Assembly: GCA_012523015.1 (NCBI GenBank)
Contig: JAAYJI010000317.1
Span: 1-49,003 of the forward strand
Direction: 5' to 3'
DNA length: 49,003 nucleotides
Source of the DNA: Candidatus Hydrogenedentota bacterium
Lineage (GTDB): Bacteria > Hydrogenedentota > Hydrogenedentia > Hydrogenedentales > CAITNO01
Part shown: piece after piece, positions 1-49,003 of the stretch
Numbering within the stretch: the first letter of the stretch is position 1
How the letters are laid out: every line of letters begins with the position of its first letter
Program-made: the position numbers and the translations under genes
Notes under the pieces: generated by a model
The model's database searches: none
What the model was told of the DNA's origin: nothing
The model's input: only the letters and a program-made list of their open reading frames with translations

Positions 1-1
1 A

Positions 2-706
2 GATAAGATTGGTCTTTTTGAAGCGGCAGACGGAGGAACCCTATTCCTTGACGAGGTGGGCGATATGTCGGCGATCACGCAGGCGAAGATTTTGCGCGTC
101 CTTCAAAATGGGGAAATCCGTGCTGTCGGCGATTCAAGAATCCGCAAAGTGGACGTGCGCATCATTGCGGCGACCAACCGTGATTTGTTGGAAGGTGTTC
201 AATCCCTCACTTTTCGAGAAGACCTGTATTATCGGCTGAATGTGATTCAAATCCGAATTCCGCCGCTCCGCGAACGTATGGACGCCCTTCCCGCCCTAGT
301 CAACCATTTTCTCATTCAATTCAACCGACGCCATCATAAACACATAAGCGGTGTGGATGCTGCCGCCGCCTCTTATTTAAGACATTATGACTATCCGGGC
401 AATGTCCGCGAATTGGAGAGCATCATCGCCCATGCCGTTATCATGGCTGACGGAGATTTGATTGTCAGCGAAGATCTTCCAGAATATGTACGGCTGGGAT
501 CTCGACCACGCCCGGCGCTGGCGTATCAACAGGAAGAAAAATTGCTGTCCATGGCGGAAATGGAGGCACAGCATATTCGTCATGTGCTGACGGCGCTTAA
601 GGGTAATCAGAGTCAAACGGCGAAAAAGCTGGGCCTGTCCCGTTCGACGCTTTGGCGAAAAATGAGACTCTACGACATTGACCCGCTTGCGGTCGCTGAG
701 GATTGA
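2..706 (+). CDS. Sigma-54-dependent transcriptional activator, C-terminal part (5' end outside window)
   Basis: The reading frame is open to the window edge, so the real start and any receiver or sensor domain lie upstream. The visible 234 residues begin inside the AAA+ sigma-54 interaction domain. They show the Walker B stretch GGTLFLDEVGDM, then LRVLQNGEIRAVG, RIIAATNRDL with the sensor I Asn, FREDLYYRLNV, PPLRER, and the sensor II region YPGNVRELE. The last ~40 residues are a Fis-type helix-turn-helix (GNQSQTAKKLGLSRSTLWRK). The protein would hydrolyse ATP to open promoters bound by sigma-54 RNA polymerase. The GAFTGA loop would lie upstream of the window and cannot be checked. The HTH supports an NtrC-type enhancer-binding protein. 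Its signal and target genes are unknown. The gene converges on the 728-1327 gene with a 21-bp gap. Confidence 0.95.
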   Translation, partial: DKIGLFEAADGGTLFLDEVGDMSAITQAKILRVLQNGEIRAVGDSRIRKVDVRIIAATNRDLLEGVQSLTFREDLYYRLNVIQIRIPPLRERMDALPALVNHFLIQFNRRHHKHISGVDAAAASYLRHYDYPGNVRELESIIAHAVIMADGDLIVSEDLPEYVRLGSRPRPALAYQQEEKLLSMAEMEAQHIRHVLTALKGNQSQTAKKLGLSRSTLWRKMRLYDIDPLAVAED

Positions 707-727
707 TATCCCTGTAGCATAAGGGGA

Positions 728-1327
728 TTAATGACCTTCAGATTCGAGATCGGGCGCTCTATCGTCTGTTTTGCCCTGTGCGATAAAGGCGTTGATGATG
801 GCGACGCGCATTTGTCCGCCCATCGGACCGCCGGTGTAGCCGTCCAGAATGGCGATATCGATTTTTTTTCCGAAACGGTAGAAATAATAGACCCAAACAG
901 GAGCGTAATAGGGTCGCATTTCCAAGGTATTTTCGATCATCGGTTTGGTGCCCCGTTTCCGCAGCACATAACGCAGCATGCCGCGCCGCGCCCGATGTTC
1001 GGCATCTTCTACGGAGATACGGGGCGGGAAGCACGCTTCCTCCGTCTCACGCTCATATAAGAGGGAAACCCTTTCGAAAATTGCACAACTGCCGAAGCTG
1101 GCGTCCACCGTAATCCAAGCGCTGCTGCGCACCTCTTTATGGGTTAGTTCTAGGCGGAACGCATAGGCGGGCATCCAGACAAGCTCCAAGGACGCAGCTT
1201 TTCCGTCAGCCGTCCTTTTGATCGGTCTGCGCCGCCGCAGCCCGTAGAGGTTGGTAAAACGACGCAGTGCGAATTGGCGTCGTGCATCGTCGGCATTGAT
1301 GCGCAGCGGCAGGAATAAAGCGGGCAT
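728..1327 (-). CDS. Hypothetical protein, 199 aa, last gene of the symporter operon
   Basis: I do not recognise a named family. The protein is basic and Arg-rich at the N-terminus (a run RRRRPIKR near residue 32), with no signal peptide and no convincing membrane helix. The C-terminal third carries YYAPVWVYYFYRFGKKIDIA followed by ILDGYTGGPMGGQ. This aromatic strand plus DGxTG turn resembles a short C-terminal module seen in various prokaryotic proteins of unknown function, a resemblance recalled from memory. The start ATG is 3 nt after the stop of the 86-aa membrane-protein gene, so the two are probably translationally coupled. It belongs to the four-gene unit headed by the sodium:solute symporter. 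A cytoplasmic accessory role is possible, but nothing in the sequence proves it. Confidence 0.7.
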   Translation of the reverse strand: MPALFLPLRINADDARRQFALRRFTNLYGLRRRRPIKRTADGKAASLELVWMPAYAFRLELTHKEVRSSAWITVDASFGSCAIFERVSLLYERETEEACFPPRISVEDAEHRARRGMLRYVLRKRGTKPMIENTLEMRPYYAPVWVYYFYRFGKKIDIAILDGYTGGPMGGQMRVAIINAFIAQGKTDDRAPDLESEGH

Positions 1328-1330
1328 GGG

Positions 1331-1591
1331 CTAGGGTCTGGTCGCTTTACGGAAGCCGCGCCAACCGTAAGCGGTAATCCCGGCACCTAACGCAAGGAGC
1401 ACGATGCCGCAAACAGCATTGATGAGCGCAGCCTTGGGCTTATCCATCGCCCACATGGTTCCGATGAGGACGGGAATGCCTAATACGAAAAGGAAAATCC
1501 CGACAGCCATATTGGTTTCGCCGTCCCGTTTCTTCATATCCTTGGCAGCTTGAATTTCAGATTCTTTATTGATATCGATCTCGTGAGACAT
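1331..1591 (-). CDS. Small two-helix membrane protein, 86 aa
   Basis: The open frame extends further upstream to 1858. The internal ATG at 1591 gives the sensible product, because translation upstream of it would run through the preceding 92-aa gene in another frame and lacks membrane-protein character. From MSHEIDINKE the product has a charged cytoplasmic N-terminus of ~27 residues. Two hydrophobic helices follow, roughly residues 29-48 (GIFLFVLGIPVLIGTMW) and 56-75 (LINAVCGIVLLALGAGITAY), and a basic tail (RGFRKATRP). It starts 11 nt after the stop of the 92-aa gene and ends 3 nt before the next start. No family is recognised. Its position in the operon suggests an accessory or stabilising subunit for the upstream symporter. 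Confidence 0.7.
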   Translation of the reverse strand: MSHEIDINKESEIQAAKDMKKRDGETNMAVGIFLFVLGIPVLIGTMWAMDKPKAALINAVCGIVLLALGAGITAYGWRGFRKATRP

Positions 1592-1602
1592 GGATTGATT
1601 CC

Positions 1603-1881
1603 TTAACGAAAGTAATAATAAACGAATACATGGGGCAACATGGACAGGATCGTCCACAACCGCAAATCGGTGTACCATCGATTGTTCGGCCGCTCCAAGT
1701 TGACATAGCTTTCCTTGAGGATAACGCAAACCCAAAGCATGGTACCAAAGAAAAAGACGAGGGCGACTAAGGTTGCCCAAGGTTGATAAACGGGATTGAG
1801 CAGGGTATTGATCGGGTGAAATACACGACTGAGTACAGGATGAAACCAGGTCGTACAAAAAGCTTCAAATTGTGCTTCCAT
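1603..1881 (-). CDS. Small membrane protein, 92 aa, adjacent to SSS symporter
   Basis: The 92-residue product has two hydrophobic stretches, about residues 34-55 (WATLVALVFFFGTMLWVCVI) and 74-92 (LWTILSMLPHVFVYYYF). A short loop between them is rich in Asn, Arg and Tyr. The ATG lies 2 nt after the symporter stop codon, an arrangement typical of translational coupling. Small two-helix partners of solute:sodium symporters are known, for example YhdT with PanF and DUF485 proteins with the acetate permease ActP. This protein is in the same genomic position but I see no clear sequence match to either. A role as a small symporter subunit is therefore an inference from context. Confidence 0.75.
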   Translation of the reverse strand: MEAQFEAFCTTWFHPVLSRVFHPINTLLNPVYQPWATLVALVFFFGTMLWVCVILKESYVNLERPNNRWYTDLRLWTILSMLPHVFVYYYFR

Positions 1882-1883
1882 GC

Positions 1884-3446
1884 TTAGTTATTCCTTTCTT
1901 GTAACGCCTTTTGCGCAGCATTGCTTTGGATGACAGAACCCCAGGTCAGTCCGCGCAGTTTTTCTTCTGATTCCGGCGCGGTCAGCAAGCTGACCACAAC
2001 CGTGACGATCAGGGAGAACACGAAGGACCACCATGCTACGAAGAGGAAGGGATAATCAGAAGTGAAGAGTCCCGGAGTATACTGGAGAATAAAACAGAAG
2101 GTCACGCCGAGGGTAAGCCCGGCAAGCCCGCCCCAGCGCGTGGCGCGCCGCCATGTGATACCTAAAAGCAATATGGCAAGGGTTGGCCCTTGGAACATAC
2201 TCAAGATGGTTTGCATAAACACGTAAATACTTTCGCGGTTGGCGATGGGTTTCGCGAAGATACCTGCCAGTATGATGAGTACCGCGGTGAAAGCACGGCC
2301 GAGATGCAAAGCTTGTCTTTCGGTGATCGGCTTTTTCCCGATCCAAGAACGCATTTCCCCGAGAATATCCGTAATAAACATAGTACTTGCTGAGTTAAGT
2401 GTACCGGATATACTCGACATGAGCGCGGCAAACAAGGCGGCAAACATGAGCCCGCGCAGCCCCGCCGGCAACAGCAACCGAATCATTTCAGGCACCGCAC
2501 GATCAGCCTCTTCGATGGGCAGCTGAGGAACCAAAATCAACGCGCAAAGACCGGGAAGCGCCACCATGAGCGGGATCATGGACTTGAGGAAGCCGCCGAC
2601 CAACATACCGCCTTTGGCGTCCCATTCCGTCCGTGCGCCCAGGGTGCGCTGTACAATAACTTGGTTACCGCTCATGTAGGCAATGGCAAGGACGATACCT
2701 AGTCCGAAGACGATGCCTGTCCAAGGGAATGGTCCGGTCGTGTCGTGAGGTAAAAGGATCGTGAAATGTTCTTGGAATTCCGGGCCTTTTGCCAAGACTT
2801 GTTCGCGCAATGCCGACCAGCCGCCCACTTCCCACAGCGACAAGATAAGCAGACCGAAGCCGCCCACAAACATGACAATCAGCTGCACCACATCCGTGAA
2901 GACAACAGCGGTTAAACCACCGGAAAAGGTGTAGAGACCCGTCACAATCGCCATAAGCCACAAGGACCACATGGCATCCCAGCCCAATACGGTGTACATC
3001 AGTTTGTCTGCAGTTACCCACAACATAATGCTCAAGCTGAGGAACAGAACGATGGCCCAAATGATGGCATTGAGGAACTGCACAGCAGAATTGTAGCGTC
3101 TGCCTAAAAATTCAGGAATGGTGAACACGCCGGTGCGCCAAAAATAGGGTACAAAGACGAAAGCGGCAAAGACCATGGCAGGCATGGAGCCCATCCAGTC
3201 AAAGTTGGCCGCCGAAACACCGTGGCGGAAAGTTGCGCCGGCGACTGCCACAAAGTCCATAGCGCCAATATCGCTGACTACAATGGAAAAACCGATGGCC
3301 CAAAAAGGTAAAGCCTTGCCGGACACAAAAAAGTCTTCCGCATTGCCCACATAACGTGTGCAAAAGAATCCCAATGCGAGGGTTCCCAGCATATACGTGG
3401 TGATAATGGCAATATCTATATTGTGTAAACCAATGATTTCCTGCAT
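1884..3446 (-). CDS. Sodium:solute symporter (SSS family)
   Basis: This 520-aa protein has about 13 hydrophobic helices, the usual size and topology for the SSS/SLC5 family. The conserved signature TFSGGLTAVVFTDVVQ lies near residues 175-190. The motif GNQVIVQRTLGAR, typical of the loop after helix 7, is also present. It would couple inward sodium flow to uptake of a small organic solute such as a sugar, carboxylate or amino acid. The substrate cannot be told from sequence. It is the first gene of a four-gene minus-strand unit, with gaps of 2, 11 and 3 nt between the genes. A purine-rich GGAAGGGCGG lies about 5 nt upstream of the ATG and can serve as ribosome binding site. Confidence 0.93.
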   Translation of the reverse strand: MQEIIGLHNIDIAIITTYMLGTLALGFFCTRYVGNAEDFFVSGKALPFWAIGFSIVVSDIGAMDFVAVAGATFRHGVSAANFDWMGSMPAMVFAAFVFVPYFWRTGVFTIPEFLGRRYNSAVQFLNAIIWAIVLFLSLSIMLWVTADKLMYTVLGWDAMWSLWLMAIVTGLYTFSGGLTAVVFTDVVQLIVMFVGGFGLLILSLWEVGGWSALREQVLAKGPEFQEHFTILLPHDTTGPFPWTGIVFGLGIVLAIAYMSGNQVIVQRTLGARTEWDAKGGMLVGGFLKSMIPLMVALPGLCALILVPQLPIEEADRAVPEMIRLLLPAGLRGLMFAALFAALMSSISGTLNSASTMFITDILGEMRSWIGKKPITERQALHLGRAFTAVLIILAGIFAKPIANRESIYVFMQTILSMFQGPTLAILLLGITWRRATRWGGLAGLTLGVTFCFILQYTPGLFTSDYPFLFVAWWSFVFSLIVTVVVSLLTAPESEEKLRGLTWGSVIQSNAAQKALQERNN

Positions 3447-3790
3447 AACCGCCCTTCCATAAAAGACAGTCCCCGAAACATACGGGGAGATTCGTACAAA
3501 AAAAATGAGTAGGTTATTATGACACAGCCGCCCTCAGGATTCAAAGAAAAGCGGAGCCAACGGAATAATCATGTAGACCGTGATGTTCAATCGGCATCAA
3601 AAGCGGGATTATCCTGCGAAGAGATTCATATAGGAAGTGGACAAAGAATCCTGATTTTAACCCGCTGCCAAGCCATGCTGCCGCCAACACTTCCCTATTA
3701 TGAAATTTCTTCGGAATGAAAGCTTTTTAACACGTGTTTTTCTAAGATATATAGTGTGCGACTACACAAATGATGAGATGAGGTAACTCC
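3447..3790. other. Divergent intergenic region between symporter operon and TlpA-like gene
   Basis: The region is 344 bp with no convincing gene. A 66-codon open frame at 3519-3719 has no recognisable product. A perfect 10-bp palindrome AACACGTGTT (3729-3738) sits about 52 bp before the downstream start and could be an operator for the plus-strand gene. TATATA at 3749-3754 is a weak -10 candidate. GAGGT six bases before the ATG at 3791 is the ribosome binding site of the downstream gene. Confidence 0.4.
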
Positions 3791-4336
3791 ATGAAACTAC
3801 AATATCAAATTACAAAACATATACAACGTGTTTACCACCAAGTGCCGCGTGGACTGTTTTTGACCGCCCTCGTGCTGGCGGCAGTTGTCGGACCGCAATG
3901 CAGCGCCGTACCCAATCCCGTCGAAGGCAAAGAGGCGCCTAGTTTCTCCCTGAAATTGATGGATGGCGGTACGTTTGATCTGTCCGAGCATTTAGGGAAA
4001 CGGCCCGTGGTCTTGGATTTCTGGGCAGTATGGTGTCCCCCTTGCCGCGCTGCCATCCCGAAAGTGGCGTCGACCCGCAGCTCTTTCGCAGATCAAGACG
4101 TCATCATCTTGACCGTGAACTTGGGCGATTCCGTGGAAGGGATCGAAGCCTTTTTGAAAAGTGCATCGGTAGATGTGCCCGTTGCTTTGGATGATTCGGA
4201 AATTGCCAGCGAACTCTATCATATCACCAGCATCCCGACCATGGTTTTCATCGACAAAGAAGGCAAAGTGGCCCGTGTGAATGTGGGCGGCATGAGCGAG
4301 GCCTCGCTCCATTCAGTCATCACGGATCTGCTCTAA
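3791..4336 (+). CDS. Secreted thioredoxin-like protein (TlpA/ResA type)
   Basis: The 181-aa protein has a membrane-targeting segment at residues 21-35 (GLFLTALVLAAVVG) followed by a redoxin domain. The active site is WAVWCPPCR with Cys82 and Cys85, and the cis-proline motif is SIPTMVFID (Pro149). It belongs to the TlpA/ResA/AhpC-TSA superfamily, whose members act outside the inner membrane to reduce disulfides, for example in cytochrome c maturation. There is no classical lipobox: the sequence before Cys37 is VGPQ. The protein may therefore be cleaved by signal peptidase I or stay anchored. The 3' end overlaps the convergent symporter gene by 17 bp. A link to the haem proteins elsewhere in the window is possible but speculative. 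Confidence 0.92.
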   Translation: MKLQYQITKHIQRVYHQVPRGLFLTALVLAAVVGPQCSAVPNPVEGKEAPSFSLKLMDGGTFDLSEHLGKRPVVLDFWAVWCPPCRAAIPKVASTRSSFADQDVIILTVNLGDSVEGIEAFLKSASVDVPVALDDSEIASELYHITSIPTMVFIDKEGKVARVNVGGMSEASLHSVITDLL

Positions 4337-5804
4337 GAACGGCGGGCGCAGCGGGCGCAAAGATCTTGCCTTCGCCCCGTGACACCACCACGGCACCGAC
4401 ACAATCGCCGGTCACGTTCACGACAGTGCGGCTCATGTCGAGGAGTCTGTCCACGCCCAAGACGATGGCGATACCTTCCATCGGAATGCCGGCAGTGCTG
4501 AAAATAATGCCCATGAGCCCAATGCTCGCGCCCGGGATACCCGCTGTGCCGATAGACGCCAGTATAGCCGTCATAAAAATCATGAACTGCTGTTGAAAAC
4601 CAAGCTGCATGCCATAGACTTGCGCCACAAAAAGCGCTGCCACACTTAAATAAAGAGCGGTACCGTCCATATTAATGGTAGCGCCCAAAGGCAGCATAAA
4701 ATTTGTAATGCTGCGATCGGCACCCACCCCTTTTTCCACAGATTCTATGGAAACCGGCAGTGTAGCAAGGCTTGACGAGGTACTGAAGGCTACTTGAAAA
4801 ACGGGGATCATCTTCTTCAAAAAAAAGCGCGGCGAGACCCGCCCCAAAAGCGGGCAAATCACAAAACACAAGACACAAAAATGAAGGCTTAAGCCGAGCA
4901 TCACCGTGAAGAAGTATTTGGTCAAGGTGAGCATATAGCCTAGTCCCAAATCTGAGATGGCGCAGGTCATGAGTGCGAATACGCCCATAGGCGCCAAAAA
5001 CATGACCCAAATAATGATGCGGATCAGCGCCTTATCCAGGCTTTGAAAGACCTGCAGCGCCGGCTGTCCTGCTGTGCCCAAAGTCGCAAGGGCAGCGCCT
5101 AAAATCAACGCGAAAAAAATGACGACGAGAGGATTTTCGCCGACCATGACCGGGTTACGGATGAGGGATGGAAGGATCTCATCCTGAAGACGGCGCCCGA
5201 GTGAAGGAACCGTATCTTCAGTTTCAGCGGCACCATCCGCCGCCGGGGCCCCATCTGTTTCGGATAAGGCTGCAGCTGAGCTCTGTTCCGGTATTAGGGC
5301 GGTGCGGCCGACGCCCGGGCGAATTGTATTGACGAGGAAGAGCCCCAACAACACGGCGAGTCCCGTGGTCGTACAATAGTAGACGAGGCTTTTTGTGCCG
5401 ACAGAACCCAGTTTTGACGGATCGCCTATGCCTGCTGTTCCCGTTAATACGGACACAAAAATAAGGGGCAGGATCGTGAAGGTGAGCAGCAGAATAAAGA
5501 GACGCCCGAAAATCCCGATATAATCACGGACAAAATCTGCCTCGCCCAGAAGGGGGAGTAAAGCGCCGGCAACAATACCTGCCACCATGGCGGCGAGAAT
5601 TTGGCCCGGCAATGAAAAGCGGCGCGGCAGCCACCGACAAAAGCATAGCAGACTCAAGAATAGCAGGATGCTGCGCAGGAACCCCTGCAGGAGGGGGGCG
5701 GTGGTCGTGGGATCGCGCAGTGATGCGCCGCTCAGTATCAGGGCGATCAGCGCAACGGTGAATATCCCATAGGGCAGCCTTCTTTTTTTCGGATAATCTT
5801 TCAC
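4320..5804 (-). CDS. Dicarboxylate/amino acid:cation symporter (DAACS/SDF family)
   Basis: The 494-aa membrane protein matches the GltP/DctA fold. It has the serine-rich re-entrant loop AFSTSSSLATLP, the substrate/sodium site ATINMDGTALY, and the last-helix motif MSRTVVNVTGD, where Arg and Asp set substrate choice. It would import glutamate, aspartate or C4-dicarboxylates with sodium or protons. The sequence has an insertion of about 35 acidic and Ala-rich residues (around 170-205, rich in Glu, Ala, Asp) between transport-domain helices, a likely extracytoplasmic loop. The start is GTG (GTG AAA GAT). A purine-rich AAGAAAAAGGG sits very close to it, so initiation may be weak. The substrate choice is not resolvable from these motifs alone. 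Confidence 0.93.
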   Translation of the reverse strand: MKDYPKKRRLPYGIFTVALIALILSGASLRDPTTTAPLLQGFLRSILLFLSLLCFCRWLPRRFSLPGQILAAMVAGIVAGALLPLLGEADFVRDYIGIFGRLFILLLTFTILPLIFVSVLTGTAGIGDPSKLGSVGTKSLVYYCTTTGLAVLLGLFLVNTIRPGVGRTALIPEQSSAAALSETDGAPAADGAAETEDTVPSLGRRLQDEILPSLIRNPVMVGENPLVVIFFALILGAALATLGTAGQPALQVFQSLDKALIRIIIWVMFLAPMGVFALMTCAISDLGLGYMLTLTKYFFTVMLGLSLHFCVLCFVICPLLGRVSPRFFLKKMIPVFQVAFSTSSSLATLPVSIESVEKGVGADRSITNFMLPLGATINMDGTALYLSVAALFVAQVYGMQLGFQQQFMIFMTAILASIGTAGIPGASIGLMGIIFSTAGIPMEGIAIVLGVDRLLDMSRTVVNVTGDCVGAVVVSRGEGKIFAPAAPAVLRADP

Positions 5805-5850
5805 ACCCTTTTTCTTTGCTCCCTTGTTAAACTGTTAGTTGGTAAACAAT

Positions 5851-5880
5851 TTGTCGTTAACTTTATGAATGTGCCATAAT
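5851..5880 (+). promoter_or_regulatory. Candidate sigma-70-type promoter for acpP
   Basis: TTGTCG (5851-5856) and CATAAT (5875-5880) are separated by 18 bp, in a spacer and flank rich in A+T. Transcription would start near 5887, giving a leader of about 145 nt before acpP. The match was made by eye and is not tested. Confidence 0.4.
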
Positions 5881-5892
5881 ACCGACAGAAGC

Positions 5893-5918
5893 CGATGTAA
5901 GACAACTTCTTTACATCG
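5893..5918 (+). other. Stem-loop in the acpP leader
   Basis: CGATGTAA (5893-5900) and TTACATCG (5911-5918) form a perfect 8-bp stem around a 10-nt loop. It would lie at the very 5' end of the transcript from the candidate promoter and could protect the mRNA or regulate it. No run of T follows, so it is not a classical terminator. Confidence 0.4.
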
Positions 5919-6031
5919 CCCATGTATGGTTGGGAGATTTCCCGGCGCGGCGCACCGGATGCTGCGGCGAGCCGATCATGCAGCCACAGAAGCAGTTATC
6001 CATTTCAGAAAAAAAATAAGGACGATTTGTT

Positions 6032-6283
6032 ATGGACCAAGATCTTTCCCTCAAAATTAAACAATTAATTGCCGACCGCTTTGACCGAAACCTAAACGAA
6101 ATTACCGATGATGCGCGTTTTGTCGAAGACTTGGGCGCTGACTCCTTGGACCTTACCGAACTGATGATGGCTTTGGAAGAAGAATTTGATATCCTCGTTG
6201 ATGACCTTTCCGATTCCATTGATACGGTAGCCGATGCTATCAATTTTATTGAAAAACAGCTGAACGAATCGAAGAACGACTGA
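6032..6283 (+). CDS. acpP: Acyl carrier protein
   Basis: This 83-aa acidic protein has the phosphopantetheine attachment motif GADSLDLTE with Ser38. The helix pattern and length are typical of fatty-acid-synthesis ACP (usually 77-80 aa). The attached 4'-phosphopantetheine arm carries growing acyl chains between the FAS II enzymes in the cytoplasm. AAGGA lies nine bases before the ATG. fabF and rnc follow on the same strand, a gene order conserved in many bacteria. The 177-bp gap to fabF is larger than usual for this cluster and may hold a processing site or second promoter. The C-terminus is slightly longer than usual (KQLNESKND). Identity is secure. Confidence 0.97.
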   Translation: MDQDLSLKIKQLIADRFDRNLNEITDDARFVEDLGADSLDLTELMMALEEEFDILVDDLSDSIDTVADAINFIEKQLNESKND

Positions 6284-6466
6284 CCAAGGCGATACCGTCT
6301 GAGGGGGCGCAAACACCGACTTTGTCGTGGCATTGCTGTGTGTTGCTTTCAAGACGCTTTCTGCCGCCCATTGAGAGGCGGCTTCCCATCGCCGTCTGCC
6401 TATCAGCGCAGGTATAGCAGCATTGCCGTGAGGGGGGACATATGATGCAACTCTCTGGAAATGACT

Positions 6467-7696
6467 ATGGACAAAAATCGTGTTGTCGTGACGGGCTTAG
6501 GTGTAGTGTCGCCCGTAGGAAACAACTGCACAACATTTTGGGACAACCTTGTCGAAGGCCGTTCGGGCATTCGCGCCGCTGATTTTGTGGATGAACGAAC
6601 TGCTTCGCGAATTGCCGGCATGGCGGAAGATGTTGTCCCGGATACGATGTCCCCGAAAGAGCTGAAACGGCAAAGCCGATTTATTTTGTTTGCCCTGGAA
6701 GCGGCGAATCAGGCATGGGCGCAATCCGGGCTCGATATGAACCACGAAGATCCCTATCGCTGCGGCGTTTACCTTGGCACAGGTATCGGCGGTATCCAAG
6801 ATATCGAAGAGAACGCTCTTAAACTCCACGAATCGGGGCCTCGCCGCGTGTCGCCCTTGTTAATGATCAAAGGCTTATCCAATATGGCGGCAGGCACTGT
6901 TGCCATGCAATTTGGATTGCAAGGACCCAATGCCTGTGTGGTGACCGCCTGCGCCACCGGCGCGCAAAGCATTATCGCCGCTGCCAACGCAATCCGTTTG
7001 GGACAAGCCGATGTAATGCTCTGCGGCGGTACAGAAGCCACTGTGATACCCTATGGTCTCGCTGCTTTCAGTTCGTTGCGCGCCCTGTCTACGCGTAATG
7101 ATGCGCCGGAACAAGCGAGCCGACCTTTTGACCGCGACCGTGACGGTTTCGTCCTATCAGAAGGAGCCGGCGTGTTGGTCTTGGAATCAGAAGCCCATGC
7201 GCGCAGCCGCGGCGCGGAGATATTGGCGACTCTTGCCGGCACGGCAGAAACAAGTGATGCCTATCATCCTGTGGCGCCCCGTCCCGACGGATCAGGTGCC
7301 GCAGCCTCCATGCGCTTAGCATTACAGCAGGCCGGTATCGCGCCGGATCAGGTTGATTATTGCAACGCCCACGGCACAAGTACGCGCTTGAATGATGTAG
7401 CGGAATCTCTCGCTTTTTTGGATGTTTTCGGGACTGACACCCCCTTCGTGAGTTCGACAAAATCGATTATGGGTCATTTGCTTGGCGCGGCAGGTGTTGT
7501 CGAGTCCATTGCATGTATACTTACTATTCGGTATAATACCATTCATCCTAATATAAATTATGATTATCCGGATCCGGAATGTCCCATTAACGTGGTGGGT
7601 AACACGGCGCGGGAGGTCTTAGTTGACATTGCCCTATCAAACTCGTTAGGATTTGGCGGGCACAATGCAACGCTGGTCTTCCAAACTTATAAGTGA
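6467..7696 (+). CDS. fabF: Beta-ketoacyl-ACP synthase II
   Basis: The enzyme condenses malonyl-ACP with acyl-ACP to extend fatty acids. Counting from the ATG at 6461, the catalytic triad is Cys164 (VTACATGAQS), His304 (NAHGTSTRLND) and His339 (KSIMGHLLGAAG), as in KAS II. The length (409-411 aa) is normal. Two in-frame starts exist, ATG 6461 and ATG 6467. I prefer 6467, because GGAA (6457-6460) is then six bases upstream and the N-terminus MDKNRVVVTGLG matches the family. A stronger purine run GAGGGGGGA (6430-6438) precedes an out-of-frame ATGATG at 6442, which is odd. The gene sits between acpP and rnc. Confidence 0.96.
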   Translation: MDKNRVVVTGLGVVSPVGNNCTTFWDNLVEGRSGIRAADFVDERTASRIAGMAEDVVPDTMSPKELKRQSRFILFALEAANQAWAQSGLDMNHEDPYRCGVYLGTGIGGIQDIEENALKLHESGPRRVSPLLMIKGLSNMAAGTVAMQFGLQGPNACVVTACATGAQSIIAAANAIRLGQADVMLCGGTEATVIPYGLAAFSSLRALSTRNDAPEQASRPFDRDRDGFVLSEGAGVLVLESEAHARSRGAEILATLAGTAETSDAYHPVAPRPDGSGAAASMRLALQQAGIAPDQVDYCNAHGTSTRLNDVAESLAFLDVFGTDTPFVSSTKSIMGHLLGAAGVVESIACILTIRYNTIHPNINYDYPDPECPINVVGNTAREVLVDIALSNSLGFGGHNATLVFQTYK

Positions 7697-7703
7697 TAGC
7701 CTG

Positions 7704-8411
7704 ATGGATGAAGAACGTTTGGCGGCGCTGCGTGAATTGACTGAAGCACTTGGTCTTAAGTTGCCGTCCTATGAAGCGCTTGATGAGGCGCTTACCCATG
7801 CTTCCTGCTTATGTGAGCCCGATTCAGAAGAATTGCGCTGTTATGAGAGTTTGGAGTTTTTAGGCGATGCAGTCTTGGATTTAGCCGTCTCTGATTTTCT
7901 TTTCAATCGCTTTCCTGACGGTAATCCGGGCAGATTTACTGAGATGCGTGCAACCATAGTAAACCGCAACAGCGTTGCCGAAGTGGCGCGCCGTTTGGGT
8001 ATAGGTGCGTACATTCGCTTGAGCAAGGGCGAAGAAGTCTTGAACGGTCGCAATCGTCTGTCGTTACTTGCTGATTCGTTGGAAGCAGTCATCGGCGCTG
8101 TCTACCAGACCTTGGGTTGGGCAGCGGCTCATGCGTTTATCTGCGACGCCTTTGCATCGGAACTTAATCAGGTTCGCATGGAAGCGCCTGTTTGGGATTA
8201 TAAATCGAAATTGCAACATTATTGTCAGGCACAACATATCGCCTTGCCCCATTTTGTTACGAAAGACGAAGGTCCCGACCATAAGAAAGTTTTCTTCGTG
8301 GATGTTTTTGTTCAAGATCAACACTTGGGCAGCGGTCGTGGTTCGAGTAAAAAAGAAGCTGAACAGCGTGCGGCACAACAAGCGCTGCACATGATACAGG
8401 ATAAAAAATAA
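7704..8411 (+). CDS. rnc: Ribonuclease III
   Basis: This is a double-strand-specific endoribonuclease for rRNA and mRNA processing. The N-terminal catalytic domain has the signature YESLEFLGDAVLDL, and the downstream acidic pair lies in LLADSLEAVIGAVYQ. A double-stranded RNA-binding domain fills the last ~70 residues, from WDYKSKLQHYCQ to SSKKEAEQRAAQQAL. The open frame reaches back to 7653, inside fabF. The ATG at 7704 is preferred because it starts 7 nt after the fabF stop and gives an N-terminus of family length (235 aa in total). No clear Shine-Dalgarno sequence precedes it, so translation may depend on coupling to fabF. ATG 7665 is the main alternative. Confidence 0.95.
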   Translation: MDEERLAALRELTEALGLKLPSYEALDEALTHASCLCEPDSEELRCYESLEFLGDAVLDLAVSDFLFNRFPDGNPGRFTEMRATIVNRNSVAEVARRLGIGAYIRLSKGEEVLNGRNRLSLLADSLEAVIGAVYQTLGWAAAHAFICDAFASELNQVRMEAPVWDYKSKLQHYCQAQHIALPHFVTKDEGPDHKKVFFVDVFVQDQHLGSGRGSSKKEAEQRAAQQALHMIQDKK

Positions 8412-8459
8412 AGAGATAGGATCGAACGGGGCGTATCCTTGCATTTCGCGCCTATCTCT
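8412..8459 (+). other. Inverted repeat between rnc and hppA
   Basis: AGAGATAGG (8412-8420) and CCTATCTCT (8451-8459) are perfect 9-bp complements around a 30-nt loop. The left arm begins immediately after the rnc stop codon. No T-run follows, so it is probably an RNA stem for mRNA stability, RNase III processing or attenuation rather than an intrinsic terminator. The hppA ribosome binding site AAGGAGA (8482-8488) lies beyond it. Confidence 0.45.
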
Positions 8460-8496
8460 AACATACAACCAACCCCATAGGAAGGAGATCTCTATA

Positions 8497-10548
8497 ATGC
8501 TGGATAGATTCCTCATTGTGGCGGGTGCATCCGCCGTACTTGCCTTGCTCTTTGTAGCCTATCTTGCCCGATATGTGCTGTCAAAGCCGCAGGGAACTGA
8601 CCGAATGGTTGCCTTGTCCCGGGCGATCCAAGAAGGCGCCGCCGCTTTCCTCAAACGTGAATACATTTGGGTGAGCGGCTTCGTTGTTGTCATTGCCGTT
8701 CTCATTGCCCTTATCGGGCTGAAACGGCCGGATCTTGGCTTGAACTGGAAGACTTCCGCCTCCTTTATTGCCGGAGCCATTGCCAGTGCTATCGCCGGAA
8801 TTATCGGAATGTGGATCGCCACCCGAGCCAATGCACGCACCGCGCATGCTGCCTCTGAAGGCGGTGTGAAAAGCGCGCTGGATGTAGCCATCAGCGGCGG
8901 TGCCGTCATGGGGATGACCGTGGTCGGCGTTGCCCTCTTGGGTTTGGTTATTGTGTATAAGATTTTTAATGGCGACCCGGTTATTGTAAATGGCTATGCC
9001 ATGGGCGCATCCTTATTGGCGCTCTTTGGACGTTCCGGCGGCGGCATCTTCACCAAGGGCGCCGATATGGGCGCTGACTTGGTCGGTAAAGTGGAAGCGG
9101 GCATCCCCGAAGATGATCCGCGCAATCCCGCCGTAATCGCTGACAACGTCGGCGACAATGTGGGCGACGTCGCCGGGCTGGGCGCTGACCTGCTCGAATC
9201 CTATGTGGAAGCGATCATTGCGTCTCTCGCTGTTGCGTCGGTCATGTTCATTGCCAACCCCGACACGACCGAAATTGTGCGCAGCTTCCCCTTCTTTGTG
9301 GCTGCCATTGGTATTGTTGCTTCCATTGTTGGCGTTCTGTATGTGAAAGTTTTCGCTAAGAATAATCCGCAGAGCGCGTTGATGACCGGTACCTATGTCA
9401 GTGCTGTTCTAGCGATTATCGGCGTCTTTGCCTATACGGCAGTTCGCGGAGAAGCCTTTACGCTTGACGCCATTACCTATGGTAAGTTTGGTCCCGCCAT
9501 TGCTTGTCTCGTAGGTATTGTGGGCGGTATGGCCGTCGGTTTTGCCAGTGAATACTTTACCTCCAGCAGCTACCGTCCCGTGAAGAAACTGGCGGAAGGC
9601 TGTCAGACCGGTCCTGCCATTGCAGTCACCAGCGGTACCGCTGTGGGCATGCAGAGCACCTTGGGCCCTGTGATCGTTCTTGCCATTGCCGTGGCAGTTG
9701 CCGCGCATTTTGCCGGTGTTTACGGCGTGGCGATTGCCGCGCTCGGTATGCTTGCTACGACCGGTATGGTCGTTGCTGTGGACGCTTATGGTCCTATCGC
9801 TGACAATGCGGGCGGTATCGCCGAGATGGCGCACATGGATCCCGAAGTTCGCAAAATCACCGATAACCTTGACGCTGTCGGCAACACCACCGCCGCGATT
9901 GGTAAAGGCTTTGCTATTGGTTCCGCTGCTTTTGCGGCTATCGGACTGCTCAGTGCCTTTATGTTGGCAGCCAATGTCACTGAAGTCAGTATCGCCAATC
10001 CTCTGATTTTGGCGGGACTGCTCATTGGAGCCATGATGCCCTTCTTCTTCTCTTCTTTACTCTTTGGCGCAGTCGGCCGTTGTGCAGACACCATGATTCA
10101 GGAAGTGCGCCGTCAGTTCCGTGAAATTCCCGGGCTGAAAGAAGGCAAAGAAGGCGTTGTCCCCGACAGCACAACCTGCGTGAAGATTGCCACTCAGGGC
10201 GCGATTAAAGGCATGTTGCTGCCCGGCAGCCTTGCCATTGTCTTCCCCGTAGTGATTGGATTTTCTCCGCTCGGTGTTGAAGGTCTTGCCGGTATGCTTG
10301 TCGGCGCTATTGCCACAGGCGTTATGCTTGGTATCCAGACCGCGAACTCCGGCGGCGCCATGGACAATGCCAAGAAGTATATTGAAGAAGGTAATTTCGG
10401 CGGCAAAGGTTCTGAAGCGCACAAGGCGGCTGTTGTTGGCGACACAGTCGGTGACCCGCTCAAAGATACAGTCGGACCTTCCATCAATATCCTCATCAAA
10501 CTGATGTGCATCATTTCGCTTGTATTGGCACCGCTTTTCGTGGGCTGA
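8497..10548 (+). CDS. hppA: Membrane-bound ion-translocating pyrophosphatase, K+-dependent type
   Basis: This 683-aa protein of about 16 helices hydrolyses pyrophosphate and pumps protons or sodium out of the cytoplasm. The substrate-site motifs are present: GGGIFTKGADMGADLVGK and DNVGDNVGDVAG, with the late acidic site VGDTVGDPLKDT. The segment GNTTAAIGKG has Ala and Gly at the two positions that separate K+-dependent enzymes from K+-independent ones, which have Lys and Thr there. It should therefore need potassium for full activity. Whether it pumps H+ or Na+ cannot be decided by eye. A strong AAGGAGA lies eight bases before the ATG and an intrinsic terminator follows. Such pumps recover energy from biosynthetic pyrophosphate. 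Confidence 0.97.
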   Translation: MLDRFLIVAGASAVLALLFVAYLARYVLSKPQGTDRMVALSRAIQEGAAAFLKREYIWVSGFVVVIAVLIALIGLKRPDLGLNWKTSASFIAGAIASAIAGIIGMWIATRANARTAHAASEGGVKSALDVAISGGAVMGMTVVGVALLGLVIVYKIFNGDPVIVNGYAMGASLLALFGRSGGGIFTKGADMGADLVGKVEAGIPEDDPRNPAVIADNVGDNVGDVAGLGADLLESYVEAIIASLAVASVMFIANPDTTEIVRSFPFFVAAIGIVASIVGVLYVKVFAKNNPQSALMTGTYVSAVLAIIGVFAYTAVRGEAFTLDAITYGKFGPAIACLVGIVGGMAVGFASEYFTSSSYRPVKKLAEGCQTGPAIAVTSGTAVGMQSTLGPVIVLAIAVAVAAHFAGVYGVAIAALGMLATTGMVVAVDAYGPIADNAGGIAEMAHMDPEVRKITDNLDAVGNTTAAIGKGFAIGSAAFAAIGLLSAFMLAANVTEVSIANPLILAGLLIGAMMPFFFSSLLFGAVGRCADTMIQEVRRQFREIPGLKEGKEGVVPDSTTCVKIATQGAIKGMLLPGSLAIVFPVVIGFSPLGVEGLAGMLVGAIATGVMLGIQTANSGGAMDNAKKYIEEGNFGGKGSEAHKAAVVGDTVGDPLKDTVGPSINILIKLMCIISLVLAPLFVG

Positions 10549-10570
10549 TAAAAATATCCCTGTTGTTTTC

Positions 10571-10611
10571 AAGCCGCACCGACACCAACCAACGGTGCGG
10601 CTTTTCTTTTT
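10571..10611 (+). terminator. Intrinsic terminator after hppA
   Basis: AAGCCGCACCG (10571-10581) pairs perfectly with CGGTGCGGCTT (10593-10603) across an 11-nt loop. A T-rich tail TTCTTTTT follows, ending at 10611. This is a textbook rho-independent terminator. Confidence 0.9.
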
Positions 10612-10926
10612 GCGGTATCATACCGGTCTTGTACCCCCACCCCCACCCCCCGAGAAAAGATCTCAAAACACAGCCTATTTTTCTCTTTTGTAGAAACTCT
10701 TTTTTATCTAAAACAGTCTTTACTACATAGGGCCGCTTCGGATGCAAAAGCCCCTAATTTCAAAATATCCATAACAACTTGCCTCAAGCGCATTGCCCTT
10801 ATTATACTGAGCATGGATATATAACCAATCAAACTATAAAGTAAGGCTGATTTCAATTGTTGCGGTCTGCACGTGTAAAGACCGACGTAGTGATCACACA
10901 CAAAAGTTATCGGGAGGTTAAAAAAG
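10612..10926. other. Intergenic region with C-rich tract and leader of the next gene
   Basis: This stretch of 315 bp has no gene. It holds an unusual C tract on the plus strand (10636-10653, runs of 5, 5 and 6 C split by single A), G-rich on the other strand. It also holds a candidate promoter (10779-10808). In the presumed leader, a 6-bp stem CGGTCT/AGACCG (10863-10868 and 10879-10884) has a 10-nt loop. GGGAGGT (10912-10918) is a good ribosome binding site for the gene at 10927. Confidence 0.5.
10779..10808 (+). promoter_or_regulatory. Candidate promoter for the 581-aa secreted protein gene
   Basis: TTGCCT (10779-10784) and TATACT (10803-10808) are 18 bp apart. The hexamers match the sigma-70 consensus at 4 and 5 of 6 bases. 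The start would be near 10815, leaving an untranslated leader of about 110 nt. Confidence 0.4.
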
Positions 10927-12672
10927 ATGGCTGTACACATGTTTGTATCCCCTTTTTCGCGCCTGCTCACCGTATCACTGCTTGCCCTTGTTATGGGCAC
11001 ATCGTCTTTTGGCGATGTATCGGAAGCGCCGAGTTCGGATCAACCACCCACACAGGACAGCACTGCCCGTGTTGTTGAGGAACAAGCCGCAGCGTTGCCC
11101 TTAACCTTGAAAACGCTCCACTATAAGCCCGAAGCGCTTCAACTCGCTGTGGGCATTCCCGGCGCGGAAAGTCTTCTGGATCGCTTGGTTCCCTTCCTCC
11201 AACTATTTTACGAAGAAACAAATATCATGGCAGAAATTGATCTTTTCGCCTCTGATATTGCTGTGCAATTGGGCATTTCCGCAGAAGGCGGCCTGCCCGG
11301 TGTGCTCACAACCATGGGCTTTGACAGCCAATCGGGACTATCCGTATTTTTAGATTTGGCGGACGCTGCCGCCGCATTGAAAACATCTGATAAACAAGGG
11401 TTGATCGGATTACTCGCGCATCTGCCCGACGTCAAAGCGCTTTTGGCACTGCCCGTGACGGATGCGGCAAAAGCAGACACGTCCTTCAAGGGACTTTTGG
11501 GTAATTTGTTGACCCGACTGGATCATACCCAGTCCGAGGAGGGCGGCATCACACTCCACAACTATCCCGGATACGGCTGCTACTTTGTGAATGACGACGT
11601 GCTCGCGATCAGCAATGATCTGTCCATGTTACGGGAAAGCGCCCAACGGAGCGGCGCGCCTGCTCCCCTTCAATACGGCTGTGCAGGCTGTCCCATTCAA
11701 GATATTCACGAATTGGTGATGTTGGTTTATTGCGAACGATTAATCCCCTTTATCGCGCCCTTTTTGAATTTTATAGACGAACATGATTTGATTTCTCAAA
11801 TAATGTACAAAACCTTGTTTGAACGCTTGAACCGTCTCTATCCGGAAGATCCGGCGGCCGAGCCGACAATCCTTAGTTACAATCTAGCCCCAGATCATAT
11901 GGCTGTGGATTGGAAAGTGAACACCGAAAAACGCAACGCTTTATTCGAATACATGGGCCCTCCCGGCGCCCTTCGATGGAGCTCTCGCTTTCCCGTTGAC
12001 ACGGAAGCTTTTTTGAGTATTCATGTGAACACCCAATCCAAAACCGACTTTTCCGAGATCTTTCTTGACTCCATTCCGGAATCGGTGCGGGTTCTGCCGG
12101 GCGTCTCTCAAGGGATCACTCTCGGGCGCAGCCTCTTGAACCTCATGAGCGGAGAAGCGGCCTTGGGCATCGGCGGCCTGTCAACCTATGGTCTTCCGTC
12201 CATTTTTTCCGCTTTCGAATTGGAAGACTCTGAAGATGCAGAAATCGTGTTGCGTATCGTGCCGCAATCGGACTATGAAACGCCCTACCGCGGCGTGCAG
12301 CTGAAGATCTTGGAAATACCCTTTTTCATCCCCATTTACTTTGCCTATGTGGACGGCGCACTCCTCATGTCCAATAATGATTCCATACTCCATGCCTTCA
12401 TTGACCAAGTCAAGGACAATCAAGACCACGGTTATTTTAATACCTTTGAGCCGCCGCTGTCGGCAGACACCGCTTCGTATCAGACCATCGTCGTCCGATC
12501 CGGTTTATACACCAATCTTCTTATGCCCCTTATCGCTGTCTCCAGATTAAAGATCCCGGAATCTGTCAACTTTCCCCTGACACGAGGTATAGAATTATTT
12601 AATGAATTCCGCTGTATTAATGAACAACGCGGTAACTGGTCTGTGGGCAGCATTTATCTGCGTCGAAACTAA
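10927..12672 (+). CDS. Secreted protein of unknown function, 581 aa
   Basis: I do not recognise the family with confidence. The N-terminus has a signal peptide (hydrophobic LLTVSLLALVMG, about residues 13-24). A Pro/Ser/Thr linker and a large mixed alpha/beta body follow. Features such as ALQLAVGIPGAESLLDRL near the start and YFVNDDVLAISNDLSMLRE in the middle recall the general style of periplasmic DUF3352-like proteins. That style has repeated beta units judging a small value, such as VDGALLMSNNDSILHAFIDQ near residue 480. There are two to three similar units, so the protein may be an internal duplication. A good GGGAGGT site precedes the ATG and a terminator follows. It is likely a monocistronic, exported or outer-membrane-associated protein. 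Confidence 0.85.
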   Translation: MAVHMFVSPFSRLLTVSLLALVMGTSSFGDVSEAPSSDQPPTQDSTARVVEEQAAALPLTLKTLHYKPEALQLAVGIPGAESLLDRLVPFLQLFYEETNIMAEIDLFASDIAVQLGISAEGGLPGVLTTMGFDSQSGLSVFLDLADAAAALKTSDKQGLIGLLAHLPDVKALLALPVTDAAKADTSFKGLLGNLLTRLDHTQSEEGGITLHNYPGYGCYFVNDDVLAISNDLSMLRESAQRSGAPAPLQYGCAGCPIQDIHELVMLVYCERLIPFIAPFLNFIDEHDLISQIMYKTLFERLNRLYPEDPAAEPTILSYNLAPDHMAVDWKVNTEKRNALFEYMGPPGALRWSSRFPVDTEAFLSIHVNTQSKTDFSEIFLDSIPESVRVLPGVSQGITLGRSLLNLMSGEAALGIGGLSTYGLPSIFSAFELEDSEDAEIVLRIVPQSDYETPYRGVQLKILEIPFFIPIYFAYVDGALLMSNNDSILHAFIDQVKDNQDHGYFNTFEPPLSADTASYQTIVVRSGLYTNLLMPLIAVSRLKIPESVNFPLTRGIELFNEFRCINEQRGNWSVGSIYLRRN

Positions 12673-12683
12673 CCCTAATATAA

Positions 12684-12710
12684 GGCCGCATGGATGCGGC
12701 CCTTCTTTTG
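12684..12710 (+). terminator. Intrinsic terminator after the 581-aa protein gene
   Basis: GGCCGCA (12684-12690) pairs with TGCGGCC (12695-12701) around a TGGA loop. The tail CTTCTTTTG follows. It starts 11 bp after the stop codon. Confidence 0.8.
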
Positions 12711-12738
12711 AATCCCCTATGACATAAGGATATCGATC

Positions 12739-13596
12739 ATGAAACACGCTCTCCGCCTAAGTTTTATTGTGTTGGCTGTTGCCCTACTCTTCGCTGGATT
12801 CGCCGGCGCACAGGATAAGGGTCCTAAAATTCTGTTGTTGACCCGGTCAGCCGGTTTCGAACACAGCGTCATCAGCCATGATAAAAGCGGTACCAGCCAC
12901 GTGGAACGCATCTTGCAACCCATCGTCGAAGAATTAAAGGGCACCATGGACTGTACCAAGGACGCGGGAAAAATCAATGCCCAAACGTTGGAACAATACG
13001 ACGTGGTGATCTTTTATACCTCCGGCAATTTAACGGAATCGGGCGGCGATGACCAGGGCGTCATGGCTGAATCAGGCGTAGAAGAGCTGATCGCATGGAT
13101 TAAAGGGGGCGGCGGCTTTCTGGGCTTTCATTCCGCAACAGATACCTTCCGCTCCGATGATCCCGAACCGACCCCTTATATCGGCATGATCGGCGCAGAA
13201 TTTACAACCCATGGTCAACAGTTCGTGGGGACTGTCAAAAAGGTCGACAATACCCACCCGTCAATCACTTCTTTGCCAAGCGCTTGGAGCCTGCAAGATG
13301 AATGGTATTTGTTTCATAAGTTCGACAAAACAAATATGCACGTGCTGGCATTGCTTGAGATTGGCGGAGAACGAAGCAAACAAGACAAATATGATATTCC
13401 GGATTATCCCATGATCTGGTGCCGCGGAATGGATAAGGGCCGTATCCTGTATAACGGTATGGGTCACCGTGAAGATGTTTGGGAGCACGCCTCCTTCAAG
13501 CTAATGCTGAAAGAACATCTGTTATGGGTTTCCGGTCAAGGTGCCTTGAACGCTGAACCCAATTATGATGCAGTCGTCCCCAAAGCGCTGCCCTAA
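12739..13596 (+). CDS. Secreted ThuA-domain protein
   Basis: The 285-aa protein has a signal peptide (residues 1-24, ending near FAGAQ) and then one ThuA-like, glutamine-amidotransferase-fold domain. The recognisable segments are KILLLTRSAGFEHSVI at the first strand and helix, YDVVIFYTSGNLTESGG, and GGGFLGFHSATDTF at the family core. MIWCRGMDKGRILYNGMGHR is the last conserved block. ThuA was named from sugar (trehalose) utilisation in Sinorhizobium. Secreted versions are common in Planctomycetota and related groups, often near sugar-degrading enzymes, but their chemistry is mostly unknown. No Cys nucleophile of the amidotransferase type is evident. The ribosome binding site AAGGAT lies about eight bases before the ATG. 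Confidence 0.9.
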   Translation: MKHALRLSFIVLAVALLFAGFAGAQDKGPKILLLTRSAGFEHSVISHDKSGTSHVERILQPIVEELKGTMDCTKDAGKINAQTLEQYDVVIFYTSGNLTESGGDDQGVMAESGVEELIAWIKGGGGFLGFHSATDTFRSDDPEPTPYIGMIGAEFTTHGQQFVGTVKKVDNTHPSITSLPSAWSLQDEWYLFHKFDKTNMHVLALLEIGGERSKQDKYDIPDYPMIWCRGMDKGRILYNGMGHREDVWEHASFKLMLKEHLLWVSGQGALNAEPNYDAVVPKALP

Positions 13597-13635
13597 CGCT
13601 TCTCCCCATTTGCGGCCTTATCAATCTTGAATCTT

Positions 13636-13680
13636 CCCCTTTCTGCAGTGTCAACGCTGTAAAAAGGGGTTATTTAATTT
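13636..13680 (+). terminator. Probable terminator after the ThuA gene
   Basis: CCCCTTT (13636-13642) pairs with AAAGGGG (13663-13669). Inside is a second short stem CAGTG/CGCTG closed by TCAA. The tail TTATTTAATTT follows. It is less clean than the two terminators upstream. Confidence 0.6.
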
Positions 13681-13816
13681 GGGAAGCTGTTTCCACCTGT
13701 ATAGTCCTCGGCGCGTCCATTCCTCTTGTAGTATGGGGTCTGTTGCATTTATCTTCTAAGGAGGGTAAGATAAACCCTTGGAGCTAATAACTGAGGAAAA
13801 AGGAGCTATACACGAT

Positions 13817-16800
13817 ATGGGGACTATCACGCTGATTTGCGGAGGCTATCAGAGCGACCGAAGTAAAGATATCGATATCTATTGGGAAAACCATTGGGGC
13901 CGGGCGCTGCTGCTGACACCAACACGCCGACTGGCTCGACAGCGCCTGGAACAGTTTATTCGAAGCCATCGATTGCCCGGAATTTGGGGCGCAGGTTCTT
14001 TTGAATTAACTGCCTTTGCAGCCAGCCTGTTGGAAAATCAGTACATTCCCATTCGCATGGTGTCACGCCTCGAACGGCGGCTGATCGTAAGAACCATTCT
14101 CGAAGAAATGGCACGAGACCGCGAGCTGCCCTCTTTCGGACAAAGTCCCGGATTGATTAAACATCTCTTGCGGCTCATCACACAATTGAAACAAGCCGCT
14201 ATTGACCCGGACCAATTTGAAAAAACAATTACCGCTCATGACCAACAAAATCCTATGGATATCTTCACGGCAACGGTCTATAAAGCATACCAAAAGATCC
14301 TGCATCAAAAAGCCTATTATGATGTTCCCGGCCTGTATTGGGCGGCGCGAGAATATTGCGACCAAGAGACCATTACCCTTCCCAATAATACAGAAATCCT
14401 TTTGCTTGACGGCTTTGACGATTTCACACCTTCCCAAGAACGTTTCCTTGAGTGTCTGTCAAAGCATGTATCCAAGATGGTGATTGGTATCAATATGGAT
14501 CCCGATCCCGATCAGGAGGGCCTCTTCCATCTGCAGAAAACGTGGGTTGATAATTTTCAGAAGAAGGTGAAGGCTAAACGAATCGACTATCTCACGGATC
14601 CGCCTAAAAATACCATTCAACACGCGGCTTATACCCTGTTTCGTGGAAGCGAATGCACCATTCCCCTTGAGGAAGAAACGAACTTGCAGCTGCAAGCCTG
14701 CGCCGACGGACAACATGAAATAGAGTGGATCGGCAGGAAGATCAAAACCATGATTCTGAATGAGTCTGTGTCACCTTCGTCCATTGCCGTTGCATTGACC
14801 GATATGCAAGAGAGCCACTACATGATTCGTGCCACTTTTGAAGAATTCGGCATTCCCTGCCGTTTCCCGGCACCTCGGCTTTCCGATACGCTTGCAGGAG
14901 TCATGGTTACCCGTATCATCCAGCTTTTCAGCAAGTGGAAAAGAGAAACGCTTTTAGCGGTGCTGTCCACCTCTCTTTGGGATAATTTCGAAGAATATCA
15001 TGGGGCTTGCATGACTTTTCCCACGATTATAAGAGCCTGTAAAGTTCGCATAGGCCGCCGCGGCTGGGAACGTACCGTGGCACTCTTAACGCAGCCGATG
15101 GATCCGGAGGCAGCCCTAAAGAGGCGCATGCCCCTTCCCTTGATGCGAAACCCACAAGCCTTAGCGCTCTTCCAACAACGCTTTCAAAAGCTCACCGACT
15201 TTGAAGATTCCATACCGGATCAGGGAAGCTTGGGAGCATACGCGCGTTTGTGGGAGGCCTTTTTAAATGATTCGGGAATGATCCGGTCCTGCGAAGGACA
15301 TCAACAACACGGCCCATCCATGGCAGGATTGCGCGCGCTGCTTCAGGAATTTTCAAACGATTCCACCACCAAGGCTCCCATGGATTGGACCAAGTTTTCG
15401 GAACTTTTGCGGGACAGCATGGCGGAAGTGGTGGTACACACAGATCCTCCCCAAGGGGAAAGCGTGTATTGCTGTACCATTGACCGCTTGCGCTGTGAAA
15501 GCTTCCCCCACATTTTTTTGGGCGGGTTAAACGAAGGGCTCATGCCGCGGCCTGCGCCGAGGAATGCTTTGTACTCAGAAATTGATCTGAGTCGATTGCG
15601 CAAAAACAATCTTATGTTGAGCGGGCGTGGTGAACATACCTACCGTGAACGTCTGATTTTTTATCATGCCCTATCTGCAGCTCAAACCAAGCTCTTTTTA
15701 ACGTGGCGCAAACAAGATAAATCAGGCCGTGATTCGTTGCCAAGTCCCTTCATCGTTGAATTAACAAATCGATTGGACAAAAAGTCGCCTGTGCTGCGCC
15801 CCGATCCTTTACCCGATTGTTTCGTGCCCATACCTGAAGAAATCGCCTCCTTCCATGACTTGGCGAATGTAGCCTATCTTCACCGCATCAAGACTAAACC
15901 ACAAAGTGTTTCAACGCGGCTATTCGACATTGACGCTTGCGCCGCCATTGAGGAAGAACGGCAAAGCAAAAAAAGTATTTCTAAATACGACGGTATCATT
16001 CTGGCGCCCGATCTCTTGGAACATTTAGCCGACCAGTACAGTAAAGACCATCTCTTCAGCGTCAGCAGTCTGGAACGGTATCTGCGCTTTCCTTTCGATT
16101 TCTTTATAAACAATGTCTTAGGTATCCGAAGCCTGAAGGAGCCCGACAACGAATTGGGGCCTATGCTCAGCGGCACCTTGCTCCACGAAATTTTGAGACG
16201 CTTCCATGAACACTACACAGGGCTTGCGGTACATAAGATTTTTGAAAAGGGCGAAGAAGCGGCTTTCGATACTTTGAAAACGATTATCGAAGAGGTCTTT
16301 CAAGACCACCGTTCAGAAATGGTGATCCTCCCTAAAGCGATCATCGACATTGAGCAACAACGTCTCCTTTATTTATTAAAACGATTTTTGAAACAAGATT
16401 TTTTCGAAGATGATGGTTTTTCGCCTTCTTATTTCGAGTGTTCTTTTGGAGAGGTGTATAAAAAAGAAATACAACCCCCTTCTGTTCCCGATCCTTTTGT
16501 CCTTAACTTATACGGACAAGAATACCGATTTTCAGGGATCATTGATCGTATCGACCGTTGTGAAAACCGGATCCGACTTATTGACTATAAACTCTCCGCC
16601 ACGCCGGCAGCGAAAGAAATCAAGGACGGACTTTCTCTCCAACTCACGCTATACACTAATGCAGCAAAAGAACTTTTGTTTCCTGACTGTGAGGTTGATT
16701 CAGCCTATTATCTTTCTGTATTGAAAGGGGATAAACGCGATGCGCTGCTGAAGAAGGCGGAGGATAGTGATGCCCGTAGATTAAAAGCAGCGTCGCAGAT

Positions 16801-16990
16801 TGTGTCCGCTGTGGCGAGTATTCGATCCGGCTATTTTCCACCTGCGCCGACAGATACTTCCGGACGCATCCCTCCCCATACAGCAGCGCGTTATGAGGAG
16901 TGGCGTATAGCGCCCAAAGAGCAACGCGCCTTGATTCATAGTTTTGACCCTGCCTTAGGTAAGGGGGAAGATCAAGTGAAAAAGAATTAA
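13817..16990 (+). CDS. addB: AddB-type subunit of the AddAB helicase-nuclease
   Basis: This large protein (1057 aa from this start) pairs with AddA. It has a degenerate UvrD-like helicase fold and a C-terminal PD-(D/E)XK nuclease. Counted from 13778, GTLLHEILRRFHEHY lies near 797, FSGIIDRIDR with the acidic residue near 922, LIDYK near 935, and QLTLY near 953. The N-terminus ITLICGGYQSDRSKD sits where B. subtilis AddB has a Walker A motif, and no GxGKT is visible. The C-terminal cysteine triplet that binds a 4Fe-4S cluster in B. subtilis AddB is also absent. The start is uncertain: ATG 13817 has AAGGAG upstream, and TTG 13778 has a stronger AAGGAGGG and adds 13 residues. addA follows after 14 nt. 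Confidence 0.88.
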   Translation: MGTITLICGGYQSDRSKDIDIYWENHWGRALLLTPTRRLARQRLEQFIRSHRLPGIWGAGSFELTAFAASLLENQYIPIRMVSRLERRLIVRTILEEMARDRELPSFGQSPGLIKHLLRLITQLKQAAIDPDQFEKTITAHDQQNPMDIFTATVYKAYQKILHQKAYYDVPGLYWAAREYCDQETITLPNNTEILLLDGFDDFTPSQERFLECLSKHVSKMVIGINMDPDPDQEGLFHLQKTWVDNFQKKVKAKRIDYLTDPPKNTIQHAAYTLFRGSECTIPLEEETNLQLQACADGQHEIEWIGRKIKTMILNESVSPSSIAVALTDMQESHYMIRATFEEFGIPCRFPAPRLSDTLAGVMVTRIIQLFSKWKRETLLAVLSTSLWDNFEEYHGACMTFPTIIRACKVRIGRRGWERTVALLTQPMDPEAALKRRMPLPLMRNPQALALFQQRFQKLTDFEDSIPDQGSLGAYARLWEAFLNDSGMIRSCEGHQQHGPSMAGLRALLQEFSNDSTTKAPMDWTKFSELLRDSMAEVVVHTDPPQGESVYCCTIDRLRCESFPHIFLGGLNEGLMPRPAPRNALYSEIDLSRLRKNNLMLSGRGEHTYRERLIFYHALSAAQTKLFLTWRKQDKSGRDSLPSPFIVELTNRLDKKSPVLRPDPLPDCFVPIPEEIASFHDLANVAYLHRIKTKPQSVSTRLFDIDACAAIEEERQSKKSISKYDGIILAPDLLEHLADQYSKDHLFSVSSLERYLRFPFDFFINNVLGIRSLKEPDNELGPMLSGTLLHEILRRFHEHYTGLAVHKIFEKGEEAAFDTLKTIIEEVFQDHRSEMVILPKAIIDIEQQRLLYLLKRFLKQDFFEDDGFSPSYFECSFGEVYKKEIQPPSVPDPFVLNLYGQEYRFSGIIDRIDRCENRIRLIDYKLSATPAAKEIKDGLSLQLTLYTNAAKELLFPDCEVDSAYYLSVLKGDKRDALLKKAEDSDARRLKAASQIVSAVASIRSGYFPPAPTDTSGRIPPHTAARYEEWRIAPKEQRALIHSFDPALGKGEDQVKKN

Positions 16991-17004
16991 CGAGGGGAAT
17001 AGGT

Positions 17005-20000
17005 ATGAGATTTACGGATGATCAAATAAAAGCAATCACAAAAGACAGTCCGCGCATCAGCGTGTCCGCGGGAGCGGGCTCCGGTAAGACCGCCATATTG
17101 GTTGAGCGCATTGCTCATTTGCTGTGTAATCCTCGGTACTGGCGAAACAAAGGCCCCGCTTTGGATCGTATCGTGGCTATTACCTTCACGGATAAGGCAG
17201 CCGATGAAATGAAAGCGCGATTGCGTCAGCGTTTCCGCGAGGGACAACGCAAGGCGGAGCTTTTCGAGGATGTCGACTGGCGCGAATTAGAACGGGAAGT
17301 TGACGGCGCAAGGATTAGTACCATCCATTCCTTTTGTGCTTCCATTCTTCGCGCCCATGCCTTGCGCATCGGCATGGATCCTGAATGGGGTGTCCTTGAT
17401 GATGCCGACGCGAACCAATTAATGGAAGATACGCTGTCCGATACGATTGAGGAGTTGTTGAAAAAGAAGGATCCTGCAACAATACGCCTTTCTATTGAGT
17501 GGGGACTGCAACAATTAAAATCCGCCTTCAAAGAAATGTTTAACAAAAGAAATGAATGGCTGGATACAGAGAATAGGAGCCGTTACGACAATCCCGATAG
17601 GTTGTATGCATTTTGGGATGATCAGTGGGGCCGTGCTAAAGAATCTTTTCTTCAAAATTGCCAGTTCAACCGAAAATTGCCCTTTCTCCTGAAAAATTTA
17701 CAGGATTTGGATGGATTGTGCTCCTCAAATGATGATAGGCGGGAAATGCAGCGTATTGCTTGTATACGCGTGCTGAGGGCTATTGCCGACGGCGCTACCG
17801 ATTTGGGCGATCGTATCGACCATTATAAGTCCGAATTTCCGCGAATGAGTATCTCTAAAAAGGCGTGGGCGGAAGAAGATTTTAAACGGGTTGGTGAAGC
17901 GATTAAAGAGGCAAATAGTTTTTTGAAAGAAGATTGTTTGCTGCCCACTTGGAATGAGACTTTAGAACGGGCAGCGGCACGTGCCACCTGTGATTTTTTT
18001 CAAGTGGGCTGCCGGGTAATGGATGCGTATCGCAATGCACGAAAGGCCTATAACAGCCTTGATTTCGACGATATCATCAACGAGACACTCGCCTTATTAC
18101 GAGAAGATAAAGAATTAAAAGAACAGGTCGCTTCCGAAATAGAATTTCTTTTTATAGACGAATTCCAAGACACCGATCTGGTTCAATTGGAAATCGCAAA
18201 ACTATTGAGCGCAGTAGATAAGGGTCCGCGTTTATTTGTGGTGGGAGATGCTAAACAATCGATCTATTATTTCCGTGGAGCAGAAGTGGATTTATTCAAT
18301 ACCTTCATCAACGAAGATCCGGATCCCATACGACTCAAGGAAAACTTCCGTTCTCTTCCTAATGTGATGAATTTTGTCAATACCTTCTTTGGCGCTTCAA
18401 AAATGCTGGCCGCTGTAGAAGTGTACAGGCCTACGCAAGCTCCCCGCAAAGCGCTTACGGGTCCCCGCGTTGAATACTTTTTTCCTAAAACCTTGGAAGA
18501 TGAAAAGCTTAGTGAAGATAAAAAACATGAACTGGAAGCGCAGTTCATTGCGGCGCGAATCCTTGAATTCTGTGCCGACAATTCAAGTACAGAAATTTTT
18601 GATACGGCGTTGAATGCCTATCGACGCCCCATCTTTGATGATATTGTGTTGCTTTTTAGACGCAGCACTTACATGGTTGCCTATGAAACTGCCTTTCGCG
18701 CGTGGAACATCCCCTTCAATCGCGTCGCAGGGGTCGGATTTTTTCAACGCCGAGAAATTCAAGATATTCTTGCCCTTCTCCAATTGATTGTAGATCCTTG
18801 GGACGAGGAAGCGTTGTTAACCGTATTGCGCAGTCCCATGGTGGGCGTATCCGATGAGACTTTGATGCGCATGGCTTTGGCGGGAGGCGTGGCATCCACC
18901 TTCCATACCGACCGTATTCCTGACAATTGTGATGATGTGCCTGCTTTGACGCGGGGTCGACGTCTTTTTAAAGAGCTTTATGAAAAACGCGAAGAAGAGC
19001 CGGGCTCTTTTATTCGATCTGTCTTAGCAAAGAGCAACTATGAAGCTATCTTGCTGAATTCACATCTGGGATTGCAGCGTGCCGCCAATCTTCGTAAAGT
19101 CATTCAACTTGCCGATAATTTGGGCAGGTCACGATCGGCTATGCTCCATGAATTTAAGCGCTACTTGGAAGAAGTCACGCTCATGGAACTGAAAGAAGGG
19201 GAGTCTTCCCTTCAAACGAAAGGAATGGGCGCCGTCACTTTGATCACCGTCCATAAAGCCAAAGGGCTTGAATATCCCATTGTTTTTTTACCGGAGACAC
19301 ATGCAGAAAACAGGAAGTCCGGCAGGAATTTCTTCCAATATCGCAAAGAATTCGGATTGAGTATCAAAGCGCCGGATGAAGAGGGCGAAACGAAAAACGG
19401 CGCTTTTGGCGCGTTGATGAGTCGCTTTGATGACCATGAGAATATGATGGAGAACGCCCGTATTCTCTATGTGGCGATGACCCGTGCCCGTGATTATTTG
19501 GTCTTGTGTGGCAGATCTGATGCGCGATTAAACAGCTGGGCCGGCATGTTCAACAAAGTACTCAACTTACACCAATGGGAGCACAACGACGTTGCTCAAG
19601 GGGACGGTTGGAGCGTCTTGATAAAAAACGACCAGCCTGATCAGAGCAAACCAATTAAAGACAAGGCCATGGAACTGCAGCTTGACCCGAAAAGGCTTGA
19701 TCGGCAATTACAGCCCCTAGGTATTACAAAAACAGAAAAGCGCGTCTTTTCTGTGTCGCATTTGTTGGCGTTCCTGACCCATGCGGAAAGCAGCCTATTT
19801 GAATGTGAAAGGGATACGCTTTCAGAAGAAGGCGAAGACCTCTCGGCACAGTCTCCCCGCAATCGTGAATTCGCCATGGCACGAGGCACGCTGGTGCATA
19901 CACTTTTTGAAAGGTGGGATTTTAAAAAGGATCAAGTCCCTGATCTTCGTCAATTAATCATGGAAGCAGGGCTGGGCCTATCTCAATTTGATAACCTGTA

Positions 20001-20394
20001 CCAAAGTTTGGAACACATTATACATTCCTTTCGTAACTCACCGTTATGGTCACTATATACCCGTGCTCGACGCATTGAACGGGAAGTGCCTTTTCTTTTT
20101 GATATAGGTCCGATCATGATCCGAGGCGTAGTGGATGCGGTGATCGACGGTAACATTATTGTGGATTATAAAACAGGTAAGGCAGGCGGCGCCCTTGAAA
20201 GCTCTTATGAAAACCAACTGTATTTGTATGGCGCCGCATTGAATGCCTTACAGGGGCAGACTCCGAAGGAAGGGCTGCTCTGGTATGCTGAAGCGAATAA
20301 GGTGCATACCGTAGCCATGGATCAACGAAAGATCGACGAATTTCTACAGTATCTTCATGAATTTTGCGGCACATTTCAAGAGGCTGCCAAGTGA
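17005..20394 (+). CDS. addA: AddA-type UvrD-family helicase with RecB-like nuclease
   Basis: This 1129-aa superfamily 1A helicase/nuclease resects double-strand breaks to load RecA. Helicase motifs appear in order: Walker A SAGAGSGKTA (residues 21-30), Ia AITFTDKAADEM, ISTIHSFCASIL, II FIDEFQDTD (near 384), III VVGDAKQSIYYFRGAEVDLF, V TVHKAKGLEYPIVFLPE, and VI VAMTRARDYLVL. The C-terminal nuclease has ARGTLVHTLFERWD near 958 and the catalytic core GVVDAVIDGNIIVDYKTGKA near 1040, then ENQLYLYGAAL. All key residues look intact. The length is close to B. subtilis AddA. GAGGGGAATAGGT gives a ribosome binding site. It is co-transcribed with addB. Confidence 0.95.
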   Translation: MRFTDDQIKAITKDSPRISVSAGAGSGKTAILVERIAHLLCNPRYWRNKGPALDRIVAITFTDKAADEMKARLRQRFREGQRKAELFEDVDWRELEREVDGARISTIHSFCASILRAHALRIGMDPEWGVLDDADANQLMEDTLSDTIEELLKKKDPATIRLSIEWGLQQLKSAFKEMFNKRNEWLDTENRSRYDNPDRLYAFWDDQWGRAKESFLQNCQFNRKLPFLLKNLQDLDGLCSSNDDRREMQRIACIRVLRAIADGATDLGDRIDHYKSEFPRMSISKKAWAEEDFKRVGEAIKEANSFLKEDCLLPTWNETLERAAARATCDFFQVGCRVMDAYRNARKAYNSLDFDDIINETLALLREDKELKEQVASEIEFLFIDEFQDTDLVQLEIAKLLSAVDKGPRLFVVGDAKQSIYYFRGAEVDLFNTFINEDPDPIRLKENFRSLPNVMNFVNTFFGASKMLAAVEVYRPTQAPRKALTGPRVEYFFPKTLEDEKLSEDKKHELEAQFIAARILEFCADNSSTEIFDTALNAYRRPIFDDIVLLFRRSTYMVAYETAFRAWNIPFNRVAGVGFFQRREIQDILALLQLIVDPWDEEALLTVLRSPMVGVSDETLMRMALAGGVASTFHTDRIPDNCDDVPALTRGRRLFKELYEKREEEPGSFIRSVLAKSNYEAILLNSHLGLQRAANLRKVIQLADNLGRSRSAMLHEFKRYLEEVTLMELKEGESSLQTKGMGAVTLITVHKAKGLEYPIVFLPETHAENRKSGRNFFQYRKEFGLSIKAPDEEGETKNGAFGALMSRFDDHENMMENARILYVAMTRARDYLVLCGRSDARLNSWAGMFNKVLNLHQWEHNDVAQGDGWSVLIKNDQPDQSKPIKDKAMELQLDPKRLDRQLQPLGITKTEKRVFSVSHLLAFLTHAESSLFECERDTLSEEGEDLSAQSPRNREFAMARGTLVHTLFERWDFKKDQVPDLRQLIMEAGLGLSQFDNLYQSLEHIIHSFRNSPLWSLYTRARRIEREVPFLFDIGPIMIRGVVDAVIDGNIIVDYKTGKAGGALESSYENQLYLYGAALNALQGQTPKEGLLWYAEANKVHTVAMDQRKIDEFLQYLHEFCGTFQEAAK

Positions 20395-20508
20395 CTTTGT
20401 ATTTGAAAGGATAAAATAGGTACACTTTACCCGTAGCTGTTTGTGCTGAAGGAGCTAATCAGGGTCATAATGTAATACAAGCGCGGCACTTGGGCATCTT
20501 AAATTGTT

Positions 20509-22770
20509 GTGCTGCGACAATTAAGGGATCAACAATTGGGTTTCGTTTCACAATCAAAATCAGAAGCAGCGGCAATTCGTCGGATTTTTCAGGGAGAACC
20601 GGAAGCATACCGAGTCATCATTGAGCGATATCAACCTTTGGTTTACGCGGTTGCACTGGCGTGCACCGGAAATCTGGATATGACTGACAAGGTAGTGGTG
20701 GAAACCTTTGAAGAAGGGTACGGTCGGCTCGTCGCCTTGACAGAACCGGGCAAGCTGGGGTTCCTTTTGTGTTCCATTGCAGAAAAATATGCGGAACAAT
20801 TTACCTTCAAACGTATTCCCAATTGGAACAAACCCCGTTTTCGTGAAAGCTCAGAAAACGCAGTGGACTTGTCATGGGTTCAAACGGAACTCATCGAACC
20901 CTTAAACGAAGAATTGGGCTCTTTCACTTCCCAAGAGAAACAAGGTATTTTACTTAACGCCTTTTGCGGGCTCAACGCGGCTCAAATTGCCCAAGTTTTA
21001 AAAATAGACAAGAAAGAGGCTGCGGAAGATCTTGCTCGGACCCGTGAGAATGTGGAAAAGGCGCTGTTAAAAGAAGTGGTCAAGGCGCTGAAACACGAAG
21101 TCAACAACAAAGAGCGTCTATTGAGCATAGCCGGTCGAATTGGCGGCCCTGAAGTAGCCGCTCAGATGGCTGACAAGACCAAGCTCGGCAAAGCCAAAGT
21201 TAAACTGCTGCCCCTCTTTTTGACGGTTGTCGCCCTGTTTGTAGTGGGAATCTCAGGCCTATTTATTTATCAGGTTGTTCAGCGAATGCCGGGCACGACA
21301 GGTGACGTACAGCAAGCCGTCGTACAACAGGAATCTGAAGGAGCTGAAGCAGCGCCGGCAGATGAGGGACGCAAAACACCGGCTCCGCCCCCTTCCAATT
21401 ATGCGATAAAGGGCCGTGTCGTTGATGAACGTTTTTCTACCGACGGAATCGCAGGTATCACGGTTGAAACCTCCGGGCAAAAAGCGGAGACCGACTTTTA
21501 CGGCGCTTTCGAAATCCGAGGTATTGCGCGGGGTGAGCATGCTGTTACCTTGCGTGTCGGTGACCGTGTTGTTAAAAAGGATGTGCGGCTCAATACGGAA
21601 AAAGAGAATGCGCCGATCGATATCCGTCTGGATGATAATATCCCTGCTCGTTTCCATTTCCATGGGCGCGCCTTTGATCGTCAAACGGGTCGCGCACTGA
21701 CTGAATTTGAAGTGGCCGCATGTAAAGACTTCCCTGAAATGCTGCAGCCTTATGTGATCGAAAAGTTATTCATACCGCAAAAACAATCGGAAGGAATGAT
21801 CCATGAACGCTTTGTGGCACTGGGCGATTATACGGTCTATGTTCGCGCCCGAGGCTATGCCCCCTTACCGGTAGAATTTTCCATTGATGAAAAATGGGAC
21901 GGTCAACAAATTTACGACTTCCCTCTGTACCGTGCGACCGGTTTGAAAGCGGTGGTTTACGGCTCTAATGAACTGTCCTTGGAAGGAGCCTATTTTATCC
22001 CCCGTTATGGAACTCAACGGGGTGTTGCCATGGACAAGGTGGATTATGGCCGTACCAACTCTATGGGGCGACTGGAATTGTACACGCTGCCTGTGGGCAT
22101 TCAATCGTTTTATATTGCCCATCAAGAAGAAACAGCCCGCGCCATTGTCGATTTAGAGCCGGGAAAAATACAAGAAATCGTCGTAGAATTCCCGCGAAAA
22201 GGCGCGTTGACCGGAGACATTACCTTATTTGGCCGACCTACAAAATTCAATGATTTCCGAAGGCAGGCTACCGGAAGTATGCTGGATCTGAGTAAGAATC
22301 TGAATTATAACGCTCCCGGTCAATACGAAATTACCTTGACGCCGGAGCCTGTCTTTATCTGCGGAACGGTAACGCCTTCCGGTCCGGCCCAATGGTTCTC
22401 TTGGTCCATGAAAAAACATGTCACGATTAATGCAAGCGCAGTAACATGGCTTGATTTTAATTTTAACAGCGGCAGCGCTGTTTTAAATGGAAACATTAAT
22501 CTGTCAAACACTTCGAATCGCGTGGTATATGCGGAAGTCAGCCTCAATCATGAAGAAGGTACTGACAGCATTTATTACAATCTGAGCGGTCCCGGCAGTT
22601 TCCAGTTGACAGACATCAACTATGGTTCCGGTTCTTTGACTATTTATGCCGCATCACAACGCCAGAACGCCTCCGATTTCGAGACGGCTCGGGGGCTTAT
22701 GGACAAACAAACCAAAACCTTCGAATTGAGCGATAAAAAGAAATCCGCCTATTTGGATTTCACGCTGTAA
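20509..22770 (+). CDS. Membrane-tethered ECF-sigma-like protein with extracytoplasmic regulatory-like domains
   Basis: The 753-aa product joins parts that rarely occur together. Residues 17-98 resemble sigma-70 region 2 (FQGEPEAYRVIIERYQPLVY). Residues 131-187 resemble region 4 with its helix-turn-helix (LNEELGSFTSQEKQGILL and GLNAAQIAQVLKIDKKEA). Residues 232-256 are one clear membrane helix. A Glu/Ala/Pro linker follows, then a carboxypeptidase-regulatory-like beta domain at 298-374 (AIKGRVVDERFSTDGIAGI) and more beta-rich sequence to the end. The expected topology is sigma part inside, beta part outside. ECF factors with C-terminal membrane extensions are known in Planctomycetota. The start is uncertain: GTG 20509 is the longest option, while TTG 20536 has AAGGG eight bases upstream. 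It could instead be a non-functional sigma relic used as a membrane scaffold. Confidence 0.82.
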   Translation: MLRQLRDQQLGFVSQSKSEAAAIRRIFQGEPEAYRVIIERYQPLVYAVALACTGNLDMTDKVVVETFEEGYGRLVALTEPGKLGFLLCSIAEKYAEQFTFKRIPNWNKPRFRESSENAVDLSWVQTELIEPLNEELGSFTSQEKQGILLNAFCGLNAAQIAQVLKIDKKEAAEDLARTRENVEKALLKEVVKALKHEVNNKERLLSIAGRIGGPEVAAQMADKTKLGKAKVKLLPLFLTVVALFVVGISGLFIYQVVQRMPGTTGDVQQAVVQQESEGAEAAPADEGRKTPAPPPSNYAIKGRVVDERFSTDGIAGITVETSGQKAETDFYGAFEIRGIARGEHAVTLRVGDRVVKKDVRLNTEKENAPIDIRLDDNIPARFHFHGRAFDRQTGRALTEFEVAACKDFPEMLQPYVIEKLFIPQKQSEGMIHERFVALGDYTVYVRARGYAPLPVEFSIDEKWDGQQIYDFPLYRATGLKAVVYGSNELSLEGAYFIPRYGTQRGVAMDKVDYGRTNSMGRLELYTLPVGIQSFYIAHQEETARAIVDLEPGKIQEIVVEFPRKGALTGDITLFGRPTKFNDFRRQATGSMLDLSKNLNYNAPGQYEITLTPEPVFICGTVTPSGPAQWFSWSMKKHVTINASAVTWLDFNFNSGSAVLNGNINLSNTSNRVVYAEVSLNHEEGTDSIYYNLSGPGSFQLTDINYGSGSLTIYAASQRQNASDFETARGLMDKQTKTFELSDKKKSAYLDFTL

Positions 22771-22878
22771 CTTTAATGCAATCTCAAAGATGCATCGAAT
22801 TAAGACGATACCGGACGTTGTTTCTGTAGATACACGCGCTATGTGGTAACAAATTCTTTATCGGCAACAATATTCTCT

Positions 22879-23661
22879 ATGAAATCAAAACGTAGAAATA
22901 GCTCAGCCTACCTGCTGTCCTTTCTCATTGCGCTCTTCAGCCCCTTTCTTCTGGTTGCCGAAGAGCAGCTTACCGTTACGGAAGGGAGAGAGACCGTCAC
23001 AGAACAGGCGCAGGAACCTTTAAAAGAGACTGTAGTATTGCTTCAGGGTATGGGTCGCGGCCGCGCTTCTCTATGGGTGCTCGATACGCGCCTGCGCAAA
23101 GAAGGCTTTAATACAGTGACCTTTCCCTATATAGCGCGCAATGACTCTATTGACGAACTTGCTTCTCAGTTGTGCAGTTTCTTGGAAACAGAACTCCACG
23201 GCGCGCCCTACCATTTAATCGCCCACTCCCTCGGCAATATTATTATTCGCGCCGCCTTTCGCGAAGGACTACCCGAAGGATTGAAACGCATTGTCATGCT
23301 CGCGCCGCCCAACCAGCCCGCTGATCTTGTCCGCGCCTTACGGGAAAATAAAATCTACCAGTGGTTTACGGGAGAAAGCGGCCAACAACTCGCCTCCGAA
23401 GAATTTTATAGTCAATTACCTATACCCGACGTGGCCTTTGGAATTATTGCCGGTACGCAAGGGCAAGACTTGAGATTAGATGAACCTAATGACGGGGTGA
23501 TCCGCTGTGAACAAACAAAACTTGAGGGCATGACGGATTGGATCGCCGTAGAACAATCCCATAATTTCATTATGAACAGCAAAATCGTGGCAAGCCTCTG
23601 CGTCTCTTTTCTGGAACAGGGCCGCTTCGACCGAGCAATTTTGGAATCGGCAGAAGACTGA
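22879..23661 (+). CDS. Secreted alpha/beta-hydrolase, lipase-like
   Basis: From ATG 22879 the protein is 260 aa. A signal peptide is visible (MKSKRRNSSAYLLSFLIALF, then SPFLLVAEE). Oxyanion-loop region VVLLQGMGRGRASLW is followed by the nucleophile elbow IAHSLGNIII, a GxSxG-like AHSLG with Ser. Candidate Asp lies in RLDEPNDGVI and His in EQSHNF. The layout resembles bacterial triacylglycerol lipases and PGAP1-like esterases. The open frame extends back to GTG 22843, but that start would put 12 residues in front of the signal peptide. No good ribosome binding site precedes either start. The gene follows the sigma-fusion gene by ~110 nt and converges with the WbsX-like gene. The substrate is unknown. 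Confidence 0.87.
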   Translation: MKSKRRNSSAYLLSFLIALFSPFLLVAEEQLTVTEGRETVTEQAQEPLKETVVLLQGMGRGRASLWVLDTRLRKEGFNTVTFPYIARNDSIDELASQLCSFLETELHGAPYHLIAHSLGNIIIRAAFREGLPEGLKRIVMLAPPNQPADLVRALRENKIYQWFTGESGQQLASEEFYSQLPIPDVAFGIIAGTQGQDLRLDEPNDGVIRCEQTKLEGMTDWIAVEQSHNFIMNSKIVASLCVSFLEQGRFDRAILESAED

Positions 23662-23722
23662 AGGATTCATAGAGGCCGCCATGGATCGGGTTCCCCCACA
23701 CCCCTCGCCTGAGTGAAGCTAC

Positions 23723-26410
23723 TCAGTCAGCCAATGCTTCTTGCCGGAAAGCGATTTCGTCAATCCTTATTCGTGCATCCTTAAAGTTGCAAGGATCAAA
23801 ACGAAAGGTACCCAGCTTGCCGTGCCATCGCGGATGACGGGCTAGGTCTAAGACATAGTCGTGAAACTCCTCATCACGGAATAAGGCGAAGGATATACTT
23901 TGTGCTTCGGAAAAGCCGCCGTCACCGAAAGTCCAAAAGACCTGTGCCGTCGCATTTTCCGGCACGGATCCCTCAACGTTCATTCGGATATGTAACTTGT
24001 TGAAGCGTTGCGCCTGCAACTTGTTTAAAGAAATCGTCAGGGCAGGATCATTTGTGGAGGACTCAAAGCAAAGCATCCCCGAATCTGTACGGAGCGCGTG
24101 AATCCCCATGAGTACTGCCCAATCGTCTTGGCCCGTGTTAAAATCCCAAACATAGGTCATCGACCGCAGCGGAAAATCATAGGGGCCTAAACCCAAATCT
24201 CTCGGACCGAGATTTTGTGGGAAACTTTCTGATTGTTCAAGAGAAAATACTTCACGAACAGCTTCCAGCATACCAAATCCAAATTCGAGATTGGCTTCAA
24301 TATAGCTGCCTTCGCCCCATTCATTTAACGGACCGAGAATAATCTCGTCTTGATCGTAGGTGTCACAATAGGCCTTTGCTTCTTGGAGCAGCGCTTTAAA
24401 GCCTTCCACACTGCGCCCCTGTAAGACCCGCGCGCTGGAGCCATGCCAAGGCCGCGAATCCCAGCCCGTATCAACCACAGGAATATAAGACAAGTTCCCG
24501 GATATGGCGCGTCTTTTTTCCAATGCCCCGGGAGCCGTGGCTACAACATCCTCAAATCGGCCCTGTGCCGGTGTAAGCGCGACTTTGTCCGCATCACCCC
24601 ACTCATGATAGCTGGTTTGCCCGTAATAGCCTTCTCGGCTAAGAGCGGCGATCTCTTCTTTATTCATGGAATGTTGTAAGGAGACGAAAGAGATCCCCTT
24701 ATACCCCGCCTCTTGCGCCATCACCTGTGCTTCCGTTAAAGCGTCGGCTGCAGCCTCGCTTCCGCCCAGATCGCTGCGAATCGCGACTGCATCCCAGATG
24801 TAGACAGCAGGCTTGCCGTCTGTCTGATAGTACCCGGGCAGTGAGAAATAGTTGTCGATCCATTCGCGTACAACGGCACGCCAGTCTTCCCGGGAATGCG
24901 TGTGTGGCGGATTATGATTCGCCCACATGATCGCCACTTGCAATTGATCTCGGTAGCGTGCCTTACGATAGGCATCGAACCAGTGCAGGAGATATTGTTT
25001 CCCTTCACACCAATACCAATCCACAAGGAAACAGGAAATGCCATTCTCTACCGCCCATTTGATTTGCCAATCTACACAGGCAGGCTTTCCTTCATCATAA
25101 TAGCCTAATAGAGGTTTGCGCTGCGGCGCCGTGTCTCGTATACAGTCCCATTTCGCGACATTATCCCAACCCGGAAAATAATACGCTAAAATGCGCCGAC
25201 TCGTTTTTATGGGCTGCGGCTCAGGAACATAGGGAGCGGAACCGAAAAAAGGCGTTTCAAAGCTGAGTACCGTTTCTGCTGCCGGGGAACCGCCCTCCTT
25301 TAAAGCAACAGGAAATGAGCCGGTCTCAGCGCTTTCCAGCGTCCAACGAAAATCCAAGGATTCTCCATGGGACAATCCTTTTATTTCCTCGTATTTCGGC
25401 CCATCTATGAGGCGGAGTTGCTCAGGAAGTATTAACTGCAGCGCACTCGGCATTACGCAGCCGGCACCGTGATTGACAAAACGCGCCATGAGCGTTTCCG
25501 CGCGCGCAGCACGATTTAAAGCGTTCTCAAATCCAAAATACCTAACGCGTAAATCCGGAGGCCCTTCCGGTTCAGCGCTAAGACGGATCCCTTGTAAATG
25601 AATATTTTCCGGCTCCGGCACTTCAAGACAAAGCCCCACTAAATGACCGCTCCACTGCGGATTTCCTTGTAACTCTAAAAGATACAGCGAGGAGCGGTTA
25701 TCATCGGAAATATACAGCGTTTCTTTGCGGCATCCCGTCATGGCGGTTGTGGACCAACACAGGTTAAGGGTCGTATGGGCTGTGCTTTCCGCTTCAAGAA
25801 TAAGCCACGCGGCATCTTGAACAGGCACATGCAGCGGCGGCGCCATCCATGTGTGCCCATCGTTGAAAGCATGCCAGCAGGGCGCCGTTGAAGTACTATT
25901 GAATTCCCATGTGAGCGTATCTTGGGTGGGCTGCGATTCCTCGGCGTCTAAGATAGCAATGGATGTGATTTCAAAGGCGGCACCCTCGTAGAGATCCAAT
26001 CGTAATTGGCGGATCTGCTCTTCTTTGTGCCAGAAGGGAAAGATATATACTTCTTCTTGCTCCCCGCCTCGTATTGTGAAATCCGTTACTTTTTTAGCAT
26101 CAAAACCGCCATGTACTCCCGAGGTGTCTGCGGTCCAATACAATTGCCCTGCCCCCCCTTTATCGGCGCGTATTTGTACGAGCACACACTGAGCGGCTTT
26201 CGCCGGGATCGCGAGCTTTGTACAGGTAAAGAAGGGATCCCAATCTACGGCTCGGGCTTTCAAACTGCCTTCGTCACAGGATACGTCAGTGAAATGTCCA
26301 TTGGCGTGCCACCCTTCACAGGCGTCCGGCTTGGCGAAATCCCACTCATAATGAAGGGTATAATTCGTCGGAGTTACCACTGCCAACACGCTAAGAAGAA
26401 ATGGAATCAT
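23723..26410 (-). CDS. WbsX/GH99-like secreted protein with N- and C-terminal beta domains
   Basis: The protein is about 895 aa. The core (about residues 430-750) matches the WbsX family, often annotated as glycosyltransferase WbsX but structurally like GH99 endo-alpha-mannosidase. Visible blocks are RRILAYYFPGWDNVAKWD, GISCFLVDWYWCEGKQYLL, PLNEWGEGSYIEANLEFG and DTGWDSRPWHG. N-terminal (~30-420) and C-terminal (~765-895) regions are beta-rich and may be sugar-binding or Ig-like. The C-terminal YVWDFNTGQDDWAVL pattern echoes the N-terminal YEWDFAKPDACEGWH, so they may be related sandwich domains. The start is set at ATG 26410, with GGAG six bases upstream and a short hydrophobic leader (MIPFLLSVLAVV). 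The open frame continues to 26458. It may act on exported glycan; the activity is untested. Confidence 0.87.
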   Translation of the reverse strand: MIPFLLSVLAVVTPTNYTLHYEWDFAKPDACEGWHANGHFTDVSCDEGSLKARAVDWDPFFTCTKLAIPAKAAQCVLVQIRADKGGAGQLYWTADTSGVHGGFDAKKVTDFTIRGGEQEEVYIFPFWHKEEQIRQLRLDLYEGAAFEITSIAILDAEESQPTQDTLTWEFNSTSTAPCWHAFNDGHTWMAPPLHVPVQDAAWLILEAESTAHTTLNLCWSTTAMTGCRKETLYISDDNRSSLYLLELQGNPQWSGHLVGLCLEVPEPENIHLQGIRLSAEPEGPPDLRVRYFGFENALNRAARAETLMARFVNHGAGCVMPSALQLILPEQLRLIDGPKYEEIKGLSHGESLDFRWTLESAETGSFPVALKEGGSPAAETVLSFETPFFGSAPYVPEPQPIKTSRRILAYYFPGWDNVAKWDCIRDTAPQRKPLLGYYDEGKPACVDWQIKWAVENGISCFLVDWYWCEGKQYLLHWFDAYRKARYRDQLQVAIMWANHNPPHTHSREDWRAVVREWIDNYFSLPGYYQTDGKPAVYIWDAVAIRSDLGGSEAAADALTEAQVMAQEAGYKGISFVSLQHSMNKEEIAALSREGYYGQTSYHEWGDADKVALTPAQGRFEDVVATAPGALEKRRAISGNLSYIPVVDTGWDSRPWHGSSARVLQGRSVEGFKALLQEAKAYCDTYDQDEIILGPLNEWGEGSYIEANLEFGFGMLEAVREVFSLEQSESFPQNLGPRDLGLGPYDFPLRSMTYVWDFNTGQDDWAVLMGIHALRTDSGMLCFESSTNDPALTISLNKLQAQRFNKLHIRMNVEGSVPENATAQVFWTFGDGGFSEAQSISFALFRDEEFHDYVLDLARHPRWHGKLGTFRFDPCNFKDARIRIDEIAFRQEALAD

Positions 26411-26494
26411 GGGCATCTCCAAACGACAATTCGTCACGGACAGCCTATGCGCAGGCATGGGCTTACCATACTGGGGTTAATCGCCTATGGACGT

Positions 26495-28144
26495 TTATTG
26501 ACCGGGAGCGCCGCCTTGCCCTTGGGCTTCAGCTGCAGCTTGGAGCGCCTGTTCATAACGAAGTTTTTCGACCTGAGCCTCTTCGACCTTCTTCTCGGAC
26601 AGGGCGATAACTGCGTCTACATCTTTTGCCACATTCGGAGATTCGCTCACAGGAATGACGGCAACGATGCTAGGCACGTGCTGATAGCTTCCAATGGCAA
26701 CGTCGAATTGTTTGGAATCGCGGGCGCGATCACCTTCATCAATGGCTTGGCTGGCGGCATCCAGCACTTCGTTGATCACGTCGGATATCTCACGTGTAAG
26801 CCGCCGTTTGTTCTCGTTCGCCTTCTCATATTGCGCCTTAAATTCATCATCGATGGCTTCAAAGAAACCAATTGCTTGACGATAGGTGCTGATGGCGTTG
26901 GCGAAATCGCTGGCTTCACGGAATCGGTTCGCTTCTTCATGAACACGTTCACCTGTGGCGATAATACTCAACGCCACTTCCAAGCGTGCATTGCGGTCTC
27001 GAATCGCCACGTTTGTGCTTTGAATATAAGAAGCGGCATCTTCGTTGGCGCGGTCGTAATTCAAAGCGTTGGTAAAGGCTTCCAAGGCGCTGTTTAAATC
27101 GGTTTCTTCAGCAGTGGGCAGTTCAAAGCGGTTGAGATAAAACTTTCCTTCCTCCATATAATGGCGGGAAAGTTTTCCGCCAATACGACGCCGATCTACA
27201 TCGCCAAAGTCATATGCTTTTTTCCATTCTGCCACACCTCTCAGCTTAATGGTTTCGTCATCATTGGCATAAAAGATATCGCCAAGCCGTTCGTAGGCAC
27301 TGGTGAGATGGGGATTCACTTTTTCAAAATTGAGGTAAACTTTTTCAACTTGAGGCATATTATTTTTTTCGTTGAGCAGATAGTCCATTTCATTGATAAA
27401 GTACATGGTCAAAGCACGCTCAGACGGTTGGGGCAACACAAAGTCTTTGACACTGGTGTCCATCTGCAACACCGTGTACCAGACGTCAGCAACAGCAACA
27501 ACAGCACGCAAATAATAAGCACGTCCGCCTTGTTTCAAAAAGCCGTTGTAGTTCAAATGCGTACGGTTATAGTCGTGGGCGATCAAGCGCATGTCTTCCG
27601 TCATATAACTTCTTTTCTGCGCGAAATAGGGCTTCATCTCCCGTATGAAAATCCGCTTCTCTTGAATGGATTCAAATCCGTAACGGTCTACATTCGCTTC
27701 AATGTCCGCGATAATCTGACGCCGTAATTCTTTATCCGCATCTGTCCAGACAAAGCCATAAGGCAGCATCAGGTTTGCCGTCAGGGAAGCAAGCATCCCC
27801 ATGCGATAGGCAAAATAGGCGGTGGGCACATAGTGCTGCACTTCCCGAAGTAATTGGATTTGCGTGGCAATGGCATCCATCACCTCCGCTTCATTAGATA
27901 GCGGAACTTCCGATGCAAGATGCTGCCAGCCTGCGCTGACTCCTGCCATCAGATCCCGTTCAAAGTTGGGTCCCACAATTCCGCCCGGACGGAAGGTGGA
28001 CGGGAAACTGTCCTTGATAACTTGTAATGACATGGCGGCGATACTGCGCATCGCTCGCGGTCCCCAAGCATGTGCGTTGGAGGCTTGAACGCTCAAAATC
28101 AACAAAAACACCAGAATTACGTGAAAAAGGCCATGTTTACGCAT
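26495..28144 (-). CDS. Secreted TPR-containing protein, 549 aa
   Basis: It has a clear signal peptide (MRKHGLFHVILVFLLILSVQ, then cleavage after SNAHA) giving a mature start of AWGPRAMRSIAAMSL. Residues ~30-240 form a helical domain of unknown identity. The N-terminal Trp and helical style recall zinc-dependent phospholipase C proteins, but their His ligands are not obvious, so I do not assign that function. Residues ~290-530 hold four or more degenerate TPR-like repeats, such as YERLGDIFYANDDETIK, LNSALEAFTNALNYDRAN, ANAISTYRQAIGFFEAID and FDVAIGSYQHVPSI. The C-terminus is Gln/Gly-rich (AEAQGQGGAPGQ). It is likely a periplasmic protein-protein scaffold. The gene stands alone, with a 204-bp upstream gap and 84 bp to the WbsX gene. 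Confidence 0.82.
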   Translation of the reverse strand: MRKHGLFHVILVFLLILSVQASNAHAWGPRAMRSIAAMSLQVIKDSFPSTFRPGGIVGPNFERDLMAGVSAGWQHLASEVPLSNEAEVMDAIATQIQLLREVQHYVPTAYFAYRMGMLASLTANLMLPYGFVWTDADKELRRQIIADIEANVDRYGFESIQEKRIFIREMKPYFAQKRSYMTEDMRLIAHDYNRTHLNYNGFLKQGGRAYYLRAVVAVADVWYTVLQMDTSVKDFVLPQPSERALTMYFINEMDYLLNEKNNMPQVEKVYLNFEKVNPHLTSAYERLGDIFYANDDETIKLRGVAEWKKAYDFGDVDRRRIGGKLSRHYMEEGKFYLNRFELPTAEETDLNSALEAFTNALNYDRANEDAASYIQSTNVAIRDRNARLEVALSIIATGERVHEEANRFREASDFANAISTYRQAIGFFEAIDDEFKAQYEKANENKRRLTREISDVINEVLDAASQAIDEGDRARDSKQFDVAIGSYQHVPSIVAVIPVSESPNVAKDVDAVIALSEKKVEEAQVEKLRYEQALQAAAEAQGQGGAPGQ

Positions 28145-28348
28145 GACAAATGTTCCTCATGACGCGACTCGCGCGCTGGTAAGGTTTCAATCCACTTCCC
28201 AATCAGGCCGCCGCAGCGAAAGCCGGTATTGCTCTTCCTATGAGTATAATTATATTCACCTTATCTAAATCAGGAAATAGGACTCCTGTACACATTACAA
28301 GTACATACTATTACTAGTAGAGAAAATAACACAAAATACACCAAAGTG
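28145..28348 (-). promoter_or_regulatory. Upstream region of the TPR gene with candidate -10 box
   Basis: This A+T-rich gap lies between the acyltransferase-hydrolase stop and the TPR start. On the minus strand TATAAT is at 28254-28249 with a TG four bases before it. The -35 match is poor. This gives a leader of about 100 nt. Nothing else is seen. Confidence 0.3.
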
Positions 28349-30664
28349 TCAACTGTTTTTTACTGCAGAGTCATTTTCAGGCTCTGTTTTTGGCGGAGCA
28401 CTTCCCAAAAGCAAGCGCACACCGAGCTTTAGATATTGGGAAATGATGGTACCAAGACGCCGGCCCATGAGCCAATAGCGGCGAGAATGTGCCTGCCGTG
28501 CATTTTTCATAAGGAAATTTTCAACCTGTTCGAAGACTTCCATGCTCCCGTCACCGTTGATAATTCCATGTCGAATACGTTCGAAAAGAGTCAATTGTTT
28601 TTCCGCGGTACCTATGCCCGCGAAAATATCTGGACCGCTTGAAGGATTCACGGTCGGATCTTTAGATGCCTGAATGACCAAAGACGGGATTTCAATCTGC
28701 AGCAATGATTCTGCTGTTACATTCATGACCGCCGTCAATTGCTGCACACCGGTAAGCGGATTTCGGGTGTAATTGATGTGCTTATTCTCAGGATCATTAT
28801 CCACAAAGTCCCAAGCATAATGACTTTGCCCCAAACGCTTTAAGATGGAGTTGATAGATAGAATCGAAGGAACCAGACGGATGGAATAGTTCCGCACGTA
28901 AAGGGGTGCGCAGATGGCTACCACGGCGCCCAAAGCATTTTGTTTTCGGGCCGCAGCAATGAGGGCGAGGCATCCGCCCGTTGAGAAACCTGCCACCGAC
29001 ACATTGGACGTAATGGTTCTCAGAATTGCATAACCCCGATTCACGGAATTGTACCAATCGTCCCATTGCTTGCCGGCGAGGTCTTCGGGCGCTGTACCGT
29101 GACCGCTTAGGCGCACGCCGAAAACGGCAAAGCCGCAGCGGTAGAGATGATCCGCGAGGGCACGTACCTCCAAAGGTGCTGCCATATAGCCATGGGTAAG
29201 AACCACGCCTCCTTTGATCCGCCAGGGACATAACAAAAAGGGGCGGCCCACCCACGGCGGTTTACATTCTTGAGGAATATAAAAGCGTGCGTAATCTTGC
29301 TCGAATTTTTGGAGCTCCTGCTTCCACAAATAGCGTCGTAAAAAAGCTTTGACCACAAAATTAGGCGCCCACGCAACATAGCGCAACAGGTTCGCTTGGA
29401 TTTGTGCCGCCTCATATTCGTTGACAATGACTTCGGGCGTCGCCTCTTCAGGCATAACATGAAATCCCGGCGGCGGCCGGAATCGATTCTTTGTCTTTCG
29501 ATACCCCCATTCCAAAGACTCCAAATAACCCTGACTTACCGCCATGTCTAAAAAGCTTTGAAAGGCGGGATGCGGCTCATCATAAAGCAGCGTTTCACAT
29601 TGATGCTCCAAATCAGGATGCAAATGGAGGGCGCGCCGGTGCACTTGAAGGAAGCTTAGGAAAATACGCTCACGATAGCTGCGCTCCGTGATCACGCGCC
29701 CTTCTAATTGATGATGGACAATGCCGGCAAAAAGATGATCAAGGTTAATGGTCACGCCGCCGTAGATCGTGCGCATGAACTGATCGGTTATCATGCGTGC
29801 AGCAAGCTGAAATTTTTCCCGTGGATTGGATTCCAAAGCCTCAAGATCATTAAGTCCACACGCCATCATGGAGGCATATTCAGGGGCTTCCAAAAGGGCG
29901 CTCACATCCAAAGGCTCTCCAAAGGTAATATCAATATCGGTGTCCTCGGCGAGCACGGTGCCTTCAACCGATAATTCGGCAAGGCTCCGATCGCTTAAAT
30001 CAGCATTCAGATGTCTTGCAGCGCGCAAAAAGATATTGTCTCGGGCACGGATTGGATAATAGGTAATGTTCACCGGCACAATGACCGTTCGAACAGCGCT
30101 CACTTCGTCTACGGATTTGAGATCGAAGAGTGCCAGAGCTCGTTCAATATCCTCTTTTTGACCGCGTTCTTCAAGGCACTGAAATTTCGCACGATAGAAA
30201 GCACTGCGCAGGGCCAGCGCAGCGGCGCCGGTACGGGGCGGGCGGAACCGGTGACCATCAAATATTTCCAAACCGCCATTTTTAGAGATGACCTCTTTAT
30301 TTTTGATCATAGCCCCTTCGGGGAAAATGATCCACGGATGATCACCGCGCAAGAGCGACCGAATAATGATCTTATCGCGGTCGGGGTCTTCGGTGGATAG
30401 GGAGCCGGTCGCTTTCAAATACTGACCAATGCGCCCTTGAAAAAGTTCCCCTGAAGCCAGAGACCAAGGGGTGACCCCCATATGCTGATGAAGAACGTAA
30501 GGAAGTAATAAGGTCTCAAGGCGTGTAAAATGGTTGGCGACGAATATGACCGCCATGTCCGGATCGATAACGTCAATATTATGAAGGCGTACATTTGCCT
30601 TGATCAATTTTGACGCAAGATCGAGAAGCCACTTGGTCACCTGCAGCGCAATGGAAGCAGCCAT
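28349..30664 (-). CDS. PlsC-like acyltransferase fused to alpha/beta-hydrolase
   Basis: The 771-aa single polypeptide has two catalytic-type domains. Residues ~30-330 are a lysophospholipid-acyltransferase-like domain. ANHFTRLE has the HX4E variant of HX4D (His45), WIIFPEGAM (112-119) is the PEG motif, and TGAAALAL follows. Residues ~480-735 are an alpha/beta-hydrolase of the monoacylglycerol-lipase type. It has VVLTHGYMAAP at the oxyanion loop and the nucleophile elbow GFSTGG with Ser561. Candidate acid is in ASKDPTVNP and His in RIRHGI. No membrane helix is obvious beyond the amphipathic N-terminus. The fusion could couple removal and re-attachment of acyl chains. The start ATG has AAGGCGGT about six bases upstream. 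The 113-bp gap to the PilZ gene suggests possible co-transcription. Confidence 0.88.
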   Translation of the reverse strand: MAASIALQVTKWLLDLASKLIKANVRLHNIDVIDPDMAVIFVANHFTRLETLLLPYVLHQHMGVTPWSLASGELFQGRIGQYLKATGSLSTEDPDRDKIIIRSLLRGDHPWIIFPEGAMIKNKEVISKNGGLEIFDGHRFRPPRTGAAALALRSAFYRAKFQCLEERGQKEDIERALALFDLKSVDEVSAVRTVIVPVNITYYPIRARDNIFLRAARHLNADLSDRSLAELSVEGTVLAEDTDIDITFGEPLDVSALLEAPEYASMMACGLNDLEALESNPREKFQLAARMITDQFMRTIYGGVTINLDHLFAGIVHHQLEGRVITERSYRERIFLSFLQVHRRALHLHPDLEHQCETLLYDEPHPAFQSFLDMAVSQGYLESLEWGYRKTKNRFRPPPGFHVMPEEATPEVIVNEYEAAQIQANLLRYVAWAPNFVVKAFLRRYLWKQELQKFEQDYARFYIPQECKPPWVGRPFLLCPWRIKGGVVLTHGYMAAPLEVRALADHLYRCGFAVFGVRLSGHGTAPEDLAGKQWDDWYNSVNRGYAILRTITSNVSVAGFSTGGCLALIAAARKQNALGAVVAICAPLYVRNYSIRLVPSILSINSILKRLGQSHYAWDFVDNDPENKHINYTRNPLTGVQQLTAVMNVTAESLLQIEIPSLVIQASKDPTVNPSSGPDIFAGIGTAEKQLTLFERIRHGIINGDGSMEVFEQVENFLMKNARQAHSRRYWLMGRRLGTIISQYLKLGVRLLLGSAPPKTEPENDSAVKNS

Positions 30665-30777
30665 CAGTACACCGCCTTAATCACGTCAGTACCACTCCTT
30701 CATTTCAGGCGTTTTACTCCTGTCTTTCCATCACCTGTACGGCTATAAACCGGTACATTAATGTCGGGCAAAGCCTA

Positions 30778-31116
30778 TTACGCCACAGTTCCATTCGTAA
30801 CAGAGTACTCAATTTGTTTCAACAGCGTTTCGATCCGTTTCGTTTGTGAAGCGTCGAAAGCAATGGCGAAACCCAAGTCATCAAAGCGGGAAACCTCTCC
30901 TCTACACATAACCGCTTGATGACCCAAACAAAGGGGAATGAGGTAAACGCGCACACGGAGACCTAACGGAAGGAATCGCTCGGTTTCAAAAAACAAACCG
31001 GTCGAACTGATGTTTTCCGTGTTGCCTTCCAACAAAACGCCGCTGTCCAAACGCACTTCCACACGCATGGGAATACCATGACGAAGTTCTTTGCGTCTCT
31101 CTAAGTTCATTGCCAT
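30778..31116 (-). CDS. PilZ-domain protein (putative c-di-GMP binding)
   Basis: About 112 aa, essentially one PilZ domain. The c-di-GMP-contacting pattern is present in loose form: an Arg-rich N-terminus ERRKELRHGIPMRVE, equivalent to RxxxR, and NISSTGLFFET, equivalent to (D/N)xSxxG. CRGEVSRFDDLGFAIAFD completes the barrel. It would respond to cyclic-di-GMP and change partner activity, though the partner is unknown. The longest open frame starts at 31155, but the AAGGAGGA at 31121-31128 points to ATG 31116 (MAMNLERRKEL) or ATG 31110. 31116 lies close to the site and 31110 has ten bases, so either is possible. The gene lies between the acyltransferase-hydrolase and ptsI genes, each with a moderate gap. 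Confidence 0.88.
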   Translation of the reverse strand: MAMNLERRKELRHGIPMRVEVRLDSGVLLEGNTENISSTGLFFETERFLPLGLRVRVYLIPLCLGHQAVMCRGEVSRFDDLGFAIAFDASQTKRIETLLKQIEYSVTNGTVA

Positions 31117-31448
31117 ATTTTCCTCCTTGCATAGGATGCAGTCAACCATACCCAAAGAGTCCTGCAGGCAACCGTCATTTATCCAGCACCCTCTATCATA
31201 CCTTTATTTGTCTAAAAAGTCCAGTATTTTTTTTGTGCCGGTACTCAAAAGCGGCTTCTAAGGATGATTTATATCGATCTTGTTCAAATCTATAGGTTAA
31301 AACGAAAAGACAAATAATTTTGTTACAGCGCTCGAAAAAAAACAACTTTCATCTCATTATGTCAAGGGAATCGCTACGCGACGCAATGATATCACCGTCT
31401 CAGATGGGGGCGTGAGCTGATTCAAAAGGGAGGGACCTCTGCTGCGAC
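31117..31448. other. Intergenic region between ptsI and the PilZ gene
   Basis: The region is 332 bp with no gene. It holds the candidate PilZ promoter at 31195-31223 and A/T-rich stretches (31229-31236 is a run of eight T, 31335-31342 a run of A). No clear terminator for the ptsI-like gene is visible on the minus strand. TTGACA on the minus strand (31365-31360) lacks a matching -10. Confidence 0.4.
31195..31223 (-). promoter_or_regulatory. Candidate promoter for the PilZ gene
   Basis: On the minus strand TGGACT (31223-31218) and TATGAT (31200-31195) are 17 bp apart. They match the sigma-70 consensus at 4 and 5 of 6 bases. The leader would be about 70 nt. Confidence 0.4.
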
Positions 31449-33179
31449 TTATAGTTCCGACGCTAAGGCGGGCAGGCTGCGTTTGGCGATAATACGGGCT
31501 AAGCCGATTCGTCGGGGACTGACGCTGACGCTGCGTATACCGCAATCAATAAGCTTGGCTAAGTGGCGGGGCTGTCCCGCAACTTCACCGCAAATGGAAA
31601 GCTCTTTTCCCGTCGCTTGAGCGGCGGCAACTACATGGGAAATGGTGTGCCAAAAGGCGGGGTGTTTGGCGTCATAATCATCGGCAACCAGACTATTGTC
31701 TCGATCCACTGCCAAGAGATATTGGATAAGATCATTGGAACCGATACTGCCAAAATCAGCAACTTTTAAAATGCTGTCAGCGCATATGCAAGCGGCAGGC
31801 ACTTCACACATGACACCATTCCGAATTTCACCGCATTCGAGATGGGCGATGCTCTGCAGGAAAAAGGCACGGAGCCGCAAAAACTGCTGCTCACTAATTA
31901 TCATGGGATACATCACCTGAACCGGTCCATGGACAGAGGCGCGTGCAATGGCGCGCGCTTGCACAGCCAAGAGTTCGGGGTGTCCCAACAAAACACGGGC
32001 GCCGCGATAGCCCAAGGCAGGATTTTCCTCACGGGGCAAACTTAAGAAGCGCGCCGCCTTATCGCCTCCGAGATCGGCAAGACGCAAGGAGATAGGCCGT
32101 CCGTTCATTGCTTTGATCACGGCCGCGTAACGCTCATACTGTTCGTCCTCCGTAAGGATGCGGTCGTGTACGATGAACTCAAATTCGGTGCGATACAAGC
32201 CGATACCCTCCGCTCCCATTTCATCGGCGAATCGTGCTTCATCGACAGAATTGATATTGGCCAACACTTTAAATCCGTCAACAGGCGCGACGGTCTTGAA
32301 CCGCACATCGGCCTTCTTTTTCAGGGTCGGATAGAGTTTCAAGGTGGAAGCCTGAGGATTGATAATGATCTCCCCTGTGGCACCATTCATCAGAACCGTA
32401 TCGCCGGACTTGATATGGTGCAAAAGATTTTGCACGCCACAGACGGCAGGAATACCCAAGCTGCGCGCGAGAATGGCAACATGTGAATTGGGACCGCCAT
32501 GTTCCGTAACGAATCCCGCCGTACTCGAAAGATTTAAAGATAGGGTCTCGCCGGGAAGGAGCTCTTCAATCACAACAATGGTGGGCTCTTGATCCCCATC
32601 TTTTTCTTGCATGGCCGCTTCGGTCTTTTCCCCACGGCTTTTAAAGAACATCGTCAAAATACGGCGGCGCACCTCGCCAATATCTGAAGCCCGATCCTTG
32701 AGATAGGTATCTTCCATGGCGAGGAATCGCGCTTCGAAAGAATCGAGCACCTCCACACATGCCGCTTCCGCATTGATCGCTTTCGTGTGTATGATTTTGG
32801 AGGTTTCGTCGTAAAGCATCTCATCAAGGATGATCATCTTTTGCGCTTGGAAAATGGTCGCGTGAACAGGTCCCACCCGCTTTTGCGCGAGATCAATGAC
32901 TTCATCCAAGGCTTCAGCGGCTAAATCCAGATGTTTGCGCAAGCGTGCCAATTCCTGAGGCATCTCGCTTTTTTTCACCGTGTACCGCGGCGTATAGCTC
33001 TCATTATCTCGGACAATTACTCGAACCGGACGGCAGACAATGCCGTCGCTGATCGGTGTTCCTGCCAATCGCCGCTCTTTCAATTGTATATGGTGTTGTT
33101 TTTTTGCTGGCACTAGATTATCGCGGTTCGGCCGCGTCCATTCCGATTGATGCTTCTTTGGGCTCCTCGCCACACACAT
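31449..33179 (-). CDS. ptsI: PTS enzyme I-like phosphoenolpyruvate-protein phosphotransferase
   Basis: The enzyme takes phosphate from PEP onto a His and passes it to HPr. The phospho-His site is TEHGGPNSHVAILAR (His233). The PEP-binding barrel shows GIGLYRTEFEF and NDLIQYLLAVDRDN, with Cys530 in SICGEVAG. The C-terminus ends about 20-30 residues earlier than in E. coli or B. subtilis enzyme I. The N-terminus is ambiguous. The longest frame starts at ATG 33179 and adds ~37 residues unlike the family. The TTG at 33068 gives MAGTPISDGIVCRP, which aligns well with known enzyme I N-termini but has only a weak AGAG upstream. No HPr, EIIA or sugar permease gene is in the window, and no GAF domain as in PtsP. 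Confidence 0.9.
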   Translation of the reverse strand: MCVARSPKKHQSEWTRPNRDNLVPAKKQHHIQLKERRLAGTPISDGIVCRPVRVIVRDNESYTPRYTVKKSEMPQELARLRKHLDLAAEALDEVIDLAQKRVGPVHATIFQAQKMIILDEMLYDETSKIIHTKAINAEAACVEVLDSFEARFLAMEDTYLKDRASDIGEVRRRILTMFFKSRGEKTEAAMQEKDGDQEPTIVVIEELLPGETLSLNLSSTAGFVTEHGGPNSHVAILARSLGIPAVCGVQNLLHHIKSGDTVLMNGATGEIIINPQASTLKLYPTLKKKADVRFKTVAPVDGFKVLANINSVDEARFADEMGAEGIGLYRTEFEFIVHDRILTEDEQYERYAAVIKAMNGRPISLRLADLGGDKAARFLSLPREENPALGYRGARVLLGHPELLAVQARAIARASVHGPVQVMYPMIISEQQFLRLRAFFLQSIAHLECGEIRNGVMCEVPAACICADSILKVADFGSIGSNDLIQYLLAVDRDNSLVADDYDAKHPAFWHTISHVVAAAQATGKELSICGEVAGQPRHLAKLIDCGIRSVSVSPRRIGLARIIAKRSLPALASEL

Positions 33180-33227
33180 TAGCTTCTGTGTTGATGATTG
33201 TACTCATCTTGATAAAAGACCGCATCC

Positions 33228-33253
33228 CCTGTGCAGCGCTCGACGTGCACAGG
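33228..33253. other. Stem-loop between ilvD and ptsI
   Basis: CCTGTGCA (33228-33235) and TGCACAGG (33246-33253) form a perfect 8-bp stem with a 10-nt loop. It lies in the 165-bp gap between ilvD and the longest ptsI frame. On the minus strand a TCTTTT follows only after a 7-nt gap, so it is at best a weak terminator. It could also be an operator or mRNA processing site. Confidence 0.4.
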
Positions 33254-33344
33254 AGAACGCGTGTCTATGACAACAAAACCGGCGCCTGCGAAACATCCGA
33301 TCTCTCGACGTTCACCTAAGGACACAGATGGAATTGTTGATAGG

Positions 33345-35015
33345 TTATTTTAATACAGCGCCTGTATTCGCGCTCGTTACAAACTGTTGGTATCGCTTGA
33401 GCCATCCACTCAATTGGCGATCCGGCGCGGCAGGGCGATCCTTTTCGCGAGCCGCCAATTCGTCATCGCTCAGTTTCACATTCAGCGTACGCGCCGGAAT
33501 ATCGATCTCAATGGTATCTCCATTTTTCAAAAGGCCGATAGGTCCGCCGGCGCTCGCTTCCGGACTGACATGACCGATGCATGCGCCCCGTGTTCCGCCG
33601 GAAAAACGCCCGTCCGTGATCAAGCTCACGCTCGTACCGAGTCCGGCGCCCATAACCGCCGAGGTTGGCGCGAGCATTTCGCGCATCCCCGGTCCGCCTT
33701 GGGGACCTTCAAAGCGAATGATAATCACATCGCCCGCCTTAACGCCGCCTTCCAAAACGGCATGCATGGCGTCTTCTTCGTTCTCGAAGATTACTGCGGG
33801 ACCGGTGTGTTTTAAAATAGCAGGATCCACGCCGGCTTCCTTGACCACAGCGCCTTCCGGCGCAAGATTACCGTAAAGTACAGCAAGGCCGCCTGTGGGG
33901 CTGTAAGGCTCATTAATGGTCTTAATCACTTCTAAATCGGTGGAACGGATGTCGCCTACATTTTCCGCAATGGTCTTTAGGGTTACGGTTTTACAATTAG
34001 GATGGATGATGCCGTCACGCTGCATCAGCTCACCCAAAATCGCCATGATGCCTCCCGCACGTCCGACATCCTCAATATGCCATTTATAGGAAGGGGACAC
34101 CTTACAGACGTTGGGAACCCGCGCGCTGACTTCGTTGAGCCGCGCCAAAGGATAGGATACGCCCGCTTCCTGGGCAATGGCGAGGGTATGCAAAACGGTA
34201 TTCGTGGAACCGCCCATGGCCATGTCCAAGGCAAAAGCGTTATCGATGGATTCAGGAGTGACCACGTCTCTGGGCCGCAAATCAGCCTTGAGAACCTCCA
34301 GCAGCTGTTTGGCAGCACGGCGTACGAGATCACGGCGTTCGTCACTGTCGGCAAGAATGGTGCCGTTACCGGGCAAGGCGATTCCCAACGCCTCACAGAG
34401 GCAATTCATGGAGTTTGCAGTGAACATACCGGAACAAGACCCGCATCCTGGACAGGCTTTGCATTCCAATTCTTCCAGTTCGGCATCAGTCATTTGACCG
34501 TGTTTGTGCTTGCCCACCCCTTCAAAGACGGTGATCAGGTCGGCGGCGTTTCCATCGTCGAGTTTCCCCGCACGCATGGGTCCGCCTGAAACGAAGACCG
34601 TGGGGATATTGCAGCGCATGGCGCCCATGAGCATGCCGGGCGTGATTTTGTCACAATTGGGGATGCACAACATGGCGTCAAACTGATGGGCTTTGATCAT
34701 GGATTCAACACTGTCCGCGATTAGCTCTCGCGACGGCAAGCTATATTTCATGCCGCTGTGGCCCATGGCGATGCCGTCGCAAATACCGATGGTATTGAAT
34801 TCAAAAGCGATGCCGCCCGCCTCTTCAATCGCCGCCTTGGCGATTCTGCCAAATTCTGCCAAGTGAACATGACCGGGAACAATTTCAGTGAAACTGTTAC
34901 AAATAGCGATAAAGGGTTTCTTAAAATCTTCTTTAGCCTTTACCTGTCCGGTTGCATATAACAAAGAACGGTGCGGAGCGCGTTCAAAACCATCTTTCAT
35001 AATCGTGCTGCCCAT
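33345..35015 (-). CDS. ilvD: Dihydroxy-acid dehydratase
   Basis: It converts dihydroxy-isovalerate and dihydroxy-methylvalerate to the 2-keto acid precursors of valine, leucine and isoleucine. It is an iron-sulfur lyase. Cys residues sit in [15 protein letters not shown] (Cys40), [13 protein letters not shown] (Cys122) and [18 protein letters not shown]. Other conserved blocks are [24 protein letters not shown], and the N-terminal [13 protein letters not shown]. The length of 556-557 aa is standard. ATG 35015 is chosen because AGGAGA (35023-35028) is seven bases away; an adjacent TTG at 35018 would be too close. A well-formed promoter lies at 35091-35119. No other ilv or leu gene is present, so it is a lone biosynthetic gene here. 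Confidence 0.97.
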
Positions 35016-35090
35016 CAATGAATCTCCTATAAGATCTGATTATTTAGAATTGCGAGGAAAGAACACTTCAACAGTGTACATCGTCTGTAA

Positions 35091-35119
35091 AGTATACGAC
35101 CAGCCTCTGTGACATTCAA
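35091..35119 (-). promoter_or_regulatory. Sigma-70-type promoter for ilvD
   Basis: On the minus strand TTGAAT (35119-35114) and TATACT (35096-35091) are separated by exactly 17 bp. They match the consensus at 4 and 5 of 6 bases. The start would fall near 35084, leaving a leader of about 70 nt before the ribosome binding site. Confidence 0.6.
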
Positions 35120-35345
35120 ATCACTGTGCGTTGCCGGTCTCCGGGATCAAGGGTCAATAGTTAAAATGAAGATAAAAAGACCCCTCAACCAAGGATGGTA
35201 TCTACACCTGTACTTTATAAGAACAAATCGGAACGTCTTTTTGTTCGCCGCCGAAAGAAATAAGTTATGCTCTCTATGAGCGGCTCCGAAGAATGGCCGG
35301 TCTATCCGTCATTTACGGTCGTTAAATTTTTGTATTCGATTTGGG

Positions 35346-35351
35346 TATAAT
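35346..35351 (+). promoter_or_regulatory. Candidate -10 box for a leaderless GT39 transcript
   Basis: A perfect TATAAT ends seven bases before the ATG at 35359. Transcription from it would begin at or next to the start codon, and no Shine-Dalgarno sequence is present. The -35 region (TAAATT with a 17-bp spacer) is weak. Confidence 0.35.
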
Positions 35352-35358
35352 CAAGATC

Positions 35359-36954
35359 ATGTGCCCCTTATCAAACACGCAACACGAGACAAAAGAATCT
35401 AAAATCGCTCAATGCTTCGGCTCAAAGGCGCTGCCGTATTGGGCGCTGTTTTTCTTTGCGTTGACGGTTCGTATACTGCACCAGACGCTGATCAGCCAAT
35501 CAGATCCCATGTACGGATTCTTATTACAAGGCGGCGATAACTACACTTACGACCGATGGGCAAATGAAATCGCTCAGCAATTTTGGCTGGGATGGGATCG
35601 CATCCCTTTTTTTCACGGCCCCTTATATCCCTACTTTCTCAGCCTCATCTATTTGCGCTTCGGCCATAAACATGACCCCGCCGCATGGGCACAACGCCTT
35701 GTCGGCTCCATAACGGTCGTACTAATCTTTTATCTTGCACGCCGCATTTTTGGTAAAAAAGCAGGCTGGTTTGCAGGTAGTGCCGCAGCCCTGTCTCCCT
35801 TGTCCCTCTTTTACGAAGGGGAGTTGCTCGTGGAAACGCTTATGCTTTTCGTACACCTATCCACCTTGTGTATTTTAGTGGAGGCAGCGAAGCAAAAGCG
35901 ATTCAAGTGGTGGCTCTTCGCGGGCCTTATCCTCGGCATCAGCTGTGTGGGTCGGCCCAACACGCTGCTCCTAGTCCCTTTTATCTTCCTTTGGATTATC
36001 GCCTTGGATCAAGGCAATTGGAAACGACGCATCTTCTCCGCCTTGCTTTTCCTGATCATGACCGCGGCAGTTATCGCTCCCGTTACGCTAACAACAGCCC
36101 TCGTGGGCAAACGTTTTTTCCTGGTCACCTACAGCGGAGCTTACAACCTCTATATAGGCAATGCACCCGATGCCATCGGCGTATTTTTTACGCCGCCGTC
36201 GATGAAAGAGATTCGTGAGGCAGAGGAAAAGGAAGACATTGATATTAACTGGCGCGGCTATCTCCTCGACGCGTGGAAGAAAGATCCCTTGCTGCTGCCG
36301 CGAAAGCTGGCGTTGAAAACGCTTCTATTTTTCCAAAGCGGTGAACTGCCCTGCGACGTGAACTTTTATTTACGACGTCCCTTTTCCATCTTTTATCATT
36401 CCCCCTTCCGCTGGGCCTTTATTGCGCCTCTCGGCATAATCGGATTGATCCTGGCTTTTTTCAAAAAAGCCTATGCGCGAATAGAGGATGGAAGATTCAT
36501 CCTTGCCGCCTATTTACTTCTTTATGCCGCCAGCGTGATTCTTGTGTTTGTGCCGGGACGTTTACGCATGCCCGCATTCGCCATCCTACTCATCTTTGCA
36601 GGATACGCTTTCGCCCTGAGCCTCGAAGGGCTTTGGAAGGGCATACGCACCAAGTCGGCGCGCTCCTTTATCGCGCCCGGTTTGGCTGTTCCCCTTCTGT
36701 GGGTCTTGTTGGCTTTCGCGTTGCGCAGTCCCACAGATACCATGCTCATCCGATGGAATGATTATTTTAATATGGGCAGCGCCTGCGAAATGAATTATAA
36801 CTATCCCCTAGCCTTGGATTATTATGAACAAGCCCATGAACGGGCGCAAGGCTTGGTATCTTTAGAAGAGATTTGTAATAATTTGCGTGAACGTATTGAA
36901 CAACAAACTCGTAAGGAGGAGGAGCCTAACGAGACGCAATGTTTCAACAATTAA
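35359..36954 (+). CDS. GT39-type (PMT/ArnT-like) membrane glycosyltransferase
   Basis: This 531-537-aa integral membrane protein has about 10-12 helices. The N-terminal block DRWANEIAQQFWLG with FHGPLYPYFLSLIYLRFG is the typical periplasmic loop and early helix of PMT_2/GT39 enzymes, which use polyprenyl-phosphate sugars as donors. AAALSPLSLFYEGELLVET is another conserved stretch. The C-terminal 60 residues are a soluble tail with one TPR-like helix pair (NYNYPLALDYYEQAHERA). It probably glycosylates envelope lipids or proteins on the outer face of the membrane. The longest frame uses TTG 35341. ATG 35359 is preferred because of the TATAAT immediately before it. The 3' end overlaps the next gene by 16 bp, so the two are likely co-translated. 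Confidence 0.88.
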   Translation: MCPLSNTQHETKESKIAQCFGSKALPYWALFFFALTVRILHQTLISQSDPMYGFLLQGGDNYTYDRWANEIAQQFWLGWDRIPFFHGPLYPYFLSLIYLRFGHKHDPAAWAQRLVGSITVVLIFYLARRIFGKKAGWFAGSAAALSPLSLFYEGELLVETLMLFVHLSTLCILVEAAKQKRFKWWLFAGLILGISCVGRPNTLLLVPFIFLWIIALDQGNWKRRIFSALLFLIMTAAVIAPVTLTTALVGKRFFLVTYSGAYNLYIGNAPDAIGVFFTPPSMKEIREAEEKEDIDINWRGYLLDAWKKDPLLLPRKLALKTLLFFQSGELPCDVNFYLRRPFSIFYHSPFRWAFIAPLGIIGLILAFFKKAYARIEDGRFILAAYLLLYAASVILVFVPGRLRMPAFAILLIFAGYAFALSLEGLWKGIRTKSARSFIAPGLAVPLLWVLLAFALRSPTDTMLIRWNDYFNMGSACEMNYNYPLALDYYEQAHERAQGLVSLEEICNNLRERIEQQTRKEEEPNETQCFNN

Positions 36955-39900
36955 CGACGGAAAGACACCCTAAAAGAAGCAGTCCAATTGCCGTGACCGC
37001 CTTTATCGCGGCGGCTTTGTTCTTTATCTGTTACAGCGGCGCAGTAGTTTCACATTGGATGGTAGACGATGCCTTTATCTCTTTTCGCTATGCGGCGAAT
37101 TGGGCCGCCGGATTTGGCCCCGTCTATAATCCCGGCGCCGCCCCGGTGGAAGGATACACCAATTTCATGTGGTTGGCATTGCTCGCATTGGGAGCCCGCC
37201 TGTGCGGCGATCCTGTGTCACTGGCTCGGCTGCTGGGAGGCGCTGCCGGGCTATTAACCTTGTTACTGCTCTATTATTCGCATCGTCTCATCCGCGGATT
37301 GGATCGCAGCGTGTCTGTTATAGCGGCGCTCTTACTCGCCACCTGCTGCCTATTTCTGCCTTGGCCTTTAAGCGGTATGGAAACGACGCTCTTCGGGCTC
37401 TTGCTGAGCTTGTCTTTGTTGCTTCACTTTTCCACCCTCGGAGAGCGGCCTTCTCGAAAACGATTATTGCTTTTGGGCATGATCCTTGCCCTTACGGCAA
37501 TGACGCGGCCCGAAGGTTTCTTGGTAGCCGCCTTAGTGCTCGCTGATCAGACTTTAGAGAGTCTCTTAAAAAAACGCTGGCAGGTCTTTTTTGTGTGCCT
37601 CGCCTTCTTGCTGTTCTTTCTGCCTTGGTTCTTTTGGCGCTGGTCTTACTATGGCGCCCTTCTTCCCAATACTTTTTACGCGAAGGTAGGCGTGTCTGAA
37701 GCGCAGACTCGCCGGGGCTGGCAATATTTTTGGCGCATGTACAAGCCGGCACGGTTTTTGATCATGGCCGCTATGGCCGCTGTCTTAGTGCCGTGGGTAT
37801 GGCTGCGCCGGCTGGCGCGCTATTATCTGCTCCCGCTGCTGCTGCTTTTATATACGGTCTATATCATCCGTGTAGGCGGTGACGGTCTTCCCGCTTTCCG
37901 TTTTTTTGCGCCCCTCGCCGCGCCCTTGTGTCTGCTTGCCGCCCTTGGCATTCGAAGAATCATTCCTTATCGTCCCGTTACGGTATGCCTCCTTGCCTTT
38001 CTTTTAATGACCAATCTCTATCAAGCCTTTAGTCATCCTGAATGCTATAACCATGTTAAGCAGGGCGATTATGTGCATACCAAGGGGACGCTTGTGGGGC
38101 AATGGCTGCGCGACCACGCGCCCGAAGGCATCACCCTCGCCACGAATACTGCAGGAACCATTCCCTATTATTCGCGATTAAAGACCGTGGACATGCTGGG
38201 CTTAAACGATGCTCATATTGCGCGTAAAACCATCGGAACCATGGGTCAGGGCTATGCCGGACATGAAAAAGGAGATGGCGCATACGTATTAAGCCTCAAG
38301 CCAGATCTCATTCAATTTTCGTCTTCCAGCGGCAGTGAACGCCCCTCTATTGAATTTATCGGCGATCAAGAAATTTTCAGAGATCCCGCCTTCAAAAAAG
38401 ACTATCGTTTAAAAGAATTTGAAATGAGCGATGGCAGTCCGCTCTTCCTCTATGTACGCGAAGACTCCCCCTTTCTCAGAGAGGAGGAAGATCTCCTCTT
38501 TGATGATTTTGAATCGGGCAGCTACGAGAACTGGAAGATTGAAGGCGACTGTTTCGGCAACAGCCCCGTTATCGGCACGCTCCCCGGACAGCGGCCTCTG
38601 CAAGGCTACACAGGGGAACGACTGATCAATACGCTGGATGGCAACGTGCAATCAACGGGCATCGCCCTGTCCAACAGCTTTGTGATCAGCCACAATTATA
38701 TTCAGTTTCTTCTGGGCGGCGGATTTCATCCTCATGAAACCGTCATAAGCCTGCTCGTCGACGGCGAGGCAGTTCTGAGCAAGACGCCGAAGAGCAGCAA
38801 TATTTTGTTGCCTGAATCGTGGCAAGTATCGCAATGGCTGGGTCGGGAAGCACAAATCGAAATCAAAGATCTCGCCACGGGCAAACGGGGATTCATTCTT
38901 GTTGATCAGATTGTCTTCAGCAATACGAATCGGTCGGCAGCACACTACGCACGACGTTATACCCATGCGCGCTTCGGTTTCTTGCCCTGGCTCCTTTTGG
39001 GCGCAGGCATTTGGATAAGCTACGCATTAAGACGCCGTACGCCATTGCACGTATCAGAAAAACTTCTGCCTTGGGTCGTGCTCCTATTCTTTGTCGTCCT
39101 CTACCGAACGGCTTGGGTCTGTGATGACGCGTGCATCTCCATGCGTACTGTCCACAACTTCACCAATGGTCTTGGTCTCACATGGAATATTGGCGAACGG
39201 GTCCAAGCATACACCCACCCGTTGTGGATGTTTCTTGTTTCCGCTGTCTATTATTTCTCTCAAGATCTCTATCTCACCTTGATCGTGCTCAGCATGGTTA
39301 CTTCCCTCATTGCTCTTTGTATGGCAGCGTGGTGGGTAGCACCGCGCTCAGGCATTGCCATCGCCGGCTTATTGATACTGATGTTTTCCCGAGCCTTCAC
39401 CGATTTTTCTTCCTCAGGTCTTGAAAATCCGCTTGCCCATTTACTTCTTGCAGTCTTTATGATTCTCTATTTGCGTATACAATGGACACCGGCACTATTG
39501 TTCTTTTCGACGCTCGTCGCCTCGCTCATTGTACTGACGCGCATGGATCTTTCCCTATTAGCAGCGCCTGCTGTGTTGTGGATGTGGCTGAGTTTGCGCG
39601 ATAAAAAATCAACGGCACTCCTCATCCTCGCCGGTATGCCCGTCGTGTTATGGATCCTTTTCTCCCTCATTTATTATGGATTTCCATTCCCGAATACGGC
39701 CTATGCCAAACTTGGCTCCGGCGTCGACCACAAATTATTGATGCAGCAATCAATTCGCTATTACATGCATTGCTGGAGCAAAGACCCGGGCACTTTGATC
39801 GTGATTGTTTTAGGCGCTGTCACTCCTTTCATCCTACGAAAAGAAAAATACGCCATCCTTTCCATCGGAATTATTTTGTATTTGATCTATATTGTGCGCA

Positions 39901-40610
39901 TCGGCGGCGACTTCATGGGAAATCGTTTTTTTGCGGCTCCCTGTTTTTTGGCTGTGTTAATTCTTATGCGGATGGCGAAACGCTTTCGCAGCTACACATG
40001 GGTTCCTGTTGTATGCGGCATTATATTGATTAGTTCTTATATGCCCCACGTCCCCCTCTTCTCCGACGCTGCCTTTGGCAGTAAATGGGAAAGTCCGATC
40101 AGCCGCTATGGCATCTGTAATGAACGCCAATATTATTATAATTGCACGGGACTTCTCCATTGGCGTCCGGAAAAAATCATGCCGCGCGAGAATTGGGGTA
40201 TGAGCATTATCCAATACGCCATGCTGGATGTCCCCCTAATTCGAATGTATCCCATGATCGGTTTTCAGGGGTACTTTAGCGGGCCCAAAACCATTCTTAT
40301 TGATCCCCTCGCACTGAGCGATCCGCTGTTATCGCGATTGCCCGCCATAAAGACGCAAGAACTGCGTATCGGCCACATGGAACGTCATATTCCTGACGGC
40401 TATTTGGAGACGCGCTTCACCGGCAAAAATCTTTTGAAAGATCCGCAGTTAGCGGCGTTTTACGACAAACTGTACCTGTTAACCCAAGCGCCCCTCTTTA
40501 CCAAAGAAAGATGGAAAACCATTGTCAACATGCAGCTTAAGCGTTACGACCATTTGATCGACTGGGAATTCTATAAAGATCAAATGCCTGATATGACTTT
40601 GCTCGAATAA
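36939..40610 (+). CDS. Double GT-C glycosyltransferase-like membrane protein with central lectin-like domain
   Basis: The 1223-aa polypeptide holds two GT-C-like membrane units. Unit 1 starts VVSHWMVDDAFISFRYAANW (Asp43-Asp44), with GPVYNPGAAPVEGYTNFMW and PNTFYAKVG. Unit 2 starts around residue 727 with VCDDACISMRTVHNFTNGLG, QAYTHPLWMF and PNTAYAKLG. The paired DD, the Y/THPLW-type loop and the PNTxYAK loop repeat, so the gene looks like an internal duplication. Between them (about 519-665) is a beta-sandwich starting DDFESGSYENWKI and ending VDQIVFSN. It resembles the non-catalytic C-terminal beta module found with GH32-type enzymes. The C-terminal tail IGHMERHIPDGYLETRF recalls AftB-like arabinosyltransferases. 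Activity and sugar are unknown. The ATG overlaps the upstream stop region, and a long AAGGAGGAGGAG lies ~14 bases upstream. Confidence 0.85.
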   Translation: MFQQLTTERHPKRSSPIAVTAFIAAALFFICYSGAVVSHWMVDDAFISFRYAANWAAGFGPVYNPGAAPVEGYTNFMWLALLALGARLCGDPVSLARLLGGAAGLLTLLLLYYSHRLIRGLDRSVSVIAALLLATCCLFLPWPLSGMETTLFGLLLSLSLLLHFSTLGERPSRKRLLLLGMILALTAMTRPEGFLVAALVLADQTLESLLKKRWQVFFVCLAFLLFFLPWFFWRWSYYGALLPNTFYAKVGVSEAQTRRGWQYFWRMYKPARFLIMAAMAAVLVPWVWLRRLARYYLLPLLLLLYTVYIIRVGGDGLPAFRFFAPLAAPLCLLAALGIRRIIPYRPVTVCLLAFLLMTNLYQAFSHPECYNHVKQGDYVHTKGTLVGQWLRDHAPEGITLATNTAGTIPYYSRLKTVDMLGLNDAHIARKTIGTMGQGYAGHEKGDGAYVLSLKPDLIQFSSSSGSERPSIEFIGDQEIFRDPAFKKDYRLKEFEMSDGSPLFLYVREDSPFLREEEDLLFDDFESGSYENWKIEGDCFGNSPVIGTLPGQRPLQGYTGERLINTLDGNVQSTGIALSNSFVISHNYIQFLLGGGFHPHETVISLLVDGEAVLSKTPKSSNILLPESWQVSQWLGREAQIEIKDLATGKRGFILVDQIVFSNTNRSAAHYARRYTHARFGFLPWLLLGAGIWISYALRRRTPLHVSEKLLPWVVLLFFVVLYRTAWVCDDACISMRTVHNFTNGLGLTWNIGERVQAYTHPLWMFLVSAVYYFSQDLYLTLIVLSMVTSLIALCMAAWWVAPRSGIAIAGLLILMFSRAFTDFSSSGLENPLAHLLLAVFMILYLRIQWTPALLFFSTLVASLIVLTRMDLSLLAAPAVLWMWLSLRDKKSTALLILAGMPVVLWILFSLIYYGFPFPNTAYAKLGSGVDHKLLMQQSIRYYMHCWSKDPGTLIVIVLGAVTPFILRKEKYAILSIGIILYLIYIVRIGGDFMGNRFFAAPCFLAVLILMRMAKRFRSYTWVPVVCGIILISSYMPHVPLFSDAAFGSKWESPISRYGICNERQYYYNCTGLLHWRPEKIMPRENWGMSIIQYAMLDVPLIRMYPMIGFQGYFSGPKTILIDPLALSDPLLSRLPAIKTQELRIGHMERHIPDGYLETRFTGKNLLKDPQLAAFYDKLYLLTQAPLFTKERWKTIVNMQLKRYDHLIDWEFYKDQMPDMTLLE

Positions 40611-40648
40611 TTCCGATCAGGCCTGAAACAAATCGAAGGTAAAGAAGC

Positions 40649-41551
40649 ATGCAAATCTGCCCAAAAAAACAGTCTATTGCCTTCCTTTTACACGCCGCAT
40701 GGAGAGCGGTCTTGTCTGCCGCCGCTCTTACAATGATCTTTTCTTGTTTCGCTTGTCATTTAGAAAAAGCTCCGAAAACGATTGACCCGGAAACAGAGCC
40801 GGGGTGGAGCCTTTGGATGGATGAATCTTTTGACGGACAGCAGGTGGATGAAACACGGTGGGACACAGGATTTCCGTGGGGGCGCTGCTGGCCGCCCCTC
40901 TACTATACGAAGACCGGAAATATTGAAATTAACGAAGGCATCTTGCAGTTAATCGCCCGCTCTGAAGTGGTCACCGGCTTTTGTTTTGACTGGGACGAGG
41001 CAGGTAATTTTACGCCCTATTACGCCGATTTCCCATACACATCCGGAATGTTTTACAGCCGTCAGGCTTTCCGCTATGGCTATTTCGAATGTCGCTTTAA
41101 GGTGCCGCGGGGCAAATCTTTTAACGCGGCATTTTGGCTCTATGGCGAAGAGGACTCTGAAATCGATGTCTTCGAAATTCTCGGAAGTAATCCCGCTGAC
41201 GCACAGATGACGCTCCATTGGAAAAACAGAGATCCTCTCGTGGGAACACGGCAATGGCCCAAACATATCGTGTGTAACACCCCTTCTTTTGCAGAGGGAT
41301 GGCATACCTTCGGGCTGCTCTGGGAACCCAATCGTTTGGAATGGTATTTAGACGGAAAGCGGGTGGAACAATCCCTATGGACGAGATTCATCCGAGGGCG
41401 TCATATTCCAACAGTGGATATGCATCTCATTCTCACCTTGGCCATAGGCGTCATGGATGGATACCCCGATGAAACAACCCCCTTCCCTTCCGCCTTTGAG
41501 GTGGATCGAGTACGGGTATTTCACACACCGGAAAGCATCTTACCTTCGTAA
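40649..41551 (+). CDS. Secreted GH16-family glycoside hydrolase, probable lipoprotein
   Basis: The 300-aa protein is a GH16 beta-jelly-roll enzyme that cleaves beta-1,3/1,4-glucans or related galactans. The catalytic motif SEIDVFEILG gives Glu171 as nucleophile, Asp173 as helper and Glu176 as acid/base, in the beta-bulge ExDxxE form. Upstream blocks YTSGMFYSRQAFRYGYFECR and GKSFNAAFWLYG are typical. The N-terminus is hydrophobic up to a Cys pair (IFSCFAC, Cys33 and Cys36). The first could be a lipobox Cys, giving a lipoprotein. The gene lies 38 nt after the double GT-C gene on the same strand, which suggests glycan production and trimming in one unit. The exact substrate is not predictable. 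Confidence 0.92.
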   Translation: MQICPKKQSIAFLLHAAWRAVLSAAALTMIFSCFACHLEKAPKTIDPETEPGWSLWMDESFDGQQVDETRWDTGFPWGRCWPPLYYTKTGNIEINEGILQLIARSEVVTGFCFDWDEAGNFTPYYADFPYTSGMFYSRQAFRYGYFECRFKVPRGKSFNAAFWLYGEEDSEIDVFEILGSNPADAQMTLHWKNRDPLVGTRQWPKHIVCNTPSFAEGWHTFGLLWEPNRLEWYLDGKRVEQSLWTRFIRGRHIPTVDMHLILTLAIGVMDGYPDETTPFPSAFEVDRVRVFHTPESILPS

Positions 41552-41599
41552 AAAGCGGGGCGCAAGAAAACGTCCTTAGCTGCGGCCCTGTCCATGCCT

Positions 41600-42127
41600 T
41601 CAATCTGCAGTGCTTTGGGAGGAAGCCTTATTTTCGCGTAAGTGGTCGAAGACCCGTTCTTCATCGCCCGTATAGATCATGTTGTCATCCACATAGAGCG
41701 TTTGTTCCGCGGACAGGGGCATAAAAGATGCCTCCGCCTTGGCGTAAATTTTCCCGGCTCCATCAACCAATACGGCTTCCGTATAGGCGAGCAAACGATT
41801 TGATTTCTTCACTTTCGCCTGTACCTCAAGCCCTGCGTTCGGCGGCGTCTGGTGCATATAACGAATGCTGAGACGACCGGTAACACACATCAATCCCAAC
41901 ACACGGTTAGCTGCCCACGCCATACACTCATCCAAGGCAGCGGCGACGACACCGCCATGGACCACCTCAGGATAACCGCAATGATGAGGTTGCACTTCCA
42001 AGGGCATACACACCCTATCTTCTTTGACATAAAACCGGGCTTTTAGCCCAGCGCTATTATCGATACCACAGACAAAACAACTGTGAGAGCGGGGAAGCGT
42101 TTTATAACCATTCTTTTCCATTTCCAT
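41600..42127 (-). CDS. Hotdog-fold thioesterase (PaaI/4HBT type)
   Basis: The 175-aa protein has the hotdog core motif VVHGGVVAAALDECMAW, in which HGG and the later Asp/Glu form the usual thioesterase site. The N-terminus includes a short HSCFVCGIDN segment with two Cys, as in many PaaI-like proteins, which may bind metal. LRIRYMHQTPP-type sequence (LSIRYMHQTPPNAG) is the second conserved block. It would hydrolyse an acyl-CoA thioester in the cytoplasm. AAGGTT about eight bases before the ATG may be the ribosome binding site. A terminator for the upstream DCC gene separates the two, so this gene has its own promoter. It converges on the GH16 gene across 48 bp. Confidence 0.9.
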   Translation of the reverse strand: MEMEKNGYKTLPRSHSCFVCGIDNSAGLKARFYVKEDRVCMPLEVQPHHCGYPEVVHGGVVAAALDECMAWAANRVLGLMCVTGRLSIRYMHQTPPNAGLEVQAKVKKSNRLLAYTEAVLVDGAGKIYAKAEASFMPLSAEQTLYVDDNMIYTGDEERVFDHLRENKASSQSTAD

Positions 42128-42354
42128 ACCGTGTTAACCTTTGACAAGTATTTGTATTGAGCACCGGCGCATCCTAAGCACATCTATTTTAAAACGAATA
42201 TGCTTATCCCGATATCTCAACAGAAGCTTAAAAACAAAAAGCAGGAAGAAACAAAGCCGCTGTTCTTCCCGCAAAATACACCTACTATTGCTATAGAATA
42301 CACCAATAGACAGTCTGTATCAATAGGAAATTATAGGACCCAAAGGTGCCGACT
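42128..42354. other. Intergenic region with DCC-gene terminator
   Basis: The region is 227 bp with no gene. It contains the minus-strand terminator at 42230-42272. The remainder is A+T-rich and should hold the thioesterase promoter, but I cannot pick a convincing pair of hexamers. Confidence 0.4.
42230..42272 (-). terminator. Intrinsic terminator of the DCC-family gene
   Basis: Read on the minus strand, GCGGGAAGAA pairs with TTCTTCCTGC (42272-42263 with 42250-42241; one G-T pair) around a 12-nt loop. TTTTTGTTTT follows directly. It lies about 80 bp after the DCC stop codon. Confidence 0.85.
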
Positions 42355-42762
42355 TTAGCGTCCGCAATGCCCCGTGTCGCAGCGATCTTCCGCTTGGATT
42401 CCTAAAAGGCGGGAGACAACATAGCGATGTCTCGCAATGAGCCCATAGACGATACGCCCTGCACCATGTATACCGGGAAGGGTCAACAACAGCCCCAACC
42501 ACGTCCAGCCCCGCAGCTTCCGTAAAATCCGCGCGAGGGCGTCCACGCCATGGAAAAATAGTCGGTCAGGATAGAACACACACACAGCCCGTTCACAGAA
42601 TTGAAATTGTTCTTCTGTTAAGGCCAGCTGCTCCCGTGCCGTCTGCACAGGTAAGGGTGAAAAACAATCCTCTTTGGCGCGTTGTAGAATCCATACTAAA
42701 GAGGCGCGGCAGAAAGGACAGGCTTCATTATAAATCAGCCATATGTTGTTGGAAACAGCCAT
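42355..42762 (-). CDS. DCC-family thiol-disulfide oxidoreductase-like protein (DUF393)
   Basis: The 135-aa protein has the family's N-terminal thioredoxin-like motif in the form WLIYNEACPFCRASLVWI, with Cys15 and Cys18 as the redox pair. The usual form is YDGxCxxC, so Asn-Glu-Ala replaces Asp-Gly-Asp. The middle has the conserved FHGVDALARILRKL. The C-terminus is Cys-containing (CDTGHCGR), an extra pair not general in the family. Members are small cytoplasmic or membrane-associated proteins of uncertain role. The start is uncertain because the ribosome binding site is weak. A strong terminator follows. It precedes the HzsA-like genes only by position and is not in one operon with them. Confidence 0.88.
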   Translation of the reverse strand: MAVSNNIWLIYNEACPFCRASLVWILQRAKEDCFSPLPVQTAREQLALTEEQFQFCERAVCVFYPDRLFFHGVDALARILRKLRGWTWLGLLLTLPGIHGAGRIVYGLIARHRYVVSRLLGIQAEDRCDTGHCGR

Positions 42763-42811
42763 GGGACACCGCCGCGATCATTCCGTTTAAAAGACACCGT
42801 TGACGCGATCC

Positions 42812-42926
42812 CAAACAAGGATCAGCTAGAAGCTTGTTTGCGCGCCTCTTTACACCTAAAGAAACAGTCGAGGTACAGGCTTTGTTCCGGTGTGCCCAGA
42901 CACTTCAATCCGGCATGGACAGCTGT
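42812..42926. other. Two inverted repeats upstream of the DCC gene
   Basis: CAAACAAG (42812-42819) and CTTGTTTG (42833-42840) form an 8-bp stem around a 13-nt loop. Further on, GGACAGCTGTCC is a perfect 12-bp palindrome (about 42915-42926). Both lie after the stop of the HzsA-like gene and before the DCC gene. They could be operators or an mRNA end structure. No T-run follows on the minus strand. Confidence 0.35.
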
Positions 42927-42961
42927 CCGCCAAAAGATCGGCTATCGGCACGCCGGCAGCA

Positions 42962-45900
42962 TTACTCTAATCCGGGGGCGCTGATGCGTTCCCCGCGCTG
43001 TTGCCGCTCCTGATCGTCGAATTCGAAGGAACCATAGAACAGTGCGTTGGCGTCCATCCACGTGACCAACCGTTCCCAATCGTCATCGTCCAATTCTACG
43101 TTGTGATGCCCTTTTTCAAGAAGTTTGGTCAGGGCACTTCCCTTGGCACCGAAGAAACCCGGCTCCGCGAGGGGCTCGCAATTGCCGTCGGGAAAAGGAC
43201 CGCCGTGCCCCCATGCGGCATAAGAGACGCGCGAGATGAGAGCATTGTAGGATTGGGTATAGCGCCCCTCGGGCCGGCCCGTGAGATGGATAGCTTTTCC
43301 ATCGGGTCCTTGTGCGTCTTTTTCACCATGACAGTGGACGCAATGCTTATCCAAAACAGGCTGCACCAATATGGGATAACTCAGCGGCAGGGCTCCATCG
43401 GGAGCCTCACTGATACGGGAAGGCGCACGACGCTGAGCAAGCGTTCTGATTTCCGACTTTGACGGCGCGTCCATTCGGTTTTCGTGGCATCCCACACAAG
43501 ACAATCTTTCGCCGGGCTGCAAATACGAAACACTGCGCATGACCTGCACCGCCTGACCGGATGCATCCAAAGCTTGGAAGGAAAGCGCCTTGCCGGAAGG
43601 CGCGATGAAGTAGGCAGAGCCATCTTCTTCCACAGGAACGGTGCCGAGCACCTGTTTCCCCGGCGAGGCGTTGGCGGCACCAACGGTTGGATTGTTCGCG
43701 CCGGAGGTGGATTTGGGCAAGACCTGCACAATGCGCAAGTGGGTTACGGGCGTATCCTCGGGCAGCGCAGGATCACTTTCATAGACATTCTGCACATAAT
43801 AGCTGCCTTCTTGAGGAGCGTCGTCTTCAAGCAAAGAGGGCAGCACAGGCGCTTTTTCCCGTGCCTTGAGCGGCATGGGCCATAGGCTTGCAATATTCAA
43901 ATCGCGATACAACAACTCTTGATTTCCATAGGCATCAACGAGGTAAAGACCAAAAATATTGGCGTCATTATGCTTGGGTTCGCCAATGAGCGGATCAAAG
44001 CTATAAGCGGCTAAAAACAGATCTTCGGCAAGAGGCCAAGGGCTGCGGAAGCATTGACCCGGCCAGCGTTCGGTCTCCGGGAATACTGCAGGAGGATCCG
44101 GGGCAAGGGCAGAGCGCCAGTGGGGCAGCAACAGTGACTCACTCTCCGGAAAGGGGACATGGGGCGTAAGCCGTTCCAGCGCATCAAGACCGTCAATGGC
44201 AACCGTGGGATCTACAAGCACAATGGACCCTGCCGTCATGCCATGATGGGGCGCAGCAGTTGCCATAACGCGGTGCGACCCGGGAACAGACCGAGCCTCC
44301 CACAAGCCGACGGGATTAAAGGTGTTGTTGCCGTAAAAAGCAGCGGGCGCGGTGCCGTCCGGCCGTGTGATCCATAAATGTTGGTAATGAACGGCGTCTC
44401 GATCCACATAATCCCAACGGGTATAGATGACCCTGCCGTCATTGAGCACAGCGGGATCCCACTCTTGCGTTTCATGAAAAGATAAGACCCGCACATCACC
44501 GCCATCGGCATTCATCAGGGTCAGCGTATAGACTTCACAGCCCGGTGTCCCGCAGCGATGCCATCCTCCCCTGCGCGTGGATATAAAAATAATTTGCCCA
44601 TTCGGCAATTCCTTAGGCGAAAAGTCATCGTACGCTCCTTCGGTCAAGGGCCGCCACGACCCATCCCCATTAGAAATTTCATAGAGATGGTAAAACTGCC
44701 CTGCTGTACCGTTGAAACTATCTTGCGGCACGCCTTCTGTCCGACAAAAAGCAACGATAATCCTTTCGCCGGCATGGTCCACTTCAGGCTGCATAAAACT
44801 GCCTGTGGGCATGTCTTCCGCTAACCGGCGCACGCCCATATCATGGAGAGGATCATCCAAGACATAGAGCCCGCCGCCGGGGCGGGCATAACGGCCATAT
44901 ACTTGGGTCAGCTGGTGGCTGAACATACCGGGCGCCTGTTTCACAAAGAGCAACGCCCCCGTGTCCGCCAACGGATGCGCGAAAAGCAGCGCACGCCGCC
45001 GCTGATGCACTTCCCGCCACAGTTCTTGCCAGGGAGCACTGTCGCCTTCCCATTCCTCTAGGCGCAGGGCTTCAAAATCAGCCTTCAATTGAAACCAAGA
45101 ACGAAGCACATCATCCGATACGGGCAGCTGCTGCGCCTCTAATTGAGCGGCGAGCCGATTCCCCTTTTCCAAACAGCTCTCCGCCCCTTCCCGATAGCTG
45201 CAGCGGACCGCGCCGGCACCGATACCATCTTGCATGCGCCAATCCCACTCGAGCATTTCCTGAAGGATCAGAGGATGGGCAAGTATATCCGTCGGTGTGG
45301 TGAGTTCGGACACCGCCGCTTTCTCGGGAAAAAAATCTATGTCTATTTTGCGGTCGCCGCTGACGAGATAGAGTTGGGTCAGGCGAACTGCAGCATCTGC
45401 ACCCCCTCCGTCCACCACAAAAGACAGCAGACGATCGCTATCCCAACTTTCCGAGGAAACACACAGGACACTTTCGCCTCCTTTTAAAGCGATCTCTTCG
45501 CTGAGCCCGCCGGCAAAGCTTAAGGAAAGGGAAGCGGGTGCACCGCCCGCATGGGACACGACGGCAACGGCAGTCATAGGCTCTTCGCTTTTACCTAAGG
45601 GCACATCAATGCGTGCCTCTTCATGAGCAGCGGCCATAAGTGTGCAGCAATGAAGGGGTCTTGAAAAGGCAAGTTGCGCGCCCTCGCTCTTCCCCAAAAG
45701 GGCATAACTCCCTTCCATCCGTTGTTGGGATGTTGCTGGAGAAAAACGCGCTGCGCCAATTTCAACAAAAAACCTATCCTCCATCAACAGCGCATGCGCC
45801 CAGTTCGCCATATCATTGGCAATACCATCCCCACAGTCTGAAGCAACGAGCCGCAAGATCTTCGCATCGACGAGATCCACTTCAACGGGCTTTGCCGCGT

Positions 45901-46300
45901 CACTGTCGCTCATGCATCCCGATTCAAAACATTTTTTGTCATCGACCCACACCTCAAAAGAAACACTTCCTTTACCTCCGCCCTGCCATTGAACGCCCAC
46001 TTCCGCTGTGAAAGAAAGAAAGCGTCCGTCTATAGGCAGCACGATTTCTCCGGGCGCGTGGTGACCGAGTCCGTGGCCGTATTCTTTTTCACCAATACAT
46101 AACGTCATGCCTTGTCCATCGGTCGGATAGGCTGCTCTGTCCTTACCTAAGTTTCCCCAGCCCTGCTGAACCGTCAATTCCGATTCAAGGTCTGCAAGAT
46201 GGATTCCCTTTTCAGCGGCGTCAACGCTCATGCAAAGAAAAGCAAAAAGAAAGAGGGAAAGAAAAATAAAGGTCCCATACCGATGATGCCATATACTCAT
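42962..46300 (-). CDS. Hydrazine-synthase-alpha-like secreted diheme protein with NPCBM domain
   Basis: About 1112 aa with a signal peptide (TFIFLSLFLFAFLC). Residues ~37-170 are an NPCBM-like carbohydrate-binding domain (GWGNLGKDRAAY, YGHGLGHHAPGEI). The middle is a beta-propeller-like region as in hydrazine synthase alpha, with DGRVIYTRWDYVDRDAVHYQ and GNNTFNPVG. The C-terminus has two c-type haem sites, CVGCH (940-944 counted from 46315) and CVHCH (992-996). HzsA of anammox bacteria is the named relative, but such proteins are widespread in non-anammox Planctomycetota with unknown function. The longest frame begins with TTG 46315; ATG 46300 is preferred. It is paralogous to the next upstream gene on the minus strand. 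No anammox genes are visible, so hydrazine synthesis is not implied. Confidence 0.87.
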   Translation of the reverse strand: MSIWHHRYGTFIFLSLFLFAFLCMSVDAAEKGIHLADLESELTVQQGWGNLGKDRAAYPTDGQGMTLCIGEKEYGHGLGHHAPGEIVLPIDGRFLSFTAEVGVQWQGGGKGSVSFEVWVDDKKCFESGCMSDSDAAKPVEVDLVDAKILRLVASDCGDGIANDMANWAHALLMEDRFFVEIGAARFSPATSQQRMEGSYALLGKSEGAQLAFSRPLHCCTLMAAAHEEARIDVPLGKSEEPMTAVAVVSHAGGAPASLSLSFAGGLSEEIALKGGESVLCVSSESWDSDRLLSFVVDGGGADAAVRLTQLYLVSGDRKIDIDFFPEKAAVSELTTPTDILAHPLILQEMLEWDWRMQDGIGAGAVRCSYREGAESCLEKGNRLAAQLEAQQLPVSDDVLRSWFQLKADFEALRLEEWEGDSAPWQELWREVHQRRRALLFAHPLADTGALLFVKQAPGMFSHQLTQVYGRYARPGGGLYVLDDPLHDMGVRRLAEDMPTGSFMQPEVDHAGERIIVAFCRTEGVPQDSFNGTAGQFYHLYEISNGDGSWRPLTEGAYDDFSPKELPNGQIIFISTRRGGWHRCGTPGCEVYTLTLMNADGGDVRVLSFHETQEWDPAVLNDGRVIYTRWDYVDRDAVHYQHLWITRPDGTAPAAFYGNNTFNPVGLWEARSVPGSHRVMATAAPHHGMTAGSIVLVDPTVAIDGLDALERLTPHVPFPESESLLLPHWRSALAPDPPAVFPETERWPGQCFRSPWPLAEDLFLAAYSFDPLIGEPKHNDANIFGLYLVDAYGNQELLYRDLNIASLWPMPLKAREKAPVLPSLLEDDAPQEGSYYVQNVYESDPALPEDTPVTHLRIVQVLPKSTSGANNPTVGAANASPGKQVLGTVPVEEDGSAYFIAPSGKALSFQALDASGQAVQVMRSVSYLQPGERLSCVGCHENRMDAPSKSEIRTLAQRRAPSRISEAPDGALPLSYPILVQPVLDKHCVHCHGEKDAQGPDGKAIHLTGRPEGRYTQSYNALISRVSYAAWGHGGPFPDGNCEPLAEPGFFGAKGSALTKLLEKGHHNVELDDDDWERLVTWMDANALFYGSFEFDDQERQQRGERISAPGLE

Positions 46301-46370
46301 GTCTGCGATTCCCAAAGTAAAAATATTTCAATACGAATAATCTTGTTGCGATATGCCCTATTTTAGCACT

Positions 46371-46473
46371 GGACGGATTCAAGGTCGAAATACGACCTGT
46401 CCTAGCGAACGACCATCTACGACGGTGGAGAACCGCGAAAGAGAAAGGGGCAGCATGGCTCCCGCTTTTCGCG
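46371..46473. other. Structured gap between the two HzsA-like genes
   Basis: The 220-bp gap holds two hairpins. AGGTCG/CGACCT (46382-46387 and 46393-46398) has a five-base loop and is flanked by GGAC/GTCC. A second has CGCGAAA/TTTCGCG (46434-46440 and 46467-46473) as outer stem with further GC pairing inside. The latter lies 63 bp after the upstream gene's stop. No T-run follows on the minus strand, so it may be an attenuator or processing site rather than a terminator. The downstream gene could therefore be co-transcribed. Confidence 0.45.
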
Positions 46474-46535
46474 TCTTCGCAATTTCTTAAATTCTTTACA
46501 TGAATAGGAACCTTTAAAAATCGCTCCATCAGCAA

Positions 46536-49003
46536 TCATGGCGCACACACAACGCGGAACCCTACATCATGGACGCATTGGCTAGCGTCGAAGTGATTGC
46601 GGAAAGCTGAACGGCCCCGCTTCGGACAGTCCCGCCAAGAACCGCCGCGCACCACCTTAGCCTGATCTGATCCGTACGAAGAAGCGGTCCATTCCGCTAC
46701 GTTACCATGCATGTCATGGAAGCCCCAGGGGTTGGGCCGGAAACTTCCGACTGCAGCGGAAACACGCCACGTATCATCAAAGCGCGTGTCTGCGGGGCGC
46801 CAAGGCGGTATGGCGGTGGGTACATGGGGATAATAGACGGTGTGGTGGGTGGCGTCGGAGAAGTTCGCTGACGTCGAAAATTCGGAGTCCAAGGTTCCGT
46901 ACCAGAGGGGCGTTGTCGTGCCGGCACGACAGGTATATTCCCATTCTTCTTCAGTGGGTAGACGGAACGATCTGCCCGTATGTGCCGTGAGCCATTCGCA
47001 AAAGCGCATAGCCTGTTCCCAAGATACACGGACCACCGGCTGTTCCGGACGGTTGAGTGTGTGCCCTCTTTCGTCGTCGCCGAACTGATAAGCCTCCCCT
47101 GTCTCCAAGCCGCTGTCGTGCCCCGGGTCAAAGCAACGGTATTGTTCATTGGTAATCTCGAATTTTCCCATCAGGAAAGGTTCTTCGATAGACACGCTTA
47201 GCGCGGGACCTTCATTGGTATAGCCGCGATCAGCGCCCATTTGAAATTCACCGGCGTCTACAAAGACCAGTTCCAAATCGACCCCTTCCGCCAGATTCAC
47301 CCGTTCTATCAGTGTTTCTTTTGCCGTGTCTTTTAGCGCACGCTCCGTATCTTCCGCGAAATCACGGGGCACACAGTGCAGCCGATCGGCGAGATCTTCG
47401 GGAGCCGCTATCTCGGCCGTGGGCGGGATCTCCTCTTCATCCACATCCATGCCCGCATAACGGTGATGGAGTTCACGACGCCGCTGTGCGCCGTGTTTTG
47501 CAGCTGCTATTTTCGTTGCATTTTGACCGGCTTCCGCAACTTCCTGCCATGTGCCGTGGAAGGGCGCGTTCAGGTCTATCCACGTAATAATCCGATCCCA
47601 CGCCTCATCACTCAATTGAACACCATAATGATCATCTCGGAGCAGCTGCACCAGCGTGCTCGTATCGGCATGAAAATCACGAGGGGTCAACATGTGTGCG
47701 TCACTTTCGAGGGTGGGCGCATTTACCCAAGGGCGCAGCGCCATATAAGAAGGCGAAAAATACATTTGAAAGGCGGAAGGAATCTTTTTAGTAGACCGTG
47801 CCGTGAGATCAAAGTTCACTGTGCCATCCTCAAAATCCTTGCCGTCGTGACAACGAATGCAATAGGCATCCAGCACGGGCTGTACCTCCCGGTCAAAAGA
47901 AAAGCCCCGCGCCGCGCCGTACCAAGGCCGTATGGTGGAGGGTTCTCGTTGAAAAGCCTGACGGATCCCGTCGTAATCGCCCAGTGTATTTTGGGCTTCA
48001 TGGCATCCTGTGCAGGAAAGCGTTTCGCCGGGCATGGCAGTAAGCCAACTGCGCATCAACGCCACAGCCTTGCCGTCTTCATCCAGCGGCTGCAGGGCGA
48101 TAGGCGTGTGGGCGGGCACCGTGAAATGGGCAGAGCCGTCTTCATCGACCGGAACGGTTCCGATGATTCGTTTCACATCCCAAGGTCCGTCCAATCCCAC
48201 CCGATCCGGTTCACAGCCCAATTCATGGAAGGTATAGGTATAGCCTATGAGCCGCAAGGCTTTGACCGTTCCTCGGGGAACTCCTGCAAGTCCCGGCCCC
48301 TGATAAACGTCGGTGAGCATGACCCTTGCTTCTGTCCCGTTGAAATCCACTTTGTCGGGAACCACCGGTTGTCGCGGTATTTCCCGCCACGGCACAGGTT
48401 CTAAAAACGCCCAATCCGCTTCTTCATGAATCAGAACAAAATTATTGAAAACATCTACCAAATAAATCCCCCAAAGAGCGTCTATGCTTGGCTTACAAGA
48501 GACAAGAAAATAGTGTTCATTCAGGGGCCATGGGTGGAGAAAGCGCGGCCAAATCGCTGAAACCAGCCCGTCCAAAATAACGGGTTTCACTTCTTTACCA
48601 TCATCAGGAATACGTCGGACGACACCTTCCGCTTCATGGCGGCCCAAGGCAGGATCCAATATAAGCAATTCCCCTTGGCGCGGCGCGTCATGATGTCCGC
48701 CGGCGACGGCAACAACTTTGGTCGGATGATTGGGGATGGGCCGCGCATAAAATAAGGAGGCAGGCCAAAAGGAGTTGCTCCCATAATATTCCATTTGTGC
48801 GCTGCCATCGGGGCCGCAATGAAACAAGAGCCGATAGAAGGCATGGGCGATATCGGCGTATTCCCAACGCAAATAGAGGATACGCCCATTATTGAGCACC
48901 GTGGGGCACCAGTTATGATCTTGATCATTCGTGAGTCTGCGCACTTGCCCGTCCACTTCGCGCAGATACAAATTAGCGACCTTGGAACGCCCCCCTACAC
49001 AGG
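46536..49003 (-). CDS. Hydrazine-synthase-alpha-like diheme protein with C-terminal SUMF1-like domain (5' end outside window)
   Basis: The frame is open to the window edge; the visible part is ~820 aa, and the protein starts outside. The N-terminal visible part is propeller-like, paralogous to the neighbour: NGRILYLRWEYADIAHAFYR and GSNSFWPAS. Two haem sites follow, CTGCH (48014-48000) and CIRCH (47861-47847). A final domain of ~250 residues is formylglycine-generating-enzyme-like: DAGEFQMGAD, NEQYRCF, SWEQAMRFCEWL, RLPTEEEWEYTCRAG, GNVAEW, VRGGSWRD, and a last GFRVV. The position of the paired catalytic cysteines in FGE is changed: RGGSWRDCPKRGRSAFR has only one Cys. It is thus probably not an active FGE but a binding or structural domain. 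It lies upstream of the other HzsA-like gene. Confidence 0.9.
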   Translation of the reverse strand, partial: CVGGRSKVANLYLREVDGQVRRLTNDQDHNWCPTVLNNGRILYLRWEYADIAHAFYRLLFHCGPDGSAQMEYYGSNSFWPASLFYARPIPNHPTKVVAVAGGHHDAPRQGELLILDPALGRHEAEGVVRRIPDDGKEVKPVILDGLVSAIWPRFLHPWPLNEHYFLVSCKPSIDALWGIYLVDVFNNFVLIHEEADWAFLEPVPWREIPRQPVVPDKVDFNGTEARVMLTDVYQGPGLAGVPRGTVKALRLIGYTYTFHELGCEPDRVGLDGPWDVKRIIGTVPVDEDGSAHFTVPAHTPIALQPLDEDGKAVALMRSWLTAMPGETLSCTGCHEAQNTLGDYDGIRQAFQREPSTIRPWYGAARGFSFDREVQPVLDAYCIRCHDGKDFEDGTVNFDLTARSTKKIPSAFQMYFSPSYMALRPWVNAPTLESDAHMLTPRDFHADTSTLVQLLRDDHYGVQLSDEAWDRIITWIDLNAPFHGTWQEVAEAGQNATKIAAAKHGAQRRRELHHRYAGMDVDEEEIPPTAEIAAPEDLADRLHCVPRDFAEDTERALKDTAKETLIERVNLAEGVDLELVFVDAGEFQMGADRGYTNEGPALSVSIEEPFLMGKFEITNEQYRCFDPGHDSGLETGEAYQFGDDERGHTLNRPEQPVVRVSWEQAMRFCEWLTAHTGRSFRLPTEEEWEYTCRAGTTTPLWYGTLDSEFSTSANFSDATHHTVYYPHVPTAIPPWRPADTRFDDTWRVSAAVGSFRPNPWGFHDMHGNVAEWTASSYGSDQAKVVRGGSWRDCPKRGRSAFRNHFDASQCVHDVGFRVVCAP

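Follow-up and report, generated by a model that had tools for sequence, protein, structure and literature searches.

The open reading frame at 20509-22770 of the window, by which we mean the whole analysed stretch of 49,003 nucleotides, encodes a protein that we read, with what we judge to be an even chance of being right, as a membrane-anchored pseudo-sigma factor, that is, a sigma-shaped domain that has ceased to direct transcription itself and serves instead to bind other proteins, in connection with a beta domain at the cell surface. Its near-unchanged conservation in one bacterial family suggests, from sequence comparison, that a part of the transcription machinery was turned into a membrane signalling adaptor. 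The window comes from contig C317 of a 3.7-Mb MAG of Candidatus Hydrogenedentota that is 95.8% complete. The frame that the preliminary description had marked out is present on the forward strand with 753 codons. Its true start is probably the TTG at 20536, giving a protein of 744 aa, since this codon is preceded by AATTAAGGGATC and aligns with the GTG start of a 67%-identical orthologue. Promoter and terminator scans of the region yielded no signal above shuffles. The features of the locus are the following:

20509..22770, forward strand: coding sequence of the membrane-anchored pseudo-sigma, 753 aa as listed; start probably TTG 20536
20560..20823, forward strand: sigma2-like domain, residues 18-105, with D60-K61-V-V-V64 in place of E-D-x-x-Q
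20860..21066, forward strand: sigma4-like domain, residues 118-186, with E173-D174 in the recognition helix in place of K-R
21067..21201, forward strand: juxtamembrane segment, residues 187-231, three short predicted helices, common to the fusion family
21202..21279, forward strand: single membrane helix, residues 232-257, N-inside by charge
21280..21399, forward strand: variable linker, residues 258-297
21400..21636, forward strand: CarboxypepD_reg domain (Pfam), residues 298-376
21637..22767, forward strand: further beta-sandwich domains, residues 377-753
22843..23661, forward strand: alpha/beta hydrolase, lipase-like, with a signal-peptide-like start; start probably ATG 22879

The preliminary description had recognized sigma regions 2 and 4 in the N-terminal part, and this assignment was borne out by profile and structure comparisons. 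Searched as a single sequence, residues 1-190 stayed below the Pfam cut-offs for both Sigma70_r2 (E = 0.2, 11.9 bits versus a cut-off of 24) and r4_2 (E = 0.07, 13.2 bits versus 25.7), and each of the two profiles matched just 2 of 15 orthologues (best E = 0.0026 and 0.03, respectively). The NCBIfam sigma70-ECF profile (TIGR02937) covered residues 33-186 with E = 1.6e-5 and the SigY profile matched with E = 9e-7, both below their curated cut-offs; the HMM check proposed earlier thus failed with Pfam but found the sigma domain, short of the curated cut-off, with NCBIfam. When a profile built from 14 orthologues only was compared with all PDB chains, every match was an ECF sigma factor, including SigW (5e-7), AlgU (2e-6) and E. 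coli sigmaE (9e-6 to 1e-5), and the single full-length protein returned only noise from the PDB. On genome contigs the single-protein query matched nothing and the alignment query detected the orthologues. A further PDB search, with alignment A4, was left out of the homology evidence because A4 includes ordinary ECFs. An AlphaFold2 model of residues 1-260 (pLDDT 88) showed sigma2 and sigma4 with four helices each, then three short helices in the juxtamembrane region (184-223) and finally the membrane helix. Its top Foldseek matches in the PDB were AlgU, SigW, CnrH and sigmaE (probability 1.00, E = 4e-3 to 2e-2); E-values of this modest order (4e-3 and worse) are usual for small helical domains. 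These top matches included ECFs bound to their anti-sigma factors (CnrH-CnrY and SigW-RsiW), with PhyR ranking lower. Structure prediction therefore recovered the sigma2 and sigma4 helices with ECF sigma factors as the best PDB matches, and neither the lack of a significant sigma profile match nor the lack of a sigma fold, each of which had been named as speaking against the assignment, was what we found.

The residues that mark this fold as a sigma factor have been replaced. We aligned 15 orthologues with 45 other ECF domains, consisting of 20 fusions, 17 free-standing ECFs of the same family and 8 verrucomicrobial relatives. In the comparison set (n = 45), Gln64 is kept in 98%, Asp61 in 93% and Glu60 in 84% of the domains, whereas E60, D61 and Q64 of region 2.2 are retained in 0 of 15 orthologues. 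These carry D60 (15/15), K or R61 (12/15) and V or A64 (15/15), so that the E-D..Q signature reads mostly D-K..V; E65 is replaced in 12 of the 15, and Arg/Asn at 92-93 is likewise lost. In the sigma4 recognition helix, Lys173 and Arg174 of the fusions have become Glu (15/15 orthologues) and Asp (13/15), and the net charge of the helix is -0.9 (range -2 to 0) versus means of +2.8 to +3.4 in four comparison sets. A second set held 40 fusion domains from other families, 38 of them read in frame (L174 and L206 were left out), and Gln64 and Lys173 are kept in all 38 readable relatives. Gln64 presumably corresponds to the known core-binding glutamine of sigma70 (Q406) and sigma32 (Q80). In ECFs, sigma2 is reported to attach to the beta-prime coiled coil by way of conserved residues (PMC6411747). 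Judged from the alignment, the positions lost family-wide are those expected to contact core polymerase and promoter, and we infer that the window protein cannot act as a sigma factor. R177 and the sigma4 hydrophobic core (L149, I160 and L175) are kept in the orthologues, so weak binding to RNA polymerase may remain. The replaced residues tell us what the pseudo-sigma probably no longer does, not what it does.

The single helix that the preliminary description had placed at 232-256 is a membrane helix at about 233-257. Among the 14 orthologues whose sequence includes it, the flanks contain 5-9 K/R in the 20 residues before the helix and 0-3 after it, an excess that places the N terminus, and with it the sigma end, inside the cell. 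The carboxypeptidase-regulatory-like domain proposed for the outside was likewise recovered, as a CarboxypepD_reg match at residues 300-374 (Pfam, E = 1e-8, above the cut-off), and is found in 14 of 15 orthologue sequences, the fifteenth of which ends before the domain. The outer part consists of about five Ig/CarboxypepD_reg-like beta-sandwiches, and in a full-length Foldseek comparison the region after the CarboxypepD_reg domain appeared as a chain of pilin/prealbumin-like sandwiches. Residues 187-231 contain no cysteine, which leaves the juxtamembrane segment without a zinc anti-sigma motif, and Pfam gave no zf-HC2 match in the window protein.

Profile searches of 68 genomes of the phylum revealed an orthologue, single-copy and with E < 1e-104, in 16 of the 17 genomes that make up the window's family and in 0 of the 51 genomes outside it; the next best match in the phylum was 1e-35 or weaker. 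The one family genome without an orthologue is 82% complete, and among the 16 that have one, G001 and G002 carry identical copies. When 60 genomes were searched with the protein, full-length orthologues came up within the window's family, and many more distant relatives were spread over the rest of the order. Within the 68 genomes, 65 of the 74 non-orthologous matches (E < 1e-18) belong to open frames that are 450 residues or longer, and the fusion matches include dozens of paralogues with intact ECF domains. Sigma70_r2 and r4_2 were found in 12 of 12 aligned fusion examples and CarboxypepD_reg in 8 of 12, several of which are partial in the fetched stretch. The domain order, which the preliminary description held to be unusual, is accordingly that of a fusion family expanded in Hydrogenedentota, with up to 11 matches in one genome. 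At loci L018-L030, L128-L133, L140 and L153 (G001-G062), an intact ECF domain is followed by one membrane helix and a CarboxypepD_reg/Ig-like outer part, in open frames of about 450-1400 residues that in two cases contain STN domains too. Alignment of the pseudo-sigma profile with the fusions by hhalign (probability 99.8, E = 1e-29) extended over query residues 1-215 and thus included the juxtamembrane part.

In a maximum-likelihood tree the orthologues formed one clade (support 100/100) with a stem of 2.34 substitutions per site and short inner branches, and the position of this clade among the fusions had moderate support (90/74). Mean pairwise identity within the clade is 66% in sigma4, 55% in sigma2, 51% in the juxtamembrane segment and 45-48% in the outer domains, and for those comparisons of the sigma domains in which dS is unsaturated, omega lies at 0.05-0.22. 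By these measures the sigma domain is under purifying selection since the change on the stem. Such a course, with much change first and strict conservation afterwards, is typical of a protein that has gained a new function and not of one that is decaying. Together, these comparisons indicate that the pseudo-sigma derives from the membrane-fused ECF relatives of Hydrogenedentota, with the intact fusions as its probable source. They have the same order of parts and a homologous juxtamembrane segment; in contrast to the single-copy pseudo-sigma, they keep E-D..Q and K-R, match the Pfam sigma profiles and occur in many divergent copies.

Membrane-fused ECF sigma factors have been described mostly from Actinobacteria, together with one case from Pseudomonas. 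For ECF48, ECF52 and ECF53, a membrane-held sigma factor with proteolytic release has been proposed (PMC8999054; PMC5826349). Like the window protein, these groups (ECF52 being represented by SCO4117 of Streptomyces) combine an N-terminal ECF domain, a membrane helix and a large outside domain (PMC8999054, PMC5826349). In both, the outside domain may bind surface polymers; that of the window protein is CarboxypepD_reg/Ig-like. They are actinobacterial and carry a zinc-finger anti-sigma part (zf-HC2, Hx3Cx2C; pfam13490 in ECF52), of which the window protein has no zinc motif, and SCO4117 is a working regulator, whereas the window protein has lost the sigma signature residues. IutY of Pseudomonas putida (ECF243) is a sigma factor fused to an anti-sigma factor that is released by Prc and RseP and then acts as an iron-signalling sigma factor (PMC8999054). 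It resembles the window protein in joining a sigma domain and a membrane-bound regulatory part in one polypeptide, and the juxtamembrane segment of the window protein, of about 45 residues, could act as a built-in anti-sigma; it differs in its release by Prc/RseP and subsequent sigma activity, neither of which is supported for the window protein.

These comparisons allow us to propose how the pseudo-sigma might have arisen and how it might work. Its ancestor was probably a membrane-fused ECF sigma factor of the type expanded in Hydrogenedentota (ECF domain, membrane helix and CarboxypepD_reg beta domains). Sequence comparison shows that this domain, before the window's family diversified, lost the residues that contact RNA polymerase and promoter and then became fixed in a new, strongly conserved form. 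The sigma-shaped module would bind a protein at the inner face of the membrane, and the surface beta domain would set the availability of this module through the membrane helix and the juxtamembrane segment. The most plausible partner would be an anti-sigma factor, or else some other protein that binds sigma factors; by mimicry of the PhyR kind, the pseudo-sigma would then release or retain a genuine ECF sigma factor. In its most specific version, which we offer tentatively and by analogy, the protein would be a transmembrane sigma mimic whose cytoplasmic end captures an anti-sigma factor, and a signal at the envelope would in this way set free a genuine sigma factor encoded separately. In PhyR the sigma2-sigma4 fold is not used as a sigma factor, as would probably hold for the window protein with its lost signature residues, and PhyR is among the PDB fold matches of the window protein. 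PhyR, however, is a cytoplasmic protein of Alphaproteobacteria with a receiver domain and no membrane anchor; the Pfam scan found no receiver domain in the window protein, in which the membrane helix and the surface beta domain would take the place of the control part. Mimics of the PhyR type bind the anti-sigma NepR; for the window protein, the zf-HC2 anti-sigmas of the family genomes are candidates. As a positive control we searched three alphaproteobacterial genomes for PhyR sequences and found none there; a candidate PhyR locus proved to be an ordinary ECF gene followed by a gene for a zinc-motif protein and was discarded.

A gene for a zf-HC2 anti-sigma is present at least once in each of the 17 family genomes. 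One of them, a membrane zf-HC2 anti-sigma gene (G000:C155:3949-5229), lies directly after an intact free-standing ECF gene (G000:C155:3308-3946; the pair is L167:3308-5229), and free-standing ECFs of this type are, in most family genomes, among the best non-fusion matches of the pseudo-sigma profile, through sigma2. We therefore regard this ECF and zf-HC2 anti-sigma pair as a candidate partner of the pseudo-sigma, and as nothing more. Pairs related to it were seen in other family genomes. At the pseudo-sigma locus itself, no anti-sigma or regulator gene was found next to the coding sequence. The downstream hydrolase gene adjoins the pseudo-sigma in nine genomes of four genera (G000-G003, G007, G008, G010, G013 and G015), and three other genera have unrelated genes next to the pseudo-sigma. 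All 17 family genomes contain one strong orthologue of the hydrolase, which occurs also in genomes of families f2, f9, f10 and f11. We rejected it as a dedicated partner, since it is not adjacent in three genera and occurs in families without the pseudo-sigma. The earlier remark that the neighbouring genes give no target has to be set against this recurrence of the hydrolase beside the gene, although the pairing is absent elsewhere. Upstream, an AddB/AddA-like helicase-nuclease pair (window 13778-20394) precedes the pseudo-sigma also in G001 and G003, and the AddA-like gene keeps this place in G008 and G013.

The preliminary description had suggested a one-protein signalling system with proteolytic release of the sigma part. 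In this form the protein would be a still working, if unusual, sigma factor, held at the membrane until a surface signal triggers proteolysis and the released domain uses RNA polymerase at an unusual promoter. The sigma fold found by profile and by structure, and the intact sigma domains of relatives with the same architecture, are in its favour. The genome also contains a site-2 protease gene, as nearly all genomes do. Precedent comes from IutY and from the proposals for ECF48, ECF52 and ECF53 (PMC8999054). Nevertheless, the core-binding signature and the basic recognition helix are replaced throughout the group, whereas the relatives keep both, and the Pfam sigma profiles fail for nearly all orthologues, so that we consider a working sigma factor unlikely. 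What stands of the earlier suggestion is the class of system, which is known and fits the intact paralogues; an active released sigma is improbable here because the signature residues are replaced. By analogy, the model of a membrane-held, protease-released sigma factor may well apply to the intact Hydrogenedentota fusions.

Two other readings dispense with sigma activity. The sigma fold could be a purely structural membrane scaffold, or part of an enzymatic complex, such as an adaptor of an envelope machine, with no role in transcription. The loss of the sigma residues, the housekeeping-like conservation as a single copy across the family, the lack of an adjacent regulator or anti-sigma gene and the secreted-type hydrolase that adjoins in four genera all agree with a scaffold. 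That pairing, however, is lost in three genera, and the hydrolase occurs alone in other families; sigma4 is moreover the most conserved part, and nothing would oblige a generic scaffold to stay sigma-shaped, although this last argument is weak. On these grounds a scaffold seems to us rather unlikely. Alternatively, the protein might be an inhibitor that binds RNA polymerase, or that sits on its own anti-sigma-like juxtamembrane helices, and so holds polymerase or another sigma factor at the membrane. The sigma4 hydrophobic positions L149, I160 and L175 are kept, and in the AlphaFold2 model the juxtamembrane helices would be similar in size to two-helix anti-sigmas such as those of the CnrY/NepR type, but in region 2.2 the charge is reversed at the positions that should provide most of the contact with core polymerase, which makes an inhibitor very improbable.

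Membrane-fused ECFs and sigma mimics are each already known; in the literature searched, whose coverage did not reach the main ECF classification papers, we found no conserved protein that combines the two features. If the pseudo-sigma reading in its mimic version is true, the protein would correspond to PhyR in a membrane-bound form, descended from a sigma factor that was itself anchored in the membrane; sigma mimicry would then have arisen separately here, in direct connection with a sensor outside the cell. The whole phylum expanded membrane-fused ECFs, and one family turned one copy into a fixed pseudo-sigma. With the intact fusions as the earlier state and the pseudo-sigma as the later one, it could be asked which residues make the difference between a sigma factor and an adaptor that only has its shape. 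Elsewhere in the window, at 46536-48971, an FGE-sulfatase domain is joined to a hydrazine-synthase-alpha middle domain.

Follow-up and report, generated by a model that had tools for sequence, protein, structure and literature searches.

The closest described relative of the protein considered here is mycobacterial AftB, a terminal β-(1→2)-arabinofuranosyltransferase of family GT89. AftB spans the membrane with eleven transmembrane (TM) helices, and its C-terminal part is a periplasmic cap (PMC12041299). D62 is its proposed nucleophile, R221 and R372 bind the phosphate of the donor, and T91, E172 and T274 make further donor contacts; the D62A mutant is inactive, as are mutants of both arginines (PMC12041299). 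The pairing of a GT-C transferase with a CBM is an established one. It is found in the mycobacterial EmbA/B/C and AftD proteins and in the GT136 enzyme ORF12 of Citrobacter youngae, a periplasmic GT-C enzyme that uses a lipid-phosphate pentofuranose donor and carries a β-rich C-terminal CBM. This CBM was shown to bind the acceptor polysaccharide, although transfer did not depend on it under the assay conditions used (PMC11127046).

The window, a 49,003-nucleotide stretch of DNA from a Candidatus Hydrogenedentota MAG (3.7 Mb in 357 contigs), encodes a protein in which two AftB-like units are joined in one chain. Its layout is as follows:

36939..40610, + strand: whole fusion gene of the Candidatus Hydrogenedentota MAG, a single uninterrupted frame of 1223 aa
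36939..38468, + strand: N unit, residues 1-510, an AftB-like GT-C transferase with a periplasmic cap (NF041481 and NF047440 matches; profile match to AftB 9dlf)
38484..38933, + strand: β-sandwich module, residues 516-665, CBM35/CBM6-like (homologues in GH116 and GH32 proteins of the phylum)
38973..39029, + strand: linker TM helix, residues 679-697 (hydropathy, alignment and the start points of stand-alone C genes)
39063..40607, + strand: C unit, residues 709-1223, an AftB-like GT-C transferase with a periplasmic cap (NF041481; single-sequence and profile matches to 9dlf)

Judged by homology and by its recurrence in related genomes, this is a real, genus-conserved and unusual domain fusion of known enzyme kinds. 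It differs from AftB in having two units per chain, an added sandwich and a linker TM helix, in belonging to a different phylum, and in scoring far under the AftB equivalog cut-off. EmbA-EmbB also pairs two GT-C units, but non-covalently rather than in one chain. ORF12 is similar by description, the donor of the fusion being a proposed one, but it has a single catalytic unit and its three-component genes are clustered, whereas the donor genes of the fusion lie elsewhere in the genome; no NCBIfam match named GT136 was obtained for the fusion. In a full-text literature search of open papers with a few terms, no chain with two complete GT-C transferases was found to have been described.

The homology of the two membrane halves was confirmed to be far above chance. 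Residues 12-341 align locally with residues 698-1012 at 27% identity (BLASTP E 1e-22). The local alignment score of the halves is 229, compared to a mean of 64 (SD 16, maximum 116) for 300 shuffles made within 10-residue windows, so that the hydrophobic pattern was preserved. A profile of the N family matched that of the C family with a probability of 99.9 and E 3.5e-36 over 391 columns, in an alignment that begins in the first periplasmic loop and extends as far as the cap motif, which reads GLND...GHE in N and ALSD...GHM in C. The first-pass annotation had described two GT-C-type units in one polypeptide and called for a self-alignment of the halves; the alignment is significant, and both units turn out to be AftB-like.

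AftB (PDB 9dlf) was the only significant PDB sequence match for either half, with E 1.9e-16 for the C unit as a single sequence and 2.5e-21 and 3.9e-37 for the N and C profiles, respectively. Emb and AftD gave no significant match to either unit in the PDB sequence and profile searches. Foldseek with the N model, the comparison that bears on the GT-CA fold (TM1-7 plus two juxtamembrane helices), returned AftB as its best match (E 2.4e-4), with EmbA, EmbB and AftD among the top matches, although this model is of low confidence (mean pLDDT for the AlphaFold models, made with four alignment rows, was 38.9 and 43.6). The fusion scores 36.3 bits against the 26.1 cut-off of Pfam PMT_2 (PF13231) at residues 77-233 when the whole protein is scanned, and the N unit scanned by itself gives no match; the PF13231 hit is a generic GT-C match, and AftB is the closer relative. 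Against NF041481, the AftB equivalog, the fusion reaches 81.5 bits compared to a cut-off of 1050, which is passed by no genome of the phylum. Since neither half reaches this cut-off, donor and linkage are not transferable by homology alone. The N unit also matches NF047440, an uncharacterised Leptospira glycosyltransferase family.

The positions that bind the donor in AftB can be followed into both halves, as placed by alignment:

37065..37070, + strand: N unit DD motif, D43-D44 (D44 = AftB D62)
37380..37382, + strand: N unit E148 (= AftB E172)
37506..37508, + strand: N unit R190 (= AftB R221)
37665..37685, + strand: N unit PNTFYAK, residues 243-249 (T245 = AftB T274)
37899..37901, + strand: N unit R321 (probable equivalent of AftB R372, one residue off)
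39123..39128, + strand: C unit DD motif, D729-D730 (D730 = AftB D62)
39423..39425, + strand: C unit E829 (= AftB E172)
39540..39542, + strand: C unit R868 (= AftB R221)
39690..39710, + strand: C unit PNTAYAK, residues 918-924 (T920 = AftB T274)
39924..39926, + strand: C unit R996 (= AftB R372)

The DD motif and the PNTxYAK loop thus do occur twice in the 1223-aa chain, as had been noticed from the sequence at the outset. AftB T91 corresponds to T74 in the N unit and T759 in the C unit, and D62, T91, E172, R221 and T274 are represented by identical residues in both halves. Both halves place the predicted catalytic aspartate (D44 and D730) in the first periplasmic loop after TM1, as in the GT-CA superfamily. 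Each half resembles AftB in its predicted GT-CA-type layout, the DD after TM1, the equivalents of T91, E172, R221, T274 and R372, and the cap motif, and both qualify as AftB-like homologues in the wider sense, combining a significant AftB match with the donor-site residues, the R372 equivalent of the N unit being shifted by one.

This shift counts in favor of a different view, in which one half is a dead scaffold or a substrate-binding partner, a pseudo-heterodimer fused in one chain. GT-C dimers of unlike subunits exist, as in EmbA-EmbB and Pmt1-Pmt2. However, R372 is matched exactly in the C unit, and the displaced R321 is invariant across the N family. Both halves retain the DD, T, E, R and T residues, which vary little or not at all in the corresponding stand-alone families, and the two halves are about equally conserved among the fusion orthologues. 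A dead partner is accordingly judged quite improbable. The early suspicion that one unit may be inactive finds little to rest on: with the AftB nucleophile and donor-binding residues conserved in both, neither half looks inactivated.

Because AftB ends in a periplasmic cap after its eleven TM helices, a fusion of two such units needs an extra helix to put both active sites on the same side of the membrane. The linker helix (residues 679-697), which is directly followed by RRR, would serve this purpose. By alignment and hydropathy it is kept in the fusions and missing from the stand-alone C genes. From the hydropathy, it is predicted to bring the chain back to the cytoplasm, so that the C unit then starts with a free AftB-like topology and the active sites of both units would face the periplasm. 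For this reason, two steps at growing non-reducing ends appear likelier than action on both ends of a glycan, as had also been suggested.

An internal duplication was the original explanation for the doubled layout, and the fact that the halves can be aligned over most of their length is what a recent tandem duplication of one gene in this lineage would produce. The stand-alone genes of the phylum speak against it. Identity between the halves is 27%, whereas each reaches 36-47% with its own, different set of stand-alone genes, its direct relatives. The N-type genes encode proteins of 505-551 aa that end 0-29 residues from the position matching residue 509, while the C-type genes (526-780 aa) start at the helix that begins near residue 709; neither has the sandwich. 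In a maximum-likelihood tree, the N units group with the stand-alone N genes (support 100/99), and the whole C group, including the C units, forms a second clade (96/97). AftB branches on the C side, although the deep order is unsure and the branches are long. Separate clades and closer identity to different stand-alone genes indicate that the fusion joined two old paralogues rather than arising from one duplicated gene, and a recent duplication is hardly credible. On this evidence the gene is a union of two old paralogous families whose members are encoded separately elsewhere in the phylum, in families other than that of the window.

The fusion is present in all four genomes of the genus examined, at full length in three (G000, G001 and G003) and in G002 as a copy cut by the end of its contig. 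The orthologues are 62-65% identical and have the same module and linker. It is absent from the other 64 genomes of the phylum, 16 of which have one or both halves as separate genes (E 1e-40 or better). Two fusion-specific peptide patterns, which reach close relatives only, matched only the three congeners among 84,980 species, and the fusion was not found in viral contigs. An assembly misjoin or a lost stop codon was a natural concern with a window drawn from a MAG of 357 contigs. However, orthologous fusions read through in two other congeneric MAGs at full length and in a third to the contig end, so that the fusion is not an assembly artefact; that explanation can practically be dismissed. 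The search for the same fusion in related genomes, proposed with the first-pass annotation, thereby settled the question of an assembly join.

G001, G002 and G003 also carry a separate C-type gene (G001:C535, G002:C223 and G003:C342; L054, L053 and L055), while the genome of the window has none at E 0.001. In three other families, C-type AftB-like genes, separate but often in tandem, come in pairs that sometimes overlap, which amounts to a two-unit arrangement in unfused form:

Tandem C-type pairs: L042 11062-14999; L043 10837-14782; L044 9739-13636; L045 9533-13487; L046 7882-11725; L117 737-3650

Several other long AftB-like frames were considered and set aside. A 3118-aa C-type frame in G029:C45 (L041 1946-11299) owes its length to a run of N in the scaffold and is an artefact, those in G009:C114 and G025:C38 are, by eye, single-unit proteins with TPR-like repeats, and the 715-aa frame in G018:C77 has one unit only. 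The motif filter assigned no unit count to the one in G012:C488.

The β-rich module between the units had been called sugar-binding-like from the start. It was placed at about residues 516-665 and is 39-50% identical to modules inside GH116 proteins (L028, L029, L031 and L038) and to an N-terminal module of a GH32 protein (L036); such modules are widespread in Hydrogenedentota glycosidases. No Pfam family matches the copy in the window, and the gathering score of CBM35 (PF16990) is not reached; four of ten homologues have weak CBM_35 matches (best E 0.0046). The sandwich profile had no significant match in the PDB, and Foldseek of the low-confidence model matched it to CBM35/CBM6 structures, which was used as a hint only. 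A sugar-binding role would suit the recurrence of the module in both glycosidases and a transferase.

The genome of the window also has putative genes for the kind of donor that AftB uses:

Contig C354 of the window's genome (L069, G000:C354), 4301-7321: dprE1-dprE2-DPPR-synthase cassette (profile matches)

The DprE1 homologue (E 2.7e-143) scores 478.4 bits, just below the 500-bit equivalog cut-off. The DprE2-like SDR reaches 172.8 against a cut-off of 250 and passes a different SDR model, while the DPPR synthase (decaprenyl-phosphate phosphoribosyltransferase) is above its cut-off (284 vs 234 bits). The predicted product of the cassette is polyprenyl-phosphate arabinofuranose, which is the donor of AftB, and these three donor-pathway genes are shared with the AftB system. 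It lies on a different contig from the fusion, not beside it. The same gene order is found in G001, G003 and genomes of two other families.

The current reading, to which we would assign a probability of roughly 0.55, is that the fusion tethers two transferases that work in series, each dependent on a lipid-phosphate pentofuranose. Both halves would be embedded in the inner membrane, with their active sites toward the periplasm, the N unit being followed by the periplasmic CBM35/CBM6-type sandwich, the extra TM helix and then the C unit. A pentofuranose carried on polyprenyl phosphate, probably the polyprenyl-phosphoryl-β-D-arabinofuranose supplied by the cassette, would serve each half as donor, and each would pass the sugar to a surface glycan that the sandwich would keep near. 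The catalytic aspartate would be D44 in the N unit and D730 in the C unit. The halves would carry out two different transfers, probably one after the other, such as an extension or branch and then a cap. Support from the sequence comes from homology and layout, the catalytic residues that are conserved, the retention of the fusion throughout the genus and the donor-pathway genes; from these we infer that both halves are catalytic and that the sandwich binds sugar, as well as the identity of sugar and acceptor and the order in which the steps occur.

The most serious competitor is that both halves are active but use polyprenyl-phosphate hexoses of the kind made by DPM/GtrB-type synthases, and that the cassette serves other enzymes. 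GT-C families often switch donor, both halves are distant from AftB, and the N unit matches the Leptospira family mentioned above. The cassette also occurs in many genomes that lack N-type and C-type genes. DPPR synthase is found in 50 of the 68 phylum genomes and DprE1 in 43. Among these genomes, C-type genes are linked to DPPR synthase weakly at best (p 0.05-0.07) and are not associated with DprE1 (p 0.58). Against hexoses stand the AftB arabinofuranose and phosphate contact residues, which are conserved in both halves, and the presence of DprE1 in every N-type genome (11/11 vs 32/57 of the others, p 0.005). N-type genes outside the genus always occur with C-type genes (7/7 vs 9/57, Fisher p 1.8e-5; by genus 3/3 vs 8/40, p 0.013), although all of these co-occurrence tests except the genus-level count ignore shared ancestry and are weakened accordingly. 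On balance a hexose donor is considered unlikely, and the pentofuranose pair remains the preferred reading.

To our knowledge, the surface polysaccharides of Hydrogenedentota are undescribed, and the fusion and the cassette together point to DprE1/DprE2-dependent pentofuranose glycans in this phylum. In mycobacterial arabinan synthesis, successive transfers are made by separate proteins. If both halves work, the fusion would instead provide a natural pair of fixed stoichiometry in which the coordination of successive pentofuranose transfers could be studied. In its most specific form, which is tentative and has the odds somewhat against it, the protein would be a single-chain, two-active-site periplasmic pentofuranosyltransferase made from two different AftB-like enzymes, a sugar-binding module and a topology-correcting helix, making two consecutive lipid-phosphate-arabinofuranose transfers on one glycan: mycobacterial-style arabinan chemistry outside Actinobacteria, in assembly-line form and in an uncultured phylum.

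The genes on either side of the fusion are:

35341..36954, + strand: GT-C gene of the PMT_2 family, upstream, overlapping the start of the fusion by 16 nt; weak TPR match at its C-terminus
40649..41551, + strand: GH16 gene, directly downstream of the fusion in the window

The overlap with an adjoining GT39/PMT_2-type gene was thus read correctly at first sight. The same upstream neighbor is kept in G001 and in G003, which has two copies; these are the congeners whose sequence covers the upstream side. In contrast, GH16 does not adjoin the fusion in the congeners checked downstream, where other genes follow. Because the upstream PMT_2 gene is retained and GH16 is not, the conserved unit is PMT_2 plus the fusion, and the small unit with GH16 that had been proposed does not hold.

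Elsewhere in the genome of the window, two proteins of 1432 and 1401 aa (L070 2571-6869 and L072 929-5134) combine a PMT_2 GT-C domain with what is, by eye, a very long run of TPR-like repeats. Further along the window itself, on the minus strand, 42962-46315 encodes a large protein with NPCBM, a hydrazine-synthase-alpha middle domain (PF18582) and c-type haem motifs, and 46536-48971 encodes another large protein that looks related to it and has, by eye, a sulfatase-modifying-factor-like C-terminal domain.
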